From: Phytohabitans maris | GTDB taxonomy: Bacteria > Actinomycetota > Actinomycetes > Mycobacteriales > Micromonosporaceae | NCBI RefSeq assembly: GCF_031085175.1 | Contig: NZ_JAVHUY010000020.1 | Location: forward strand, 62,001-126,000 | Length of the DNA stretch: 64,000 nucleotides | Reading direction: 5' to 3' | In this document: positions 1 to 64,000 of the stretch, piece after piece | Layout: every line of letters starts with the position of its first letter | Numbering within the stretch: the stretch's first letter is position 1 | Program-made: the position numbers and the translations under genes | Notes under the pieces: generated by a model | Databases searched by the model: none | Told to the model about the DNA's origin: nothing | The model's input: only the letters and a program-made list of their open reading frames with translations

Positions 1-2659
1 CACCCAGGTGGAGCTCTCGGCCACCAAGCGCACCGGCATCCTCCGCCTCACATACCCGGCGACGACCACCGCGCGGGTGCTCGTCAACCCGAGCCGGAGC
101 GCCACCGGCAACCGCAACGGCACGATTTCGATCAGCGGCAGCACCGTCACCGGTTCGGTCACCGGCGGCGGCTTCTGCGGCAACTCCAAGCCGTACCAGA
201 TCTTCTACCGGATGGAGTTCGACCGGGCACCGTCCGGTGTGGGCACCTGGCTGGGCGGGACGGTCAGCGCCGGCTCGACCAGCGCCAGCGGGGTCAACTC
301 GGGCGGCTACCTCACGTTCGACACGTCGGGCAACGCGGTCGTCCAGGTGAAGGTCGGCATCTCGTACGTCAGCCAGGCCGGCGCGCAGGCCAACCTCGCG
401 GCCGAGCAGAGCGGCTTCGACTTCGCCGGCGTACGCGCGGCCGCCAACGCCGAGTGGAACGCGATCCTCAACCGGGTGCAGGCGACCGGCGGGGCCGCCG
501 CCGACCTGCAGAAGTTCTACACCGCGCTCTACCGGGTGCTGATCAACCCGAACATCGCCAGTGACGTCAACGGCCAGTACCGCGGCTTCGACAACGCGAT
601 CCACACGGCCAGCCACACCGTGTACCAGAACTACTCCGGCTGGGACATCTACCGCTCGTGGGCCTCGCTGATCGCGCTGATCGCCCCGGTCGAGGCGAGC
701 GACATCGCCAAGTCGATGGTGCTCGACGGCCAGCAGGGCGGCCTGCTGCCGAAGTGGTCGCACAACCACAACGAGGCGTTCATCATGACCGGCGACCCCG
801 GCCCGATCATCGTCTCCAGCATGTACGCGTTCGGCGTGCGTGGCTTCGACACCACCGCCGCGCTCAACCTCATGCACGCGAGCTCCAACGGCGGCACCGC
901 GCAGGGCAGCCCGATCCGCGGCCTGCAGAGCGGGTACGTGAGCCGGGGGTACATCCACGAGGACCCGTCGGACTCGCTGGAGTACTCGGCTTCGGACTTC
1001 GCGGTCGCCCAGTTCGCCCGGGCGCTCGGCGACACCGCGAAGTACAGCACGTACATGCAGCGGGCGCAGTTCTGGCGCAACGTCTTCAACACCGAGTCGC
1101 AGTACGTGCACGACCGCAACGACAGCGGCACCTGGCCGTGGCCGCTCGACCCCGCCAACCACAGTGGATACACCGAGGGAAACGCGTCCCAGTACACCTG
1201 GATGGTGCCGTACAACTTCGGCTCGCTGATCAACCTGATGGGTGGCCGGGAGACCGCGGTGCAGCGCCTCGACCACCACTTCACGCAGCTCAACGGCGGG
1301 CTCTCGCTGCCCTACTTCTACATCGGCAACGAGCCCGAGCACGGCGTGCCGTGGGCGTACCACTTCGCCGCCGCGCCGTACCGCACGAGCGACGTGGTGC
1401 GGCGGGTGATGACCGAGTCGTTCACCACCGGCGCGGGTGGCCTGCCCGGCAACGACGACCTCGGCGCCACCTCCGCCTGGTACGTCTGGGCGGCGCTCGG
1501 CATGTACCCGCCGACGCCCGGCGCGGACACGCTCGCCCTGCACGGCCCGCTCTTCCCGTCGATCCTGGTCGACCGGCCGAGCGGCGACATCCAGATCAAC
1601 TCCACCGGCACCGGCCGCTACGTGCAGGGCCTCTCGGTCGGCGGCACGGCGACACAGCGCCCCTGGCTGCGATACGCCGACATCGCCGGCGGGGCCACAC
1701 TCTCGTACACGATGGGTGGCTCGCCGAGCGCGTGGGGCACCAATCCCGCGGACGTCCCGCCGTCGTTCAACGATGGCTTCACGCCGCCCCCGGCGGCGCC
1801 GTCGCTCGGCACGAACCTCGCGCTGAACCGCCCGGCCACCGGCTCGGCGGCCTGCGCGGCGAGTGAGGGGCCGGCGGAGGCCTTCGACGGCCTGCTCGGC
1901 CGGGACAGCAAGTGGTGCTCCACCGCGGCCGGCACCAAGACGCTCCAGGTCGACCTGGGCGGCAGCCAGAGCGTCACCTCGTTCGTGGTCAAGCACGCCG
2001 GCCTCGCCGGGGAGAGCACCGGCTGGAACACCGGGGCGTTCACGATCGAGACCAGTGTGGACGGTACGACGTGGACGAACCGGGTCACGGTGTCGGGCAA
2101 CCGGACCAGCCGCACGTACCATCCGGTCGCCACGGCCACGGCCCGCTACGTGCGGCTCAGCATCACGACTGCGGCCAACGACGGCAACAACGCCGCCCGG
2201 ATCACCGAGTTCGAGGTGTACGGCGGCGGTGGCGGCGGACCGTCCAATGTGGCGCTCGGCAAGACGGCGACCGCCGACTCGTCCTGCAACGCCGACGAAG
2301 GCCCGGCCAAGGCGGTCAACGGGAGCGTGAGCGGCGGCAACACCGACAAGTGGTGCTCGCTGGGCGGCTCCAAGTGGTGGCAGGTCGACCTGGGCGGCAC
2401 GTTCACCGTCGGCTCGGTCACCGTGCGGCACGCGGGCGCGGGCGGCGAGAGCGCGGACTGGAACACCCGCGACTTCGACCTCCAGATCTCCACGAACGGC
2501 ACGACCTGGACGACCGTCGCCTCCCCGCGCGGCAACACGGCCGCGGTGACCGAGCACGCGGTGGGCGCCTCGGCCAGATTGGTGCGCCTGAATGTCATAA
2601 CGGCCACCCAGACGAGCGATTCGGCCGCCCGAATTTACGAAGTGGAGGTCTATGCGTAG
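1..2659 (+). CDS. GH92 alpha-mannosidase with two F5/8 type C domains (5' truncated)
   Basis: Secreted family-92 glycoside hydrolase; the family consists of calcium-dependent exo-alpha-mannosidases that trim mannans and glycoprotein glycans. The frame is already open at base 2, so the signal peptide and most of the N-terminal sandwich lie upstream of the window. About 885 residues remain. The core holds GWDIYRSW, an acid-bearing GNEPEHG, and GLPGNDDLGATSAW followed by LGMYPPTPGAD, which match the family's conserved blocks in order. Two discoidin-type (CBM32-like) modules follow at about residues 600-740 and 745-883; each starts with an Asn-x-Ala-Leu segment and contains a Lys-Trp-Cys motif, so they look like a duplication. 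A LacI-family gene starts 26 bp after the stop. The family call is firm; the exact linkage cleaved is not visible. Confidence 0.93.
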   Translation, partial: TQVELSATKRTGILRLTYPATTTARVLVNPSRSATGNRNGTISISGSTVTGSVTGGGFCGNSKPYQIFYRMEFDRAPSGVGTWLGGTVSAGSTSASGVNSGGYLTFDTSGNAVVQVKVGISYVSQAGAQANLAAEQSGFDFAGVRAAANAEWNAILNRVQATGGAAADLQKFYTALYRVLINPNIASDVNGQYRGFDNAIHTASHTVYQNYSGWDIYRSWASLIALIAPVEASDIAKSMVLDGQQGGLLPKWSHNHNEAFIMTGDPGPIIVSSMYAFGVRGFDTTAALNLMHASSNGGTAQGSPIRGLQSGYVSRGYIHEDPSDSLEYSASDFAVAQFARALGDTAKYSTYMQRAQFWRNVFNTESQYVHDRNDSGTWPWPLDPANHSGYTEGNASQYTWMVPYNFGSLINLMGGRETAVQRLDHHFTQLNGGLSLPYFYIGNEPEHGVPWAYHFAAAPYRTSDVVRRVMTESFTTGAGGLPGNDDLGATSAWYVWAALGMYPPTPGADTLALHGPLFPSILVDRPSGDIQINSTGTGRYVQGLSVGGTATQRPWLRYADIAGGATLSYTMGGSPSAWGTNPADVPPSFNDGFTPPPAAPSLGTNLALNRPATGSAACAASEGPAEAFDGLLGRDSKWCSTAAGTKTLQVDLGGSQSVTSFVVKHAGLAGESTGWNTGAFTIETSVDGTTWTNRVTVSGNRTSRTYHPVATATARYVRLSITTAANDGNNAARITEFEVYGGGGGGPSNVALGKTATADSSCNADEGPAKAVNGSVSGGNTDKWCSLGGSKWWQVDLGGTFTVGSVTVRHAGAGGESADWNTRDFDLQISTNGTTWTTVASPRGNTAAVTEHAVGASARLVRLNVITATQTSDSAARIYEVEVYA

Positions 2660-2685
2660 CCCTTTCGCAAGGTACCGTGCCACAG

Positions 2686-3753
2686 ATGAGTGCTGAGGCA
2701 TCGGACCAGGTGGGTGGGAGCGGCGCGGGTCGCTCCGCCCACCCGGTCCGGCGCGGGCCCGAGGTCGCCCGCCGGCCGACCATGGTCGACGTCGCCCGGC
2801 ACGCGGGCGTGAGCATCAAGACGGTCTCCCGCGTCATCAACAACGAGCCCAACGTGCAGCAGCAGCTCATCGACCGGGTGTTGGCGAGCGTGGCGGAGCT
2901 GGGCTTTCGCCGCAACCACCTGGCCCGCACGCTGCGGTCCGGGCAGTCCACGGCCACGATCGGGCTGATCATCGAAGACCTGGCCAACCCGTTCTACTCC
3001 ACGATCGCGGCGATCGCGGCCGAGGCGGCCGCCCAGCACGAGACCCTGCTGATCACCGCCAGCTCGGAGGAGGACCCGCAGCGCGAGCAGCAGCTGCTCC
3101 GCGACCTCTGCTCGCGCCGGGTCGACGGGCTGCTGGTCGTGCCGGCCGGATACGACCACTCGTACCTGCGGCCCGAGGTCGAGATGGGCACGCCGGTGGT
3201 CTTCCTCGACCGGCCGGCGGGCGGGCTGCTCGCCGACACCGTGCTGCTCGACAACCGGGGCGGCGCCCAGGCCGGCGTGCGGCGACTGGTGGAGCACGGC
3301 CACCGGCGGATCGGCATCCTGCTCGACTCGGTCGCCGTCTACACCATGCGGGAACGGGTGGGCGGCGCGCAGGAGGCGCTGGCCGCGGCCGGCATCGGGT
3401 ACGACGAGCGGCTGGTCGCCGAGGGCGTGCACGACCCGGACACGGCGGCCGCGGCGGTGGCCGGGATGCTCGCCGCCGACGAGCCGCCGACCGCGTTCTT
3501 CAGCCTCAACAACCGGATCACCGTCGGCGTGCTGCAGGAGCTGTGGCGGCGCAAGAGCCAGGTCGAGGTGGTCGGCTTCGACGACTTCGAGCTGTCGTTC
3601 CTGATGCCGCAGCGGTTTACGGTGGTCTCCTACGACACGCGCCAGCTCGCGCGTACGGCGGTGGACCTGCTCTTCCAGCGGATCGCGGGTGAGCGCTCCT
3701 GGCCGCGCACGGTCACCCTCCCAACCACCCTGGTGGAGCGCGGCCTGTCCTGA
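2686..3753 (+). CDS. LacI-family transcriptional regulator
   Basis: 355-residue repressor-type protein. The N-terminal helix-turn-helix with hinge (VDVARHAGVSIKTVSRVIN, about residues 28-46) is typical LacI. The rest is a periplasmic-binding-protein-like sugar-sensing domain, from TIGLIIEDLANPFY to the C-terminal VVSYDTRQLARTAVDLL. The ATG at 2686 is chosen because the longer open frame upstream overlaps the GH92 gene in another frame. No strong Shine-Dalgarno is visible. It lies between a GH92 gene on the same strand and a convergent GH16 gene whose promoter carries a perfect LacI-type palindrome at 5280-5295. Control of one or both hydrolases by a released oligosaccharide is therefore the natural inference. 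The effector cannot be read from the sequence. Confidence 0.93.
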   Translation: MSAEASDQVGGSGAGRSAHPVRRGPEVARRPTMVDVARHAGVSIKTVSRVINNEPNVQQQLIDRVLASVAELGFRRNHLARTLRSGQSTATIGLIIEDLANPFYSTIAAIAAEAAAQHETLLITASSEEDPQREQQLLRDLCSRRVDGLLVVPAGYDHSYLRPEVEMGTPVVFLDRPAGGLLADTVLLDNRGGAQAGVRRLVEHGHRRIGILLDSVAVYTMRERVGGAQEALAAAGIGYDERLVAEGVHDPDTAAAAVAGMLAADEPPTAFFSLNNRITVGVLQELWRRKSQVEVVGFDDFELSFLMPQRFTVVSYDTRQLARTAVDLLFQRIAGERSWPRTVTLPTTLVERGLS

Positions 3754-3755
3754 CG

Positions 3756-3830
3756 CCTGTCCCGAGGCTTCGCCGGGACAGGTCGGGGCCTGAGGCTTCG
3801 CCGGGGCGGGTCGGGGCCGCCCCGGCGAAG
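3756..3830. terminator. Two hairpins between convergent genes
   Basis: Two inverted repeats fill the 84 bp between the convergent LacI and GH16 genes. The first pairs CCTGTCCCG (3756-3764) with CGGGACAGG (3774-3782). The second pairs CTTCGCCGGGG (3796-3806) with CCCCGGCGAAG (3820-3830). The phrase GAGGCTTCGCCGGG occurs in both, so the unit was probably duplicated. There is no long T-tract. They probably act as terminators for both strands. Confidence 0.7.
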
Positions 3831-3837
3831 GCTTTAC

Positions 3838-5247
3838 CTACCTCCGGAAGTGGAACCAGTTGACGTTGACGAAGTCGGCCGGCTGGCCGCTGGAGAACGT
3901 GAGGTAGACCGTTCTCGTGCCGGTCACGCCGGAGACGTTGCCGGGAACCGTCTGCCAGCTCTGCCAGCCGCCCGTGTTGGCGAGCGCGAAGCTGCCGAGC
4001 ACCGGGCCGGTCGGGCTGTCCAGGCGCACCTGGATCAGGCCGCTGACGCCTCCGGCCGCGCCGGACGCGACCCGGGCGACGAAGTCGATCGGCGAGCTGG
4101 AGCCGAAGTTGACGTTGTCGTAGCGCACCCAGTCACCGTTCGCGATGTGGCTGACGTTGAGGCCGCCCTCGCTGCACGTCTCGGTCTGCACCCCGTTCTG
4201 CGCGTTGAACGACTCCGCCTGGATGGTCGCGTACGCGTCCCGGCTGCCGCTCGGCGGTGGCGTGGTGTTGGGTGGCGGCGTGGTCGGGTTGGTGCCCCCG
4301 CCCGTCTGGTAGACCGCGACGTAGTCCACCAGCATCGGGACGCCCGAGACGGTCGCCGCGGTCGGCGTCTGCCCACCGGGTACCGCGTTCGGGAAGGCGC
4401 CGCCCATCGCCACGTTGAGCAGGATGAAGTAGCCGGCGTGGCTGGTCATGTTGGTCCAGTGCGGCTCGCCGACCTGCGACTGGCTGACGGTGTGGTAGAG
4501 CTGGCCGTCCACGTACCAGCGCAGCTGCTGCGGGTTGGTGTCCCACTCGAAGCGGTAGGTGTGGAACGCCGACTGGCAGGAGCTGCCGGGGCAGGCGCGG
4601 TTGGCGCCGATGCCGGTGGTCTCGTTGCACGGGCCGCCCGGGTTGACTCCACAGTGGAGCACACCCCAGACCGAGTTGATCCCGTTGACGTTCTCCATGA
4701 TGTCGAACTCGCCGATCCCCGGCCAGTTCCAGTACTGGCCGCGGTAGGGCGAGCCGAGGGCCCAGAACGCCGGCCAGTAGCCGGCCGCGCCCGCGCCGGT
4801 GACGTTGGGCATCTGGATGCGCCCCTCGATGCGCAGCTCACCGCCGGCCGGGGGCTTGAAGTTGGAGCGCACCGTCTCGATCCGCGCCGAGGTCCACTGG
4901 CCGGAGCCGCTGCGGATCGGCGTGATCACCAGGTTGCCGTTGCCGTCCTGGCGGAGGTTGGAGGTGCTGTTCGTGTACGTCTGGATCTCGCCGGTGCCCC
5001 AGTTCGCCGGGCCGCCCGGGTACTGCGTGCCGGTGTCGATGATCCAGTTTGCCGAGGAGGGGAGGGTGTTGGCCCCGCCGGTGAAGTCGTCGCTCCAGAC
5101 GAGGCTCCAGCCGGACGGGGTGGGTGGCAGCGCGGCGTTGGCGTTCATGGTCACCGCGAGCATGGCCGCGACCACGGTGGAAGCCGCCGCAGCGGCGATC
5201 AGCACGCGGCCGCGGCGGGGTCTGGAGGTGCCCTGTCGGTCTCTCAT
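3838..5247 (-). CDS. Secreted GH16 endo-beta-1,3-glucanase with CBM6
   Basis: 469-residue exported beta-glucanase (laminarinase type) acting on beta-1,3-glucans such as fungal wall glucan. The basic N-terminus RDRQGTSRPRRGR, a hydrophobic stretch and an Ala-rich cleavage region form a signal peptide. The GH16 jelly roll spans about residues 37-310 and carries the catalytic E-x-D-x-x-E as EFDIME (nucleophile Glu180, acid/base Glu185). A Thr/Pro linker leads to a CBM6-type module at about 335-469 (IQAESFNAQNGVQ, GDWVRYDNVNFG). The ATG at 5247 is preferred over an upstream in-frame start at 5295 because it has AGAGAGG at good spacing, and the upstream start would lie inside the operator. A consensus promoter and an operator lie just upstream. 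Confidence 0.93.
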   Translation of the reverse strand: MRDRQGTSRPRRGRVLIAAAAASTVVAAMLAVTMNANAALPPTPSGWSLVWSDDFTGGANTLPSSANWIIDTGTQYPGGPANWGTGEIQTYTNSTSNLRQDGNGNLVITPIRSGSGQWTSARIETVRSNFKPPAGGELRIEGRIQMPNVTGAGAAGYWPAFWALGSPYRGQYWNWPGIGEFDIMENVNGINSVWGVLHCGVNPGGPCNETTGIGANRACPGSSCQSAFHTYRFEWDTNPQQLRWYVDGQLYHTVSQSQVGEPHWTNMTSHAGYFILLNVAMGGAFPNAVPGGQTPTAATVSGVPMLVDYVAVYQTGGGTNPTTPPPNTTPPPSGSRDAYATIQAESFNAQNGVQTETCSEGGLNVSHIANGDWVRYDNVNFGSSSPIDFVARVASGAAGGVSGLIQVRLDSPTGPVLGSFALANTGGWQSWQTVPGNVSGVTGTRTVYLTFSSGQPADFVNVNWFHFRR

Positions 5248-5279
5248 GTCTGGCCTCTCTGTGGGGGTGGCGGTGGGCC

Positions 5280-5295
5280 GTGAGAGCGCTCTCAC
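5280..5295. promoter_or_regulatory. LacI-type operator at the GH16 promoter
   Basis: Perfect 16-bp palindrome GTGAGAGCGCTCTCAC with the central AGCGCT typical of actinobacterial LacI-family operators (CebR/CelR class, TGGGAGCGCTCCCA). It lies 3 bp downstream of the -10 box and 32 bp upstream of the GH16 start codon, so bound repressor would block transcription start. The obvious candidate regulator is the LacI-family protein encoded at 2686-3753. Confidence 0.85.
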
Positions 5296-5298
5296 AGA

Positions 5299-5327
5299 GT
5301 TTTACGTCCGGGACAACAAATTGTCAA
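5299..5327 (-). promoter_or_regulatory. Consensus promoter of the GH16 gene
   Basis: On the minus strand TTGACA (5327-5322) is followed, after exactly 17 bp, by TAAAAC (5304-5299). This is a near-consensus housekeeping sigma promoter in a locally AT-rich stretch that stands out from its surroundings. The transcription start would fall within or next to the 5280-5295 palindrome. Confidence 0.8.
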
Positions 5328-5330
5328 CAC

Positions 5331-5650
5331 TCATCGATATCTCTGGAAAACCGTTTGTTCCAGCGCCGTCCACGCGGTCGTGGTGACGAGGTACAGCCCG
5401 ACCGCCAGCGGCACGAACGCGGCCACCACGAGCGTGCCGTAGGGCAGCAGCGCGACGACCCGCCGCATCCGCTCGACCTCCGGGCCGGCTCCGGCGGGCA
5501 CCGGCGCCTCCCGCATCCGCCTCGCCGAGCGCCGGGCAAGGGCCGCCAGCAGGGCGAAGAGCACCAGGTAGACCGGGATGGCGGCGGCGCTCAGCCCGTC
5601 GGTGAGGTGATGCCCGAGCGGCACCCCGGCGAGCGTCGTCGGGGACGCGG
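5331..5650 (-). pseudogene. YidC/Oxa1 insertase remnant (C-terminal part only)
   Basis: The minus-strand frame encodes TTLAGVPLGHHLTDG, a hydrophobic helix (AAAIPVYLVLFALLAALA), a basic loop, and LLPYGTLVVAAFVPLAVGLY followed by TTTAWTALEQTVFQRY. This matches the last two membrane segments of short actinobacterial YidC/Oxa1 proteins. The N-terminal membrane segments and charged loop are absent. Upstream the frame runs into the end of the DUF6412-like gene in a different reading frame with no plausible start. The simplest reading is an internal deletion that joined the 3' end of the upstream gene to the 3' third of yidC. Translation from an internal GTG to make a mini-protein cannot be excluded. 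Confidence 0.65.
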
Positions 5651-5881
5651 GCGCCCGGCGGCGTCCGGATCGACGTAGCGCGGCACGGCGGCCCGTGACC
5701 GCACCGGCGCGGCGGTCCATCCGACCGGCCGCTCCGGGATCGCCCGCAGCGCGCCGGCGAGATGCCCGGCGACCGCAACGGCGAGCAGGCCGACGGCCAC
5801 CGCGACCGCGACCTCGGCAGGCTGACCCGCGAACGCGAGGGCGATCGCCCACGCACCCAGCAGTCCCGTCAACGCCCGCAC
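5591..5881 (-). CDS. DUF6412-like small membrane protein
   Basis: 96-residue protein with two hydrophobic helices (LTGLLGAWAIALAFAG and VAVAVAVGLLAVAVAGHLAG) and a C-terminal YVDPDAAGRPRPR motif. That motif is characteristic of a small actinobacterial membrane family (DUF6412) that normally sits directly before a short yidC gene. The GTG at 5881 is chosen because the family begins with the first helix and the upstream frame looks non-coding; no strong Shine-Dalgarno is visible. After GRPRPR the frame continues as RRSPGC..., whereas homologues usually end in an Ala/Pro-rich tail. This is consistent with the deletion junction described for the adjacent YidC remnant. Function unknown. Confidence 0.6.
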   Translation of the reverse strand: MRALTGLLGAWAIALAFAGQPAEVAVAVAVGLLAVAVAGHLAGALRAIPERPVGWTAAPVRSRAAVPRYVDPDAAGRPRPRRRSPGCRSGITSPTG

Positions 5882-6208
5882 GCCCGCCAGCCTAGAAGCC
5901 CCCCGCCACCGCCCCGAGGCACCGGCGTCGCCGGCCGGCGCGGGCACGGACGCCGTTCCGAGGTGCCCCGTTCGTGCGGGCAGCTCCAGAGCTCCGCGCA
6001 CGAACGCCCGATCCGGCGACAACCCCGCGCAGACCTGGCAGCGGAGGCCGGGGAAGTCGGCGAGCGCAGCGAGCCGCCGGCCGCAGCGGTGCCCGCGGGA
6101 AAGCACCCCAAGAAAACGCTCCGCTGCGCTCCACGTTTCCCCGGGGACCCCGCGCAAACGGTCAGCGGCTGGCGCGGACCGGGGCAAATCTGTGGAAAGA
6201 AAAGGTCG
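5882..6208. other. 327-bp non-coding stretch with one clear hairpin
   Basis: No supported gene. The clearest structure is a 10-bp perfect inverted repeat, CGTTCGTGCG (5969-5978) with CGCACGAACG (5997-6006), extended by GG/CC inside the stem, probably a terminator for the minus-strand ligase gene ending at 6209. The segment around 6055-6075 (GCGAGCGCAGCGAGC) is locally repetitive. The remainder shows nothing I can interpret. Confidence 0.5.
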
Positions 6209-7309
6209 CTACGCGGGTGTCGCGGGGAGCGTGAGGTGGTCGAGGACGGCGGCCATGTCGCCGGTGCGGGCGTAGACGGCACGCTGGCGGGAGGCTCCGG
6301 TGCCCCGTGCCCGCAACCGTCCCATGAGGAGGGTCGCGAGCTCCAGGTCGCCGCTGCGCTCCAGCTCGGGCCGGACGGTGTCGAAGAGGCGCTGGAAGAG
6401 GTGCCACGCGGGGCGGCTCCGCTGGTCGGCCGGGTCGACCAGGAGGCCGGCCAGGCCGTCGTGGGCGGCGCGCCAGTGCGCGGCGGCGAGCAGGTGGTGG
6501 TCGATGCGCGGGGCCGGGCGGCCGGCCTCGATGTCGGCGAGCACCGTGCCGACCAGGCCGCGGGCGAGCGCGGCCACCAGGATCGTGTCGTCGAGGCTGG
6601 GGCAGACGTCGCCGATGCGGAGCTCGACCGTGGGGTAGCGGGCGGAGAGGCGGGCGTACCAGTAGAGCATCGCCTCGTCGAGCATCGCGCCGGCGGAGAT
6701 CAGCCGCGTCACCAGGTCTTCGTAGTGGTCGTGCGACTCCAGGTAGGGCGTGGGGCCCACCGACGGCCACCGCTCCCACATCACCGAGCGCCAGCTCGCG
6801 TACCCGCTGTCCCGGCCCTCCGCGAAGGGCGAGTTGGTCGTCGCCGCGTGCAGCAGGGGGAGCCAGGGGCGCAGGTGGTTGAGCACCTGGACGCCGGTGT
6901 GCGGGTCGGTGATTCCAATGTGGACGTGTATCCCGTTGAGCCCGGGGCCGGGCGAGAGCGCGCCGAAGCGTTCGACCATGCGGTGGAAGCGCGGCTCGTC
7001 CACCACCGGCGGCTCGGGGCCGTTGACCGGGCAGCAGCCGATCGCGGCCACCCGCGCGCCCGCCCGCGCCGCAGCGCTCGCGATCCCGGCGCGGAGGAGG
7101 CCCAGCGAGTGCCGCAGCGCCCGCAGGTCGAGCCCGGGCGGGCTGTTGATCTCGATCTGGCTGGTCAGGTACTCGCGCGCAACCTGGCCGCGCAGGTCGT
7201 CGCCGACCTCGGCCAGCACCGCGTCGACGGCCGGCGCCGCCTGACTCTTTTCGGCGTCCAGAAGGAGGAACTCCTCCTCCACGCCAACCGTCAGCCGCAC
7301 CGCTGCCAT
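6209..7309 (-). CDS. Carboxylate-amine ligase, glutamate-cysteine ligase type 2 family
   Basis: 366-residue GCS2/YbdK-type enzyme that joins a carboxylate to an amine using ATP. The N-terminus TVGVEEEFLLLDA is the signature start of the family. NGIHVHIGI and VELRIGDVCPSLDD are further family blocks; acidic and His residues in them coordinate Mg-ATP. The length is normal for the family. The ATG at 7309 has GCGAGGGA at suitable distance; frames extending further upstream are compositional. Family members include YbdK, with weak gamma-glutamylcysteine ligase activity, and mycothiol/ergothioneine-related EgtA-like enzymes. The neighbours here do not point to a pathway, so the substrate is left open. 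Confidence 0.88.
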   Translation of the reverse strand: MAAVRLTVGVEEEFLLLDAEKSQAAPAVDAVLAEVGDDLRGQVAREYLTSQIEINSPPGLDLRALRHSLGLLRAGIASAAARAGARVAAIGCCPVNGPEPPVVDEPRFHRMVERFGALSPGPGLNGIHVHIGITDPHTGVQVLNHLRPWLPLLHAATTNSPFAEGRDSGYASWRSVMWERWPSVGPTPYLESHDHYEDLVTRLISAGAMLDEAMLYWYARLSARYPTVELRIGDVCPSLDDTILVAALARGLVGTVLADIEAGRPAPRIDHHLLAAAHWRAAHDGLAGLLVDPADQRSRPAWHLFQRLFDTVRPELERSGDLELATLLMGRLRARGTGASRQRAVYARTGDMAAVLDHLTLPATPA

Positions 7310-7386
7310 GTACCCAGATCCCTCGCCACTGGAAACACCGTCGTTTCCCGAAAAATACTCCCATAATGGGCGCCGACCGGGAGCCT

Positions 7387-8205
7387 TTACGCGGGACGGC
7401 CTTGCGCGGGCTGGCAGGTGGGGCACCAGTACGAGTTGCGGCCGGCCAGGCCGGAGCGCTGGATCTCGGTGCCGCAGATCAGGCAGGGCTGGCCGGCGCG
7501 GCGGTAGACGTACACCTCGCCGCCGTGGCGGTCGACCCTCGGCGCCCGGCCCATCGCCTCGGGCATGTGCTGGCTGTGCACCGTGTCGATGCGGCCGCGG
7601 CTGACCCCTTCCTTCATCAGCTCGCGCAGGTCGGCCCAGAGGTCGCCCCACTGGGCCGGGGTGAGCAGGCGGCCGGCCCGGGTCGGCGGGATGCCCGCGC
7701 GGAAGAGCACCTCGGAGACGTACACCAGACCAGGTCCGGCCACAGTGGACTGGTCCAGCAGCAGGGCGGCCAGCGGCGTGGTGCTGCGCCGGATCCGGGC
7801 GTACGCGGTGTCCGGGTCGGCGTCGTCGCGCAGCGGGTCGGCACCGAGCCGGGCCCGGAGCGCGTCGGGCTCGTCGAGCAGCTCGCAGGCGGCCGGGCCG
7901 CGCAGGTCGATCCAGTGGCGCTCGGTCTCCAGCCGCAGCCGCACCTGACCCACCGGCGGCGGGGTGGGCGCCTCCCCGTCGGTGAACACCCCGTACAGCC
8001 CCAGGTGCACGTGCAGTGTCCGGCCGCCGTCGTAGTGGTGCAGCAGGTGCTTGCCGTACGCCTCGGTGTCCAGCAGCACGGTGCCGGTGAGCCGGGCGGC
8101 GCCGGCCGCGAAGCGCCCCTGCGGGCTGGAGACGGTGACCCGCCGCCCGGCGAGCAGGGAACGGTGCTGGGCGGCGAGCCGGTGGATGGTGTGGCCTTCG
8201 GGCAC
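7387..8205 (-). CDS. Fpg/Nei-family DNA glycosylase (endonuclease VIII-like)
   Basis: 272-residue base-excision-repair glycosylase/AP lyase removing oxidised bases. It starts MPEGHTIHRL, the Nei variant of the family N-terminus, with Pro2 as the Schiff-base nucleophile and Glu3 as the catalytic acid. A helix-two-turn-helix is followed by a C-terminal zinc finger with CLICGTEI and WCPTC (Cys4), ending close to the normal length. Lys at EAYGKHLLHH is the conserved beta-hairpin lysine. The downstream gene on the same strand is a ligase with an unrelated role and a 77-bp gap, so co-transcription is possible but not obvious. MPEGHT favours Nei over MutM/Fpg (MPELPE). Confidence 0.92.
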   Translation of the reverse strand: MPEGHTIHRLAAQHRSLLAGRRVTVSSPQGRFAAGAARLTGTVLLDTEAYGKHLLHHYDGGRTLHVHLGLYGVFTDGEAPTPPPVGQVRLRLETERHWIDLRGPAACELLDEPDALRARLGADPLRDDADPDTAYARIRRSTTPLAALLLDQSTVAGPGLVYVSEVLFRAGIPPTRAGRLLTPAQWGDLWADLRELMKEGVSRGRIDTVHSQHMPEAMGRAPRVDRHGGEVYVYRRAGQPCLICGTEIQRSGLAGRNSYWCPTCQPAQGRPA

Positions 8206-8446
8206 GCCGAAACCTTACCCAGGCCCCGGCCCGCCGCGTCCGCGCCGGACCCGCGCGCCCGGGGCCTGATTCGCGCCGCCGGGTCGGCCCACTGTGGCCG
8301 GCGGATCGGCGCCGCCGGGCCAGAGCCGCGGCGCCGGGCCGGGGCGAGGGTGCATGAGTTCTCACCCATCTGGGTATGCCGATGGGCATCCCCCGCGCGG
8401 TGGCCAAACGGAAGTGCTCCGCGCCCGCATGAGGAGGTGCGCCGCG
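8206..8446. other. Divergent intergenic region with two hairpins
   Basis: 241 bp between the divergent Nei gene and the small membrane-protein gene. CAGGCCCCGG (8220-8229) pairs with CCGGGGCCTG (8259-8268). Further on, ATGCC-GATG-GGCAT forms a small perfect hairpin close to the plus-strand start. No consensus promoter stands out. Confidence 0.4.
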
Positions 8447-9004
8447 GTGCGGATCCCATCCTTGACGCGTCGAGGCGAGGCGCAACGTGAAGAGGAAGCC
8501 CACGCCCAGGGCAAGGCGGAAGGCCGGGCCGACGAACGGGCCTTCGGGCGGGCCGCCGGTCGTACGGCGGTCCGCGAGCGGCCGGTGGCCGGTGACGAGA
8601 CGCCGACCGAGCGGATCAAGCCGGTGGAGCGGGTGGAACCCCGCCGCGAGCCGGAGCCGGTCGCCGAGCCGTTGGGGCCGCGGCCGCGGTCCAGCCTCAT
8701 GGCGACGCTCGGACTGATCGTCGGTGTCGTGGGCGCGCTGGCCGTGCTCACCGGCGTGCTGGCCGGCTACGGCATCGCGGCCGGCGGACTGGCCACGCTG
8801 CTCGCGGTCGGCGGCATCTCGGCGACCCGCCGCCGGCACGTGGCCGGCCGGACCGAGGCAATGCTGGCGCTCGTGCTCGGCCTGGGTGCGGTCGTCTTCG
8901 GCATCCTCGTGGTGACCGACTCGCTGGCCTGGATCAGCACGGCCAGCGACAAGGTCGGCGAGCTGCGCGACTGGCTCGACGCCCAGACCGTCGACCGGTT
9001 CTGA
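8447..9004 (+). CDS. Small two-helix membrane protein, function unknown
   Basis: 185-residue protein. The first ~85 residues are charged and low in complexity (many Arg, Glu, Ala). Two hydrophobic helices follow (LGLIVGVVGALAVLTGVLAG and MLALVLGLGAVVFGILVV), separated by a short loop containing TRRRHVAGRTE, and there is a short C-terminal amphipathic tail. The start is GTG 8447 because a strong GAGGAGGT lies at 8431-8438, 8 nt upstream; a longer in-frame extension to 8294 lacks such support. The layout resembles actinobacterial DUF4190-like membrane proteins, but I do not recognise it securely and assign no function. Confidence 0.7.
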   Translation: MRIPSLTRRGEAQREEEAHAQGKAEGRADERAFGRAAGRTAVRERPVAGDETPTERIKPVERVEPRREPEPVAEPLGPRPRSSLMATLGLIVGVVGALAVLTGVLAGYGIAAGGLATLLAVGGISATRRRHVAGRTEAMLALVLGLGAVVFGILVVTDSLAWISTASDKVGELRDWLDAQTVDRF

Positions 9005-9016
9005 CGCAGGGTGGTG

Positions 9017-9113
9017 GGGCGGCCGGACCAGGCCGCCCCACGACTGAACGGGCGGCCGGACCAGGCCGCCCCACGACTGAACGGGCGGCCGGACCTGGCC
9101 GCTCCACAGCTGA
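9017..9113. repeat. Three tandem 33-bp hairpin units
   Basis: Units at 9017-9049, 9050-9082 and 9083-9113 repeat a 33-bp sequence. Each contains the dyad GGGCGGCC-GGACCA-GGCCGCCC followed by CACGACTGAAC. The first two are identical; the third has decayed (CCTGGCCGCTCC). They follow the stop of the small membrane-protein gene directly, so a triplicated terminator hairpin is the most likely role. Confidence 0.75.
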
Positions 9114-9140
9114 CGGCGGCAGACCCCAACAAACGGCGCC

Positions 9141-9183
9141 ACGCAATGAATTGACCGCTGACGCGGTCAAACACGCAACGAAT
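9141..9183. promoter_or_regulatory. Palindromic operator upstream of the ddaH-rocD pair
   Basis: TTGACCGC (9151-9158) and GCGGTCAA (9163-9170) form a perfect 8-bp dyad around TGAC. It is flanked by the direct repeats ACGCAATGAAT (9141-9151) and ACGCAACGAAT (9173-9183), 32 bp or about three helical turns apart. A composite symmetric site of this kind suits an Lrp/AsnC-type or other dimeric regulator of the two amino-acid genes that follow. No regulator gene is adjacent. Confidence 0.55.
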
Positions 9184-9245
9184 CTCCGCCTCAAGCAAGG
9201 CTCATCGGTGGTTCGGGACGCTCACGCGCCAATAGCGTAGAGCGC

Positions 9246-10052
9246 ATGACGATGGACGCCACCAGCCGGCGATACCTCATGTGCCGGCCGACGTACTTCG
9301 CCGTGGAGTACGCGATAAACCCGTGGATGGACCCCAGCGCTCCGGTCGACGCCGATCTCGCGGTGCGACAGTGGGAAGCGCTGCGCGGCGTCTACCGCGA
9401 CCTCGGCCACACCGTCGAGGAGATCGACCCGCTCCCGGGGCTGCCGGACATGGTGTTCGCGGCCAACGGCGCCACCGTCGTCGACGGCAAGGTGCTGGCG
9501 GTGGAGTTTCGCGACCCGCAGCGGGCCGCCGAGGCGCCGGCGTACGCGCACTGGTTCGAGCGGGCCGGCTTCGAGGTGCACGAGGCCAAGCACGTCAACG
9601 AGGGCGAGGGTGACCTCCTCCTCGCCGGTGACCTGCTGCTGGCCGGCACCGGCTTCCGTACCACCACCGCCGCCCACGACCGGGCCCAGGAGATCTTCGG
9701 CCGGCCGACCGTGACGCTGCGCCTGGTCGACCCGCGCTTCTACCACCTCGACACCGCGCTCTGCGTGCTCGACGAGAAGACCGTCGCGTACCTCCCGGAG
9801 GCCTTCTCCCCCGGCAGCCAGGCCGCCCTGCGCCGGCTCTTCCCGGACGCGATCCTCGCGACGGCGGCGGATGCCGCGGTGCTCGGGCTCAACGCGGTCA
9901 GCGACGGGCGCCACGTCGTGCTCCCGATGCAGGCCAGCGGCTTGTCGGCCCAGCTACGCGATCGCGGGTACGACACAATTGGTGTTGATTTGTCCGAGCT
10001 ACGCAAGGCCGGTGGCGGCCCGAAGTGCTGCACCCTGGAGGTACGGTCGTGA
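9246..10052 (+). CDS. ddaH: Dimethylargininase / arginine-hydrolase-like amidinohydrolase
   Basis: 268-residue pentein-fold enzyme of the DDAH/arginine-deiminase superfamily, acting on the guanidino group of arginine or N-methylarginines. Visible catalytic elements are the Asp-containing LPDMVFAANGA, His in FYHLDTALC (about residue 165) and the C-terminal nucleophile Cys in GGGPKCCTLEVRS (Cys261). It overlaps the next gene, ornithine aminotransferase, by the GTGA junction at 10049-10052, so the two are translationally coupled. DDAH would release citrulline, which the partner cannot use. An arginine dihydrolase (ArgZ-like) activity giving ornithine directly is therefore a real alternative. The superfamily is certain; the substrate is not. 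Confidence 0.88.
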   Translation: MTMDATSRRYLMCRPTYFAVEYAINPWMDPSAPVDADLAVRQWEALRGVYRDLGHTVEEIDPLPGLPDMVFAANGATVVDGKVLAVEFRDPQRAAEAPAYAHWFERAGFEVHEAKHVNEGEGDLLLAGDLLLAGTGFRTTTAAHDRAQEIFGRPTVTLRLVDPRFYHLDTALCVLDEKTVAYLPEAFSPGSQAALRRLFPDAILATAADAAVLGLNAVSDGRHVVLPMQASGLSAQLRDRGYDTIGVDLSELRKAGGGPKCCTLEVRS

Positions 10053-11260
10053 TCGTGGATGATCTTGTACGCACGCCCGCCGCGGTCGCCGAGGCCGAAC
10101 GGTGGACGGCGCACAACTACCACCCGCTGCCGGTGGTGATCTCCTCCGCCGCGGGCGCCTGGGTCACCGACATCGACGGCAAGCGCTACCTCGACTGCCT
10201 CGCCGGCTACTCGGCCCTCAACTTCGGGCACCGCCACCCCGCCCTGATCGCCGCCGCGCACGCCCAGCTCGACCGGCTCACGCTGACCAGCCGGGCGTTC
10301 GTGCACGACCAGTTCGCCGCGTTCTGCCGGGCGCTGGCCGAGCTCTGCGGCAAGGACCTCGTCCTGCCCATGAACACCGGCGCCGAGGCCGTCGAGACCG
10401 CCATCAAGGTGGCCCGCAAGTGGGGGTACCGGGTCAAGGGCGTGCCGCACGACAAGGCGACCATCGTGGTGGCGGAGGGCAACTTCCACGGGCGTACCAC
10501 CACGATCGTCAGCTTCTCCACCGATCCGGACGCCCGCGCCGACTTCGGGCCGTACACGCCGGGTTTCAAGGTCGTCCCCTACGGCGACCTCGCGGCCCTC
10601 GAAGCCGCGATCGACGAGACGACCGTGGCCGTGCTGCTCGAACCGATCCAGGGCGAGCAGGGCGTGATCGTGCCGCCCGAGGGCTACCTGCCCGGCGTGC
10701 GCGCGCTCTGCACCGAAAACCGGGTGCTCTTCGTGGCCGACGAGATCCAGTCCGGGCTGGGGCGCACCGGCACCACGTTCGCCTGTGACCACGAGGGCGT
10801 GGTCCCCGACATGTACGTGCTGGGCAAGGCCCTCGGCGGCGGCATCGTGCCGGTCTCGGCGGTCGCCGCCGACCAGGACGTGCTGGGCGTGCTGCGGCCG
10901 GGTGAGCACGGCTCGACGTTCGGCGGCAATCCGCTGGCCTGCGCGGTCGCCACCGAGGTGGTCGGCCTGCTGAAGACCGGCGAGTTCCAGCGCCGCTCGG
11001 CCGAGCTCGGCGCCCGGCTCCACGCCGACCTGGGCGCGCTGGTCGGGCACGGCCTGCTCGCGGTGCGCGGGCGCGGGCTGTGGGCCGGCATCGACATCGA
11101 CCCGGCCCTGATGACCGGCCGGGCGGCCTGCGAGCGCCTGGCCGAGCGGGGCGTACTGGCCAAGGACACGCACGGCTCCACGATCCGCCTCGCCCCACCC
11201 CTGGTGGTCGAGCCGGCCGAGCTCGACTGGGCGGTGGAGCAGCTCGCCGCCATCCTCTGA
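10049..11260 (+). CDS. rocD: Ornithine aminotransferase
   Basis: 403-residue PLP-dependent class III transaminase that converts ornithine and 2-oxoglutarate to glutamate semialdehyde and glutamate in the cytoplasm. Family blocks in order: YLDCLAGYSALNFGHRHP, NTGAEAVETAIKVARKWGY, GNFHGRTTTIVSFS, LLEPIQGEQGV, FVADEIQSGLGRTG, and the Schiff-base lysine in YVLGKALGGG. The start is GTG 10049, overlapping the upstream stop, with GGAGGT at 10037-10042 inside the upstream gene. It is probably co-transcribed with the amidinohydrolase, giving arginine-to-proline/glutamate catabolism. A strong hairpin lies downstream. Confidence 0.94.
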   Translation: MIVDDLVRTPAAVAEAERWTAHNYHPLPVVISSAAGAWVTDIDGKRYLDCLAGYSALNFGHRHPALIAAAHAQLDRLTLTSRAFVHDQFAAFCRALAELCGKDLVLPMNTGAEAVETAIKVARKWGYRVKGVPHDKATIVVAEGNFHGRTTTIVSFSTDPDARADFGPYTPGFKVVPYGDLAALEAAIDETTVAVLLEPIQGEQGVIVPPEGYLPGVRALCTENRVLFVADEIQSGLGRTGTTFACDHEGVVPDMYVLGKALGGGIVPVSAVAADQDVLGVLRPGEHGSTFGGNPLACAVATEVVGLLKTGEFQRRSAELGARLHADLGALVGHGLLAVRGRGLWAGIDIDPALMTGRAACERLAERGVLAKDTHGSTIRLAPPLVVEPAELDWAVEQLAAIL

Positions 11261-11562
11261 CCGCCCGCGCCACCGACCAGCCGGAACGGCCCGCCCGCGA
11301 AAGGCGGCAGGGACCACAGAGCTCGAGGCCCGCTGGCTGAGCTACCGCGACGTCCGCGGTGGTCCGGGCGGGCGGGAGCAGATCCGAAGCCGATCTAGAA
11401 CGTTTAGGGCTCTATATCCGCCCTAAACGTTCTAGATTCACAACCATCGAGAGCAGGGCGGCGCCACGCCGCCGGGGTTGTGCCAACCGCGGGCGGTGAG
11501 GCCGCGGGAGCAACGGTCTGGGCCACGACGGACGTCGCGGTAGCCCAAAGCTTTGAAACGCG
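11261..11562. other. 302-bp convergent spacer with nested inverted repeats
   Basis: No gene supported. GCTACCGCGACGTCCG (11341-11356) recurs as its exact reverse complement at 11529-11544, 172 bp away, and the similarity continues imperfectly for about 10 bp inward. Between these ends lie the long hairpin at 11393-11437 and a smaller one, GGCGGCG/CGCCGCC at 11457-11473. Next to the right-hand repeat is the palindrome CAAAGCTTTG. The outer repeats give the region the look of a small non-autonomous element, though no target-site duplication is visible. Confidence 0.5.
11393..11437. terminator. 18-bp perfect-stem hairpin
   Basis: An 18-bp perfect stem: the left arm starts ATCTAGAACG (11393) and the right arm ends CGTTCTAGAT (11437). 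It encloses a 9-nt AT-rich loop (TCTATATCC, 11411-11419). It lies between rocD and the convergent NmrA-like gene and probably terminates transcription on both strands. There is no T-tract. Confidence 0.75.
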
Positions 11563-12495
11563 CTACGACGAGCGGCGAGGCGGCGCGAGGCGGGTGACCC
11601 ACTCCGCGAAGGGGGTGAGTGGGATGTCGAGGGCGCGGGCGTACTCGGGGCGGGCGGGTTGCCCGGCCACGTTCATGAGCTCGTGCGACAGGCCCGCCCA
11701 CGCCGGCATGCCCGCGGCGATCGCCTCCTCCTCGGTCATGTCGGGCGCGGTCAGCTCGGTGCCCAGGGCGCGGGAGAGGGTCTTGGCGATGTCCGTCAGC
11801 GTGAGGTAGTCGCTGGCCAGTTCCAGCTCGACCCCGTCGAACCGGTGCGGTGCGGCGATGGCCGCGGCGGCCGTGGTGCCGATGTCGTCGACCGCGACCA
11901 GGGAGAGCCGGGTCTGCGGCTTCAGCACGGTCGCGAGGCCGCCCTCGACGCCGCGGGGAAGCAGGTACGCGGCGGAGGGCAGGAAGTTTTCCATGAAGAA
12001 GCCGGGCTTGACGAGCGTCCAGTGCTTGAAGCCCGCCTCGCGTACCCGGTCCTGGATCCCGGCCTTGGCGGCGTAGTAGGGCTCCAGCGGCGCCCAGCGG
12101 CCCTCGGCCCAGCCGGGAAACCCGGCTTGCTGCCCGGCGCCGGAGACGGACGTGTGCACGAAGTGCGGTACGCCCGCGGCCATCGCGCCGTCGATCAGGT
12201 TGACGGCCTGGCTCAGCTCGCCGTCGAAGTCGATGCCGCTTTCGCTCATCTCGGGCATCTGCACCGAGAAGACGGCGCGGACCCCTTCCGCGGCCCGAAA
12301 CACGGAGTCGCGGTCGCGAAGGTCGCCGGCGACAAGTCTGGCGCCGAGCGCTTCGACCGCCCTGGCCCGGTCGGAAGCCGGGTTGCGGACCAGCGCCCGG
12401 ACGGAAGCGCCCGCCGCGAGCAGGGCGCGGGCGGTGGCGCCGCCCTGCTGTCCGGTGGCGCCGATGACCAGGACGGGTGCGGGATCGGTGGACAC
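11563..12495 (-). CDS. NmrA-like NAD(P)-binding reductase/regulator
   Basis: 310-residue atypical short-chain dehydrogenase fold. VLVIGATGQQGGATARALL (about residues 8-26) is the NmrA-type GxxGxxG nucleotide-binding loop. It is followed by VRALVRNP, which typically gives NADP preference, and HFVHTSVSGAG. The usual SDR Tyr-x-x-x-Lys is present only loosely (YYAAKAG). Such proteins sense redox state or act as quinone/isoflavone-type reductases. It is divergent from a TetR gene across a 104-bp region with two dyads, so it is probably that regulator's target. The substrate is unknown. Confidence 0.85.
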   Translation of the reverse strand: MSTDPAPVLVIGATGQQGGATARALLAAGASVRALVRNPASDRARAVEALGARLVAGDLRDRDSVFRAAEGVRAVFSVQMPEMSESGIDFDGELSQAVNLIDGAMAAGVPHFVHTSVSGAGQQAGFPGWAEGRWAPLEPYYAAKAGIQDRVREAGFKHWTLVKPGFFMENFLPSAAYLLPRGVEGGLATVLKPQTRLSLVAVDDIGTTAAAAIAAPHRFDGVELELASDYLTLTDIAKTLSRALGTELTAPDMTEEEAIAAGMPAWAGLSHELMNVAGQPARPEYARALDIPLTPFAEWVTRLAPPRRSS

Positions 12496-12523
12496 GAGGC
12501 TCCTCCTGTGCTGCGTGTTCGCT

Positions 12524-12580
12524 AAACGGCGGGGTCCGCCGTTTCTGCTCGGGATAAGATACGGCGGGCCCCGCCACTTA
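12524..12580. promoter_or_regulatory. Two TetR-type dyads between divergent genes
   Basis: AAACGGCGG-GGT-CCGCCGTTT (12524-12544) is a perfect 9-bp dyad. A related half-decayed copy, TACGGCGGGCCCCGCCACTT, lies at 12560-12579. Both sit in the control region between the NmrA-like gene and the TetR gene. A similar tandem arrangement occurs in the second TetR/SDR pair at 49203-49254. They are likely operators of the TetR protein encoded at 12600. Confidence 0.7.
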
Positions 12581-12599
12581 GCAACCTCGAGGTGACCCG

Positions 12600-13169
12600 A
12601 TGACTGGCCAGCGTGCGGACGCCCGCCGCAACTACACGCGCCTGCTCGCCGTGGCCGAGGAGGCGGTCGCCACGTACGGCGCCGACGCGTCCCTGGAACA
12701 GATCGCCCGCACCGCCGGAGTCGGATCGGCCACCCTGCGGCGGCACTTCCCCACCCGCCACGCCCTGCTGGAGGCGGTCTTCCGCGAGCGGATCGAGACG
12801 CTCTGCACCCGCGCCCGGGACCTCGCCGGGGCGCGCGACTCCCGGGCCGCGCTGCTGGCCTGGCTGGGCGAGGTCACCGCGCACGCGGCGGCGATCCGGG
12901 GGCTGGCCGTCGCGCTGACGTACGACATGGCGACCGATCCCGACACCGCGCACGAGCACTGCGCCACCGGGCGGCTCACCGAGGCGGGCGACCCGCTGGT
13001 ACGCCGTGCCGCGCGCGACGGCGTGCTGACCCCGGGCGTGACCATCGCCGACCTGCTCGCGCTGATCACCGGCATCGCCCTGGCCACGGAGAACCACCCG
13101 GACCCCGCCGCCGAGGCGAGCCGGCTGCTCGGCCTGACCGTGGCCGGCGTCAGCCCGGGGCGGTCCTGA
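12600..13169 (+). CDS. TetR-family transcriptional regulator
   Basis: 189-residue dimeric repressor. The N-terminal helix-turn-helix reads SLEQIARTAGVGSATLRRHF, followed by PTRHALLEAVFRERIE, standard for the family. The C-terminal ligand-binding half resembles the SDR-linked TetR subgroup, as does the TetR at 49291 (shared GVGxxTLxRHFPTRxALxEA). It is transcribed divergently from the NmrA-like reductase with two dyads between them, so repression of that gene and of itself is the expected role. Its stop codon directly abuts the stop of the convergent FHA gene. Confidence 0.92.
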   Translation: MTGQRADARRNYTRLLAVAEEAVATYGADASLEQIARTAGVGSATLRRHFPTRHALLEAVFRERIETLCTRARDLAGARDSRAALLAWLGEVTAHAAAIRGLAVALTYDMATDPDTAHEHCATGRLTEAGDPLVRRAARDGVLTPGVTIADLLALITGIALATENHPDPAAEASRLLGLTVAGVSPGRS

Positions 13170-14306
13170 TCAGCGCTCGAGGATCCGCATCGAAAGCGTC
13201 GGGGCCTCGGCCATCACCGAGGGCGCGTTCAGCGGGGCCGCGGAGGTCAGGGTCCGCGCCTTGCCGACGTGCACACCGGGGTACAGCTCGATCAGGTCGC
13301 CCGGTGACAGCACGCGGGTCTGCCGCTTGAGGGTCATGCGCTCGGCGTCGTCCATCGAGCCGCCCGGCCGGACGCCCGTGCCGTTGGTGCTCACGTCCTG
13401 GGCCACGACCTCGCTGCCGCGCATCTCGAAGCGCACGTGGCTGCGGCTGATCCACCGCCGCGCCTCCTCGCTCAGCCACTGGCCGAGCATGATGCCGCCC
13501 TTTTCCGGCGCGCGGCCGACCACGACCGGCGCGTCCTCGGCGACGACGAAGCGGCGGCGGATCACGCCGCCGACCCGGACCGCCAGCGCCTCGGCGGGCG
13601 GGCGGGGGCCGATGTCGCTGAGCGGCTTGCTGTGCCGCGGGCAGGTGGGCGAGCCGGTGTGCAGCGTGGGCGGGGGCTGGCCGCCGGCCCGCCGCTCGGG
13701 CGCCAGGTCGGCGAAGGCACCGCCGCCCCCGCCGAAGTTGGCGCAGTTGGACTCGGGGCAGCGCCAGAGCCGGGCGAGCACCTTGGCGCCGACCGGGTCG
13801 GGTGAGCCGATCGAGGGCGCCGAGCCGCCACCGACCTGGGCGACCAGCGTGGCACCGGCCTTGCCGGGCACCGGCGCCATCAGCCGGCCGGCCTGGCCGG
13901 CCAGCCACCCGTACCGCTCGCGGACCCCCTCGAACCGCAGGCGGCTCAGCACCGGCAGCCCCAGCAGGTCGGCGACCTCCAGCACCCGGTCACCCACCGT
14001 GGGCAGCACCTCGACCAGCCCGTCGTCGGCCCAGCGGCGCACGACCATCCGCTCGTTGGACGTCAGGTCGGCGTCGGAGAGCAGCCCGCGGTGCACCACC
14101 GCGTAGACGGCCGCGTTGTCTTCGGCTAGCTGGGTGGCGAGCGCGTCGACCACCAGCCCCAGCCGCAGCAAGCTGGCCGGGCGGCCGCCGTCGAGGTCGG
14201 CGTAACGCACCACCTCGGCGAGGTCGACCACGGCCCGGGCCAGCGCGGGATCGGTGGTGAGGCGCTGCTCGATGGCGTCGAGCACCTTGCTGACTTCGAA
14301 CCTCAC
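13170..14306 (-). CDS. FHA-domain protein
   Basis: 378-residue cytoplasmic protein. The C-terminal third carries a forkhead-associated phosphothreonine-binding domain (VVVGRAPEKGG, ISRSHVRFEMRGSEVVAQDVSTNGT). The GR, SxxH and NG landmarks are all present. The helical N-terminal 150 residues are unfamiliar. The middle contains RCPESNCANF, a glycine run, and later TCPRHSKPL, a Cys/His arrangement suggesting a small zinc site. The GTG at 14306 is chosen because a CAGGA sequence precedes it and the family-like sequence starts there. It presumably reads Ser/Thr-kinase phosphorylation; a kinase gene lies at 19195 but no partner is adjacent. The stop abuts the TetR stop with no spacer. Confidence 0.85.
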   Translation of the reverse strand: MRFEVSKVLDAIEQRLTTDPALARAVVDLAEVVRYADLDGGRPASLLRLGLVVDALATQLAEDNAAVYAVVHRGLLSDADLTSNERMVVRRWADDGLVEVLPTVGDRVLEVADLLGLPVLSRLRFEGVRERYGWLAGQAGRLMAPVPGKAGATLVAQVGGGSAPSIGSPDPVGAKVLARLWRCPESNCANFGGGGGAFADLAPERRAGGQPPPTLHTGSPTCPRHSKPLSDIGPRPPAEALAVRVGGVIRRRFVVAEDAPVVVGRAPEKGGIMLGQWLSEEARRWISRSHVRFEMRGSEVVAQDVSTNGTGVRPGGSMDDAERMTLKRQTRVLSPGDLIELYPGVHVGKARTLTSAAPLNAPSVMAEAPTLSMRILER

Positions 14307-14366
14307 GCCGACATCCTGCCCGATCCCCACCAGCCGCCGCGATCCGCCGGCGGCGGCAGGAGCAGG

Positions 14367-14627
14367 TCAGGCCTGGTTTGCCACGATTTCGTCGATCCGC
14401 CGGGCCAGCTCGTAGTCGCGCTCGGTCACCTTGCCGGCCGAGTGGGTGCTGCACCGGAATGTCAGCGTCCGCCACCGGATGTCGATATCCGGGTGGTGGT
14501 TCATCTCCTCGGCGACCACCGCGACCCGGTCGACGACCGCGATCGCGTCCATGAAACCGGGCAGTTCGGCGGTGCGCGTGATTTCCGTCTCGTCGCCGCT
14601 CCAGGCCGGCAGATCCGCCAGCGTCAT
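14367..14627 (-). CDS. 4a-hydroxytetrahydrobiopterin dehydratase
   Basis: 86-residue pterin-4a-carbinolamine dehydratase (PCD/DCoH family), which dehydrates the oxidised pterin product of aromatic amino-acid hydroxylases or acts in related pterin chemistry. The diagnostic EEMNHHPDIDIRW motif holds the catalytic His pair and Asp-Ile; CSTHSAGKVTERDYELA follows as expected. The length is normal. Its start overlaps the stop of the upstream zinc-exporter gene by ATGA at 14624-14627, so the two are translationally coupled. No aromatic hydroxylase is in the window. Confidence 0.9.
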   Translation of the reverse strand: MTLADLPAWSGDETEITRTAELPGFMDAIAVVDRVAVVAEEMNHHPDIDIRWRTLTFRCSTHSAGKVTERDYELARRIDEIVANQA

Positions 14628-15649
14628 AAGAGTTCCCTTCGATGATGGGCCACCGCTTCGTGGTGGTCACTGCCCGCGGTGGGCTGCGGGTCCGCGTGCA
14701 CGATCGCCGACCCGAGCCGTGGTACGGCGTGCAGCAGGCTGTGCTCCGCCGCGACCGCCACCGCGTGCGCCTGCACCACGGTGAGGGTGGGGTCGACGAC
14801 GATCTCGCACTCGGCGCGCATCCGGTGGCCGATCCAGCGCACCCGGACCGTGCCCACGCCGCACACGCCCTCGGTGTGCGCCAGCGCGTGCTCGACCGCG
14901 TCGACGAGCTCCGGGTCGACCGCGTCCATCAGCCGCCGGTACACCTGGCGGGCCGCGCCGGCGAGCACGACGAGGATGGCCGCGGTGATGGCGAGACCGA
15001 CCACCGGGTCGGCCCACCGCCAACCGAGCGCGAGGCCACCCGCGCTGGCCAGCACGCCGAGCGAGGTGAAGCCGTCGGTGCGGGCGTGGAGCCCGTCGGC
15101 GACGAGGGCGGCCGAGCCGATCCGGCGACCGACCCGGATCCGGTAGCGCGCGACGATCTCGTTGCCGGCGAACCCGAGCAGGCCGGCCAGCGCCACCGCG
15201 GGCAGGTGGTCGACGTCGGCCGGGTTTAGCAGTCGCCGTACCGCCTCGACGCCGGCGATCACCGCGGACGCCGCGATGAACGCGACGATCACGATGCCGG
15301 CCAAGTCTTCGGCCCGGCCGAAACCGTACGTGTACCGCCGGGTGGGTGGCCGCCGCCCGAGCGCGAAGGCGATCGCCAGCGGCACGGCCGTCAGCGCGTC
15401 GGCGAGGTTGTGCAGGGTGTCGCCGAGCAGGGCCACGGAGCCGGACCAGGCGACCACGGCGGCCTGGAGCAGCGCGGTGGTGCCGAGCACCGCGAGCGAG
15501 ATCCACACCGCCCGGATGCCCTCGCGGCTCCCCTCCAGCTCCGTGTCGACGTGGTCGGCGGTGTCGTGCGAGTGTGGCCGGACGGCGTGGACCACCCGCC
15601 GCCACCAACCGTCGTGGTGGTGGTGCGGGTGGTCGTGCTCGTGCGACAT
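14624..15649 (-). CDS. Cation diffusion facilitator (zinc exporter type)
   Basis: 341-residue CDF transporter that exports Zn2+ or similar divalent ions in exchange for protons. It starts with a His-rich tail (MSHEHDHPHHHHDGW) and has six predicted membrane helices. The metal site in TM2 is HNLADA (HxxxD) and in TM5 ARTDGF, followed by the C-terminal cytoplasmic metal-sensing domain. The start at 15649 is preferred because a GGGGG stretch precedes it; another ATG lies three codons upstream. It is coupled to the downstream pterin dehydratase gene. No metal-responsive operator was recognised. Confidence 0.88.
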   Translation of the reverse strand: MSHEHDHPHHHHDGWWRRVVHAVRPHSHDTADHVDTELEGSREGIRAVWISLAVLGTTALLQAAVVAWSGSVALLGDTLHNLADALTAVPLAIAFALGRRPPTRRYTYGFGRAEDLAGIVIVAFIAASAVIAGVEAVRRLLNPADVDHLPAVALAGLLGFAGNEIVARYRIRVGRRIGSAALVADGLHARTDGFTSLGVLASAGGLALGWRWADPVVGLAITAAILVVLAGAARQVYRRLMDAVDPELVDAVEHALAHTEGVCGVGTVRVRWIGHRMRAECEIVVDPTLTVVQAHAVAVAAEHSLLHAVPRLGSAIVHADPQPTAGSDHHEAVAHHRRELL

Positions 15650-15689
15650 GGCCCCCATCCTGCCGCACCGAGAGCCGCCGCGCCGCCGC

Positions 15690-16712
15690 TCAGCGTGGTG
15701 GGTTACCCGCCTCGTGCAGGTGCCGCAGCGCCTGGCCGTACGAGTCGATCAAGCCGGCCTCCTCGTACGCGATGCCCTTCTCCGCGCAGTACTCCCGGAC
15801 GATCGGCTGCGCCTTGCGGAGGTTGGGGCGGGGCATGCTCGGGAAGAGGTGGTGCTCGATCTGGTAGTTGAGCCCGCCCAGCGCGAAGTCGACGACCTTT
15901 CCACCCCGTACGTTGCGCGAGGTGAGCACCTGCTTGCGCAGGTAGTCGAGGTCGTCTTCGGCGGTGAGCACCGGCATGCCCTTGTGGTTGGGGGCGAACG
16001 AGCATCCCATGTAGACACCCCACAGTCCTTGGTGGACAGCGATGAACAGCAGGGCCAGTCCGGGTGAGAGGACCGTGAAGACCACGGCGAGGTAGACGGC
16101 GAGGTGCACGACCAGCAGCACCGCCTCCAGCCGCCGGTGCCGCATCGGCGAGTCCTTCAGCGCGCGGAAGCTCGCGTAGTGCAGGTTGAGCCCTTCGAGC
16201 GTGAGCAGCGGGAAGAACAGGAACGCCTGCCACCGGGCCAGCCAGCGCCCGAAACCGCGGCGCTCCGACGCCTGCTCGTGTGTCCACACCAGAGCGCCGG
16301 CTCCCACGTCGGGGTCCTCGTCTTCGTGGTTGGGGTTGGCGTGGTGGCGGGTGTGCTTGTCCATCCACCAGCCGTAGCTGAGGCCGGTGGCCAGGTTGCC
16401 CGCGATGAGCCCGGTCACCTCACTGGGCCGGCGGGTGCGAAACATCTGGCGGTGCCCCGCGTCGTGGCCGAGGAACGCCACCTGGGTGGTGGCCACGGCG
16501 AGGAACACGGCCACCAGCAGCTGCCACCATGAGTCGCCGACCGCGAAGAAGGCCACCCATCCCCCGATGAACAGCGCCGCGGTGAACGCGATCTTCGCCG
16601 CGTACCACCCGGGTCGGCGCGCCATCAGGCCCGCCGCATTGACACGCTTCGAGAGCTGCGCGAAGTCGCTGCCTCGTTTTCGAGTAGGCTCCACCAACAC
16701 ACCGACCGGCAT
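15690..16712 (-). CDS. Membrane fatty acid desaturase
   Basis: 340-residue integral-membrane di-iron desaturase acting on acyl chains of membrane lipids or acyl-CoA. The three histidine boxes are complete: GHDAGHRQ, HTRHHANPN and NYQIEHHLFP. They are separated by paired hydrophobic segments, as in the family; QIEHH is typical of front-end and DesA3-like enzymes. No fused cytochrome b5 domain is present. GAGGAGAGG lies 3 nt before the ATG. The upstream region contains stacked GGGGTA inverted repeats (16811-16846). Regiospecificity cannot be read from the sequence. Confidence 0.9.
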   Translation of the reverse strand: MPVGVLVEPTRKRGSDFAQLSKRVNAAGLMARRPGWYAAKIAFTAALFIGGWVAFFAVGDSWWQLLVAVFLAVATTQVAFLGHDAGHRQMFRTRRPSEVTGLIAGNLATGLSYGWWMDKHTRHHANPNHEDEDPDVGAGALVWTHEQASERRGFGRWLARWQAFLFFPLLTLEGLNLHYASFRALKDSPMRHRRLEAVLLVVHLAVYLAVVFTVLSPGLALLFIAVHQGLWGVYMGCSFAPNHKGMPVLTAEDDLDYLRKQVLTSRNVRGGKVVDFALGGLNYQIEHHLFPSMPRPNLRKAQPIVREYCAEKGIAYEEAGLIDSYGQALRHLHEAGNPPR

Positions 16713-16810
16713 TGCCTCTCCTCACGTCGTAGGGCTTTCGCCCCGACGGGGTCGGCGAGGCGCCATGCAGACAAGTCTCCGCATTGTGCCGGCCATCTGT
16801 AACCCTGGGA

Positions 16811-16846
16811 ACCCCCGTAAGTGGGGTAGGGGTAACGCTACCCCTA
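16811..16846. promoter_or_regulatory. Overlapping GGGGTA inverted repeats upstream of the desaturase
   Basis: ACCCC-CGTAAGT-GGGGT (16811-16827) overlaps the perfect dyad TAGGGGTA-ACGC-TACCCCTA (16827-16846). They lie just beyond the cutA stop and about 100 bp upstream of the desaturase start. They could be a cutA terminator, a desaturase operator, or both used alternatively. Confidence 0.45.
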
Positions 16847-16850
16847 AGGG

Positions 16851-17171
16851 TCAGTGGCGCGTCTGGTCGAGGATCCAGGAGTGGTAGTCGGGATTGCCGC
16901 TCGCGACGGTGGTCACGAGGATCTCGGGAACGTCATAGGGATGGGCCACGCGCACGTGGTCGACGAGCGCGTCGAGGCGATCTGGCGCCGTCTTGAACTG
17001 GACCGACCACTCTTGTGCGGTTTCGACGCGGCCGTCCCACCAGTATGTGCTGTCCACCGGGCCGCCGACCCGCGCGGAGGCCGCGAGGCGCCCGGCGACG
17101 GCGGAGGCGGCGAGGACGTCGGCCACCGACCGGGCGTCCACAACCGTCGTTACCAGACAGATCTGCTCCAC
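16851..17171 (-). CDS. cutA: CutA1 divalent-cation tolerance protein
   Basis: 106-residue trimeric ferredoxin-like protein. Family blocks: QICLVTTVVDARSVADVLA at the N-terminus, STYWWDGRVETAQEWSVQFKT (CutA W..G.v....E......KT), and HPYDVPEILVTTVASGNPDYHSWI at the C-terminus. The GTG at 17171 is chosen because the family begins here; the frame continues upstream without similarity. The ribosome-binding site is weak. Its role in metal tolerance comes from E. coli and is not well established in actinobacteria. It is followed on the same strand by the desaturase. Confidence 0.9.
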   Translation of the reverse strand: MEQICLVTTVVDARSVADVLAASAVAGRLAASARVGGPVDSTYWWDGRVETAQEWSVQFKTAPDRLDALVDHVRVAHPYDVPEILVTTVASGNPDYHSWILDQTRH

Positions 17172-17196
17172 GGGCGGACACCATACGCGAGGCGCG

Positions 17197-18204
17197 TTAC
17201 AGGCGATACGCTTCGATCCACTTGTCGATCCGGGCCCACCAGTCGTACAGCCACGCGATCCGCTCCTCACGATCCTGCGGCACCTCCTCCGGCGGCACCG
17301 ACCAAAAGCGCATGACCAGGCGTTTGTCCATCGGCAGCTCGCGCCACACATCGGCGACCGTCAGCATGCGGTCGAGCCCGGTGTGGGCCACGAATACCAC
17401 CCCGGCATCGGGGGCGGCATCGAGGGCGGCGAGCATCCCACCAGGCTGCGGCGCGAGGACGTTTCGCATGCGCTCCGCCCGCGCCGCCATCTCCTCGTGC
17501 CCGCGGGCGCGCAGCCGCTCGATGGCCCGGATGCGCCGCCGTGGGGTGAAGTTGCCGCCTTCCGGGAAGATGACCAGAACGTCGTTGTCGTCCAGCCCAG
17601 TGGCCAGATGGCCGATCTGTGCCTCGATGGAGGCTCCGGGCGTACGCCCCGGCGCGACGAAGCGGTTGGGCAGGCGGTTGAGCATCACGTCGATGGCGGG
17701 ATCCCACTGGAGCGTGTCCTTGAGGACGATCCGCGGCTCCCGGTCGTACCAGTTGACGAGCGCCTGGATGAGGATGAACGAGTCACCCGGTCCGGCGTGC
17801 CGGCACAGCACCACCTCGGGCCGGCCGGGCGCGGCGGTGTCCGGGTCGGTGCCGACCACGTCGAGGCTCACCCGCAGCGCCCACCGCCCCTGCCAGAAGA
17901 GGGCGCGCAGGAAGCGGCCGGTCAGCACGTAGTGCGCCCGCTGGAAGGCCGGCGAGCGCACCTTCCACCCGAAGCCGGAAGCGAGCCACAGCGCGAAGAG
18001 GGTGACCAGCGCGGCCGCGTCCCACACCAGGTACACCACGACGATCCACAAGAGACGGAGCAGGCGCAGGCGGCCGGGTACGAGCGGGGAGGCCGCCGCC
18101 GCCAGCAGTAGCCACAGTGGAATCGTCGTCACCGCGAACAGGGCGAGCACGACCACCAGCGGACCGAGCACGATCCGGCGTACCCACCGGGGTGGCAGCC
18201 GCAT
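17197..18204 (-). CDS. PlsC-like lysophospholipid acyltransferase
   Basis: 335-residue membrane-associated acyltransferase. The N-terminal half has two hydrophobic stretches. The acyltransferase core shows CRHAGPGDS (the HX4D catalytic motif) and VIFPEGGNFTPRRR (the FPEG-type acyl-acceptor block). The long N-terminus and the variant HAGPGD place it in a divergent branch, so the acceptor is uncertain. The ATG at 18204 overlaps the TGA of the patatin gene (TGATG), so deacylation (patatin) and reacylation (PlsC) genes are coupled. This suggests joint lipid remodelling (inference). Confidence 0.85.
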   Translation of the reverse strand: MRLPPRWVRRIVLGPLVVVLALFAVTTIPLWLLLAAAASPLVPGRLRLLRLLWIVVVYLVWDAAALVTLFALWLASGFGWKVRSPAFQRAHYVLTGRFLRALFWQGRWALRVSLDVVGTDPDTAAPGRPEVVLCRHAGPGDSFILIQALVNWYDREPRIVLKDTLQWDPAIDVMLNRLPNRFVAPGRTPGASIEAQIGHLATGLDDNDVLVIFPEGGNFTPRRRIRAIERLRARGHEEMAARAERMRNVLAPQPGGMLAALDAAPDAGVVFVAHTGLDRMLTVADVWRELPMDKRLVMRFWSVPPEEVPQDREERIAWLYDWWARIDKWIEAYRL

Positions 18205-19049
18205 CAACTGCCGTCCACATAGGACTGAAGGTAGCGGCGGGACGCCGTGTAGGCCCGGCTGATGCGGCGGCCCACCGCGGCCCGGTCACGGTACGCCCAC
18301 GGGGTGTCGTCGCGCGGCTCGCCGCCCCCGGTGGGCAGCACGTGCACGTCGACGTCGTCGGGGAGCCCGGCCATCTCGCGGGCGAAGCGGTGCCGCCGGG
18401 CGATCTCGAACGCCACCTGCGCCACCTCCCACGGCCGGCGCGGCGGGCTGAGCGGCCGCTCGATGCGCCCCACCTGGAGCACGAAGACCTGCTTGGCACC
18501 GGCGGCCACCGCCTCGCCGACCGGGATCGAGTTGACGATGCCGCCGTCGACGAAGTGCTCGCCGTTGATCTCGGCGGGCGGGAGCAGCCCGGGCACCGCC
18601 GCCGAGGCGAGCACCGCCTCGACCACCGGCCCGCTCTCGAACCAGTGCTCGGCGGCCCGCTCGATGCTCGCCGCGCAGCACCGGAACGGCACCTTCAGCT
18701 CGTCGAAGCGGGTCGCCTCGCCAAGCTCGCGCTCCAGCAGGCGGCGCAGGGGGCGGGGCGAGTGCAGATGGGTGCGGGCGGCGAAGCGGCGGAGCTGGCG
18801 GGCGACCGAGTCGCCGTACACCTCGCTCGCCTCGGGGGAAGCCCACAAGCGGACGAGGCGGTCGGTGACCGATTCGGTGGGTTCGGCGGCCACAAGGGCA
18901 CCGTTTACCGCCCCGATGGAGGTGCCGAGCACGAGATCGGGTCGGATGCCGGCCCGGAAGAGGGCGCGGAGCATGCCGACCTCGACGGCGCCGAGCACAC
19001 CGCCACCGCCGAGCACGAACGCCACCGGGCCGCTGACCATGCCGTTCAT
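18204..19049 (-). CDS. Patatin-like phospholipase
   Basis: 281-residue serine acyl hydrolase of the patatin/RssA type. The oxyanion loop is LGGGGVLGAVEVG. The nucleophile Ser lies in LGTSIGAVNG (GxSxG) and the dyad Asp in VDGGIVNSIP (DGG). The length fits the single-domain family. The ATG at 19049 is used because similarity begins just after it; an alternative ATG lies three codons later, and no strong Shine-Dalgarno is present for either. It is translationally coupled to the downstream PlsC-like gene and divergent from a Ser/Thr kinase. Likely activity is lysophospholipase or phospholipase A on membrane lipids. Confidence 0.9.
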   Translation of the reverse strand: MNGMVSGPVAFVLGGGGVLGAVEVGMLRALFRAGIRPDLVLGTSIGAVNGALVAAEPTESVTDRLVRLWASPEASEVYGDSVARQLRRFAARTHLHSPRPLRRLLERELGEATRFDELKVPFRCCAASIERAAEHWFESGPVVEAVLASAAVPGLLPPAEINGEHFVDGGIVNSIPVGEAVAAGAKQVFVLQVGRIERPLSPPRRPWEVAQVAFEIARRHRFAREMAGLPDDVDVHVLPTGGGEPRDDTPWAYRDRAAVGRRISRAYTASRRYLQSYVDGS

Positions 19050-19194
19050 GGTGGCACGGCGAGTCGCGTCGCGTTTCGCGGGCGCGAGATGACGCCACGT
19101 GATAACGGTCAGGAGTGTCCGAGTCACCGTTGACAGCGAGACTAGATTCACGCAGCCTGATACGACCTCCCCACCCTGAGGCAGGTGCGACACG

Positions 19195-20709
19195 ATGGCA
19201 TTGCCGCGGATGACGGCACCCTTGCAGCCGGGTGGCCTGCTCGCCCGGCGCTACCGCTTGATCGACAACATCGGTGCGGGTGGCATGTCGGTCATCTGGC
19301 GCGCCCGTGACGAGGTGCTCGACCGGGTCGTCGCGGTGAAGGTGCTCGCGCCGTCGCTGGCGGCCGACGCCAAGTTTCGCGACATGGTGCGCGAGGAGGC
19401 CCGGGCGGCCGCCCAGCTCGTGCACCCGCACGTGACCGCGGTCCACGACTACGGCGAGGAGATCGCGCCGGACGGCACGGTGACCGCGTTCGTGGTGATG
19501 GAGCTGCTCTCCGGCGAGGAGCTGGAGGCGCGGCTGACCGAGGGGGCGCTGCCGTGGATGGCGGCGGTCGAGATCTGCGCGCAGGTGGCCGAGGCGCTCG
19601 CCGCCGCGCACCGCCTCGGCATCGTCCATCGCGACGTCACGCCGGCCAACATCATGATGACCTCGGTCGGCGCCAAGGTGCTCGACTTCGGCATCGCCAC
19701 GCACATCGGCGCGCCCGACGAAGACGAGGAGGGCGACACGTTCGGCACCCCGGCGTACGTGGCGCCGGAGCGGCTCGACGGCACGCCCGCGCAGCCGGCC
19801 ACCGACACGTACTGCCTGGGGGTGCTGCTCTTCGAGACGCTGACCGGGCACCCACCGTACCCGGCGGACACCTGGGAGGACCTCACCCGCGCCCTGGAAG
19901 ATCCGGAGGTGCCCCGGCTGGTCGGGGTGCCCGGGTTGCCGCCGGCGGTGGCCGACATCTGCTTCCGCTGCCTGTCGCGCAACCCGCGCGGGCGCCCCAC
20001 CGCGCGCCAGGTCGGCGAGGTGCTCCGCGACCAGCTGCTCCCGGCCGACCCGCAGGCCGCCACCATGCTGTCGCCGACGGTCACGCTCCCGACCGTGCTG
20101 GTCACGCCGACACCGCCGGCTCCCCCATCGCCTCCGTCGCCCGCCGCGGCGCCCGGGGTAAAGCTGCCGTCCGAGGCGGCACCGGAGTGGGCGCCCGCAC
20201 ACCGGCGGTCGCGCCGTATCCGGCTGGCCGTGGCGGTCACCGCCGCGGCGGCAGCGCTCGCGGCCGCCGTACTTCTGGGAATGTCGCTGAGTGGCTCGCC
20301 GCCGGCCGGGACCGCCGCGCGCACGACGGAGGCCGCGGCCCCCACGACGGCGCCGCCACCGGCCGCCGCGGCCACGCCCTCCGCGGAGGTCAGCCCGATC
20401 GCACCGCCGGCCTCGGCGCCGGCCACGACCCCACCGCGGACCCCGTCGGTGCGCGAGGTGATCGCGGAGATCGGCCGCCTCATCGACGAGGGCGTCGCCG
20501 GGGGCGCGATCCGCCCGGACGCCGGCCAGGACCTCGACAACCTGGTGCACAGCCTGGAGGCAAAGCTGGCCACCGGCCCGGTGGATCTCAGGGGACCGGT
20601 GGCCGAGCTCCGTGCGAAGGTCTCCCAACGCGTGCTGGAGGGTTCGATCGACCGGGTGTACGGCGACGCGCTCGACGCCTCGCTCGCCCGGCTGGCGACG
20701 GCGGCTTAG
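19195..20709 (+). CDS. Membrane Ser/Thr protein kinase (PknB-like)
   Basis: 504-residue receptor-type kinase. The kinase domain (about residues 17-285) has the Gly loop GAGGMSVIW, VAVKVL with Lys49, HRDVTPAN as the catalytic loop, LDFGIA, and APERLDG. The usual Lys of HRDxKPxN is Thr, seen in a subgroup of actinobacterial kinases. A Pro-rich segment and a single membrane helix (about 343-363, LAVAVTAAAAALAAAVLLGM) follow, then a ~140-residue external Ala/Thr/Pro-rich tail ending in a helical domain of unknown type; no PASTA repeats. TTGACA lies about 65 bp upstream. The stop overlaps that of the convergent chitinase gene. Confidence 0.92.
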   Translation: MALPRMTAPLQPGGLLARRYRLIDNIGAGGMSVIWRARDEVLDRVVAVKVLAPSLAADAKFRDMVREEARAAAQLVHPHVTAVHDYGEEIAPDGTVTAFVVMELLSGEELEARLTEGALPWMAAVEICAQVAEALAAAHRLGIVHRDVTPANIMMTSVGAKVLDFGIATHIGAPDEDEEGDTFGTPAYVAPERLDGTPAQPATDTYCLGVLLFETLTGHPPYPADTWEDLTRALEDPEVPRLVGVPGLPPAVADICFRCLSRNPRGRPTARQVGEVLRDQLLPADPQAATMLSPTVTLPTVLVTPTPPAPPSPPSPAAAPGVKLPSEAAPEWAPAHRRSRRIRLAVAVTAAAAALAAAVLLGMSLSGSPPAGTAARTTEAAAPTTAPPPAAAATPSAEVSPIAPPASAPATTPPRTPSVREVIAEIGRLIDEGVAGGAIRPDAGQDLDNLVHSLEAKLATGPVDLRGPVAELRAKVSQRVLEGSIDRVYGDALDASLARLATAA

Positions 20710-22223
20710 GGCAGGGAGTTCAGGAACGGCCGGTGGCTGTTGCGGAACTCCCAGCCGTAGTACCGGTCCCAGTTGATCGACCAGGTCATGAGTCCCCGGA
20801 AGTTGGGGTTGGTGCCACTGCGCGGGGTGTACGAGCCGCAGCTCTGCCCCCGCACCAGGCAGTTGACCGCCTGCTGCACGCCGGCCGGCGCGACGTACCC
20901 GTTGCCGGCGCTCACCGCCGCCGGCGTGCCGAACGCGACCTGGTCCTCACGGAGGGCCGGGAAGGCGTTGGCGGTGTTGCCCGCGACCGGGAAGCCGGCG
21001 AGCAGCATGTCGGTCATCGCGATGTGGAAGTCGGCGCCGCCCATCGTGTGGTACTGGTTGTCCAGCCCCATGATCGGCCCCGAGTTGTAGTCCTGCACGT
21101 GCAGCACGGTGATGTCGTTGCGCAGCGCGTAGATCACCGGCAGGTACGAGCCGGCGCGCGGGTCCTGCCCGCCCCACGGCCCCGAGCCGTAGTACTGGTA
21201 GCCGAGCTGCACGAAGAACGTCTCCGGCGCCATGGTGAGGACGAAGCCGGAGCCGTACCGCTGCTTGAGCGTGCGCAGCGCGGAGATGAGGTTGACGATC
21301 ACCGGCGTGGTCGGGTTGCGGAAGTCGGTGTCGCCGGTGTTGAGCGAGAGCGAGTGCCCCTCGAAGTCGATGTCGAGCCCGTTGAGCCCGTACCGGTCGA
21401 TGATCGCGCTGACCGAGCTCACGAACGCGTCCCGCGCCGCTGTGGTGGTGAGCTGGACCTGACCGTTCTGGCCGCCGATCGAGATGAGCACCTTCTTGCC
21501 CTGCTGCTGCTTGGCCCGGATGGCCGCGATGAACTCGGCCTCCGACTCCACGCCGGGGCACTCGCTGGCCGGGCAGAGCCGGAACCGGATGTCGCCGGAG
21601 GTGACACTGGTCGGCTCGCCGAAGGCGAGGTTGATGATGTCCCAGTCGGCGGGTACGTCGGCCATCCGCAGGTAACCGGAGCCGTTGGCGAAGCTGGCGT
21701 GCAGGTAGCCGATCAGCGCGTGCTTGGGGAGCCCGGTGTTGGGCGGCGGGCTCGTGGGTGGCTGGGTCGTCGGCGGCGCGGTCGTCGGCGGCGCGGTGGT
21801 GGGCGGCGCACTCGTTGGCGTCGTTCCGCCGCCACACGGCTGGCCGTTGAGCGTGCAGTTGAGCGGCGACCCCGAGCCGTTACCCAGGAAGCCGAACGAA
21901 GTGCTCGCACCCGGAGCGAGCGTCCCGTTCCAGGACCTGTTGGTAAAGGTGTACCGCTGACCCGACGACGTCATCAGCGCATCCCAGTACGTGCCGACCG
22001 TCGTACCAGCCGGCAAGTCGAAGACCACCGCCCACGACGTGATCGTCGACGCACCCCCGTTCGTAATCGTGTACTTCCCCTCCCAACCAGAACCCCAGTC
22101 AGAAGTCTTCGTGAACACAGCGGTCGGCGTCGCCGCCGACGCCGCCGGCGCCAGCCAGATCGCGGCCGTCGCGGCGAGGACGCCCGCGGCCAGGGCGGTG
22201 ATGAGGGTACGGGTACGGGTCAC
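20706..22223 (-). CDS. Secreted GH18 chitinase with CBM2
   Basis: 505-residue exported chitinase. A signal peptide (TRTRTLITALAAGVLAATAA, ending ASA) is followed by a CBM2 cellulose/chitin-binding module at about residues 32-130 (VFTKTSDWGSGWEGKYTITN). A Thr/Pro linker leads to the GH18 barrel, with LNGLDIDFEG holding the DxxDxDxE-type motif and the catalytic acid Glu288. Other barrel landmarks are VLISIGGQNG, LTMAPE and GLMTWSINWD. The start is GTG 22223 because GGGAGG precedes it by 6 nt; the frame extends 9 codons further. The stop TAA overlaps the kinase stop by three bases. A good promoter and a dyad lie upstream. Confidence 0.94.
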   Translation of the reverse strand: MTRTRTLITALAAGVLAATAAIWLAPAASAATPTAVFTKTSDWGSGWEGKYTITNGGASTITSWAVVFDLPAGTTVGTYWDALMTSSGQRYTFTNRSWNGTLAPGASTSFGFLGNGSGSPLNCTLNGQPCGGGTTPTSAPPTTAPPTTAPPTTQPPTSPPPNTGLPKHALIGYLHASFANGSGYLRMADVPADWDIINLAFGEPTSVTSGDIRFRLCPASECPGVESEAEFIAAIRAKQQQGKKVLISIGGQNGQVQLTTTAARDAFVSSVSAIIDRYGLNGLDIDFEGHSLSLNTGDTDFRNPTTPVIVNLISALRTLKQRYGSGFVLTMAPETFFVQLGYQYYGSGPWGGQDPRAGSYLPVIYALRNDITVLHVQDYNSGPIMGLDNQYHTMGGADFHIAMTDMLLAGFPVAGNTANAFPALREDQVAFGTPAAVSAGNGYVAPAGVQQAVNCLVRGQSCGSYTPRSGTNPNFRGLMTWSINWDRYYGWEFRNSHRPFLNSLP

Positions 22224-22250
22224 TGCGGCCTCCCATCGAAGGATGGCCAA

Positions 22251-22279
22251 TTATTAAGACTCTTAACAGTTCTTGTAAA
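22251..22279 (-). promoter_or_regulatory. Chitinase promoter with overlapping dyad
   Basis: On the minus strand TTTACA (22279-22274) is spaced 17 bp from TAATAA (22256-22251), a good vegetative promoter in a strikingly AT-rich island. The palindrome TTAAGA-C-TCTTAA (22254-22266) overlaps the -10 box and is well placed to bind a repressor. It is not the DasR site used by Streptomyces chitinases. Confidence 0.75.
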
Positions 22280-22407
22280 GGGGCTGTCCTTTTTGTCGCC
22301 GCTCTTTCGGGTCGCCGCTCGATCGCTCCCGGCGTCCTTGCGCGGCGCGGCTCCTCGGCCTCCGGCGGATCAGCTCGGCGACCTTGCCTGGCGCTTGCCG
22401 AGCTTTC

Positions 22408-22760
22408 AGGCGGCGCGGATGCCGGTGGCTGGCGCTTGCCCGGCTCTCGCCGGGGCCTCCGGGGCGGTGCGGACGCGGCGGCCGGGCACTTACCGGCTCT
22501 CGGGCGGGCCTCTCAGGCGGCGCGGACGCGGCGGCCCGGCGGTTGCCCGGCTCTCGCCGGTGCCTCTCTTGCCCGGCTCTCGCCGGGCACTCTCAGGCGG
22601 TGCGGACGCGGCGGCCGGGCACTTACCCGGCTCTCGGGCGGGCGGATGCGGTGGCTGACCGCTTGCCCGGCTCTTGCCGGGGCCTCTCGGGCGGTGCGGA
22701 TGCGGTTGCCGGACGGTTGCCGGGCACTTGGCGGGCTTCAGGCGGTGCGGATGCGGTGGC
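22408..22760. repeat. Degenerate ~50-bp tandem array derived from the end of the ABC ATPase gene
   Basis: Six non-coding units start at about 22408, 22462, 22515, 22595, 22640 and 22689 (steps 54, 53, 80, 45, 49, 51). A seventh, at 22740, is the last ten codons of the ABC ATPase gene. Each contains a variant of AGGCGGTGCGGACGCGGCGG, followed by CGGGCACTTGCCCGGCTCTC-like sequence that can form GCCCGG/CCGGGC stems. The array therefore seems to have grown from the gene's own 3' end. The rest of the 514-bp gap (22224-22737) holds the chitinase promoter and nothing else I recognise. Confidence 0.75.
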
Positions 22761-24051
22761 CGCCGCGGTCGAAGAGCATCAGCTTGTCGACGTCGACCCG
22801 CACCGTCATCGACTCGCCGCGGCGGGGCAGCACCGGCGCCGGCACGCGGACGACCACGTCGCCGAGGGGCGGCTGATCGGCGAGCTCGGCGTCGTAGACC
22901 GGATAGAAGCCGTACTCGGTGCGGGCGGTCGCCGGCTGCGCCTCCTGCCGCGCGTGCGGCATCATGCGGGCCAGCGCCTGGCGAAACGGGTGCCCGGCCG
23001 GCGGATCCTCGGCGATCACGTCGGCCAGGTGCTGGCCGGTCTCCGGGTGCTCCAGCCGCGACTCCTCGATCGGCGTAGGCACGATGCCGGTGTCGAGGTG
23101 GACCAGCGCCTCGTGGCCGAGGTTTTCCACCAGCCGCACCTTGCCGCGTAGCACCGGCCCCTGCCCGCCGCCGTCCGGCACGGGCCGCAGCGCGTCGGCG
23201 CGCACGGCCACGGTGACCCGGTCGTTGTGGTGGCCGGCGAGCGCCTCGTTGGGCGGGATCTCCAGCAGCTGCGACCCGAGATCGACGACGGTGCGCTCGG
23301 GTTCGAGGTAGATGGCGCCCTGCAGCAGGTTGGTCCGGGGCGTGCCGATGAACGCGGCGACGAAGAGGGTGGCCGGGTCGCCGTACACCTCGGCGGGCGG
23401 GCCGACCTGCTGGAGCACGCCGCGGCGCAGCACCGCGACCCGGTCGGCCATCGTCATCGCCTCGGTCTGGTCGTGCGTCACGTAGAGCGTGGTCACGCCG
23501 AGGCGCCGGGCGAGGGCGGCCACGTCGGTGCGAAGCTCCGCGCGCAGGCCCGCGTCGAGATTGGACAGCGGCTCGTCGAGGAGGAATGCCTGCGGCTTGC
23601 GGACGATCGCCCGGGCCATCGCCACGCGCTGCCGCTGGCCGCCGGAGAGGTGGCCGGGAAGCCGGTGCAGCAGGTCGGTCACCCCCAACTGCTCGGCCAC
23701 CTCGGCCACCCGCGCCTCGGTGCCGGTGGCGGGCTCGTGGCCGGCGCGCAGCGGGAAGCCGATGTTTTGCGCGACCGTCAGGTGTGGATAGAGCGCGTAA
23801 TCCTGAAACACCATCGCCACCCGGCGATCCTTGGCGCTGAGGCGGTCGACCACCTGGCCGTCGATCAGCACGTGGCCGCTGGTCTCCTCCTCCAGCCCGG
23901 CGACCAGACGGAGGATCGTCGACTTGCCGCAGCCGGTCGGCCCGAGCAGCACGAGAAACTCGCCGGACGCAGCCTCGATGGTCACCTCGTCGACCGCGAC
24001 GGTGCCGTCGGGAAACACCTTTGTCAGCCGGTCGGTGGCGATGGCGACCAC
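22738..24051 (-). CDS. Sugar ABC transporter ATP-binding protein (MsmK/UgpC type)
   Basis: 437-residue ATPase energising carbohydrate importers. Walker A LLGPTGCGKST, Q-loop VFQDYALYP, signature LSGGQRQRVAMARA, Walker B AFLLDEPLSNLD and the H-loop VTHDQTEA are all complete. They are followed by the C-terminal OB-fold (TOBE) regulatory region, which is longer than usual. The start is GTG 24051 because GGGGGAGG precedes it; an ATG seven codons upstream lacks this spacing. No permease or binding-protein genes are nearby, as is common for multitasking MsmK-like ATPases in actinobacteria. Its last codons are the apparent source of the adjoining repeat array. Confidence 0.92.
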   Translation of the reverse strand: MVAIATDRLTKVFPDGTVAVDEVTIEAASGEFLVLLGPTGCGKSTILRLVAGLEEETSGHVLIDGQVVDRLSAKDRRVAMVFQDYALYPHLTVAQNIGFPLRAGHEPATGTEARVAEVAEQLGVTDLLHRLPGHLSGGQRQRVAMARAIVRKPQAFLLDEPLSNLDAGLRAELRTDVAALARRLGVTTLYVTHDQTEAMTMADRVAVLRRGVLQQVGPPAEVYGDPATLFVAAFIGTPRTNLLQGAIYLEPERTVVDLGSQLLEIPPNEALAGHHNDRVTVAVRADALRPVPDGGGQGPVLRGKVRLVENLGHEALVHLDTGIVPTPIEESRLEHPETGQHLADVIAEDPPAGHPFRQALARMMPHARQEAQPATARTEYGFYPVYDAELADQPPLGDVVVRVPAPVLPRRGESMTVRVDVDKLMLFDRGGHRIRTA

Positions 24052-24143
24052 GGAACCACCTCCCCCGACCATCGTCGTGCGCGAGGTGGCGTCCGCGCTA
24101 GGGCCGGCGCCCTGGGTGGTACATGATCGTAGCCAGATGGTGA

Positions 24144-25985
24144 TCAGGACATCCGGAGATGCTTCGCGATGGACGCCAGGTCGATCGTGCCGCCCGCCTG
24201 TTCTTCGTGAACGCCGGCGGGGTATTCGTTGGCCCTGGCGAGGTCTTCGTTGATCCCGGTGGCGCCTTCGTTGCCGCTGGTGGGATCTTCGTTGCCGCTG
24301 GTGGGATCTTCGCCGCCGCTGGTGGGGTCTTCGCTGCTGCTGGTTGGCTCTTCGTTGCGGACGGTGCGGTCGAGCCAGCCGTCGCCGTCGTCGTCGTAGC
24401 GCGTGCGCTCGAAGTGACCGTCACCGTCCTTGTCGTAGTCGGCGGACTCCACATGCCCATCGGCATCGTCGTCGTGGCCGATGATGTCGACCCGCCCGTC
24501 GCCGTCGCGGTCGACCAGGATGTCGACGCCTCCGTCCGCGCGCCCACGCAGGATGTGCTCGTCGTCGCGGCCGTCACCGTCGAGGTCGAGGCCGGCGTGG
24601 TAGCCCTCCGGGACCGCGTAGTCACCCCCGGCCGCATCGACCTGCGCACCGCCCGGCGCGAGCGCGTCACCGATCCCCCCGCCGATGCTGCCGAACCCGC
24701 CGCCCTGATGCAGCCCGCCGGCAAAGACCTGACCAGCCGGCCCCACACCCGCCACCGCCGGCCCAACTCCCGGCGCGGCCGACCCCGCGCCCGGCACGGC
24801 CGACCCAATTCCTGGCGCGAAAGATCCAGCTCCCGGCGCGGGCGGCCCGGCTCCCGGCATGTCCGACCCGGCACCCGGCACCGGCAGTCCGGCTCCCGGC
24901 GGGGCCGATCCGGCACCCGGCGCCGGTGTCCCCGCTCCCGGCAGGCCCGACCCAGCGCCGGGCACGGGCGGTCCGGCTCCCGGCACGGGCGGTCCGGCTC
25001 CCGGCACGGGTGGACCGGCTCCCTCGGCGGGCGGCCATGCGCCTGCCGGCCCCCCGGCTGAAGGCCAACCCGCCCCGGGCCCGCCGCCTTCCGCCGGCCC
25101 GAACCCACCGTGACCTGCTGGCGCGCCGAACCCCTCTGCGCCGCCGTGCCCGCCAGGCGCCGCACCGAAGCCGGCGTGGCCCTCAGCGCCGGGAGCGACA
25201 CCGAAGCCCGCATGCCCCTCGCCGCCCGGCGCCGCGCCGAACCCAGCCTGGCCCGCCGCGCCAAAGCCCGCCTGGCCTGGCATGCCGAACCCGCCCTGGC
25301 CCGCCGCGCCGAAGCCGGGCTGGCCGGGGGCGCCGAATCCAGGCGCGCTGGGGGCGGGCTGGCCGGGCGCACCGAGCCCGGACGCGCCGGGTCCGAGCTG
25401 GCCGGATGCGCCGAGACCGGGCGTGCTGGGTGCGGGCTGGGCTGGTGGGTAGCCGGGAACGGCTTCCTCGGCTGGGCCGAAGCCGTCGGCCTTGACGCTT
25501 CCGCCCGGCGCGGCGCCATCCGTCGTAAAGCCCGCGCTGGACCGGTCTGCGGCGAAGCCGGCGCTGGAGCCGTCCGCGGCAAAGCCGGCGCCTTGGCCGG
25601 AGGTGTCGGCTGGGCCGAAGCCGCTGCCAGTCCCGGCCCCGCCGCCGCTGCCGAGGCTGCCGCCGATCCCGGCGCTGCCGCCGCTGGCGAGGCTGCCGGC
25701 GGTCCCGGTGCTGCCGCCGCTTCCTGGGAGGTTGTCGGCGAGGCTCGGCAGGGCGCCGGCCATGCCGACCAGCGGGGAGAGCATGCCGAAGAGGCTGGAC
25801 TGGTTGGTGCGCACCTCGACGGCGTGCTGGCCGCCGGTCTCGCCGCCGACCTGGCTGTGCAGCAGCTCGATCTCGTCCGGGTCGAGCCGGTAGCCGGCGA
25901 GCGCCGCGGCTGGGTCGGCCGCCAGCGCCGCCGCGAACGCCTGGTCGGTGACCAGCCGCTCCAGCACGGCATCGAAGTCGCTCAT
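24144..25985 (-). CDS. Gly/Pro repeat protein with leader-like N-terminus and Ca-binding-type repeats
   Basis: 613-residue protein, function unknown. Residues 1-45 (FDAVLERLVTDQAFAAALAA, then YRLDPDEIELLHSQV) form a compact helical domain resembling Nif11/LigA-like leader domains of peptide natural-product precursors. A Gly/Ser stretch, about ten GFG-containing repeats, and a long run of PGAGxxxP repeats follow. Next come Asp-rich motifs (DLDGDGRDD, DRDGDGRVD, DKDGDGHFE, DDDGDGWLD) like thrombospondin type-3/EF-hand calcium loops, and an acidic tail with four (S/G/N)EDPTS copies. No signal peptide or membrane helix is visible. The ATG at 25985 has no Shine-Dalgarno. It is the last gene of a unit with an M50 protease whose N-terminus is PqqD/RRE-like. 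Confidence 0.75.
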   Translation of the reverse strand: MSDFDAVLERLVTDQAFAAALAADPAAALAGYRLDPDEIELLHSQVGGETGGQHAVEVRTNQSSLFGMLSPLVGMAGALPSLADNLPGSGGSTGTAGSLASGGSAGIGGSLGSGGGAGTGSGFGPADTSGQGAGFAADGSSAGFAADRSSAGFTTDGAAPGGSVKADGFGPAEEAVPGYPPAQPAPSTPGLGASGQLGPGASGLGAPGQPAPSAPGFGAPGQPGFGAAGQGGFGMPGQAGFGAAGQAGFGAAPGGEGHAGFGVAPGAEGHAGFGAAPGGHGGAEGFGAPAGHGGFGPAEGGGPGAGWPSAGGPAGAWPPAEGAGPPVPGAGPPVPGAGPPVPGAGSGLPGAGTPAPGAGSAPPGAGLPVPGAGSDMPGAGPPAPGAGSFAPGIGSAVPGAGSAAPGVGPAVAGVGPAGQVFAGGLHQGGGFGSIGGGIGDALAPGGAQVDAAGGDYAVPEGYHAGLDLDGDGRDDEHILRGRADGGVDILVDRDGDGRVDIIGHDDDADGHVESADYDKDGDGHFERTRYDDDGDGWLDRTVRNEEPTSSSEDPTSGGEDPTSGNEDPTSGNEGATGINEDLARANEYPAGVHEEQAGGTIDLASIAKHLRMS

Positions 25986-26156
25986 GACGGTCACGGTAGC
26001 CCGGAACAGCAACGGGATACATCCCCAGGTCAGCCACGCTTCGCGACAGGCAGCCCGGCAGGAGGCGGTGCTGGCCGGGCTCGCCGAGAAAGGCGTCCGG
26101 GTTGAGGGCTCAGGCGCCGACGACCCGGCCGCGGAGGCGCGGTGACCGGTGCGCGC

Positions 26157-26372
26157 TCAGTCCAGCTCGGGCATGGGAACGGGCTGCGGCCGCGGCCGGC
26201 ACGTGCCGCACTGGAGGGCGTCCTCGACCACCAGCCCTTCGGCGCGGCGCCGGGCTTCGGAGCGGTGCACCTCCAGGAGGAACGGCCCGAAGCGCGCGTG
26301 ATCCTCGCAGATGCCGCGCCCGCAGAACCGGCATCCCCCACGCGCCGCTTTAGCGCAAAACCAACAAAGCAC
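26157..26372 (-). CDS. 71-residue Cys-rich (zinc-binding) protein
   Basis: Small cytoplasmic protein with CWFCAKAARGGCRFCGRGIC followed by DH and, near the end, CGTC. That makes at least seven Cys plus His arranged as two or three CxxC knuckles, a treble-clef or zinc-ribbon layout. The start is GTG 26372: GAGGAG lies 6 nt upstream and overlaps the stop codon of the M50 gene, so translation is coupled. It lies between the M50 protease gene and the repeat-protein gene in a same-strand unit and is probably part of their function. I recognise the type as conserved in actinobacteria but know no assigned role. Confidence 0.75.
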   Translation of the reverse strand: MLCWFCAKAARGGCRFCGRGICEDHARFGPFLLEVHRSEARRRAEGLVVEDALQCGTCRPRPQPVPMPELD

Positions 26373-26382
26373 CCATGTCTCC

Positions 26383-29300
26383 TCAGCCGATGATGATGCA
26401 GCTAACGGAAGTTTCGCCCGATCCCGAGTTCTTCGCCTCGTCTGTTCCAGTGACGGTTATGACGACTCCCGATGCGTTCTGCCGACCCGCCTCTGCCGGC
26501 AGGACGAAGCTGCCGCTGAATTCCGCGCCACTTCCGGACAGAGAGATCTGACCGCTGAGTTCGCCCATCGTCCACGATCCCCGGACAGAGATCCGACCGG
26601 GTTCGCTCGCGTTGTCCTTGGCAGAGCCCGTGACCCTGATGGTTTCGTCCGAACCGCAGAAGACACTTCTCGGGTCAGCAGCGACTGAGACGGTCGGTGG
26701 GGTGGTGTCCTGGGGAGGCGGCGTTGTGGAAGGCGGCGGGCTGCTTGACGGCGGCGGCTCACTCGGAGGGCCAGTCGTCGGCGTTGTCGGGGGCGGCAGC
26801 GTGCGGCCTGGGGTGGTGGGGGGTACACCGGGTGTTGTCGGGTCTGCTCCGGGGTCGGTGGGGTCGTCCGGGGTGGTGGGGTCGTCGTCCTCGACCGGGC
26901 TGGTCGTCGGTGCGGGCGTGGGCGTCGGGGTGGGGGTCTCCTCGGGGATCAGCGACTCCGACGGCGACGGGCTGTCTGACGGCGTGCCGGCCGGCGGGCG
27001 TACGACTACGCCGTCGCCGCAGGTGAGCGAGCGGTTGGTCACGGGCTGGCGGGTGCCGTTGACGTCGACCTTGCCGTCGGAGACCACCGCGTCGCCGGCC
27101 GTCACCGAGTACCAGGCGGGTCCGTCGTTGACGATCTGGCTGGTGTCGCTGCCGATCTGCAGGGCCAGCGCCGCGAACGCCCCGCTGGTCGAGGCGGTGT
27201 CGGCCAGCATCCGTCCACCGTCGAGGGTCAGCGTGCCGTGCGGCTGCACCTGCCGGCGCCCGGTGCTCCACAGAGGACCGACGTCGGTGCGGGTCTCGGC
27301 GCAGAGTACGAGCGCGGCCCCGCCCCGGAAGGTGAGGCGGCCGGCGGACCGGGACTGTACGCGGATGTCGCTGCCCTCGGCCACGTAGAGGCGGTCGCCC
27401 GCGTCCAGCGTGACCGTGCGCCCGTCGAGGGTGGCGACGACGCGACCGCGTTCGGCGCTGAGCAGTGCCTTGTCGCCGGGCATCTCGGCCCACGCCGGCC
27501 CGGGGATGAGGTTGGCGACGCCGGTGCCGATGGCCAGCAGCAGGAAGAGCAGTACCAGCCACCACATGCGCCGTTCGAACCGCCGGTCGACCTCCTCGTC
27601 GGCGGGGGGCGGCGGGCCGGGCGGCGAGGCGAGCGGCGGGTAGTCGGCGGCCGGGTGTACGCCGGCGGCGGGCGCGGCCCTCCCCCGCACCACCGGGCCG
27701 GGTTCGGCGGCGGCGCCGGCGGGTGAGGCGCCGAGCAGGAGCGGCAGCCCGGAGACGGCCGGGATGGTCCAGAGGCGCACGTGCGTGCGGGCGTACGCGA
27801 CGGGCTCGTCCATCGGGTGCCCCATCGGCCCGATCATCGTGCCGCGGCGAAGCTCGGTGCCGTCCGGCAGGACCACCACGCCGGTGGCGATGACCAGCGC
27901 GGCGTGCGCTGCGGGGAGTACGACCGGTGCGCCCGGTTCGAGCGCGGTGGGGCGGGCCTGCGCGATGAGGCCGATCTTCTCCTCGGCGGCGAGCCCGTCG
28001 AGGGCCGGCGTGTCGGCGAAGAGCGACTCGGCCTCAGCCCGGTCGGCCGGGGGCGGTCCGGGCAGCCGGCCCACGGCGGTGGCGACCAGCGCGGGCGGTA
28101 CGGCGAGCAGTGTCGTGCCGGCGGTGTGCCAGGCGAGCGTGGCGGGCGAGCCGGTGACCGCCGCCGCGAGGCCGATCACGCCGCCCGGGCCGAGCCGCTC
28201 GCGTACGGTGCCCGCGGGATCGCCGGGGCGGCGGCCCTCCATGGCGCCCTCGACCACGACGTACACGGCGGGCTGGGCGGCGCCGGCGAAGACCATCTGC
28301 TGCCCGGTGCGGGGGTGCACCCAGCTGGCGTGGGTCGCGAGGTGGGTGAGGCGGTCGAGCGGCAGCCGGCCGAGCGCCGAGGCGCGCAGCGCGTCGACCC
28401 GGCGGGGCAGGTCGGAGGCGATCCGGCGCTCGGCCGCCCGCCGCCGGGCCTTGCGCCAGAGCCGGCCGAGCCACCCGGCGAGCAGGTAGACCAGCGGCGC
28501 GGCGAGCCCCACCACGACCGCGAAGAGCAGCAGGCGGGCCGGCCAGCCGGAGCGCCACAGCCCGGTTATCAGCCCTTCGACCCGGTCGGTCCAGATCCGC
28601 CAGCCGAGGTTGACGGCGATGACCAGCCAGAGTACGGCGAGCGTGCCGTACAGGGCGATGATCCGCCCTTCCCGGTCGAGCTGGGTCCAGGACGGCGGGC
28701 GGCGGCGGATGCGGGCCACCACGTACGCCAGGCCGCGGGCGCGCAGGTTGGCGATCTCCAGCCAGTCCATCAGGAAGTAGTAGCCGTCGAGCGCGAGGAA
28801 CGGGTTGAGGTTGAACAGCGCGTTCAGGTACCAGGCGAAGGCGAGCTTGAACGCCCACGGCGCCGCCTCGGGCACGAGGAGCCCGACGATCTGGGCGAGG
28901 CCGGCGAGGATCAGGCCGGCCGCCGGGCCGGAGGCGGTGGTGAGCATGCGGGCGCGCCGCCCCGCCATCCACACGTCGGTGGTGTCCACGAAGATCGACG
29001 GGATGCCGAAGTAGACCAGGAACCCGGCCGCCGGCACCCGCCGCCCGGCGTGTTTGGTGGCGAGCGCGTGGCCCAGCTCGTGGCAGGCGAGGGCGAGCAC
29101 GTTGAGCGCGAGCAGCACGGCGGCGCCCGCCGCGTACGACCCGCCGGTCAGGAAGACGGCCTGCTCGCCGCGCCACCAGGTCCAGCCGAAGAGCACGAGG
29201 CCGAGCGCGGCGACCGCCGCCAGCACGAACCCGACCGCGCGGGTGAAGAGCGCCCGGCCGCCGGCCCGGTACAGGAACGTGACCAGCGGGTCGACGTCGG

Positions 29301-29805
29301 CCAGCACCATGCGGCGGCCACGCGCCACGGCCAGCAGCCCACGCCCGACGCGGAGCGGCCAGGGGCGGCGGGCGACCGCGTCGAGCGGGCGGAACGCGTC
29401 GACCGGCAGCTCGGCGAGCATCCGGTTGCCGGCCAGGTCGGCGACGACGCGGGTGACCTGCTCGGGCGCGAGCCGGCCGCTGATCCGGGCGAAGTCGGCG
29501 ACCAGGCGGGCCACGGTACGGGTGCCGTCCATCAGCTGCGCGAGCTGCCACTCCTCCGGCGAGAGGCGCAGGTAGCAGGCGCCGCCGCGGTCGTCCGGCG
29601 AGCGGAGCATCACGTACGGCACGTCACGCACGTTGACCAGCTCGACGGCCTCGATGCCGAGCCGCAGCACGGGCCTGGCCCGCGCAGGGTTGAGCCGCTC
29701 GACCACCGCGGCCCACAGCCCCGGGTCAGCCGGACCGACCGGCCGTCCCGGCGCGCGGCCCGCGAGCGCTTCCCACACACTCACGCGGGTCTCTACGACC
29801 GTCAC
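26383..29805 (-). CDS. M50 membrane metalloprotease with PqqD/RRE-like, cNMP-binding-like and FecR-like domains
   Basis: 1140-residue multidomain membrane protein. Residues ~60-135 look like a PqqD-type winged helix (YLRLSPEEWQLAQLMDGTRT...). The M50/site-2-protease core with several membrane helices follows, with HELGH (His242-Glu243-x-x-His246) and the second motif NPFLALDGYYFLMDW near 334; this is the class annotated as peptide zinc metalloproteases. Two cyclic-nucleotide-binding-like folds lie at ~475-585 and ~595-695. A single membrane helix (~748-766) leads to a FecR-like external region, a long Pro/Thr/Asp linker and a C-terminal Ig-like domain. GTG 29805 is used because of an upstream GGGGGAGGGG. 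It heads the unit with the Cys-rich and repeat proteins. Confidence 0.85.
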   Translation of the reverse strand: MTVVETRVSVWEALAGRAPGRPVGPADPGLWAAVVERLNPARARPVLRLGIEAVELVNVRDVPYVMLRSPDDRGGACYLRLSPEEWQLAQLMDGTRTVARLVADFARISGRLAPEQVTRVVADLAGNRMLAELPVDAFRPLDAVARRPWPLRVGRGLLAVARGRRMVLADVDPLVTFLYRAGGRALFTRAVGFVLAAVAALGLVLFGWTWWRGEQAVFLTGGSYAAGAAVLLALNVLALACHELGHALATKHAGRRVPAAGFLVYFGIPSIFVDTTDVWMAGRRARMLTTASGPAAGLILAGLAQIVGLLVPEAAPWAFKLAFAWYLNALFNLNPFLALDGYYFLMDWLEIANLRARGLAYVVARIRRRPPSWTQLDREGRIIALYGTLAVLWLVIAVNLGWRIWTDRVEGLITGLWRSGWPARLLLFAVVVGLAAPLVYLLAGWLGRLWRKARRRAAERRIASDLPRRVDALRASALGRLPLDRLTHLATHASWVHPRTGQQMVFAGAAQPAVYVVVEGAMEGRRPGDPAGTVRERLGPGGVIGLAAAVTGSPATLAWHTAGTTLLAVPPALVATAVGRLPGPPPADRAEAESLFADTPALDGLAAEEKIGLIAQARPTALEPGAPVVLPAAHAALVIATGVVVLPDGTELRRGTMIGPMGHPMDEPVAYARTHVRLWTIPAVSGLPLLLGASPAGAAAEPGPVVRGRAAPAAGVHPAADYPPLASPPGPPPPADEEVDRRFERRMWWLVLLFLLLAIGTGVANLIPGPAWAEMPGDKALLSAERGRVVATLDGRTVTLDAGDRLYVAEGSDIRVQSRSAGRLTFRGGAALVLCAETRTDVGPLWSTGRRQVQPHGTLTLDGGRMLADTASTSGAFAALALQIGSDTSQIVNDGPAWYSVTAGDAVVSDGKVDVNGTRQPVTNRSLTCGDGVVVRPPAGTPSDSPSPSESLIPEETPTPTPTPAPTTSPVEDDDPTTPDDPTDPGADPTTPGVPPTTPGRTLPPPTTPTTGPPSEPPPSSSPPPSTTPPPQDTTPPTVSVAADPRSVFCGSDETIRVTGSAKDNASEPGRISVRGSWTMGELSGQISLSGSGAEFSGSFVLPAEAGRQNASGVVITVTGTDEAKNSGSGETSVSCIIIG

Positions 29806-29921
29806 CCTCTGCCCCTCCCCCAAGGTTGCGGGATGCAGAGTACGGATCAGACATCGACCACTGGGACAGCCAGTCCGCTACCTGACAACACCCGTACAGC
29901 CAATTCAACGCAGAGTAAGCG

Positions 29922-29971
29922 CGAGCGGCGGGCAACGTGGCCAACCCCCGAGGTCCACGTCGCCCGCCGCT
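29922..29971. terminator. 18-bp stem hairpin after the htrA-like gene
   Basis: The arms at 29922-29939 (starting GAGCGGCGGGC) and 29954-29971 (ending GCCCGCCGCTC) pair over 18 positions with a single mismatch, enclosing a 14-nt C-rich loop. It lies about 65 bp past the stop of the minus-strand HtrA-like gene and before the start of the M50 unit. It therefore probably separates the two transcription units. Confidence 0.75.
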
Positions 29972-30037
29972 CTTTGGGGAGGAGGCGGAGTGCCGTTGTG
30001 TGGCACCGGTCCGCCCGTCGTGCGCCGGTACTGCTTG

Positions 30038-31666
30038 TTAGGACGCTTCAGCGAGCGTCACGGTTGCCGTCTGCTCCTGACCATTTCGCTTGAACGTGAT
30101 CTGCACCTGGTCGCCGACCTTGCCGGCCTGCACGGCGCCCACGAGGTCGTCGGAGTCGCTGATGTTCTTGTCGCCGAACTTCGTCACCACGTCGCCCTGC
30201 TGGAGGCCGGCCTTGGCGGCGGGGCTGCCTTCGGTGACCGAGCCGATCAGCGCGCCGCCACCGTCCGCGTCGTTGACCGAGACACCGAGTGACGGGTGGC
30301 TGACCTTTTCACCGTTGCGCAGGGCGTCGGCGACCGACTTGGCCTTGTTGCTCGGGATGGCGAAGCCGACGCCGATGTTGCCCGAGCTCTGCCCCGCGGT
30401 GAGGATCGCGGTGTTGATGCCGATCACCTCGCCCCGGGTGTTGATCAGGGCACCGCCCGAGTTGCCCGGGTTGATCGCCGCGTCGGTCTGCAACAGACCG
30501 GAGATCGAGCTGACCGGCGCCTGCTGCTGCCGGGAGAACGGGTCGCGCTGCTGGTCGTCGCCGGTCTGGATGGTGCGGTCCTTGGCGCTGATGATGCCGG
30601 AGGTCACCGAGCCGTCGAGGCCGAGCGGGCTGCCGAGGGCGAGCACGGTGTCACCGACCTGCATCCCGTCGCTGTCGCCGAACGCCGCCGCGGTGAGGCC
30701 CGAGACACCGTCTGCCTTGATCACGGCGAGGTCGGTGCGCGGGTCGGTGCCCACGACCTTGGCCGAGGCCGTCTTACCGTCGGCGAAGGTCAGGCCTATC
30801 GTGCCGCTCCCCACGCTCTCCACGACGTGGTTGTTGGTCAGCACGTATCCGTCTTCGCTCAGGACGACGCCGGAGCCGCCGGCGTTGCCCGCGGTGATCG
30901 AGACGACGCTCCCCGCCACCTTGGCCGCGATGCCCGGCAGATCCGCCTGGTTGAGGACGGGGGCCGCGGAGTAGGTGCGGTTGACCGTGGCGGGCGAGTC
31001 GTCGAGGGCGGTCGCGATCGCGCCGCCGGCCACGCCGGAGCCGGCCATCAGCACGAGCGCGGCGACGCCGAGCATCGCGTAACGCCCGAAGCGGCCGGAG
31101 CGCTGGTGCTGCCCGGGCGGGGCACCGGGCGGCTGCGCCCACACCGGCACCTGGCCGGGCGGGAGCGGGCCGTAGTGGGGAACGCCGCTCGCCGGCGGCG
31201 GCACCGCGCCCGGCGGCACCGGGCCGTGCGCCGCGGGCCCCGGGGAGACCGGGCCGGGAGCGCCGGCCGGAGGCGCGGTCACCGGCGGCACGCCGGCGCT
31301 GGGGTATCCCGCGTTGCCCGGCCAGGTCGGCTGGTGGGCACGGTCGGGGTGCTGCCACGGGCTGGGCGGCGGAGCGTAGTGCCCCGGCGCCGGGCCGGCG
31401 GGCGTCGCGGCCGGGGCGGTGAAGGCCGGAGGCGCGGGCGGCGTGGCCGGGATCGGGGCGGTCGCGTCCGGGGCGGGCGTGTCCGGCGCCGCGGAAGGAG
31501 CCGGGGCGGGCGGGGTGGGCTGCTCGGAGACGACCGGGACCTGCTGGGTCTCGTCGGAAGAGCCGGACTGCTCCCGTGCGGCGGGGGGCAGCTCGGAGGT
31601 CGGGTGCGACGGCTCGGCGTCGGGGCTGACCGGCTGCCGCTGCGGGTTGGTCTCATGCTCGCTCAT
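30038..31666 (-). CDS. HtrA/DegP-like membrane-anchored serine protease (PepD-like)
   Basis: 542-residue envelope protease. A ~190-residue cytoplasmic Pro/Ala/Gln-rich N-terminus precedes one membrane helix (MLGVAALVLMAGSGVAGGAI). The external trypsin-like domain shows LTNNHVV (His), TDLAVIKA (Asp) and AINPGNSGGALI (Ser, about residue 402). A PDZ domain starts near HPSLGVSVND. It follows the response regulator and sensor kinase genes on the same strand, as pepD follows mprAB in mycobacteria. It is therefore probably an envelope-stress protease under the control of that two-component system. The gap to the kinase gene is 63 bp; a hairpin lies downstream. Confidence 0.92.
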   Translation of the reverse strand: MSEHETNPQRQPVSPDAEPSHPTSELPPAAREQSGSSDETQQVPVVSEQPTPPAPAPSAAPDTPAPDATAPIPATPPAPPAFTAPAATPAGPAPGHYAPPPSPWQHPDRAHQPTWPGNAGYPSAGVPPVTAPPAGAPGPVSPGPAAHGPVPPGAVPPPASGVPHYGPLPPGQVPVWAQPPGAPPGQHQRSGRFGRYAMLGVAALVLMAGSGVAGGAIATALDDSPATVNRTYSAAPVLNQADLPGIAAKVAGSVVSITAGNAGGSGVVLSEDGYVLTNNHVVESVGSGTIGLTFADGKTASAKVVGTDPRTDLAVIKADGVSGLTAAAFGDSDGMQVGDTVLALGSPLGLDGSVTSGIISAKDRTIQTGDDQQRDPFSRQQQAPVSSISGLLQTDAAINPGNSGGALINTRGEVIGINTAILTAGQSSGNIGVGFAIPSNKAKSVADALRNGEKVSHPSLGVSVNDADGGGALIGSVTEGSPAAKAGLQQGDVVTKFGDKNISDSDDLVGAVQAGKVGDQVQITFKRNGQEQTATVTLAEAS

Positions 31667-31729
31667 GACATTTACCTTCCCCGCTCGCTCTTCAACGCTC
31701 CTGAGACGGCACTGAACGTTCGCTGTGAA

Positions 31730-33304
31730 TTACGGGCCGTCGGGCTGCTCACCGTCGTCGAGCGCGAGCGCCTCGCCGTCGTCCGGCGCCAGCGGCAGTC
31801 GTACCCGGAAGGTCGCGCCTTTGTCCGGGGTGGAGTCGACCTCGACGGTGCCGTTGTGCGCGGCGACCAGCGCGGCCACGATGGCCAGCCCCAGGCCGCT
31901 GCCGGTGGAGCCGTCGACCCGCCGGGTGCGCGCGGCGTCGGCGCGGTAGAAGCGCTCGAAGACCCGTTCGGCCTGCTCGGCGGTGAGGCCCGGGCCGGTG
32001 TCCGCGACCTCGACCACCGCCTCGCCCTGGCCGCCGCGCCGGTCGGCCAGTAGGCGCAGGGTAACCGAGGCGTCGGCCGGGGTGTGCGTGAGCGCGTTGG
32101 TCATCAGGTTGCCGATCACCTGGCGCAGCCGGGCGTCGTCACCGAGCACGACCAGCTGTCCGGCGCCCGGAGCGACCTCCAGGTGGATCTCCCGGTCGGG
32201 CGCCATCGCGCGGGCGGCCTGCACGGCGTCGGCGGCCAGCACCGGCAGCTCGACCGGCGCCAGCTCCACCGGGCGCTCGCGGTCGAGGCGGGCCAGCAGC
32301 AGCAGGTCTTCGACGAGCAGCCCCATCCGGGACGCCTCGTCTTCGATCCGGCGGACGAGTCGGGCGATGTCTTCCGGCGAACCGGCGGCGCCCTGCCGGT
32401 ACAACTCGGCGAAGCCGCGGATCGTGGTCAGCGGGGTGCGCAGCTCGTGCGAGGCGTCCGCGACGAACTGCCGCATCCGCTCCTCGGAACGGCGGGCCCG
32501 GGCCTCGGAGGCCTGGGCGGCGAACGCGGCGTCGCGGGCCGCCGACTCCGCCGCCCGGGCGGCCGTCTCGGAGTCGGCGCGGGCGGTGAACGCGGCCTCG
32601 ATCTGCGCCAGCATCGAGTTGAGCGCGCGGGAGAGCCGGCCCAGCTCGGTCTGCGGCTCCTCCTCCCCCGGCTCGGGGTCGGGCACGCGGCGGGTCAGGT
32701 CACCGCCGGCGATCGCGGCGGCGGTGCGCTCGATCTCGTTGAGCGGTCCAAGGCTGCTGCGGACGATCGCCGCGCCGATCGTAGCCAGCAGGATCAGCAC
32801 CGCGCCGCCGACGAGCGCGTCGACCCAGATCAGCCGGGTGACCGCCTCGTCGACGTCGACAAGGCTCTGCGCCACCGCCACCAGCCAGCCGTTTGGCAGC
32901 TGGGTGACCTGCACCCGCCACCGCACCCGCTGGTCGGGCGCCTTAACCGTGAACGGCTCGCCGATGCGCTCCTGGAAACCCGCGTAGTCCTGCGGGAGCC
33001 GGGGCAACTGGCTGGCCTTGACGAGGTTCGGAGAGTCGACCAGCGGCGGTTCGTCCGAGTCCGGGCGGACGGTGGCGACCACGATGTCGGTGGAGAGGCC
33101 GACGAAGACCTTCTGCCCACTCATCGCCGACGCCTGCGCCGCCGAGCTGAGCACGCCCAACTCGGCGTCGACCTTGTCGATGAGGTAGCTGCGCAGGGCG
33201 AACGCACTGCCGATGCTGATCACCAGGAGCGCCGCGCCGACCAGTACGAGGACCGAGGTCACCAGCTTGACGCGGAGCGGGACGCGCCGGACCAGCTTTA
33301 ACAT
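31730..33304 (-). CDS. Sensor histidine kinase (MprB-like)
   Basis: 524-residue membrane kinase. TM1 (VTSVLVLVGAALLVISIG), an external sensor of ~120 residues, TM2 (ALVGGAVLILLATIGAAIV) and a HAMP domain (SLGPLNEIERTAAAIAGGDL) are followed by a notably long Ala/Arg/Glu coiled coil. Next come the H-box ASHELRTPL (His ~285), N-box NLMTNALTHTP, G1 VADTGPGL and G2 GSGLGLAIV. It phosphorylates the response regulator encoded 17 bp upstream. Gene order RR-HK-HtrA matches mprA-mprB-pepD, suggesting sensing of envelope stress; the signal itself is inferred. Confidence 0.93.
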   Translation of the reverse strand: MLKLVRRVPLRVKLVTSVLVLVGAALLVISIGSAFALRSYLIDKVDAELGVLSSAAQASAMSGQKVFVGLSTDIVVATVRPDSDEPPLVDSPNLVKASQLPRLPQDYAGFQERIGEPFTVKAPDQRVRWRVQVTQLPNGWLVAVAQSLVDVDEAVTRLIWVDALVGGAVLILLATIGAAIVRSSLGPLNEIERTAAAIAGGDLTRRVPDPEPGEEEPQTELGRLSRALNSMLAQIEAAFTARADSETAARAAESAARDAAFAAQASEARARRSEERMRQFVADASHELRTPLTTIRGFAELYRQGAAGSPEDIARLVRRIEDEASRMGLLVEDLLLLARLDRERPVELAPVELPVLAADAVQAARAMAPDREIHLEVAPGAGQLVVLGDDARLRQVIGNLMTNALTHTPADASVTLRLLADRRGGQGEAVVEVADTGPGLTAEQAERVFERFYRADAARTRRVDGSTGSGLGLAIVAALVAAHNGTVEVDSTPDKGATFRVRLPLAPDDGEALALDDGEQPDGP

Positions 33305-33321
33305 TGCCGCCCACCAAGCGG

Positions 33322-34032
33322 TCAGGTCGCCGGCTTTCGCAAGACGTAGCCGACGCCACGCAGGGTGTGGATCAGACGCGGCTGGGTCGTGTCGACCTTG
33401 CGGCGCAGATAAGAGATGTACGACTCCACGATGTTGTCATCGCCGCGGAAGTCGTAATTCCACACGTGGTCGAGGATCTGCGCCTTGGAAAGCACGCGGT
33501 TGGCATTGAGCATCAGGTAGCGCAGCAGCTTGAACTCGGTGGGCGAGAGCTGGATGCGCTCGCCGGCCCGGTAGACCTCGTGCGTCTCCTCGTCGAGCTC
33601 CAGGTCGGCGAAGGTGAGACGGGAGGGCGACTGCTCGCCGGCGGTGGTGCGGCGGAGCACGGCCCGGATGCGGGCGGTGAGCTCCTCCAGGCTGAACGGC
33701 TTGGTGACGTAGTCGTCGCCGCCGAGCGTGAGGCCGCGGATCTTGTCGTCGGTGGCGTCCCGGGCGGTGAGGAACACAACCGGCGTACGCGTGCCGCTCT
33801 CCCGCATCAGCCGGATGACCTCGAACCCGTCGAGGTCGGGAAGCATCACGTCGAGCACCACCAGATCGGGACGGCGGTCCTTGGCGGCGTTGACCGCCGC
33901 GCTGCCGCTGGTCGCGGTCGACACGTCGAATCCGGCGAAGCGCAGGCTGGCGGAGAGCAGCTCGAGGATGTTTGGATCGTCCTCGACGACGAGCAGTCTC
34001 GCCTCAGTCTGCGGTGCGGCCATACCAGTCAT
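33322..34032 (-). CDS. OmpR-family response regulator (MprA-like)
   Basis: 236-residue two-component regulator. The receiver domain holds the acidic pair VVEDD, the phosphoacceptor Asp in LVVLDVMLPDLDG, Thr in FLTAR and Lys in YVTKPFS. The C-terminal winged helix (LSPTEFKLLRYLMLNANRVL, VESYISYLRRKVD, LIHTLRGVGYVLR) is OmpR/PhoB type. Three possible ATGs occur (34035, 34032, 34023); 34032 gives the best spacing from GAGGGG. The first gene of the RR-kinase-protease operon; direct repeats resembling MprA boxes lie in the promoter. Confidence 0.93.
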   Translation of the reverse strand: MTGMAAPQTEARLLVVEDDPNILELLSASLRFAGFDVSTATSGSAAVNAAKDRRPDLVVLDVMLPDLDGFEVIRLMRESGTRTPVVFLTARDATDDKIRGLTLGGDDYVTKPFSLEELTARIRAVLRRTTAGEQSPSRLTFADLELDEETHEVYRAGERIQLSPTEFKLLRYLMLNANRVLSKAQILDHVWNYDFRGDDNIVESYISYLRRKVDTTQPRLIHTLRGVGYVLRKPAT

Positions 34033-34066
34033 CATTCCCCTCGGCGCTGGGCCGTGACTGGGGAGT

Positions 34067-34088
34067 CGCTGAGAAGAACCTGAGAGTA
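34067..34088 (-). promoter_or_regulatory. Direct-repeat (MprA-box-like) site at the two-component operon promoter
   Basis: On the minus strand TCTCAGGT and TCTCAGCG repeat with an 11-bp period (plus-strand 34078-34085 and 34067-34074). The first overlaps a TACTCT sequence (34088-34083) that could be the -10 box. OmpR-type regulators bind such head-to-tail repeats one helical turn apart, and mycobacterial MprA uses loosely conserved 8-bp direct repeats. Autoregulation of the operon is the likely meaning. Confidence 0.55.
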
Positions 34089-34092
34089 GCCG

Positions 34093-34725
34093 TCAGCCGC
34101 GGAAGAGGCGCCGGAGCGTGACCAGCGAGGCGTCGAGCACCCGCGTCGCCGTACGCGCCTGCCCCTCGGTGAGCCGGGCGCCGCGCACCAGCTGCCGTAC
34201 CTCCGCCGCGAACGCGTCGATCCGCTTTTCCAGCTCGTCGAGCGCGCTGCCCGAGGCCGGCTCGCCACGGGTGGGCGACCCGGGCCCCGCCCACTGGAAC
34301 TCCCAGTGGTAGTCCCGCCCGCCGCCGCGCCGGGTCTCCCGCGCCGCCTGGCTGAGCTCGCGCTTGAGGTCGCGCACCGAGCCGCGCACCTCGTCCTGTA
34401 TCTCGTTGGCGAGCGTGGCCAGGTCTTCGACCGAGGCACGGATGTCCGACTCCAGGGCCTCCAGCTCGCCCGCCCGCTGGCGCAGCTCGGCGCGGCCGGC
34501 GTCGGTGATCTCGTACACCTTTCGACCGCCGGCGGCCGTGTGCGAGACCAGCCCCTCGGCCTCCATCCGCTGCAGCCGCGGGTAGATGGTGCCGGCACTC
34601 GGCGCGTACAGCCCCAGGAAGCGGTTTTCCAGCAGCCGGATCAGCTCGTACCCGTGCTTGGGACCCTCGTCGAGCAGCTTGAGCAGGTAGAGCCGGAGCC
34701 GCCCGTGGCTGAACACGGCGGTCAT
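34093..34725 (-). CDS. PadR-family transcriptional regulator
   Basis: 210-residue repressor. The winged helix at residues 1-80 (LRLYLLKLLDEGPKHGYELI, SAGTIYPRLQRMEAEGLV, GRKVYEITDAGRAEL) is classical PadR. A helical second half carries an Arg/Gly-rich insertion (RRGGGRDYHWEFQWAGPGS) of unknown role. The ATG at 34725 overlaps the stop of the DUF4097-type gene by ATGA, so the two form one unit. A CGCGATA-rich dyad at the unit's promoter (35579-35592) is of the type bound by PadR proteins, suggesting autoregulation. Confidence 0.92.
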   Translation of the reverse strand: MTAVFSHGRLRLYLLKLLDEGPKHGYELIRLLENRFLGLYAPSAGTIYPRLQRMEAEGLVSHTAAGGRKVYEITDAGRAELRQRAGELEALESDIRASVEDLATLANEIQDEVRGSVRDLKRELSQAARETRRGGGRDYHWEFQWAGPGSPTRGEPASGSALDELEKRIDAFAAEVRQLVRGARLTEGQARTATRVLDASLVTLRRLFRG

Positions 34726-35564
34726 ATCGCCGCGTCCTCGGGCTCGGCGTCCTGCGGATCGGGCGCGGGTCTGGAGAGCAGCGCGATGCTGCCGGAGGTG
34801 GTGCTCGCCCAGAGCTTGCCCTCGCCGGCGCCGAGCACGCCCTGCGCGTCCCTGGTCCAGGACGGGCCGCCCGAGCGCAGCCCCGGGAACGCGCTGGTGA
34901 TCCGCCCCGACATGGTGTGCAGGTGGACGCTCAGGTCGCTGTCTTCGCGCACCCGCACGGTCACGCTGCCCGAGGTGGTGCCGAGCCGGATCTCGCTGCG
35001 TCGCGGGTTGTCCAGGTCGCAGGTGATCGAGCCGGAGACGGCGCGGGCGTGCACCCGCTCGGCTGAGCTGTCGGCCAGGATCAGCTCGCCGGAGATCGTC
35101 TCCATGGTCAGGTCGCCGGCCACGCCGAGCGCCTCGACCGGCCCGGAGACGAGCTTGGCGACCGTGCGCCCGCCGAGGCCCATCAGCGTGATGCGGCCGG
35201 AGGTGACGTCGACGAACGTCTCCCGGCGCAGCCCCGAGACGATCACCGAGCCCTCGACGAGGTGGAGATCGGCGCGGGCGTCGACCGGCACGGCGATCGA
35301 GACGTCGACCCGGACCCGCCGGCCGAACTGGAGCAGCCAGCGCAGGAAGCTCGGCCACCTGGGGATCCGCTCGTGCCGCACGGTGAGATGCCCGTCGCGC
35401 TCCGCCACGATGATCGGTTTGGTCCCGGCGTTGGCGATCTCGACGCGGGCCGGCCCGTCGGTGCCGACCACGTTGAGCCGGCCGGATATGAGATACACGT
35501 CAAGGCGGGTGACCGGCTCCTCGAAGCTGAGCCGCTGCGGTGCGTCGACCGTCCAGGTGGGCAT
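34722..35564 (-). CDS. DUF4097-family beta-strand repeat protein
   Basis: 280-residue protein consisting largely of short beta-strand repeats ending in Gly-x-(I/V) turns (LVEGSVIVSGL, VTSGRITLMGLG, LVSGPVEALGVAG, TTSGSVTVRV, HTMSGRITS, TTSGSIALL). This is the hallmark of DUF4097 adhesin-like beta-helix proteins. No signal peptide or membrane helix is visible, so it is probably cytoplasmic. The ATG at 35564 is chosen because GAGGGGC precedes it and the upstream ATG at 35588 lies within the operator-like dyad. It is coupled to the PadR gene, a recurrent pairing in actinobacteria. Biochemical role unknown. Confidence 0.85.
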   Translation of the reverse strand: MPTWTVDAPQRLSFEEPVTRLDVYLISGRLNVVGTDGPARVEIANAGTKPIIVAERDGHLTVRHERIPRWPSFLRWLLQFGRRVRVDVSIAVPVDARADLHLVEGSVIVSGLRRETFVDVTSGRITLMGLGGRTVAKLVSGPVEALGVAGDLTMETISGELILADSSAERVHARAVSGSITCDLDNPRRSEIRLGTTSGSVTVRVREDSDLSVHLHTMSGRITSAFPGLRSGGPSWTRDAQGVLGAGEGKLWASTTSGSIALLSRPAPDPQDAEPEDAAI

Positions 35565-35578
35565 GCCCCTCAGCCTAA

Positions 35579-35596
35579 CGCGATACATCGCGATAG
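35579..35596. promoter_or_regulatory. PadR-type operator candidate
   Basis: CGCGATACATCGCGATAG contains the dyad CGCGA-TACA-TCGCG (35579-35592) and, read the other way, a direct TATCGCG repeat. Related TATCGCGATA sequences are typical PadR sites. It lies 15 bp upstream of the DUF4097-PadR unit start, consistent with autorepression. Confidence 0.6.
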
Positions 35597-35634
35597 GCTA
35601 GCGGTCCGGTCGCGACCTACGGCCGGCCCCAAAA

Positions 35635-36465
35635 CTACGCGGCCAGGCCCATCGCCCCCTGGTAGACCGGGCCCTCGGTGCGCACCGCGGCCTCAGCCAC
35701 CCGGGCCAGCTGGCGCCGGGTCGCGACCGCCTCCGGGTGCAGCGCGGGCGTCGCGGTCACCGACACGGTGAGCCGCCGCACGGCCAGCACCCGGCGCAGC
35801 GACACCCACAGGCTGTCCTCGCCGAGGAACGCGACCGTGGTCGGCCGCTCACCGTAGTTGATCGCGACCGGCACCACCTGCGCGCCGGCGTCCAGCGCCG
35901 CCTGGAACATCGCCGGACGGAAGTGGCCGGCCATCGCGCCGCACCAGGTCGTACCCTCCGGGAAGACCGCGACCACCCCGCCACCGCGCAGCGCCGCGGC
36001 GACGTCGGCCACCGTGCCCGGCAGGGCCCGCGGCCGCGTCCGGTCCACGAAGATCGTGCCGGCCGACGCGGCCAGCCGGCCGATCACCGGCCAGTCCCGC
36101 ACGTCGTGCTTGGCCAGCATCCGGGCCGGCGCCACCGCGAGCACCGCGACGATGTCCAGCCAGGAGATGTGGTTGGACACCAGCAGCGCCTTCTCCGCGG
36201 GCAGCCGCCCCTTGGTCACCAGCCGGATCTCCAGGGCCGCCAGGATCGACCGGGCCCAGGCCCGTCCGGCGGCCCGGCGCCCGCGCTGGTTCATAAGAGG
36301 GAGTACGGGGAGCAACGCCACCCCGCCGATCAGCGCGCCGATCAGGGCAAAGAAGCGGGCCACCTGGCGCACCCGCGAGACGCGCGCGCTCGCCTCCGGG
36401 CCGGGCAGGCACTCCGGACCGCAGTCCGACCGCGGCTGCCACAGCGTGCTCATCGCGGTGCTCAT
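35635..36465 (-). CDS. Lysophospholipid/lyso-ornithine-lipid acyltransferase (PlsC family)
   Basis: 276-residue membrane acyltransferase. A hydrophobic segment (FFALIGALIGGVALLPVLPL) is followed by the HX4D motif NHISWLD, GTIFVDRTRPR and VAVFPEGTTWCG. The ATG at 36465 overlaps the stop of the upstream GNAT acyltransferase by ATGA (36462-36465). That pairing matches olsB-olsA, where OlsB makes 3-acyloxy-lyso-ornithine lipid and OlsA adds the second acyl chain. The ornithine-lipid role rests on this context; a general 1-acylglycerol-3-phosphate acyltransferase cannot be excluded. Confidence 0.85.
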   Translation of the reverse strand: MSTAMSTLWQPRSDCGPECLPGPEASARVSRVRQVARFFALIGALIGGVALLPVLPLMNQRGRRAAGRAWARSILAALEIRLVTKGRLPAEKALLVSNHISWLDIVAVLAVAPARMLAKHDVRDWPVIGRLAASAGTIFVDRTRPRALPGTVADVAAALRGGGVVAVFPEGTTWCGAMAGHFRPAMFQAALDAGAQVVPVAINYGERPTTVAFLGEDSLWVSLRRVLAVRRLTVSVTATPALHPEAVATRRQLARVAEAAVRTEGPVYQGAMGLAA

Positions 36466-37265
36466 GCCCGGTCTCCAAGGCTGCGCCCGCTTCCGAGGAA
36501 GTGCTTGAGGTATCTCGGGTCCATCCGGTCGAGCGAGAGCAGCACGTACAGGTCGGCGACACCGAAGTCCGGGTCGTACGCCGGCTCTCCGCAGATCCAC
36601 GCGCCCAGCCGCAGGTAGCCGCGGAGCAGGGGCGGGACGGTGGCCCGGCCGGTGTGCGCGGCGACCGCCTCGGCGGCGCCCGGCTCGGCCAGCCACGGGT
36701 GGCGCGGCCGCACCCGCAGCGCGGGCGGCGACATGTGCTTGGTGCGGACCAGGTCCCACACGCCGGCGGCGATCTCCGGGCCCTCGGCGAGCGGGACCGA
36801 GGCGCAGCCGCCGAGCCAGCGCAGGTTCTTGAGGTGCAGGTACCGGGCGATCCCGGCCCACATCAGGTTGATCACCGCGCCGCTGCGGTGGTCGGGGTGC
36901 ACGCACGAGCGCCCGGTCTCCACGAGGTGGTCCCGCAGCGGGCTCAGCGCGCCCATCTCGAACTCGGTGTCGGAGTACCGGCGGCCGGCGCGGGCAGCGG
37001 CGTGCGGCGGGAGCATCCGGTACGTGCCGACGACCGCACCCGTCGCGTCCTCGCGCACGATGAGGTGGTCACAGAACTCGTCGAACTCGTCGGTGTCGAG
37101 TCCCGAGCCGGCGGTGGGCAGGTTGGCGCCCAGTTCCGCGGCGAAGACGTCGTAGCGCAGCCGCTGTGCGGCGGCGACCTCCGCGCCGTCATCGGCGATC
37201 AGCAGCGAGTATCCGCTGGTGCCGGTGGACCCCGCGGATGCCGCGCTGGTGAGGAGTACAGCCAT
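36462..37265 (-). CDS. olsB: OlsB-like GNAT N-acyltransferase
   Basis: 267-residue GNAT-fold protein of the hemolysin-like/OlsB group, which transfers 3-hydroxyacyl chains from ACP to the amino group of ornithine. Family blocks: LRYDVFAAELGA, DEFDEFCDHLIVRE, VVGTYRMLPP, YSDTEFEM, ETGRSCVHPDHR and LMWAGIARYL then GGCASV. The ATG at 37265 is chosen because homology starts soon after; the frame runs 64 codons further upstream without similarity. It is translationally coupled to a PlsC-type gene, so together they probably make ornithine lipids, phosphorus-free membrane lipids often used under phosphate limitation. No Pho box was recognised upstream. Confidence 0.82.
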   Translation of the reverse strand: MAVLLTSAASAGSTGTSGYSLLIADDGAEVAAAQRLRYDVFAAELGANLPTAGSGLDTDEFDEFCDHLIVREDATGAVVGTYRMLPPHAAARAGRRYSDTEFEMGALSPLRDHLVETGRSCVHPDHRSGAVINLMWAGIARYLHLKNLRWLGGCASVPLAEGPEIAAGVWDLVRTKHMSPPALRVRPRHPWLAEPGAAEAVAAHTGRATVPPLLRGYLRLGAWICGEPAYDPDFGVADLYVLLSLDRMDPRYLKHFLGSGRSLGDRA

Positions 37266-37514
37266 GCTCTCTGTGTAGGCATCCACGGTGATCAGCGAGT
37301 ATCCCGTGCGTGTATCACGCGTGGCGCTTATCTGGAATGTGGGACCGTGCGCACGTGAGTGGTTACTCAGCGGCCCCTCTCGCCCCACAAGCTGGGGATC
37401 AACGCCGTGCCGGATGAGATTCCCGGTACGCGGCGGGATTGAAAATCCCCTTCGCAACCGTCACCCTGTGTGCGCGCGGCGCGGGCTTCGCGCCGTGTCC
37501 ACGGGAGGAGAGAG

Positions 37515-38426
37515 ATGTCTGACGGGCAGATTGTCGTGTCCGGGCTGACGAAACATTACAAAAACGTCAGAGCGGTCGACAACTTGTCGTTTACCGTCGA
37601 ACCGGGCCGCGTGACGGGCTTCCTGGGCCCCAACGGTGCGGGTAAGACGACGACGCTGCGCATGCTGCTCAACCTGGTCAAGCCGACCGCCGGCACGGCC
37701 ACGATCGGCGGCCAGCGGTACGCCGACCTGAAGGACCCCCTGCACACCGTGGGCGCGGTGCTGGAGGCATCCAGCGCGCACAAGGGACGCACGGGCATCA
37801 ACCACCTGCGGGTGATCTGCGCGGCGGCCGGCTTTCCGCGCAGCAGGGCCGACGAGGTACTGGCCATGGTCGGCCTCACCCCGGCCGCCAAGCGCAAGTT
37901 CAAGGGGTACTCGCTCGGTATGCGGCAGCGGCTCGGCATCGCGGCCGCGATGCTGGGCGATCCCAAGGTGCTGGTGCTCGACGAGCCGGCCAACGGCCTC
38001 GACCCCGAGGGCATCCGGTGGATGCGTGACCTGCTCAAGTCGCTCGCCGCGCACGGGCGTACCGTGCTCGTCTCCAGCCACCTGCTCTCCGAGATGCAGC
38101 TGCTCGCCGACGACCTGGTGATCATCGCCGCCGGCAAGCTGGTCCGCCAGGGCACGGTCACGCAGGTGATGGACTCGATGGCGCACAGCGCGGAGGTGCG
38201 GGTGCGTACGCCGCAGGTGGAGGAGCTCACCTCGGCCCTCGCCGAGCTGAACGCCACGGTCACCCCGAACGGCGACGGCGCCCTGCTGGTCACCGGGGTG
38301 GACGCGCCCGGCGTGGGGCGGGCCGCCCTCAAGGCGGGCGTCGAGCTGCACGAGCTGACCGTCGAACGGCCCGACCTGGAACGCGTGTTCCTCGAGCTCA
38401 CCGCGGGAAAGGCGGCCATCCGATGA
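37515..38426 (+). CDS. ABC-2 type transporter ATP-binding protein
   Basis: 303-residue ATPase of a two-gene exporter. Walker A FLGPNGAGKTTT, Q-loop region VLEASSAHKG, signature YSLGMRQRLGIAAAML, Walker B VLVLDEPANGLDP and H-loop VSSHLLSEM are present. A C-terminal ~80-residue extension is typical of the DrrA/NatA/BcrA group. ATG 37515 is preceded by GGAGGAGAG. It overlaps the permease gene by ATGA at 38423-38426. The substrate is unknown; such pairs export antibiotics, lipids or cell-wall intermediates. Confidence 0.92.
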   Translation: MSDGQIVVSGLTKHYKNVRAVDNLSFTVEPGRVTGFLGPNGAGKTTTLRMLLNLVKPTAGTATIGGQRYADLKDPLHTVGAVLEASSAHKGRTGINHLRVICAAAGFPRSRADEVLAMVGLTPAAKRKFKGYSLGMRQRLGIAAAMLGDPKVLVLDEPANGLDPEGIRWMRDLLKSLAAHGRTVLVSSHLLSEMQLLADDLVIIAAGKLVRQGTVTQVMDSMAHSAEVRVRTPQVEELTSALAELNATVTPNGDGALLVTGVDAPGVGRAALKAGVELHELTVERPDLERVFLELTAGKAAIR

Positions 38427-39241
38427 ACCTGGTCCGGAGCGAGTTCCTCAAGATCCGTACCACGAACGCGTGGTGGCTGTTCGGGCTCGGCGCGTTCGCC
38501 ATGCTGGCGCTGACCTTCCTGATCAACGCGGTGGGCGCGCACTACTCGCTCACCGAGCCGCCGCCGGAGGGGGCCGGTCCGCAGGTCTCGGCGACGTACG
38601 ACGAGGTCTACCAGGCGGCCAACCTCTACACGTCGGGCCAGTTCTTCGGGCTGCTCTTCGTGCTGCTGCTCGGCATCGTGGTGATCACCAGCGAGTTCCA
38701 GCACCAGACGGTGACCACGACGTTCCTCACCACGCCGCACCGGACCGCGGTGATCGTCGCCAAGTTCGTCGCGGCCGCGCTCGCCGGCTTCGGCTACTGG
38801 CTCGTCACCACCGCGCTCAACATCCCGGCGACGATCATCTTCCTGAACGCCGAGGGCTTCTCCAGCCATCTGGGCGATACGTCGGTAATCCGGGCGATCG
38901 GGCTGAACCTGCTCGCCTACGTCCTCTGGGGGATCCTCGGGGTCGGGTTCGGCGTGCTGATCCGCAGCCAGATCGGCGCGACGGTGACCGCGGTGGTGCT
39001 CTACCTGATCGGCACGATCGCCGGCGCGGTCTTCTTCTCGCTGATCGCCAACTGGCTCGACTGGGAGTGGTTCGAGGACCTGCAGTTCGGCCTGCCCTCG
39101 ATCGCCTCCGGCCTGATGGTCAGCGGCACCAACATCCCGGGCCAGCCCCAGTACTGGGTCGGCGCGGTGGTGCTCGTCGCGTGGGTGGCGGTCACCGGCG
39201 TGATCGGCACGATGATCACCCGTACGCGGGACATCTCGTAG
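38423..39241 (+). CDS. ABC-2 type transporter permease
   Basis: 272-residue membrane protein with six predicted helices (FGLGAFAMLALTFLINAVGA, FFGLLFVLLLGIVVITSEF, FVAAALAGFGYWLVTTALNI, and three more toward the C-terminus). It carries the EFQHQTVTTTFLTTP segment seen in ABC-2 permeases after TM2. It is translationally coupled to the preceding ATPase and followed by a strong hairpin, so the two genes form a complete exporter operon. Confidence 0.9.
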   Translation: MNLVRSEFLKIRTTNAWWLFGLGAFAMLALTFLINAVGAHYSLTEPPPEGAGPQVSATYDEVYQAANLYTSGQFFGLLFVLLLGIVVITSEFQHQTVTTTFLTTPHRTAVIVAKFVAAALAGFGYWLVTTALNIPATIIFLNAEGFSSHLGDTSVIRAIGLNLLAYVLWGILGVGFGVLIRSQIGATVTAVVLYLIGTIAGAVFFSLIANWLDWEWFEDLQFGLPSIASGLMVSGTNIPGQPQYWVGAVVLVAWVAVTGVIGTMITRTRDIS

Positions 39242-39269
39242 CCAGTCGCGACCACACGCAGTTGCTGTC

Positions 39270-39300
39270 CGGGGCGCTCCGTGACCCACGGGGCGCCCCG
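39270..39300 (+). terminator. Hairpin after the ABC exporter operon
   Basis: CGGGGCGCTCCGTG (39270-39283) pairs with CACGGGGCGCCCCG (39287-39300): 14 bp with one T-G wobble around a 3-nt loop (ACC). It lies 29 bp past the permease stop and is a strong intrinsic-terminator stem, though without a T-tract. Confidence 0.8.
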
Positions 39301-39438
39301 CCCGCGCCTGTGACATTTGTGAATCACGACACGGGCAGACGGCGGCCACGCACCCGTTATAGGCACGGCGTAGCCTTGATGCCGACTTCTGAGTCCCCGC
39401 CCAAGACGTTCACCGCGTGAAAGAGGCGATTACCGGCC

Positions 39439-43138
<3,700 letters not shown>

Positions 43139-43152
<14 letters not shown>

Positions 43153-43324
43153 CCGCGGCATCGAGGAGCTGGCCGAGCGGCGCGGCGACGAGTCGGTGAC
43201 GATGGAGTGGGTGGCCGAGCGGCTGCGCGACTTCGTCGACCTCAACCCGGAGTTCGAGACGCCGATCGAGCGGTTCGCCACTTGGCTGGCCCGGCTGGAC
43301 GACGACGACCTCGACGACGAGTAG
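43139..43324 (+). CDS. DUF6104-like small acidic protein
   Basis: 61-residue protein (starts [18 protein letters not shown], ends LDDDDLDDE), strongly acidic at the C-terminus and helical, without membrane segments. It overlaps the end of kgd by 14 nt in another frame. It corresponds to a small family (DUF6104) that regularly follows kgd in actinobacteria, which argues that it is real and co-expressed. Function unknown; a role connected with Kgd is inferred from position only. Confidence 0.8.
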
Positions 43325-43334
43325 GGCTCCGCTC

Positions 43335-44312
43335 ATGAGCAACCTGGAGGCGGACCCGCAGGAGACGCTCTGCGGCGGCACCGCGACGGTGATCACCGCG
43401 CCGACGAGCGTGCTGCTGCCCGGCCACGACGTGCCCATCGGCAAGTACACGGTGGTCCGCCGCCTGCTCCCGCACCGCGAGCGGCGCATGGTGGGCGCCT
43501 GGTGCTTCGCCGACCACTTCGGACCGGAAGACATCGGCAGCGGGCCGGGCATGCAGGTGCCGCCGCACCCGCACACCGGCCTGCAGACGGTGACCTGGCT
43601 GCTCGACGGCGAGGTGCTGCACCGCGACAGCCTGGGCAGCCTGCAGACGATCGTGCCCGGCCAGCTCAACCTGATGACCTCCGGCCACGGCATCTCGCAC
43701 TCCGAGGAGTCGCCACCCGACCACCCGCCGGGCATGCACGGGCTGCAGCTGTGGGTGGCGCTCCCGGAGGGTGCCCGGGCGGGTGCGGCGCGGTTCGAGC
43801 ACCACGCGGCGATGCCGGTGCTCCGCGGCGAGGGCGCGACGATCACGCTCGTGGTCGGCGAGCTCGGCGACCTCCGCTCGCCGGCGCGGGTACACACCCC
43901 GCTCTTCGGCGCCGACGTCGCGCTCGCCGGTGGCGCCGAGGTCTCGGTCCCGCTCCGGCCCGACTTCGAGTACGCGGCGATCACGCTCACCGGTACCGCG
44001 CTGGTCGGCGGCAGCCCGCTCGACCCAGGCGCGCTGCTCTACCTCGGCAGCGGGCGGGAGACGCTGGCGCTGAGCGCGGCCGACGAGACGCGGCTGTTCC
44101 TGCTCGGCGGCGTGCCGTTCGAGGAGCCGCTGGTCATGTGGTGGAACTTCGTGGGGCGCACGCACGAGGAGATTGTCGCGGCCCGCGAGGAGTGGATGGC
44201 GGCCGCGCCCCGCTTCGGCGAGGTCCGCGGCTACGCCGGCGACCGGCTCCCCGCCCCGGCGATGCCCACGACCCGCCTCAAGTCCCGCGACCGCCACGGC
44301 AAGACCCACTAA
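43335..44312 (+). CDS. Pirin-family bicupin
   Basis: 325-residue cytoplasmic bicupin. The metal-binding motif of the N-terminal cupin reads VPPHPHTGLQTVTW with SGHGISHSEE further on, giving the three His and one Glu of pirins; the second cupin has no complete metal site. Pirins act as quercetinase-like dioxygenases or redox-sensing co-regulators, and which applies here is unknown. The gene starts 10 bp after the DUF6104-like gene, so it may be read from the kgd transcript. A hairpin separates it from the convergent cydB. Confidence 0.9.
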   Translation: MSNLEADPQETLCGGTATVITAPTSVLLPGHDVPIGKYTVVRRLLPHRERRMVGAWCFADHFGPEDIGSGPGMQVPPHPHTGLQTVTWLLDGEVLHRDSLGSLQTIVPGQLNLMTSGHGISHSEESPPDHPPGMHGLQLWVALPEGARAGAARFEHHAAMPVLRGEGATITLVVGELGDLRSPARVHTPLFGADVALAGGAEVSVPLRPDFEYAAITLTGTALVGGSPLDPGALLYLGSGRETLALSAADETRLFLLGGVPFEEPLVMWWNFVGRTHEEIVAAREEWMAAAPRFGEVRGYAGDRLPAPAMPTTRLKSRDRHGKTH

Positions 44313-44316
44313 CCAA

Positions 44317-44378
44317 GTTGATCAGGGACCTGGTGGGCGGGTCCGCCGGCGTGCCGGGCCACGAAGTCCCTGGTCAAC
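44317..44378. terminator. Hairpin between pirin and cydB genes
   Basis: GTTGATCAGGGAC (44317-44329) pairs with GTCCCTGGTCAAC (44366-44378) with one G-T wobble. Inside lie further complementary GC-rich segments. The 3' arm contains the cydB stop codon (TCA, 44374-44376). It probably terminates both convergent transcripts. Confidence 0.7.
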
Positions 44379-45408
44379 CCGCGGGAGGGGAGCCAGGGGG
44401 TGGGGCGCGGTGGGCGCCGGGCGTGCGCTGGAAGATGGTGAAGAGCCAGAGCAGCGACGGGACCAGCAGGAGCGCGCCGATCCCGAGGGCGCCCAGCACG
44501 GTGGAGAGGACCATCGGGGCGCCGGCGGCCTCGTCCACCGTCAGGTCCGGGGGCAGGAGCAGCGGGTACTGGGCCGCACCCCACGCCCAGAGCATGGCGG
44601 CCACGGCGAGGGCGGCGGTGACCCGGACCAGCCGGTAGCGGCCGGCGGCGATCAGCACCAGCGACACCAACCCGGCCACGATCGAGACGGCCGCCACCGG
44701 CAGTCCCTGGCCGCGCAGGCCGTCGTAGAGGGCCGGGGCGTCCGCCGCGAGCACCGCGACACCGGCCAGCGCGACGGCGCCGACCACCACGCCGGTGACC
44801 AGCGCCCGCCGGCGGAACTCGGCGACCAGCACCGGCTTGTTCGCGCGGCGCGCGTCGGCGATCAGGTACACGGCGGCCAGGTACGCGCAGACGCCGACCG
44901 CCAGCACTCCACAGTAGATGGACGTCGGGTTGAGCCAGCTCGTCCAGATGTCGCCGGCCGCCACGCCGCTCGGCACCCGGCGGGAGGCGATCCCGCCGAC
45001 GGCCGTACCCAGGAAGAAGGGGGTGAGGACGGACGAGGCGGCGAAGGCGGCGCCGTAGAGGCGCCGCTCGCCGAGGGTTTCGCTGGCCTTGCGGAACGCG
45101 AACGCCGCGCCCCGCCCGATGATGCCGAGCGCGGCGAGCGTCAGCGGGATGTACAGCGTGGACGCGAACGAGGCGAACGCGGGCGGGAACGCGGTCCAGA
45201 AGAGCGTCACCACGAGGATCAGCCAGACGTGGTTGGCCTCCCACACCGGACCGATCGAGTGCTCGATCAGCTCCCGCCGGCTGGCACCCCGCCGCGCGCC
45301 GCCGGAGACCAGGTCCCAGAAGCCGCCACCGAAGTCCGCGCCGCCGAGCAGCGTATACAGCGTCAGCCCCAGCCACAGCACCCCGAGCAGCGCGTCCGCG
45401 ACGCTCAT
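44374..45408 (-). CDS. cydB: Cytochrome bd ubiquinol oxidase subunit II
   Basis: 344-residue membrane subunit of the bd-type oxidase, supporting CydA in oxygen reduction at high affinity. The N-terminus LLGVLWLGLTLYTLLGGADF and the GGxWDLVSGG region with HSIGPVWEANHVWLI are signature CydB sequence. About eight helices are predicted, and the Pro-rich cytoplasmic tail is short. It follows cydA after 28 bp on the same strand. cydDC, needed for assembly, is not in the window. It converges on the pirin gene. Confidence 0.94.
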   Translation of the reverse strand: MSVADALLGVLWLGLTLYTLLGGADFGGGFWDLVSGGARRGASRRELIEHSIGPVWEANHVWLILVVTLFWTAFPPAFASFASTLYIPLTLAALGIIGRGAAFAFRKASETLGERRLYGAAFAASSVLTPFFLGTAVGGIASRRVPSGVAAGDIWTSWLNPTSIYCGVLAVGVCAYLAAVYLIADARRANKPVLVAEFRRRALVTGVVVGAVALAGVAVLAADAPALYDGLRGQGLPVAAVSIVAGLVSLVLIAAGRYRLVRVTAALAVAAMLWAWGAAQYPLLLPPDLTVDEAAGAPMVLSTVLGALGIGALLLVPSLLWLFTIFQRTPGAHRAPPPGSPPAG

Positions 45409-45436
45409 ATCGCGCTGTGCCTTCTGGTTCGCTCGC

Positions 45437-46759
45437 TCACGGCGTCTCCTCCTGGGGCGCGACCGGCTCCTCGGCGGCGCGGCGGGCCATCCGGCGGAGC
45501 ACGGTCACGGTGGCCACCGTCAGCACCAGGTACACGGAGGCGACGATCAGCAGCCCGGTGGCCAGCCCCGGCGCCGGGTTGACGGCCTCGGCGGTGCGCA
45601 GGTGCCCGTACACGATCCAGGGTTGGCGCCCCACCTCCGTGACGACCCATCCGGCCTCGACTGCGACGGCGGCCCCGATCCCGGCGACGGCCGCGGCCCG
45701 CCAGAACCAGGCCGAGCGCGGCGGCCCGCGCCGCCGCCACCAGGCCAGTGCCCACCAGCCGGCCAGCCCGAGCAGGCCGAAGCCGATCGCCACCATCACC
45801 TGGAACGCCCACTTCACCACGGTCACCGGCGGCTCCGCGTCGTCCGGCACCTGGTCGAGGCCGATGACCTCGGCGTTCGGGCTGCCGTGGGCGAGGAGGG
45901 AGAGCGCGTTCGGGATCGCCACGGCGTAGCGGAGCTCACCGTCGAGGTAGACGCCGCCGAGCGAGAGGGGCGCGCCCCGCTCCGTCCGGGCCAGCCCTTC
46001 CAGGGCGGCGAGCTTGGTCGGCTGGTACTCGGCCAGGAAGCGGGCCGCCCAGTCGCCGACGACGACCTGCACCGGCGCGAGCAGGGCGGCGATCGTGAAC
46101 GGCACGGCGAAGCCCAGCCGGTGGTACCGGTCCCGCCGCCCGCGCAGGTACGCCACCGCGTACACGCCGGCGATGCCGAAGCCGGTGACCATGAAGGCCG
46201 CCACGATCATGTGTACCGTCTGCGGCGGCGTCGCCGGGTTGAACATCGCCACCCACGGGTTCACGTCGGTCACCTCGCCGGAGACCAGATCGAAGCCGCG
46301 CGGCTGGTTCATCCACGCGTTCGCGCTGACGACGAAGAACGCGGACGCCACCCCGGCCACGCAGAGCGGGATGCCGGAGAGCAGGTGTGCTCGGGGCGGC
46401 AGCCGGTCCCAGGCGTACAGGTAGATGCCGAGGAAGATCGCCTCGATGAAGAACGCGAAGCCCTCCAGCGCGAACGGCAGCCCGATCACGTCGCCGTACC
46501 GGTCCATCAGCCCCGGCCAGAGCAGCCCCATCTCGAACGACAGGATCGTGCCGGAGACCGCGCCGACGGCGAACAGCACCCCCATCGACTTGGCCCAGCG
46601 GTGGGCGAGACGGGTGTACACCGGGTCGCCGGTGCGGTAACCCCGCCACTCCGCAAAGAGGGTGACCGCCGGCATCCCCACGCCGAACGAGGCGATCACG
46701 ATGTGCCAGCCCAGCGACAGCGCCATCTGCAGGCGCGCCGCGGCCAGGTCCTCGATCAC
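45437..46759 (-). CDS. cydA: Cytochrome bd ubiquinol oxidase subunit I
   Basis: 440-residue haem-bearing subunit of quinol oxidase bd. LGWHIVIASFGVGMP carries the haem ligand His19, TVHMIVAAFM the second conserved His, and EVGRQPWIVYG the GRQPW motif. The periplasmic Q-loop is short, as in the cyanide-insensitive (CIO) and most actinobacterial forms, and the protein is ~80 residues shorter than E. coli CydA for that reason. Helices fill the remainder. It probably starts the cydAB operon; the 278-bp upstream region shared with the divergent deacetylase gene shows no site I can name. Confidence 0.94.
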   Translation of the reverse strand: MIEDLAAARLQMALSLGWHIVIASFGVGMPAVTLFAEWRGYRTGDPVYTRLAHRWAKSMGVLFAVGAVSGTILSFEMGLLWPGLMDRYGDVIGLPFALEGFAFFIEAIFLGIYLYAWDRLPPRAHLLSGIPLCVAGVASAFFVVSANAWMNQPRGFDLVSGEVTDVNPWVAMFNPATPPQTVHMIVAAFMVTGFGIAGVYAVAYLRGRRDRYHRLGFAVPFTIAALLAPVQVVVGDWAARFLAEYQPTKLAALEGLARTERGAPLSLGGVYLDGELRYAVAIPNALSLLAHGSPNAEVIGLDQVPDDAEPPVTVVKWAFQVMVAIGFGLLGLAGWWALAWWRRRGPPRSAWFWRAAAVAGIGAAVAVEAGWVVTEVGRQPWIVYGHLRTAEAVNPAPGLATGLLIVASVYLVLTVATVTVLRRMARRAAEEPVAPQEETP

Positions 46760-47037
46760 GCGGCTGGGCTACCCCGGGAAGGGAACGCCCAACCGCGACG
46801 AAGGGGACCATTTTTCGCTCTACGGGCGGCAGAGCGACGCCCGTAACAGACGCATATTTTCCGGAATACAGTCTCAGGCACTCTGCCGAAAGCGCATCGT
46901 AACCCACTCGACCTGAGCTAGATGTGCGGTCCTGACCTGGCTATATTGATGGATGTTGCGCTCGCATACGTTCCGGCTCATACTACGGAATGTTTCATCA
47001 CGGCCCCGCAACATCCACCCCACGCCCAGGAGCCGCC
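46760..47037. other. Divergent control region of cydAB and the deacetylase gene
   Basis: 278 bp, less GC-rich than its surroundings and containing AT-rich patches (GCATATTTTCCGGAATAC near 46850, TATATT at 46941). Promoters for both directions must lie here, but no well-spaced -35/-10 pair or clear redox-regulator palindrome could be identified by eye. Confidence 0.4.
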
Positions 47038-48144
47038 ATGCCGCCCACCCGCCTGTCCCGACGTACGGCAGCCGCCCTGGCCTCGCTGGCCACCGCGGCC
47101 GCGGCCGCCCTCACGCTGACCGTCGCCGCCACGCCCTCCAGCGCGGCCGCCGACTGCAGCGGTGGCTACGTCGGCCTCACGTACGACGACGGTCCCAACT
47201 CCGGTACGACGACCGCGCTGCTCAACGCGCTGACCTCGGCCGGCCTGCGGGCCACGTTCTTCAACATCGGCCAGCGCGTCCAGCAAAACTCGGCGCTCGC
47301 CCGGGCCCAGGTCTCGGCCGGCATGTGGGTCGGCAACCACAGCTGGACCCATCCCCACCTGCCGCAGATGAGCAGCCAGCAGATCACCTCGGAGCTGACC
47401 CAGACGCAGCAGGCGATCCAGCAGGCGACCGGGCAGACGCCGCGCCTCTTCCGCCCGCCGTACGGCGAGACCAACGCGACCATCCGCTCGATCGAGTCCC
47501 AGCTCGGCCTCACCGAGGTGCTGTGGGACGTCGACTCGCAAGACTGGAACGGCGCCAGCACCAGCGCGATCGTCCAGGCCGCCGGCCGCCTGCAGAACGG
47601 CCAGGTGATCCTGATGCACGACGGCTACCAGACGACGATCCAGGCGGTGCCGCAGATCGCGTCCAACCTGGCCAGCCGCAACCTGTGCGCCGGCATGATC
47701 TCCACGTCGACCGGCCGGGCGGTCGCGCCGGACGGCGGCAACCCGACCACGCCGCCGACCACCCGGCCGCCGACGACCCCACCGACGACCACGCCGCCGG
47801 TCACCACGCCCCCGCCCGGTGGTGACGGTGCGTGCCGCGTCGGCTACACGGTCAGCGCCTGGAACACCGGACTGACCGCGTCGATCACCATCACCAACAC
47901 GAGCAGCGCGGCGGTGAACGGCTGGACGCTGGCCTTCACCCTCCCCAGTGGACAGACGATCACGTCCGGCTGGAACGCGTCGTACTCGCCGAGCAGCGGG
48001 GCGGTGACCGCTCGCAACGCCGCGTACAACGGGAGCATCGCGCCGAGCGCCTCGGTCGGCATCGGCTTCCAGGCGACCCACACCGGAAACACCGGCCGTC
48101 CCGCGTCGTTCACCCTGAACGGCACCGCCTGCACGGTCGCCTGA
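47038..48144 (+). CDS. Secreted polysaccharide deacetylase (NodB) with CBM2
   Basis: 368-residue exported carbohydrate esterase (CE4 type). A twin-basic N-terminus and hydrophobic signal sequence (ALASLATAAAAALTLTVAA) are followed by the NodB domain. Metal and catalytic motifs are LTYDDGP (Asp-Asp), NHSWTHPHL (His-x-x-x-His), RPPYGETN and, near the end, LMHDGYQ. A Thr/Pro linker leads to a CBM2 module (~260-368, ending TLNGTACTV). Substrates are acetylated chitin or xylan; CBM2 with CE4 is frequent in xylan/chitin deacetylases. The ATG at 47038 has AGGAG 7 nt upstream, and an earlier in-frame ATG at 46990 has none. Confidence 0.92.
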   Translation: MPPTRLSRRTAAALASLATAAAAALTLTVAATPSSAAADCSGGYVGLTYDDGPNSGTTTALLNALTSAGLRATFFNIGQRVQQNSALARAQVSAGMWVGNHSWTHPHLPQMSSQQITSELTQTQQAIQQATGQTPRLFRPPYGETNATIRSIESQLGLTEVLWDVDSQDWNGASTSAIVQAAGRLQNGQVILMHDGYQTTIQAVPQIASNLASRNLCAGMISTSTGRAVAPDGGNPTTPPTTRPPTTPPTTTPPVTTPPPGGDGACRVGYTVSAWNTGLTASITITNTSSAAVNGWTLAFTLPSGQTITSGWNASYSPSSGAVTARNAAYNGSIAPSASVGIGFQATHTGNTGRPASFTLNGTACTVA

Positions 48145-48148
48145 ACGC

Positions 48149-48204
48149 CGTGATCGAAGCTCCCGCCAAGTAGCTCTAACGACTTGGCGGGAGCTTCGAT
48201 CACG
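48149..48204. terminator. 23-bp perfect-stem hairpin
   Basis: A 23-bp perfect stem (left arm 48149-48171 starting CGTGATCGAAGC, right arm 48182-48204) with a 10-nt loop starts 5 bp after the deacetylase stop and ends 2 bp before the convergent SDR stop. It is exceptionally stable and symmetric, fit to terminate both strands. Confidence 0.85.
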
Positions 48205-48205
48205 C

Positions 48206-49150
48206 TCAGGAGCCGAGCAGCTCCTCGCTGACCGCCCAGAGCCGGGCGGCCGCCTCCGGGTCCAGGGCGTACCCGGCCACGCCGCGCACCGAGCCCGGCT
48301 GGTGCGCCACGGCCTCGTCGCAGTCCTCGAAGTAGCGACCGCCCACGCCGTCGAGCAGCGGCGACGTGGCGAGCAGTACCGAGGTGGCGGCGCCCTGCTC
48401 CGGCGTCTTCCAGGCCGCTACGCTGGCGCCGGCCCGGGCACGGAGGCGGGCGAGCTCCTCCTCGCTGACGTACCTCTGGAGGCCCGTGCGGATGCCGCCC
48501 GGGTGCAGCGCGTTCACGGTGATGCCGTCGCCGGCCCACCGCTTGCTCGCCTCGACCGCGAAGAGCACGTTGGCGGTCTTGGACTGGCCGTACCCCTCCC
48601 ACGGCAGGTACTCGCGGCGCTCGAAGTTGATGTCGTCGAAGACGACCGGCGAGCGCTGGTGCGCGGAGGAGCTGACCGACACGACGCGCGCCCCGCCCGC
48701 CTCGGCCAGCGCCCGGTGCAGCCCGGTCGCGAGGCCGAAGTGGCCGAGGTGGTTGGTGGCGAACTGGAGCTCCCACCCATCGGCGGTTCGGGTCAGCGGC
48801 GGCGCCATCACACCGGCGTTGTTGACCAGGATGTGCAGCGGGCCCTCCCACGCCGTGACGAGTGCGGCGACGGAGGAACGGTCGGCGAGTTCGAGCGGCG
48901 CGACGTACACCTGCTTGTTGCCGGTGGTGGCGGTGATGTCCTCGGCGGTACGCTCGCCCGCCGCGAGGTTGCGGACCGCGAGCGTGACCTCGGCGCCGGC
49001 GCCGGCCAGCGCCCGCGCGGTCTCGATGCCGATGCCGGACGCGCCACCCGTGACGATCGCCCGGCGGCCGCTCAGGTCGATCCCCGCCACCACTTCGGCG
49101 GCCGTGGACTCGGCGTTGAACGGCGTGGTGATGCGTGTGGTCCCAGTCAT
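48206..49150 (-). CDS. Short-chain dehydrogenase/reductase
   Basis: 314-residue NAD(P)-dependent oxidoreductase of the retinol-dehydrogenase-like SDR group. The cofactor loop is VTGGASGIGIETARALA, the structural NNAG lies in ILVNNAGVMAPP, the catalytic Ser in VVSVSSSAHQ, and YxxxK appears as YGQSKTAN. The ATG at 49150 is used because homology begins there; the frame runs 52 codons upstream through the control region. It is divergent from a TetR gene with two dyads in between, the same layout as the pair at 11.5-13.2 kb. Substrate unknown. Confidence 0.9.
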   Translation of the reverse strand: MTGTTRITTPFNAESTAAEVVAGIDLSGRRAIVTGGASGIGIETARALAGAGAEVTLAVRNLAAGERTAEDITATTGNKQVYVAPLELADRSSVAALVTAWEGPLHILVNNAGVMAPPLTRTADGWELQFATNHLGHFGLATGLHRALAEAGGARVVSVSSSAHQRSPVVFDDINFERREYLPWEGYGQSKTANVLFAVEASKRWAGDGITVNALHPGGIRTGLQRYVSEEELARLRARAGASVAAWKTPEQGAATSVLLATSPLLDGVGGRYFEDCDEAVAHQPGSVRGVAGYALDPEAAARLWAVSEELLGS

Positions 49151-49202
49151 GATCTTCCCGTCTCGATCGTCGGACCCCTTGGAGCACCCAACCTGTACGC
49201 TA

Positions 49203-49254
49203 AAACGGAGGGGCCTCCACTTCACCGCCAACACTAAGCGGAGCCTCCTCCGGT
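49203..49254. promoter_or_regulatory. Two TetR-type dyads between the second SDR/TetR pair
   Basis: AAACGGAGGGGCCTCCACTT (49203-49222) contains GGAGG-GG-CCTCC. A second related sequence, starting ACTAAGCGGAG and ending CTCCGGT, lies at 49233-49254. The AAACGGnGG and CACTT ends resemble the dyads at 12524-12580 in the first pair. They are likely operators of the TetR protein at 49291. Confidence 0.65.
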
Positions 49255-49290
49255 AACCAGTGACCTGCACCACCCACGGGGAGGAACACG

Positions 49291-49830
49291 GTGCGCGCCG
49301 ACGCACAGCGCAACCGCGAGCGGCTGCTCGACGCCGCGGTCCGCGCGTTCTCGCAGGACGGGCCGGACGTCACGCTCGACGCGATCGCCAAGGACGCGGG
49401 CGTCGGAATCGGCACGCTCTACCGGCACTTCCCCACGCGGGAGGCGCTGATCGAGGCCGCGTACCGCAACGAGCTCGCCCGGCTCTGCGACTCGGTGGAC
49501 GACCTGCTCGCCGGCCAGCCGCCGGACCAGGCGCTCCGCACCTGGATGGACCGCTTCGTCGACTACATGGGCACCAAGCGGGAGATGTCCGACGCGCTGC
49601 GGGTGGTGATCGCGGCCGGCGTCAACCCGTACGCGCAGAGCCGCGACCGGCTCACCACCGCGATCACCGCGCTGCTGGAGGCGGGTGTGGCGGCCGGCGT
49701 GATCCGGCCGGACGCGCAGCCCGGCGACGTACTCATCGCCCTGAGCGGCGTCTCGATGGCCGCCGGCGAGCGCGACCAGGCCGGCCGCCTCCTCGACCTG
49801 CTCGTCGACGGCCTCCGCTACCGCACGTGA
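49291..49830 (+). CDS. TetR-family transcriptional regulator
   Basis: 179-residue repressor with helix-turn-helix TLDAIAKDAGVGIGTLYRHF followed by PTREALIEAAYRNEL. The C-terminal ligand domain continues to LLVDGLRYRT, typical of SDR-linked TetR regulators. GTG 49291 has GGGGAGGAAC a few bases upstream. It is paralogous in layout and sequence to the TetR at 12600. Expected role: control of the divergent SDR gene and itself in response to a small hydrophobic or reactive compound. Confidence 0.92.
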   Translation: MRADAQRNRERLLDAAVRAFSQDGPDVTLDAIAKDAGVGIGTLYRHFPTREALIEAAYRNELARLCDSVDDLLAGQPPDQALRTWMDRFVDYMGTKREMSDALRVVIAAGVNPYAQSRDRLTTAITALLEAGVAAGVIRPDAQPGDVLIALSGVSMAAGERDQAGRLLDLLVDGLRYRT

Positions 49831-49875
49831 CCGCCGCGCTGCCGGGTCTGCGCGAGTCGCTCACGCTGCCCGCCG

Positions 49876-51078
49876 TCAGGTCGGCTTGGGGCCGGTGATC
49901 GACGGGAGCTTGCTGGTGCCGCGGTAGAAGATCCCCGGCAGCGTCTCGAACTCGTCGCTCGGGTTGCGCCGCAGCGTGGAGTTTTCCAGCTTGAGGCTGC
50001 CGCTGAGGTCGTTGCTGACGAAGAAGATCGCGCCGCCGCCCTCGCGGGCGTGGTTGCGCTCCATGATGGTGCCGGCCACCCGGACGGTGATGGTGTTGCC
50101 GTCGAAGTACATCGCGCCGCCGTTGCCGCCGCCGGGCGTGCCGTTGGCGGCCTGGTTGGCGCCGTACCCGATCGCCTCGTTGTAGCTGAACAGGCTGTTG
50201 AGCACGATCCACGAGACGCCGATGCTGCTCAGCGCGCCACCGTTGGAGCAGCGCCCGCCCTGGCCGGAGGCACCGCCGAAGGTGCTGCTCACCACGTACA
50301 CGGGGAGGTCCTGGTTTTGGTCCAGGGCGCGGATCGCCGCGCCGCCGAGGTCGGGGCCGCCGCTGTCGCACTTGTTGCGGACGAACTTGGTGTTGACCAC
50401 CTTGAACCGCCCGCCCCGCACGTAGAGCGCGCCGCCACCACCGCCGTTGGTCACCTCGATGTCGGGGTCGACGCCGATCGAGCTGCCGTCGGCGAGGGTG
50501 ATGTTTTGCACGGTGAGGTGGGGGTGGTCCTGGTTGGTGCAGTCGGAGTTTTCCCAGCCCTGAGCCTCGTCACAGGTGTTCTGGTAGATGATCCGGCGCT
50601 TGCCGCCGCCGCTGAGCGTGACCTTGCCGCCGCCGTCGATGACCACCTTGCGGGTGGAGTTCTTGATCTTTGCGGTCTGCGCCATCGTGATGGTGATCGG
50701 GTCGGGACCGCAGGAGAACGTGATGATCCCGCCGGCCGCCACCGCCGAGACGACCGCCTTGGAGGTGCAGCTGGCCGGCGTGCCGTTGCCCACGACGCGG
50801 TCCGGCTTGCTGGTGTCGACCGCGCGCCCCTCGGCCGGCACCGACGCCTTGCCGTTGGGGTTGCCGGCGCGCGGCACGGCGGCCGGCGGCTTCTTCGAGG
50901 CGGGCGGCTTGGTGGTGGGCGCGGCGCCCAGCGCGGCCGTTCCGGCGGGCGCCTCGGTGGCCACCGCACCGCCCTCGGTCGGGGCGGGCGGCGGCGGATC
51001 CGCACCCCGCTCGTCACCGCCACCACACCCCGCGAGGAGCGCGGCGACCAGCAGCAACGATCCGGCTCTCAGGCGCAC
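49876..51078 (-). CDS. Lipoprotein with right-handed beta-helix repeats
   Basis: 400-residue exported lipoprotein. The signal sequence ends in a lipobox (VAALLAGCGGG), so the mature protein is lipid-anchored at Cys18. A Pro/Ala/Thr/Lys-rich spacer (~25-85) leads to a parallel beta-helix with repeating NxxF/S-x-N-x-A turns (TKFVRNKC, SSTFGGASG, NSLFSYNEA, GTIMERNHA, NSTLRRNPS) and glycine-rich GGGGGALYVRGG and GGNGGAMYFDG ladders. This fold binds or cleaves polysaccharide, but no catalytic lyase residues can be identified, so adhesion or binding is equally possible. Convergent with the TetR gene at 49291-49830; no clear operon partner. Confidence 0.82.
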   Translation of the reverse strand: MRLRAGSLLLVAALLAGCGGGDERGADPPPPAPTEGGAVATEAPAGTAALGAAPTTKPPASKKPPAAVPRAGNPNGKASVPAEGRAVDTSKPDRVVGNGTPASCTSKAVVSAVAAGGIITFSCGPDPITITMAQTAKIKNSTRKVVIDGGGKVTLSGGGKRRIIYQNTCDEAQGWENSDCTNQDHPHLTVQNITLADGSSIGVDPDIEVTNGGGGGALYVRGGRFKVVNTKFVRNKCDSGGPDLGGAAIRALDQNQDLPVYVVSSTFGGASGQGGRCSNGGALSSIGVSWIVLNSLFSYNEAIGYGANQAANGTPGGGNGGAMYFDGNTITVRVAGTIMERNHAREGGGAIFFVSNDLSGSLKLENSTLRRNPSDEFETLPGIFYRGTSKLPSITGPKPT

Positions 51079-51152
51079 CCGCCGAATCTAACGGCTGGGC
51101 GGCGCCACGTCGGTCCCCCGTACGGGCCTCAGTACCCCGATAACGTGGAGCG

Positions 51153-51938
51153 ATGACACGGGTCTTGGTCACCGGGGCGTCGGACGGGCTGGGGCGGGCA
51201 CTCGCGTTCGCGCTGGCCGAGCGGGGGTACCAGCTCGTCGTGCACGGCCGCGACACCGAGCGGCTCGCCGAGGTGGCCGAGCGGACCGGCGCCCAGGCGA
51301 TCCAGGCCGACCTCGCCTCCCTCGCCGAGGTGCGCCGCCTGGCCGCCGCGGTCGAGGGCGACCTGGACGTGCTGGTCAACAACGCGGGCATCGGCTTCGG
51401 CGCACCCGGCGCACCCCGGCAGCTCTCCGCGGACGGGTACGAGCTGCGGCTGGCCGTCAACTACCTCGCGCCGTACCTGCTGACCCGGCTCCTGATCCCG
51501 CGGCTGAAGCGGTCGGCGCCGGCCCGGATCGTCAACGTGGCCTCGGTCGGGCAGCGACCCTTCGATGTGGACGATCCGATGATGGAGCGCGGCTACGACG
51601 GCACGGAGGCGTACCGGCGGGCGAAGCTGGCCCTCGTCGCGTACACCTTCGACCTGGCCGAGGAGCTGGCCGGCACCGGCGTGACCGCCAACTGCCTGCA
51701 CCCGGCGACCCTGATGCCGACGACGATGGTGCGCCAGGCCGGTACGCCCCAGGTCGACACGCTGGAGACGGGACTGCGGTCGACGCTGCGCCTCGTCGTC
51801 GACCCGGCGCTGGCGGGCGTGACCGGCCGCTACTTCGATCGCGATCGCCCGGGGCGGGCCCTGGACCAGGCGTACGACCTGGACTTTCGCAAGCGCCTGC
51901 GGGATCTCAGCGAGTCGCTGACCCGAACGCGGGGATGA
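51153..51938 (+). CDS. Short-chain dehydrogenase/reductase
   Basis: 261-residue SDR. VLVTGASDGLGRALAFALAE is the TGxxxGxG cofactor loop, DVLVNNAGIGFG the structural NNAG block, and NVASVGQRP with YRRAKLAL gives the catalytic Ser and Tyr-x-x-x-Lys. The length and the acidic residue after beta-2 (HGRDTERLAE) do not settle NAD versus NADP use. Its 3' end overlaps the convergent HD-hydrolase gene by 32 bp, so antisense pairing of the two transcripts is possible. Substrate unknown. Confidence 0.9.
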   Translation: MTRVLVTGASDGLGRALAFALAERGYQLVVHGRDTERLAEVAERTGAQAIQADLASLAEVRRLAAAVEGDLDVLVNNAGIGFGAPGAPRQLSADGYELRLAVNYLAPYLLTRLLIPRLKRSAPARIVNVASVGQRPFDVDDPMMERGYDGTEAYRRAKLALVAYTFDLAEELAGTGVTANCLHPATLMPTTMVRQAGTPQVDTLETGLRSTLRLVVDPALAGVTGRYFDRDRPGRALDQAYDLDFRKRLRDLSESLTRTRG

Positions 51939-52935
51939 GCCGAGGGCGCGGCCGGCGGACGGCGGCGGGGGCCGTCTTGACTCCCACGAAACACAGGTCG
52001 GGCTGCCGCTCGCGGACCGCGTCGATCCGCGGCTGGAAGTCGGCGGGGCTGGCCGCGGCGCCGATCCGCACCGCCCGCCGCACGAAGTCGTCTTCATCGA
52101 CGAACACGAGGTCGACGTCACCGTAGTGGGCGAGGTATCGCGGCATCACCTCGCCGCGCAGCCAGCTCGACCGGCACACGAGCTCGTTGTTGACCGGGAA
52201 GACGCGGGGGCGGATGAAGTGCGCCTTGACGCTGGCCGCGACGTCGAGCAGCCGCTCCGGCCGGTCCTGCCGCTCCAGCACCCGCCCCATCAGGTCGCGG
52301 AAGAGCCGCGCGAAGTCGGCGCGGAACGCGAGCGGATCGGGCGTGCCGGTGCCGTGGAACTCCTTGGCGAGCCGGCGGACCCGGCCCCGCCACGGCTCGG
52401 CTCGGAGCGTAAACCCGAGCACCCGGCAGACCGCGTCGGGAATGTAGTCGGGCCGCACGTTGAGCCCGGTCACGAGCAGCAGCGGGTCTTCGACCACGCC
52501 GGTGATGGCGTCGGCGCCGAGCACGATCCGCCCCTCGGCGCTCAGCTCGTCGATCCGCTTGTGGTGCACGCCCTCGATGTCGGCGAAGTCTTCGTCGGAG
52601 AGTCGGGCATCCACAAGGGACTTGCTGAAGGTGCGGGTATTGCCGGCCTGGTCGAACCACCCCACCTCGGTGTTGTGCGCGAAGGGCCAGCGGTTGAGGT
52701 CGTGGTGGAGGCAGAGCCGCACGACGCGCTCGACGTCGACTCCCGGCTGGCGCTCGGCAAGCCGCCGGGCCACCCAGGTCATGCGGCCGACGTGCCAGAT
52801 CCGCGCGAACGCCGACGAGCGGGGATCGCGCTCTTCCCCGAATACCGAAACAAAGCCCGTGATGCGACGCAACCGGCGAAGCGCTCGAACGGTGCTGTGC
52901 GCGGTGGGCGCCAGAGAAGCTGGATCGACCGTCAC
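51907..52935 (-). CDS. HD-domain hydrolase of dGTPase type
   Basis: 342-residue metal-dependent phosphohydrolase-like protein. The metal site follows the dGTP triphosphohydrolase pattern: His48 in RIWHVGRM, then HDLNRWPFAHNTE, with His78-Asp79 and His87/Glu90 at the spacing of HDxGxxPFxHxxE. The protein is shorter than typical dGTPases (400-500 residues) and its C-terminal 150 residues are unfamiliar. GTG 52935 overlaps the stop of the radical SAM gene (GTGA), with GGAGGGGG upstream. It is the last gene of a three-gene overlapping unit. Likely activity is dNTP or other nucleotide hydrolysis (inference from motif). dGTPases are known anti-phage effectors. Confidence 0.8.
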   Translation of the reverse strand: MTVDPASLAPTAHSTVRALRRLRRITGFVSVFGEERDPRSSAFARIWHVGRMTWVARRLAERQPGVDVERVVRLCLHHDLNRWPFAHNTEVGWFDQAGNTRTFSKSLVDARLSDEDFADIEGVHHKRIDELSAEGRIVLGADAITGVVEDPLLLVTGLNVRPDYIPDAVCRVLGFTLRAEPWRGRVRRLAKEFHGTGTPDPLAFRADFARLFRDLMGRVLERQDRPERLLDVAASVKAHFIRPRVFPVNNELVCRSSWLRGEVMPRYLAHYGDVDLVFVDEDDFVRRAVRIGAAASPADFQPRIDAVRERQPDLCFVGVKTAPAAVRRPRPRLIPAFGSATR

Positions 52936-54158
52936 GCCGCGAGCCCCCCTCCGGTAAACGACCCCAGCCACGCCTTCTGCCTGCGCACGCCCTGGGCTCG
53001 AACCGCCAAATGCCGGCCGTAGCCGTGCAAGAGTGTATTGTAGTCAAACTCGTCGATCATGTCATCGATCAGCAGTTTCCCCGCCGTGACCGACACCAGC
53101 CCCGGGTCGAGACCCAGGAAGGCGGCCACCCTGGCGGCCAGGGTCGCACCATCCGTCCACTCCTCGGTCAGCGCCGCCGTCGCGCAGCGTCCCCGCTGGG
53201 CGAGCGGGCAGGCGGCCGGCAGGCAGCGGTGCTCGGCGTGCGGCGGGCGCCAGGTGCCCAGCGCCTCCGGCCGGCCACCGAGGAACGCCAGCGCGCAGGA
53301 CGTGTTGCGGTACAGCGGGTAGCCGGCGGCCGCCGCGCTCTCCCGCGCCACGGCCCAGCCCTCGTCGTCGAAGACCTCCCACCGCTCCGCCGGCGCCGCC
53401 ATCGACCGGTCCAGCAGCGTGACGAGGCGCTCGTCCCACAGCGGTACCCCGGGCCCCCGGGTGAGCCCGACCGCGACGGAGGCGGACAGGCCCGACGTGG
53501 CCAGCCGCCCGACCAGCTTTTCCAGGTCGGCCCGGCTCGGCCGCAGCTCGGCCACGAACGGGCGCCAGAAATGCACCGCCTTCTGGTGGGTCGTCCGGGA
53601 GACGAGGCGGGCGTTGTCGAGCGTCGTGTCCAGGTCGGCGATGCGCCCGCGCTCCAGCGGCACCCCGGCGGGGCGGGCCATCGACTGGCTGAGGAACCAG
53701 AAGATCGGGAAGCCGGTCCGGTCGAGCGCGGCGAGCAGGTCGGGGTCGAGCCGCCCCTTGGTCACCACGACCACCGGGCGGCGCGGGATCCGCTCGGCGA
53801 GCAGCTCGACGATGCGTACCAGGGCGTCGCGGTTGGGGCGGGTGAGCACCATGTCGGTGTAGTTGCCGACGCAGAGGGGCGTCTGGTCGTACGCCGGGTC
53901 GACGACGCCCGCCCGCCGCCCACCCAGGTGGTCTTCGACGGCCGCCACCGCCATCTCCGGTGTGGCCCGCACCGCCGGCCGGGTCGCCCGCAGGCCGAGC
54001 GGGCCGAGATAGCAGTACGCGCAGTCCGCCGGGCAGCCGACGATCGGGTCCACGGTGATCCACGAGTCGTGCTCGGCCACCAGCGGGACGGCCGGCCGGG
54101 TCAGCTGGCGCCCGTCTCCTGCCACGCCTCGAAGACCGTCGTACGCGCCCTCCTGCAT
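52932..54158 (-). CDS. Radical SAM protein, spore-photoproduct-lyase-like
   Basis: 408-residue radical SAM enzyme. The [4Fe-4S]-binding motif is VGCPADCAYCYLGP (Cys42, Cys46, Cys49; CX3CX2C). The fold continues with VVVVTKGRLDPDLL and FLSQSMARP, as in SPL-like proteins. A second Cys group near the end (HRCLPAACPLAQRGRC) may hold an auxiliary cluster or zinc. ATG 54158 overlaps the upstream gene by 58 bp and follows GGAGGAG, so the two are tightly coupled; a GTG at 54125 is an alternative start. True photoproduct lyases have a different context; here the neighbours are a kinase-fold/PLD-like protein and an HD hydrolase, so the substrate is probably something else. Confidence 0.85.
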   Translation of the reverse strand: MQEGAYDGLRGVAGDGRQLTRPAVPLVAEHDSWITVDPIVGCPADCAYCYLGPLGLRATRPAVRATPEMAVAAVEDHLGGRRAGVVDPAYDQTPLCVGNYTDMVLTRPNRDALVRIVELLAERIPRRPVVVVTKGRLDPDLLAALDRTGFPIFWFLSQSMARPAGVPLERGRIADLDTTLDNARLVSRTTHQKAVHFWRPFVAELRPSRADLEKLVGRLATSGLSASVAVGLTRGPGVPLWDERLVTLLDRSMAAPAERWEVFDDEGWAVARESAAAAGYPLYRNTSCALAFLGGRPEALGTWRPPHAEHRCLPAACPLAQRGRCATAALTEEWTDGATLAARVAAFLGLDPGLVSVTAGKLLIDDMIDEFDYNTLLHGYGRHLAVRAQGVRRQKAWLGSFTGGGLAA

Positions 54159-56029
54159 CGCTCCTCCAACTGGGTCGCGTCGGTGACCGCGTCCGCGTTG
54201 TTCCAGTGGAACGAGAAGGTCTCCTCCAGCAGCCGTTTCATGTGCAGCCCACCCGGGTCGAACTGCAGCTCGAACGTGTCGAACAGCACCCGTTCGCGGC
54301 GGCTGCGCGAGGCGTGGAAGTACGGCTCGAAGAAGGAGGCCCGCTCGGTCAGCAGCACCGTGGCGCCGATGCCGAACCGGGCGAGCCTGACCTCGACCAG
54401 GCTCTTGTACTCCTCGCGGAGGATCTCGTAGCCGCGCAGGCTCGCCTCGAACTTGCGGGCCAGGTCGGCGTGGAGCTCCAGCCGGTCGGAGACCACCGAG
54501 CCCAGCCGCCGCCCGTCCGGGTCGTAGCTGGCGGAGATCCCGTACGCCTCCAGGAAGTACGGGTTGCAGATCACCATCTGGAGGCTCGCGCCGGCCCGCA
54601 GCAGGCGGACGATCCGGGAGTTGAAGACACCCCGGGTGGCCAGGTACGAGTACCCGGTCTCGGCGGTGATCCGGACGGACGCGCCACGGGCGGCGGAGGC
54701 GTGCAGCGCGGCCTCCTTGGCGCGGTTGCGCTTCTCGTTCGTCAGCAGCTCGTGGCCGTGCATCGGCACGTAGGCGGCGGTGCAGCGCAGCAAGGTCAAC
54801 GCTTCGGCGGTGGTCGATATCACTGTCTCCGGAGCGTAGCGATGACCGTCAAGCATGCGGCGCAGCGCGGTGATCATCCGGAGCAGCGAGAGCATGTCGA
54901 CGCCGGCGGCGACCGGGCCGTTGTTGGTCACCCAGCGGATCCGCTTGAGGCACTCGCTGAGCAGGAACCAGCGGTACATCATCGCCGCGCCCGGCAACGA
55001 CGTGCCGCGCAGCACCGCGCACAGCTCCTGCCGCCACATCCGCAGGCAGCGCCGGTGGCGCGGCTCTTCGGGCGAGTCGCGGAGCGCGAAGTCGTCGTCG
55101 CCGACCAGGCTGACCGTCTCCAGCAGCTCGTCCTGCACCAGCTCGGCGCTGTGCGCGTGCCGGGGCGTGGTGTGCAGCACCAGGTCGACCTCGAAGCGGG
55201 CCAGGTCTTCGAAGACGTGCGCCTGCCGCCCCTTGCCGAAGTCGATCAGGTCGACCTCGGCCCGCACGCTGTTGACCAGGATGTTGGCCAGGTGGGCGTC
55301 GCCGTGGATCAGCCGCCGGTCGGCCACCGGCGCCACCCGCACGGCCGCGGCCGCCTCCGTGTACCAGGCGCGGAAGTCGCGCAGGTCTTCGATGTCGGAC
55401 CAGAGGGCGGCGGCCGTGGTGAGGCTGGCGTTGATGTCCCGCTCCCAGTCCACGTCCGGCAGGTACTCGACGAGCGCCCGGCCCTCCTCCTCGTTCTGCA
55501 GGTCGGCGTTGCGCACCAGCAGGCTGGCCACCTTGTACAGGCAGGCGCGGACGGTACGCTCCGGCGGCGCGCTCTCCGCCGTCTGCGGCAGCGCGAACGA
55601 CTGGAGAAACCCGCCGAACTCGCTGTAGTCGGCCAGCTCGCGGTAGGTCCGGCTGCCGATGTACCGGTACGCCATCGCGCTCCAGCTCTCCGACTGGTCG
55701 CGGATCTCCACCTCGGCCGGGCCGTAGATGCCGTCGAGCTTGTTGCTGACGAGCCATTCGTCGGAGCCGAGAAACGCGGAACGGTTTTCGTGCTCCTGCC
55801 GGATCTCGCCGGTCGGGCCGCCTTTGAGGATGAACAGGCCGCGCCCCGGCGCGTACACCAGTGCGACCAGCAGGCCGCTGTATCCGCCTTGCAGCACGCG
55901 TACGTCGACCGTCCCGCGCGTTCGCGAATCACCCGGCACCTGGTCTCCCACCACCAGATGGACAAGGCGCCGGACATCGCCGGCCGCCAGTTCGGAATGC
56001 TTGCCGATCACGGTCAGCCGGGGCGGCAC
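54101..56029 (-). CDS. Kinase-fold (TCAD9-like) protein fused to a PLD-like domain
   Basis: 642-residue protein, first gene of the unit. Residues ~1-330 form an aminoglycoside-phosphotransferase-like kinase fold: a nucleotide-site Lys in LFILKGGPTG, RLIHGDAHLANILVN (catalytic Asp244) and VDLIDFGKGR (Mg-binding Asp263), then FEDLARFEVDLVLH. This matches the pattern called ternary-complex-associated domain 9 in predicted conflict systems. Residues ~435-635 resemble the catalytically inactive PLD-like sensor fold (SVRITAETGYSYLATRGVFN, LQMVICNP, FDTFELQFD, EETFSFHWNN), with no HKD motif. The GTG at 56029 is chosen for its upstream GGAG; a TTG six codons upstream also fits the frame. Substrate and partner unknown. 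Confidence 0.75.
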   Translation of the reverse strand: MPPRLTVIGKHSELAAGDVRRLVHLVVGDQVPGDSRTRGTVDVRVLQGGYSGLLVALVYAPGRGLFILKGGPTGEIRQEHENRSAFLGSDEWLVSNKLDGIYGPAEVEIRDQSESWSAMAYRYIGSRTYRELADYSEFGGFLQSFALPQTAESAPPERTVRACLYKVASLLVRNADLQNEEEGRALVEYLPDVDWERDINASLTTAAALWSDIEDLRDFRAWYTEAAAAVRVAPVADRRLIHGDAHLANILVNSVRAEVDLIDFGKGRQAHVFEDLARFEVDLVLHTTPRHAHSAELVQDELLETVSLVGDDDFALRDSPEEPRHRRCLRMWRQELCAVLRGTSLPGAAMMYRWFLLSECLKRIRWVTNNGPVAAGVDMLSLLRMITALRRMLDGHRYAPETVISTTAEALTLLRCTAAYVPMHGHELLTNEKRNRAKEAALHASAARGASVRITAETGYSYLATRGVFNSRIVRLLRAGASLQMVICNPYFLEAYGISASYDPDGRRLGSVVSDRLELHADLARKFEASLRGYEILREEYKSLVEVRLARFGIGATVLLTERASFFEPYFHASRSRRERVLFDTFELQFDPGGLHMKRLLEETFSFHWNNADAVTDATQLEERCRRARTTVFEAWQETGAS

Positions 56030-56158
56030 GAAATCTCCAGACGACAAAGAAACGAGGGGGCAGGCCCGAGCCTAGCCGCGCCCAGATTGTCTGGTCTACC
56101 GGCGCCGTGCCCGCTTCGCTACTCTGCGGGTCGGCGTACGAGGGAGGGATCGCCAACG

Positions 56159-56608
56159 ATGGGTGTGGGCGAGTGGGCGGCGTTCACGGCCGCGTTCATC
56201 AGCGGCGCGAACATCGTCGTCACCGCGCTCCTGACCCGCAGCCGCGACCGCACGAGCTGGTCCCGGGAGTCGCTGTCGGACACGCTGGTCGCCCTGCTGG
56301 AGGCGAGCTGGCGCAGCTCGGACGCGGTCCGCGAGCGGCACGAGCTCGGCCCGCGCCCGGCCGACGCGGCGCTGGCCACCCGCCTCGACGACGCGATCGA
56401 GGCCGCGTTCGCCGAGCTCCGCACCAGCCTCACCCGGCTGCGCCTCTTCGCCACCGAACGGGTCGGCGCGGCCGGCGTCGACCTGCTGATCAGCCACCGC
56501 GAGCTGCGCGACGCCGCCCTGGCCGACCAGCCGGCCGGGCTGGACGCGGTCAGCGCGGCGCGCCGCCGGCTCATCCAGGCGGCGCGCCGCGACCTCAAGA
56601 CCGACTGA
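56159..56608 (+). CDS. Small membrane-anchored helical protein, function unknown
   Basis: 149-residue protein. A single N-terminal membrane helix (WAAFTAAFISGANIVVTALL) is followed by a Ser/Arg-rich stretch and a long, mostly helical, charged region rich in Ala, Arg, Asp and Glu. ATG 56159 has GAGGGAGGG 10 nt upstream. It is divergent from the TCAD9-like gene across a 129-bp region and convergent with the cupin gene. I recognise no family. A membrane-anchored coiled-coil partner of the neighbouring system is conceivable, but this rests only on position. Confidence 0.65.
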   Translation: MGVGEWAAFTAAFISGANIVVTALLTRSRDRTSWSRESLSDTLVALLEASWRSSDAVRERHELGPRPADAALATRLDDAIEAAFAELRTSLTRLRLFATERVGAAGVDLLISHRELRDAALADQPAGLDAVSAARRRLIQAARRDLKTD

Positions 56609-56613
56609 CGGCG

Positions 56614-57006
56614 TTACGTGGTCGGCGGCTCGTCGGCTCCGGACTCCTCGGCCCTCTCCGCCTCTTCCTTGGTCTTGTGCACCGCGCCGTCGGCATGCTC
56701 GGGCGGGCCGTAGACGGTATAGAGCACCAGCGGGTTGGGGCCGGTGTTGACGAAGTTGTGCTTCGTGCCGGCCGGCACCGCCACCAGGTCCCCCTGGCTC
56801 ACCTTTCGCGCACGCCCACCGACCCGTGCCTCGCCCACGCCGCTGACGAACGTGAGAATCTGGTCGGTATCCGGATGGACCTCTTCCCCGATCTCACCGT
56901 CCGGCGGGATTGTCATGATCACTAGCTGCGCGTGTCGCCCAGTCCACAGCACCCGCCGGAAGTCCTGGTTTTCCTCGGCGACGGTCGCGATCGTGAAATG
57001 CTCCAT
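56614..57006 (-). CDS. Cupin-domain protein
   Basis: 130-residue single cupin. GEIGEEVHPDTDQILTFVSG provides the first motif (His and Glu ligands, with the HPDTDQ variant) and VPAGTKHNFVN the second (His), so a metal site is complete or nearly so. The acidic C-terminal tail (KTKEEAERAEESGADE) is unusual. The ATG at 57006 is preferred over a TTG 11 codons upstream; ATGAGA precedes it. Similar proteins are annotated as mannose-6-phosphate-isomerase-like cupins without known substrates. Neighbours give no clue. Confidence 0.85.
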   Translation of the reverse strand: MEHFTIATVAEENQDFRRVLWTGRHAQLVIMTIPPDGEIGEEVHPDTDQILTFVSGVGEARVGGRARKVSQGDLVAVPAGTKHNFVNTGPNPLVLYTVYGPPEHADGAVHKTKEEAERAEESGADEPPTT

Positions 57007-57093
57007 GTTCTCATTCGTACCCCATCCCGCCTTGATCAACGCACGCCGGGAACGGCTGATCTATGGTGTAGGCGTGCCGGAGGGACGTGCGTC

Positions 57094-58125
57094 GTGATCC
57101 ATATGCCGGTCCCCGTCCGGAGCCCGTTGCGTGGGATCAGCACGCGACTCGTCGCCGCGATCATCCTGGTGGTGGGCATCGTGGGCGTCGTCTACCTGGA
57201 CCGCGACGGCTATCGCGACGTCAACGAAGACGGCCTCACGCTGCTCGACTGCTTCTACTACGCGGTCGTGTCGCTGTCGACCACGGGCTACGGCGACATC
57301 ACGCCGGTCTCGGAAAGCGCCCGGCTGATCAACGTCGTGGTGATCACCCCGGCACGGGTGCTCTTCCTGATCATCCTGGTCGGCACCACACTGGAGGTGC
57401 TGACCGAGCAGTACCGCACGAACGCTCGCCTCACGCGGTGGAGAAAACTCTTGAAGGACCACGTGATCGTCTGCGGCTACGGGACGAAGGGACGCGGCGC
57501 CGTCGCCGCGCTGCGGGAAAACGGCTTCGACGGCAAGCGCATCGTCGTGGTCGAATCCAACCGGGCGACGGTGCGCCAGGCCACCGGCGACGGGCTGGTC
57601 GCGATCGAAGGGTCGGCCACCCACTCGTCCGTCCTGGCCGACGCGCACATCAAGGACGCCAGGGCGGTCATCATCGCCACCGACACCGACGAGGCGAACG
57701 TACTCGTCACGCTCACCGCGCGGCAGATGACCGCCGGCAAGGTGCGGATCATCGCCGCCGCCCGCGAGGCGGAAAACGCGCCGTTGCTCAAGCAGAGCGG
57801 CGCCCACCAGGTGATCGTCAGCTCCGCGACCGCCGGCCGCCTGCTCGGCCTCTCCACCTCCGCGCCACCCCTCATCGACGTGGTCGAAGACCTGCTGACG
57901 CCCGGCCACGGCATGGCCCTGGCGCTCCGCTCGGCCGACCGCGCCGAGGTGGGCAAGTCGCCCCGCAAGGTCAGCGAACTGGTGATCGCCCTGGTCCGCC
58001 GCGGCCGCGTATGCTCCCTGGCCTCCCCCGAGTGCGCCACCATCGAGACCGGCGACCTGCTCGTCTACATCCGCGACGACACCGCCGCGCCCGCCGAGCC
58101 GACCCTCACCCGCGACAGCTCGTAG
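57094..58125 (+). CDS. Potassium channel with RCK (TrkA-N/TrkA-C) domains
   Basis: 343-residue ligand-gated K+ channel of the 2-TM MthK type. TM1 (LVAAIILVVGIVGVVYL), a pore loop with the selectivity filter STTGYGDITP, and TM2 (VVVITPARVLFLIILVG) precede a TrkA-N/RCK domain (HVIVCGYGTKGRGAVAALRE, a GxGxxG NAD/nucleotide site) and a TrkA-C domain (~250-335). The start is GTG 57094 with GGAGGG 9 nt upstream; an in-frame ATG at 57103 would lack the spacing. The gene stands alone between a cupin and the VWA/MoxR pair, and a long-arm hairpin follows. Confidence 0.93.
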   Translation: MIHMPVPVRSPLRGISTRLVAAIILVVGIVGVVYLDRDGYRDVNEDGLTLLDCFYYAVVSLSTTGYGDITPVSESARLINVVVITPARVLFLIILVGTTLEVLTEQYRTNARLTRWRKLLKDHVIVCGYGTKGRGAVAALRENGFDGKRIVVVESNRATVRQATGDGLVAIEGSATHSSVLADAHIKDARAVIIATDTDEANVLVTLTARQMTAGKVRIIAAAREAENAPLLKQSGAHQVIVSSATAGRLLGLSTSAPPLIDVVEDLLTPGHGMALALRSADRAEVGKSPRKVSELVIALVRRGRVCSLASPECATIETGDLLVYIRDDTAAPAEPTLTRDSS

Positions 58126-58216
58126 AGGGGGTGGTGGCGGTGATCGTTCGCCCGCTCTCCGCGCGAAACGCCCAACCACCAGGCCCTTGATCGGCGTCAA
58201 CGTCGGCTGGCTGCGA

Positions 58217-58270
58217 GCAGATCGTGGTATATAGCTGCCCCTGTAGGGACACCGAAGTACCACGATCTGC
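58217..58270. terminator. Nested hairpin between the K+ channel and VWA genes
   Basis: GCAGATCGTGGTA (58217-58229) and TACCACGATCTGC (58258-58270) form a 13-bp perfect stem enclosing 28 nt that contain an inner CCCT/AGGG hairpin. It lies between convergent genes and probably terminates both. Confidence 0.75.
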
Positions 58271-58353
58271 GCCTCCTGTCGTCCTCCTACGCCCCGCGAC
58301 CGGCGCGCCCGGCCAGCGGTCGGTGGGCCGGCCGGGCGGGGGGCGGCCGGCGG

Positions 58354-60309
58354 TTAGCGGGACACGCGGCCGCGGCGGGCTCGGATGTAGTCGTTGACGA
58401 CGTAGCTGCCCAGGTCTTCGGTGTCCGGGGTGAAGACGCGGCCGCCGCTGCGGCGGGCTACCGCGTCGACGAAGCGGCGCAGGCCGGGGTCCTCGCCGAG
58501 CATGAAGAGGTTGAGCGTGGCGCCGTAGCGGGTCAGCGCGTCCACCTCGGCCACCGTCGCCTGTACGGTCTCGGTGAGCGGAGGCCAGAAGAAGACCGCC
58601 TCGCCGTCGTCCGCCAGGTGGGCCGTGGGCTCGCCGTCGGTCACGACCAGCACCACCGGCTCGGCACCGGAGTGCTTGCGCAGGTGGCGTCCGGCGAGCT
58701 GGAGCGCGTGCTGGAGGTTGGTGCCCTGTACGTAGTCGGGCTCGACGGCGGCCAGCTCCTCGGGGGTGAGCCGCATCGCGTACCGGCCGAAGCCGATGAT
58801 CTGCAGCGCGTCCTGCGGAAACTTCGTCGCGACCAGGTGTGACAGGGCCAGCGCGGTCTGCTTCATCGGGCCCCAGCGGTCCTCGGCCACCATCGAGTAC
58901 GACAGGTCGACGCAGAGCGCGACGGCGGCCGAGGCGCGCCGTTCGGTCTCCACCACTTCGAAGTCGTCCACCTGTAGCGAGACGGGACCGGCGCCGCCGC
59001 GGCGGACCGCGTTCGTCACCGTGCGGACCACGTCGATGGGCTGCTCGTCGCCGTACTCCCAGGGGCGGGACGCGCCGGTGATCTCGCCGGCCGCGCCCGC
59101 GTCGCGGAGGTCGTGCTGGCCGCGGCGGCCGGTCTCCAGCGAGGCGAAGACGCGGCGCAGGGCGGTGCCGCCGAGCCGGCGCAGGGCCTTGGGGCTGAGC
59201 GTGAGCCCTTCCCCACCGCGGGCCAGCCAGCCCTGCCGGCGCAGCTCCCGCTCCAGCTCCTGCAGGCGCCGTACGTCGCCGGCCGCGCCCCGGCCGAGGA
59301 TCCGCTCGACCGCCTCGACGTCGATGTCGTCGAGCGTGGCACCGGGATGCTCCTGGCCCAGCTGGTCGAGCAGCTCGTCCAGGTCACCGATCTCGGCGAG
59401 CGCGCCGGCCGCCTCGCCGTACCCGAGTCCCCGCTGCCCGCGGACCTGGCTGCGCCGGTCCCAGCCCAGGTCGGGGCGGAGCGTGCGGAGGTTGGCGGTC
59501 AGCCGGGCCATCTGGTCGGCCAGGCCGGCGTTGCCGAGCGCCTGCGCCATCAGCCGGGACAGCTCCTCCTGCTGCTGCGGGGAGAGCGAACGCATGAGCC
59601 GTTCACCGGCGGCGGCGCGGCGGGCGAGCGCGTCGATCAGCTCCTCGACCGAGCCGGGCCTTTCCGGGAAGAACTCGCCGTGCCGGCGCATGAACTCGGC
59701 GAACGCGTCGGTCGTGTCCTCGCCCCGGGCGTGCCGGTCGAGCAGGTCGTTGAGGTCGCCCAGCATCTCGGCGAGGCGGCGCTGGGCGGCCGGGTCCGGG
59801 TTGCCGAGCGCCTCCCGGATGCCGGCGAAGCGCTGCTCCAGCACCTCGTTGCGCAGGCCGTCGAGGATCTGCTGGTACGTGCGGCGGGCCTCGTCGCTGG
59901 CCCATTCGTAGTCGGAGAGCTCCTCGACCGCGCGGGCGGTGGAGCGGGGCAGGCTGTCCAGCCGCGCCTCGCTGAACCGGGACGCGTCGTCGGTGCGGCG
60001 GGCCAGCTCCTCGCGTTCGGCGGCGAGGGCCTGGTCGAGCAGGGCCTGGGCCCGGGTGACGGCGCCGTCGAGGTTGCCCCGGCGCATCGCCTCGCGGCGC
60101 ATCCGCCGGGCCCGGGCGGCCAGGTCGTCGAGGCCACGGCCGCCGTCGGGACCGCGGCGCAGCAGGTTGCGCAGCGCCTCGCGCAGGCTGCCGCCGGCCA
60201 GTACCTCGGCGCCGACCTGGTCGACCGCGCCCCGCACGTCGTACGGCGGGGCGAGCGGGTCGGGCCCGCCGCGCCAGGCGCCGTACCGGAAGCGGCCCCG
60301 ACCCTTCAC
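58354..60309 (-). CDS. VWA-domain protein paired with a MoxR-type ATPase
   Basis: 651-residue protein. The N-terminal two thirds are helical with Arg/Glu/Gln-rich segments (DLDELLDQLGQEHPG, MLGDLNDLLDRHARGED) resembling the linker of ChlD/BchD-type chelatase subunits. The C-terminus is a von Willebrand factor A domain with the MIDAS motif DLSYSM (DxSxS, about residue 468) and VTDGEPT. GTG 60309 overlaps the stop of the ATPase gene (GTGA), so they are produced together. MoxR-VWA pairs act as chaperone-like metal-insertion or remodelling machines; the client is unknown. No other component is nearby, so it does not look like a conflict system in itself. Confidence 0.9.
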   Translation of the reverse strand: MKGRGRFRYGAWRGGPDPLAPPYDVRGAVDQVGAEVLAGGSLREALRNLLRRGPDGGRGLDDLAARARRMRREAMRRGNLDGAVTRAQALLDQALAAEREELARRTDDASRFSEARLDSLPRSTARAVEELSDYEWASDEARRTYQQILDGLRNEVLEQRFAGIREALGNPDPAAQRRLAEMLGDLNDLLDRHARGEDTTDAFAEFMRRHGEFFPERPGSVEELIDALARRAAAGERLMRSLSPQQQEELSRLMAQALGNAGLADQMARLTANLRTLRPDLGWDRRSQVRGQRGLGYGEAAGALAEIGDLDELLDQLGQEHPGATLDDIDVEAVERILGRGAAGDVRRLQELERELRRQGWLARGGEGLTLSPKALRRLGGTALRRVFASLETGRRGQHDLRDAGAAGEITGASRPWEYGDEQPIDVVRTVTNAVRRGGAGPVSLQVDDFEVVETERRASAAVALCVDLSYSMVAEDRWGPMKQTALALSHLVATKFPQDALQIIGFGRYAMRLTPEELAAVEPDYVQGTNLQHALQLAGRHLRKHSGAEPVVLVVTDGEPTAHLADDGEAVFFWPPLTETVQATVAEVDALTRYGATLNLFMLGEDPGLRRFVDAVARRSGGRVFTPDTEDLGSYVVNDYIRARRGRVSR

Positions 60310-61709
60310 TCGCGGCTCCCGTAGAGGGTGCGGCCCTCGTCGGTCATGGCCTTGGAGAGGCGGCGGGTCAGGTGCAGCCCCTCCAGCGCGAACTCCACGC
60401 CGGCCGCGGCCTGTGCGGCGGTGGGCGCGTCGTCGAAGCCGAGCCGCTCCAGCACCTTGGCGAGGCCGGGCACGGTGCCGACCTGGCGCAGCAGGTCTTC
60501 GGCGCCGACCAGCTCGCCGGTCTCCACGATCTCGCCCTCGGCCACCAGGTCGGTGAAGCCGGAGAGGTCGAGCCCGGCCAGCCGCGCCCGGAACGTCTCG
60601 GCGGTGGCGGTACGGAGCAGGTGGGCGAGCACCTCGACCTCGCGCCCCTCCTCGCCGCTCTCGAACTCGACCTTGCCGCGCAGCGTGCTGGTGATCGAGG
60701 CGGTGTCGCCGATCCGGGCGGTGGCGACCGGCTCGCCGAGGATGCCGGAGCGGCGCAGCGCGGACGCGGCCACCGTCTCGGCCGCCGCGATCGCGAACCG
60801 CGCGGAGACACCGGACCGCGCGTCGACCGACGGCGACTCCCGCACCCCGCGGGCGAAGCGCGCCACCACCTCGAGTACGTGGTCGGGCACCTCGGCCACG
60901 AGCCGCGCCTCCTGGCGGATCAGGTCGAGCTCCAGCTCCAGCTCCAGCGGGTAGTGGGTGCGGATCTCGGCGCCGAAGCGGTCCTTGAGCGGCGTGATGA
61001 TGCGGCCGCGGTTGGTGTAGTCCTCGGGGTTGGCGCTGGCCACGAGCAGCAGGTCGAGCGGGAGCCGCAGCTGGTAGCCGCGGACCTGGATGTCGCGCTC
61101 CTCCAGCACGTTGAGCAGGGAGACCTGGATCCGCTCGGCGAGGTCGGGCAGCTCGTTGACCGCGAAGATGCCCCGGTTGGTACGGGGTACGAGTCCGAAG
61201 TGGATGGTCTCCGGGTCGCCGAGCGTGCGGCCCTGCGCCACCCGGATCGGGTCGACGTCGCCGATGAGGTCGCCGACGCTGGTGTCCGGGGTGGCCAGCT
61301 TCTCGCCGTACCGCAGGGAGCGGTGCAGCCACCGGATCGGCAGCTCGTCGCCGAGCTCCTGCGCCTGCCGGCGGGAGGAGGGGGTGAGTGGCTCGTACGG
61401 GTGCTCGTTGAGCTCGGAGCCGGCGATGACGGGCGTCCACTCGTCGAGGAGCCCGGCCAGGGAGCGGATGACCCGGGTCTTGCCCTGGCCCCGCTCACCC
61501 AGCAGGACCATGTCGTGGCCGGCCAGGATCGCGCGCTCGACCTCGGGCAGCACCGTGTCGTCGTAGCCGACGATGCCGGGGAACCGGGGGCCGCCGTCGC
61601 GCATCCGGGCGAGGAGGTTTTCGCGAAGCTCTTCCTTGACCGTGCGGTGCCGGTGGCCACTCGCGCGGAGCGCACCGACCGTCCGAAGAGTTTCAGGCGT
61701 TGACGTCAC
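60306..61709 (-). CDS. MoxR/ChlI-type AAA+ ATPase
   Basis: 467-residue cytoplasmic ATPase. Walker A is LLGERGQGKTRV (residues 69-80). Further AAA+ features are FAVNELPDLAERIQVSLLNV (Walker B region), LVASANPEDYTNRGRI (sensor 1) and PLKDRFGAEIRTHYP, which place it in the MoxR/magnesium-chelatase subunit I clade. GTG 61709 is the first in-frame start with the family N-terminus. It precedes and overlaps the VWA gene. Function: energises the VWA partner. No regulation is visible; the upstream 420 bp serve the divergent sensor gene. Confidence 0.9.
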   Translation of the reverse strand: MTSTPETLRTVGALRASGHRHRTVKEELRENLLARMRDGGPRFPGIVGYDDTVLPEVERAILAGHDMVLLGERGQGKTRVIRSLAGLLDEWTPVIAGSELNEHPYEPLTPSSRRQAQELGDELPIRWLHRSLRYGEKLATPDTSVGDLIGDVDPIRVAQGRTLGDPETIHFGLVPRTNRGIFAVNELPDLAERIQVSLLNVLEERDIQVRGYQLRLPLDLLLVASANPEDYTNRGRIITPLKDRFGAEIRTHYPLELELELDLIRQEARLVAEVPDHVLEVVARFARGVRESPSVDARSGVSARFAIAAAETVAASALRRSGILGEPVATARIGDTASITSTLRGKVEFESGEEGREVEVLAHLLRTATAETFRARLAGLDLSGFTDLVAEGEIVETGELVGAEDLLRQVGTVPGLAKVLERLGFDDAPTAAQAAAGVEFALEGLHLTRRLSKAMTDEGRTLYGSRE

Positions 61710-62129
61710 CGGCCAAAGCTAGCTCGGGTCTGTTACCAGCGGTCGAAAGCGCAGGATCGGGCGGCGATAGGGCAGAGCGGATCGGGCGACCCCCGGTCGG
61801 CCACCCGGCCGGACTAAGATGCCGAGAGGGCGTATCCCGACTGACCGGACACTCAGCGCGTGCCAGAGCAATTCGGATGTCGCGCATTCCGACGTTTACT
61901 GACGAATCAGGTGCAGTAAACCCTTGCCGGCCGCGCCACGCGACGCTGTGATCAAGGAGCATTCACGGTCTGCATTGGGAGCGCTCCCGGGCACAAGTCC
62001 CGGCCGGTGAAACAGTTCCGCTCCCCCGGCCAGCGGGCCTAAGTTCCTCCGCGGGTGGCACCGCGAGATCTCGCGCGAGCTGAGGGGGCCCTGCCATCCC
62101 ATCCGTCGCTGCCGCCGGGAGGGTGGACG
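61710..62129. other. 420-bp divergent control and leader region
   Basis: No gene supported. The right half holds a structured stretch before the sensor gene. CTGTGA and TCACGG can pair around a loop containing GGAGCA (about 61946-61969), with further stems around 61977-62040. A T-box-like GGGTGGCACCGCG follows at 62053-62065, then the palindrome CGCGAGATCTCGCG (62062-62075), then CCATCC, which is complementary to the GGGTGG in the Shine-Dalgarno region (GGGAGGGTGG, 62117-62126). The perfect dyad GGGAGCGCTCCC lies at 61977-61988. The left half (61710-61930) shows nothing clear. Confidence 0.5.
61946..62126 (+). ncRNA. Candidate T-box-like mRNA leader
   Basis: GGGTGGCACCGCG (62053-62065) matches the conserved T-box element, whose UGGN segment contacts the tRNA acceptor end, and a GCGAG/CTCGC helix follows it as the antiterminator distal stem would. 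Upstream stems, a possible AUC specifier and a downstream sequence able to mask the Shine-Dalgarno fit a translational T-box. Against it: the expected 3' pairing partner (GUCCC-like) of the antiterminator is missing, and the downstream gene is a sensor protein rather than an amino-acid gene. Treat as a hypothesis. Confidence 0.3.
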
Positions 62130-63233
62130 ATGAGCGCTGCCACGCCTAACGCGCCCACGAGAGCCTCGCTGTTGCGACCGCTCCTGGCGTTCGCACTGCT
62201 GATCCCCGTGGGGGTGCTTTTCGGGCAGGCGTGGCAGGGGCAGTCGGACCGCCTCTCGTTCGCCGCGAAGGAGCGGCACGGCATCGAGTACCTCACCACG
62301 CTCGGCCAGGTGACGACCGCGGTGACCGACGCGCAGTCCGCCGCGGTGGCCGGGCGTCCGGCGGACCGGGCCGCGGTGACCCGGGCGGTCGACGCCGCCA
62401 CCGAGGTCGACGACCGGCTCGGCGAGGAGCTGCGTACCAGCGAGCGCTGGTCCGGCCTGCGCGTCAAGATCGAGGCGCTCTCCTCGGTACCCGGCGGCGA
62501 CCGGGCCCGGATCTACGACGCGTACGGCGAGGTGACCGACCTGCTGCTCGCCCTGTACGGCAAGGTCCGGGAGAACTCGCAGCTGATCCGCGACCCCGAG
62601 GCGGACACCTACTTCCTGCAGGACGGCGCCGCCGAGGAGCTGCCCGAGTCGGTGGTCGCGGCCGGCCGGTTCGCCGACCTCGTGGTCATCGCCGCGGGGC
62701 GGCCGGCCGCCGAGCGTACGGCGGCGATCGCCGACCTCGTCTCGGCCCGGGGCGCGGTGCTCGACCCCGCCGCCGACCTCGCCGACGGCCTCCAGTCCGC
62801 CGTGGACAGTACGGAGAGCCGCACGCTCGGCGGCAACCTGCTCAGCCGGCTGGACCGCTTCCGCCGCTCCATGGACGGCCTGGCCAGCTCGGCCGGCACG
62901 CTCGACGGGCGGTCGCCGCTGCCGACGGCGGACCGGCTCAACCCGGCCCGGATCGAGGTGCAGGCGGCCGCCTCCGAGCTCTCCAACTCGATCCTCGCCG
63001 AGCTGGACGTGCTGATCGCGGACCGCCGGTCCAGCATCCGCACCGAACGGGCCGTCTCGCTCGTCGCGTTCGCGGTGGCGGTGCTCGGCTGCGCCGTACC
63101 CTCGGTGCTGGCCCTGCGCAAGCGGCGGCGACGCCGGCGGCCGTTCGGCGGTCCACATCGGACGGTGCTGCCGCGGGCCGCGGGCCCGGAGCAGAACCAG
63201 AGCCAGTGGGAGCCCGTCGGTGCTGCTCGGTAG
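62130..63233 (+). CDS. Membrane sensor-like protein without output domain
   Basis: 367-residue protein with one N-terminal membrane helix (LLAFALLIPVGVLFGQAW), a ~270-residue extracytoplasmic helical domain and a second helix (VSLVAFAVAVLGCAVPSVLAL), followed by a short Arg-rich cytoplasmic tail (KRRRRRRPFGG). The external part resembles nitrate/nitrite-sensing (NIT-like) or four-helix sensor domains. No kinase, HAMP or GGDEF domain is present, so it looks like a detached sensor module. ATG 62130 has GGGAGGG 6 nt upstream. It overlaps the next gene, a NIT-type sensor kinase start, by 14 nt, so the two are co-translated and probably act together. Confidence 0.78.
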   Translation: MSAATPNAPTRASLLRPLLAFALLIPVGVLFGQAWQGQSDRLSFAAKERHGIEYLTTLGQVTTAVTDAQSAAVAGRPADRAAVTRAVDAATEVDDRLGEELRTSERWSGLRVKIEALSSVPGGDRARIYDAYGEVTDLLLALYGKVRENSQLIRDPEADTYFLQDGAAEELPESVVAAGRFADLVVIAAGRPAAERTAAIADLVSARGAVLDPAADLADGLQSAVDSTESRTLGGNLLSRLDRFRRSMDGLASSAGTLDGRSPLPTADRLNPARIEVQAAASELSNSILAELDVLIADRRSSIRTERAVSLVAFAVAVLGCAVPSVLALRKRRRRRRPFGGPHRTVLPRAAGPEQNQSQWEPVGAAR

Positions 63234-64000
63234 GCTGCGCATCCGCGGCAAGCTGGCCGTCCTGGTCATGGTGCCGCTGCTCCTGGTCGGCGTGCTCACC
63301 GTCCCGCTCGTCGTCAACCGGGCCGGCCTGGCCGGGCGGGCCGGTGACACCGCCCGCACCGTGCGGGTGGCCAGCGAGGTCGGTGGCCTCGTCGGTGACC
63401 TCCAGCAGGAGCGCATGCTCTCGGTCGGCTACCTGCTCGGCACCGTCGACGCCGCGGCCCTCACGCTCCAGACCACCGCGGTCGGCGACCGCACCGCCGA
63501 CCTGCGCGCCTCGCTCGGCGACGACCTGCCGCCCCCGGTAGCGCAGGCCATCGACACGATCCGCGACCTGGAACAGGTGCGCACGGGCGTGCTCGGCAAG
63601 GCCATGCGCAGCGACCAGGTGATCGCCGCGTACGGGGCGGTGACCGCGCGCATCCTCGACTCGCTACGGCTGCTCGACAACGTCGACGTGGCCACCGTCG
63701 AGGGGCGGCAGGTGGTGGCGCTCGACGCCGTCCTGCAGATGAACGACCTGATCAGCGCCGGCGCCGCGCTGATGGTGGTCATGGTGGCCGAGCGCAGCCC
63801 CGCGGCGATGACCGGCTACACCGCCAACCTCGCCGCGTTGCAGGCCATCACCGCGCGCTTCAACGCGTACGCGACGGCGGAGCAGAGCGGCCTCTTCCAG
63901 CTCGTCCAGCAGGCGCTGAACGAGCGGGTCGGCGCCGACTTCCCGGTCACCGTGCAGACCAACCCGCTCCAGACGCTCTCCCGCTTCACCGTGCAACGGC
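63220..64000 (+). CDS. Nitrate/nitrite-sensing-domain sensor histidine kinase (3' truncated)
   Basis: The frame opens with GTG 63220 (GGGAG 7 nt upstream, overlapping the previous stop by 14 nt) and is still open at the window end, giving 260 residues. A short basic tail and membrane helix (LAVLVMVPLLLVGVLTVPLV) are followed by a helical external domain. Conserved NIT-domain features are DLQQERMLSVGYLLG after TM1 and further helices with DNVDVATVEGRQVVALDAVL. In actinobacteria this domain normally begins large sensor kinases with HAMP and ATPase domains, which would lie beyond the window. The histidine-kinase part is thus inferred, not seen. Confidence 0.75.
   Translation, partial: MLLGRLRIRGKLAVLVMVPLLLVGVLTVPLVVNRAGLAGRAGDTARTVRVASEVGGLVGDLQQERMLSVGYLLGTVDAAALTLQTTAVGDRTADLRASLGDDLPPPVAQAIDTIRDLEQVRTGVLGKAMRSDQVIAAYGAVTARILDSLRLLDNVDVATVEGRQVVALDAVLQMNDLISAGAALMVVMVAERSPAAMTGYTANLAALQAITARFNAYATAEQSGLFQLVQQALNERVGADFPVTVQTNPLQTLSRFTVQR

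Follow-up and report, generated by a model that had tools for sequence, protein, structure and literature searches.

Antiviral immunity has the control of the nucleotide pool and of nucleotide signals among its central themes, and viperin is a radical SAM enzyme. Among the described systems closest to the locus considered here, Clover consists of the dGTPase CloA, the metal residues of which are named in the available text, and the nucleotidyltransferase CloB (PMC12265719), and the Photorhabdus genes thmA, thmB and thmC are described, in the available part of that report, as making 4'-thiothymidine (PMC12691670). In a 64,000-nucleotide stretch of DNA from Phytohabitans maris (the window), we analysed three minus-strand genes, here termed A, B and C, together with a divergent gene, D. 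No description of an A-B-C or A-B-C-D composition was recognised in the literature searched, which covered few subscription journals.

As in Clover, so far as the available text of PMC12265719 describes it, an HD protein (C), whose HD motif and HE dyad are spaced as in CloA, is paired with another enzyme in a context of conflict. The locus differs from Clover in that the partners of C are a TCAD9-like kinase (A) and a radical SAM enzyme (B), in that nucleotidyltransferases are absent from the Pfam matches of the window's A to D, and in that C is remote, without a significant dGTPase family score. Compared by enzyme class alone, A-B-C also resembles thmA-C as presented in the available text of PMC12691670, both being three-gene sets of a radical SAM enzyme, a kinase and a nucleoside triphosphatase with variable surroundings; however, a TCAD9-like domain and a probable PLD-like end set A apart, and the copies of Glycomyces add a TM-NUDIX effector gene.

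A four-gene accessory unit between SDR and cupin genes

Genes A (54101..56047, 648 aa), B (52932..54158, 408 aa) and C (51907..52971, 354 aa) lie on the minus strand at the coordinates given in the preliminary description, which had presented them as overlapping by 58 and 4 bp. The genes do overlap, and the extent depends on the starts chosen. The A/B overlap is 58 bp when counted from the ATG at 54158; three relatives have a GTG start at the position of a 4-bp A/B overlap, where the window reads CTGA. B and C overlap by 4 bp if C begins at the GTG at 52935 and by 40 bp if it begins at the GTG at 52971. For A itself the start is the TTG at 56047, with a GTG at 56029 as the start that matches relatives. 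D (56159..56608, plus strand), divergent from A, codes, as had been claimed, for a small membrane protein; it has 149 aa and a single hydrophobic segment, and the gene is gained and lost with A-B-C. The accessory unit extends over 4675 bp (51939..56613) between an SDR gene and a cupin gene. Pairwise dN/dS values across four genomes (0.10-0.20 for A, 0.23-0.28 for B, 0.22-0.34 for C and 0.27-0.34 for D) reveal purifying selection, indicating that all four are real genes. Rfam and tRNA scans of the whole window gave no match.

The four genes are complete in 4 of the 6 genus genomes examined and wholly missing from the other 2. At the SDR-cupin site, one of these genomes (G031) simply lacks the unit, and in the other (G077) its place is taken by a small gene classed by eye as VOC-type; in G057, a HEC-05 candidate defence gene is inserted at the same site. 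Beyond the genus, A-B-C stand in the same order in Glycomyces and Planotetraspora, where identity to the window is 38-49%. This recurrence of the order in three genera, together with all-or-none presence within the genus, implies a linkage that exceeds chance. Among the matches listed there are at least nine full-length A loci; B adjoins A in 8 of these 9, and all three genes stand together in 7. The homologues are thus neither strangers to one another nor single housekeeping genes, and the joint function proposed earlier is supported. A-B-C plus D is one accessory unit.

Full-length A was found in 8 of the 354 genomes of the family. The GC content of the five copies outside the genus (0.58-0.67) is below that of their flanks (0.70-0.73), but the window copy has the GC content of its own flanks, which counts against the main reading set out below. 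Searches with A gave no match in phage collections, plasmid collections or viral contigs, nor did C match the plasmid collection, nor two B-like queries the phage collection; the negative results for A in phage and plasmid records and for C in plasmid records speak against that reading. So do the B-like proteins that 12 other genomes have with neither A nor C. In the B tree, the protein of G016 falls outside the module clade and the HETW-type group, so the A-B pair of that genome may differ in history from the window pair.

Predicted activities of A, B and C

The kinase part of A covers about residues 47-330 (55058..55909, minus strand). K75, E85, HGDxxxxN (residues 248-255) and the aspartate of DFG, D269, are invariant in 8 aligned A proteins, and HGDxxxxN and IDF[GA] were found in 9 of 9, so that, as far as the aligned residues go, the kinase motifs look intact. 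The assignment to TCAD9 is supported through relatives: all four non-genus relatives scanned, full-length homologues of A, exceed the 40-bit cut-off of PF19974 (E 4e-20 to 9e-11), but the window protein has no TCAD9 match, its sole Pfam match above cut-off being APH (E 1.5e-7). About residues 422-620 (54188..54784, minus strand) form a putative PLD/TrmB-like part without an HKD motif. The model of this region is of low confidence (mean pLDDT 50); its best PDB match is TrmBL2 (E 9e-5), and phospholipases D match at E 4e-3 and worse, all with low TM-scores. The preliminary description had called this end an inactive PLD-like sensor. The HxKxxxxD motif is indeed absent from 5 of 5 A proteins scanned, and the low-confidence model suggests a fold that is probably a degenerate PLD-like domain. 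PADLOC gave no confident match for A, the best E values being 0.0018 for the window and 0.029 for G016, with none for L063 or Planotetraspora.

B scores below the Pfam cut-off for radical SAM proteins, but it has the CxxxCxxC motif (C42, C46 and C49; 54012..54035, minus strand), which is invariant in 32 aligned relatives, and the predicted fold agrees, so that both motif and fold place it among radical SAM enzymes. Four more cysteines, C288, C312, C317 and C325 (53184..53297, minus strand), are kept in at least 90% of the 32 relatives and raise the possibility of a second metal or Fe-S site. Although the radical SAM assignment stood, the likeness to viperin drawn in the preliminary description did not: B shares the enzyme class and is presumably nucleotide-acting, but it has no match to PDB sequences at E up to 1, and viperin is absent from the best 50 of 1419 fold matches. 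Kinship with viperin is not supported by these comparisons. Top among those 50 is spore photoproduct lyase (E 3.9e-5), which the modelled B resembles, though with TM-scores of only 0.38 and 0.44, and from which it differs in its four extra conserved cysteines and in its gene company. PADLOC found no match for B of the window or of Planotetraspora.

C passes the Pfam cut-off for PF01966. H90, D91, H99 and E102 form its HD motif and HE dyad (52666..52704, minus strand), identified by motif scan and by alignment to dGTPases, in which H60 and D154 match as well, so that the fourth metal residue of dGTPases is also present. A set of five dGTPase ORFs was selected by a motif filter from five of the loci. 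The exact dGTPase metal motif reported for C was confirmed, HD-x7-HxxE being kept with exact spacing in 7 of 7 C proteins. At the family level, C reaches 16.7 bits (E 0.0026) against the NCBIfam dGTPase cut-off of 385. It has one match among PDB sequences, to a designed protein (E 0.44), and PADLOC returned none for the window protein; the lack of a confident PADLOC defence-model match for A, B or C counts against the main reading. C is best described as a remote dGTPase relative and a predicted HD hydrolase.

Membrane partners and the wider family of B

In both Glycomyces-type copies that have the triad (L063 and L064), a membrane-anchored Sa_NUDIX gene precedes A-B-C (Pfam E about 1e-33), as in CBASS of the TM-NUDIX effector type. 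The L063 protein matches PADLOC models of CBASS 2TM effectors (E 1.7e-22); against PDB sequences the NUDIX protein has three matches, at E 0.4 to 1. Cyclase models matched none of 11 of the 17 called genes of L063, and the window has D, not a NUDIX protein. A CBASS-type effector was found in the Glycomyces-type copies only; the membrane partner is not the same in every genus, and Planotetraspora showed none, which counts against the main reading.

Plasmids of actinomycetes, alphaproteobacteria and Nostoc carry members of the wider family of B. In its YRKSG-type loci, an exonuclease gene adjoins B in 22 of 23, with a thymidylate-kinase-like ATPase in 12, thymidylate synthase in 11 and NDK in 10; these counts record presence and, as the reference proteins come from some of the loci counted, do not amount to an independent test. 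Of three partial or split B-like loci left out of the B tree, L093 and L099 were counted as YRKSG-type by motif and L102 by neighbours only. The thymidylate-kinase label comes from Pfam for L095 (E 5e-29), and the plasmid versions in L139 and L154 match AAA_28. In three plasmid cassettes a dNTPase-type HD gene follows, and one of these cassettes is separated from a CBASS operon by a single small gene. These radical SAM-exonuclease-kinase-like-HD cassettes share with the module a related radical SAM enzyme and a dNTPase-type HD protein, but they lack A, and their HD proteins belong to another subfamily than C; as a profile comparison between the two was not significant (E 0.22), we claim no shared descent.

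A proposed nucleotide-centred conflict module and its alternatives

What we observe of the unit is its gene order, its presence or absence as a whole, purifying selection, motifs, the modelled fold of B and the company of relatives, and we give about an even chance to its being a mobile, nucleotide-centred conflict module. The preliminary description had proposed a defence or conflict role. The accessory distribution, the low GC content outside the genus, the CBASS-type effector in Glycomyces and the defence-type neighbours of some members of the wider B family support such a conflict setting; the anti-phage role, like every catalytic step, cue and signal, is one that we infer. In such a module, the PLD/TrmB-like end of A would bind a cue, either a metabolite or a nucleotide, and gate the TCAD9/APH-type kinase, which may phosphorylate the substrate of B, its product or a regulator. 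The spore photoproduct lyase-like B would modify a nucleoside, nucleotide or short oligonucleotide by way of a 5'-deoxyadenosyl radical. C would hydrolyse (d)NTPs, acting either as an effector that starves replication or as a brake that clears an active or self-toxic nucleotide, and the membrane protein (D in the window, TM-NUDIX in Glycomyces) may act as an effector that responds to a signal. A more specific version, which we put forward tentatively, is a nucleotide immune system free of CD-NTases, in which B would make or erase a thymine-type nucleotide signal, the TCAD9 kinase and its PLD-like sensor would act as a gate, C would be a pool-depleting effector or signal brake, and the membrane protein would read the signal. 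If so, immunity would have a branch that rests on radical chemistry of the spore photoproduct lyase type, and the module would fall within a larger mobile family together with the plasmid radical SAM-exonuclease-kinase-like-dNTPase-type HD cassettes.

The main rival, itself rather unlikely in our estimate, is a minimal nucleoside-antimetabolite cluster, in which B and A would build a modified nucleoside and C would confer self-resistance, as in thmA-thmB-thmC. There, according to the available text of PMC12691670, the same three enzyme classes suffice and thmC alone confers resistance. Genes for a PRTase, a PfkB kinase and a methyltransferase adjoin A-B in G016, and plasmid relatives of B stand beside MurA-like, aldolase, uridylyltransferase and glycosyltransferase genes, so that some cassettes look biosynthetic. 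However, none of the genes of the unit was recognised as a transporter, and such a cluster would account neither for the TM-NUDIX effector nor for TCAD9 or the PLD-like end. A mobile unit that combined a radical SAM and a dNTPase-like enzyme with a gated kinase would amount either to new chemistry for immunity or to a compact nucleoside-antimetabolite factory, and the wider family of B offers many relatives suited to testing. The top fold match of B and the ties of its wider family to exonuclease and thymidylate enzymes would also fit a repair and house-cleaning cassette, with B reversing or removing damaged thymine nucleotides and C clearing damaged dNTPs; yet the rarity and patchiness of the unit speak against this, as do the sensor-ended kinase and the TM-NUDIX partner, for which it has no place, and we hold it to be improbable.

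Less probable still is a peptide-based conflict or regulatory system in which B modifies a peptide, whether RiPP-like or a peptide effector. The available text of PMC7159879 describes conflict systems that contain APH-type kinases and a radical SAM enzyme presumed to act on a peptide effector, and B has its four extra cysteines and a very weak NCBIfam match to a peptide cyclase (E 0.053); against this, a non-systematic look at the unit revealed no precursor peptide, and nucleotide enzymes neighbour the wider family of B. Least probable of all, to the point of being scarcely credible, is that the unit belongs to a vWA-MoxR ternary conflict system with the genes at 58354-61709. TCAD9 is named as associated with vWA-MoxR-VMAP in the available text of PMC10910872, and the vWA/MoxR-like pair lies 2.3 kb from A. 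However, the bpMoxR score of the nearby gene is below the Pfam cut-off, no pair-like gene was found (blastp, 1e-3) around the G016, Glycomyces-type and Planotetraspora copies, though one that looks by eye like MoxR lies 6.7 kb from A in G590, and G031 and G077, both without the module, retain the pair at 86-93% conservation, on which account we rejected it as a module partner.

Locus, distribution and transfer

Genes A (54101-56047; an APH/TCAD9-type kinase with a PLD/TrmB-like end), B (52932-54158; radical SAM) and C (51907-52971; a dGTPase-like HD protein) lie in high-GC chromosome, flanked by genes for a cupin and a short-chain dehydrogenase (SDR). On re-reading the window, A to C were found as intact, overlapping genes on the minus strand, and the small membrane protein gene D (56159-56608, plus strand) divergent from them, which bears out the arrangement proposed in the preliminary description. 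In four genomes all four genes are under purifying selection, with dN/dS similar to that of two flanking genes.

The four genes occupy one shared site in four of six Phytohabitans genomes (own included). In the other two, G031 and G077, similarity searches across the six found none of them and, for B, distant similarity only; the cupin and SDR genes abut in G031, where the window has 4675 bp, and enclose a small gene, VOC-type by eye, in G077. Since D is present or absent together with A-B-C in the genus, we regard it as part of the unit. In P. suffuscus, a ParA-type gene and one for a GmrSD_N protein, which matches the candidate defence family HEC-05 (E 2.6e-45), form an insertion that separates D from the cupin gene (locus L031, 3733-7076), so this site repeatedly acquires accessory genes. 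A vWA and MoxR-like ATPase pair (58354-61709) was placed outside the unit, and is conserved in genus genomes both with and without the module. In G103 (locus L030, 3167-6272), the surroundings of the module include a small ORF together with a radical SAM gene (Pfam E 9e-14) and a gene whose long product matches TPR weakly, possibly a peptide-maturation set.

When 354 genomes of the family Micromonosporaceae were searched with a profile of A (E up to 1e-3), 22 were matched, eight at full length and the remaining 14 at 32 bits or less around the kinase motifs. B adjoins A in seven of the eight and C in six; a ninth full-length locus, with both, was found among the matches listed, in Planotetraspora kaengkrachanensis. 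Over the full-length A loci found, A occurs with B in 8/9 and with B and C in 7/9, so that the expected co-occurrence of the three families holds. C was found at full strength in 4 of 121 family genomes, every one with A and B, and in the own genome only in a 394-genome class draw; full-length A was confined to the own genome in a 396-genome phylum draw.

There are two exceptions. The G016 genome has A and B without C, 23-30% identical to the window proteins, in an island (locus L029, 9400-15450; 58% GC in a 73% GC genome) coding for a PRTase, radical SAM protein, A homologue, methyltransferase, PfkB kinase and membrane protein; here the A-B core takes another form. The lone A of G590 (locus L062, 7590-9919; 61% GC), which follows a tRNA-like sequence (by eye) and lacks B and C, is a reduced or decayed copy. 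The window copy has the same GC as its flanks; the five copies outside the genus have a GC of 0.58-0.67 against 0.70-0.73 in their flanks, suggesting that these were acquired by horizontal transfer.

The three predicted enzymes

APH was the sole Pfam match of window A above cut-off, while the four relatives scanned (G016 and three Glycomyces-type genomes) all pass that for TCAD9; the TCAD9-like kinase fold claimed at first thus stands for the relatives, and the window protein itself passes as APH only. Because K75, E85, HGDxxxxN and D269 are invariant in an alignment of eight A proteins, and HGDxxxxN and DF[GA] are retained in nine, A is likely to be an active kinase. No HKD motifs were found in its C-terminal part, for which an inactive PLD-like sensor had been proposed; the PLD-like fold itself comes from a predicted structure of mean pLDDT 50 (better blocks 440-490 and 530-570), whose first matches are TrmBL2 and phospholipases D at low TM-scores. 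Ligand binding is known from TrmB-type domains and from degenerate PLD domains.

Across 394 genomes, even the best matches of a C profile other than C itself were weak (25 bits or less), and the five checked are true dGTPases, with which H60, H90, D91, H99, E102 and D154 of C align. The HD and HE spacing is identical to that of CloA of Clover, given as H117/D118 and H126/E129 (PMC12265719). C is a divergent relative of the dGTPases; the metal motif reported in the preliminary description is upheld, and family membership by score is not.

B carries the radical SAM motif, and another four of its cysteines are conserved. Spore photoproduct lyase was the first structural match of its model (pLDDT 76, pTM 0.82; E 3.9e-5), but with TM-scores of only 0.38/0.44, and the extra cysteines set B apart. 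A tree of 32 relatives places the seven module B proteins in a single clade with full support, neighbouring four proteins of the HETW type (three from Streptomyces plasmids, one from a class genome); the G016 protein lies outside these two groups, on a long branch, and the 20 proteins of the YRKSG type are set apart. Another 12 genomes of the class draw have B-like proteins with neither A nor C nearby, so the superfamily extends beyond the module.

Gene neighbours of the wider radical SAM family

Within 4 kb at the YRKSG-type loci, 23 in number (19 from genomes and four from plasmids), 22 have a DEDD 3'-5' exonuclease next to B, 12 a thymidylate-kinase-like ATPase, 11 thymidylate synthase and 10 NDK. 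Nine B-like loci from a collection of putatively viral contigs carry the exonuclease in every case, and a kinase-like gene, NDK and thymidylate synthase in seven each.

An HD protein follows the kinase-like gene in three of 11 plasmid regions opened (Rhizobium L141, Labrenzia L153, Sinorhizobium L154); these proteins match dGTPase models weakly (E 1.5e-8 to 4.5e-6), and look SAMHD1-like on alignment. The Sinorhizobium cassette comes after a CBASS operon (phospholipase effector, cyclase, E1-E2), with one small gene between. In an Agrobacterium region, TIR and WYL genes lie downstream, and 2.2 kb upstream is a gene for an anti-phage dGTPase (E 1e-146). The other seven have no such HD gene, some having toxin-antitoxin genes and others looking biosynthetic. 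From this gene company, a nucleotide is our best guess for the substrate of B, and dNTPase-type HD enzymes and B's radical SAM family have come together more than once.

In L141, L153 and L154 the cassette comprises the SPL-like radical SAM protein, DEDD exonuclease, AAA_28/thymidylate-kinase-like ATPase and HD protein, and is possibly a separate undescribed conflict system; L139 and L155 have a radical SAM cassette without the following HD gene. Neighbours of these five are CBASS, ABC-three-component, VapC or DNA methylase genes. A second B-like gene of the own genome (G000:C70, locus L105, 3966-7735) lies in a cassette of glycosyltransferase-like, thymidylate synthase, NDK and radical SAM genes followed by an exonuclease match; similar sets were seen at L097, L099, L100, L106, L107 and L109-L111. 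On Streptomyces plasmids, HETW-type relatives have aldolase and MurA-like genes as neighbours in L137 and L138, and genes for dCTP/cytidine deaminase, uridylyltransferase, glycosyltransferase and HAD in L143; these sets look like nucleoside biosynthesis.

Candidate function and membrane partners

Most likely, the module is a conflict module working through nucleotides, in which A would sense and gate, B would carry out a radical modification and C would hydrolyse. The strongest rival is an antimetabolite biosynthesis cluster, because thmA-C shares its three enzyme classes with A-B-C and has a triphosphatase that confers self-resistance (PMC12691670). A literature search of limited coverage found no description of the A-B-C composition. 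Viperin makes a modified nucleotide that acts as the antiviral product; by analogy, a combination of the two readings is possible, in which the nucleotide modified by B would act likewise. As a conflict module, A-B-C would be a variant of nucleotide-pool and nucleotide-signal systems, and could plausibly prove to be of a wholly new kind if B's product were an immune signal.

A membrane effector would act in some versions of the module. Signal-effector systems typically have a constant core with a membrane protein next to it that varies, and by this analogy A-B-C and its changing partner may form such a set, the link being positional. The partner is D in the window and another one-segment membrane protein near A-B in G016; none was seen at the Planotetraspora locus. 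In two Glycomyces-type genomes with the triad it is TM-Sa_NUDIX, which at one of these loci (L063) matches CBASS 2TM effector models (E 1.7e-22).
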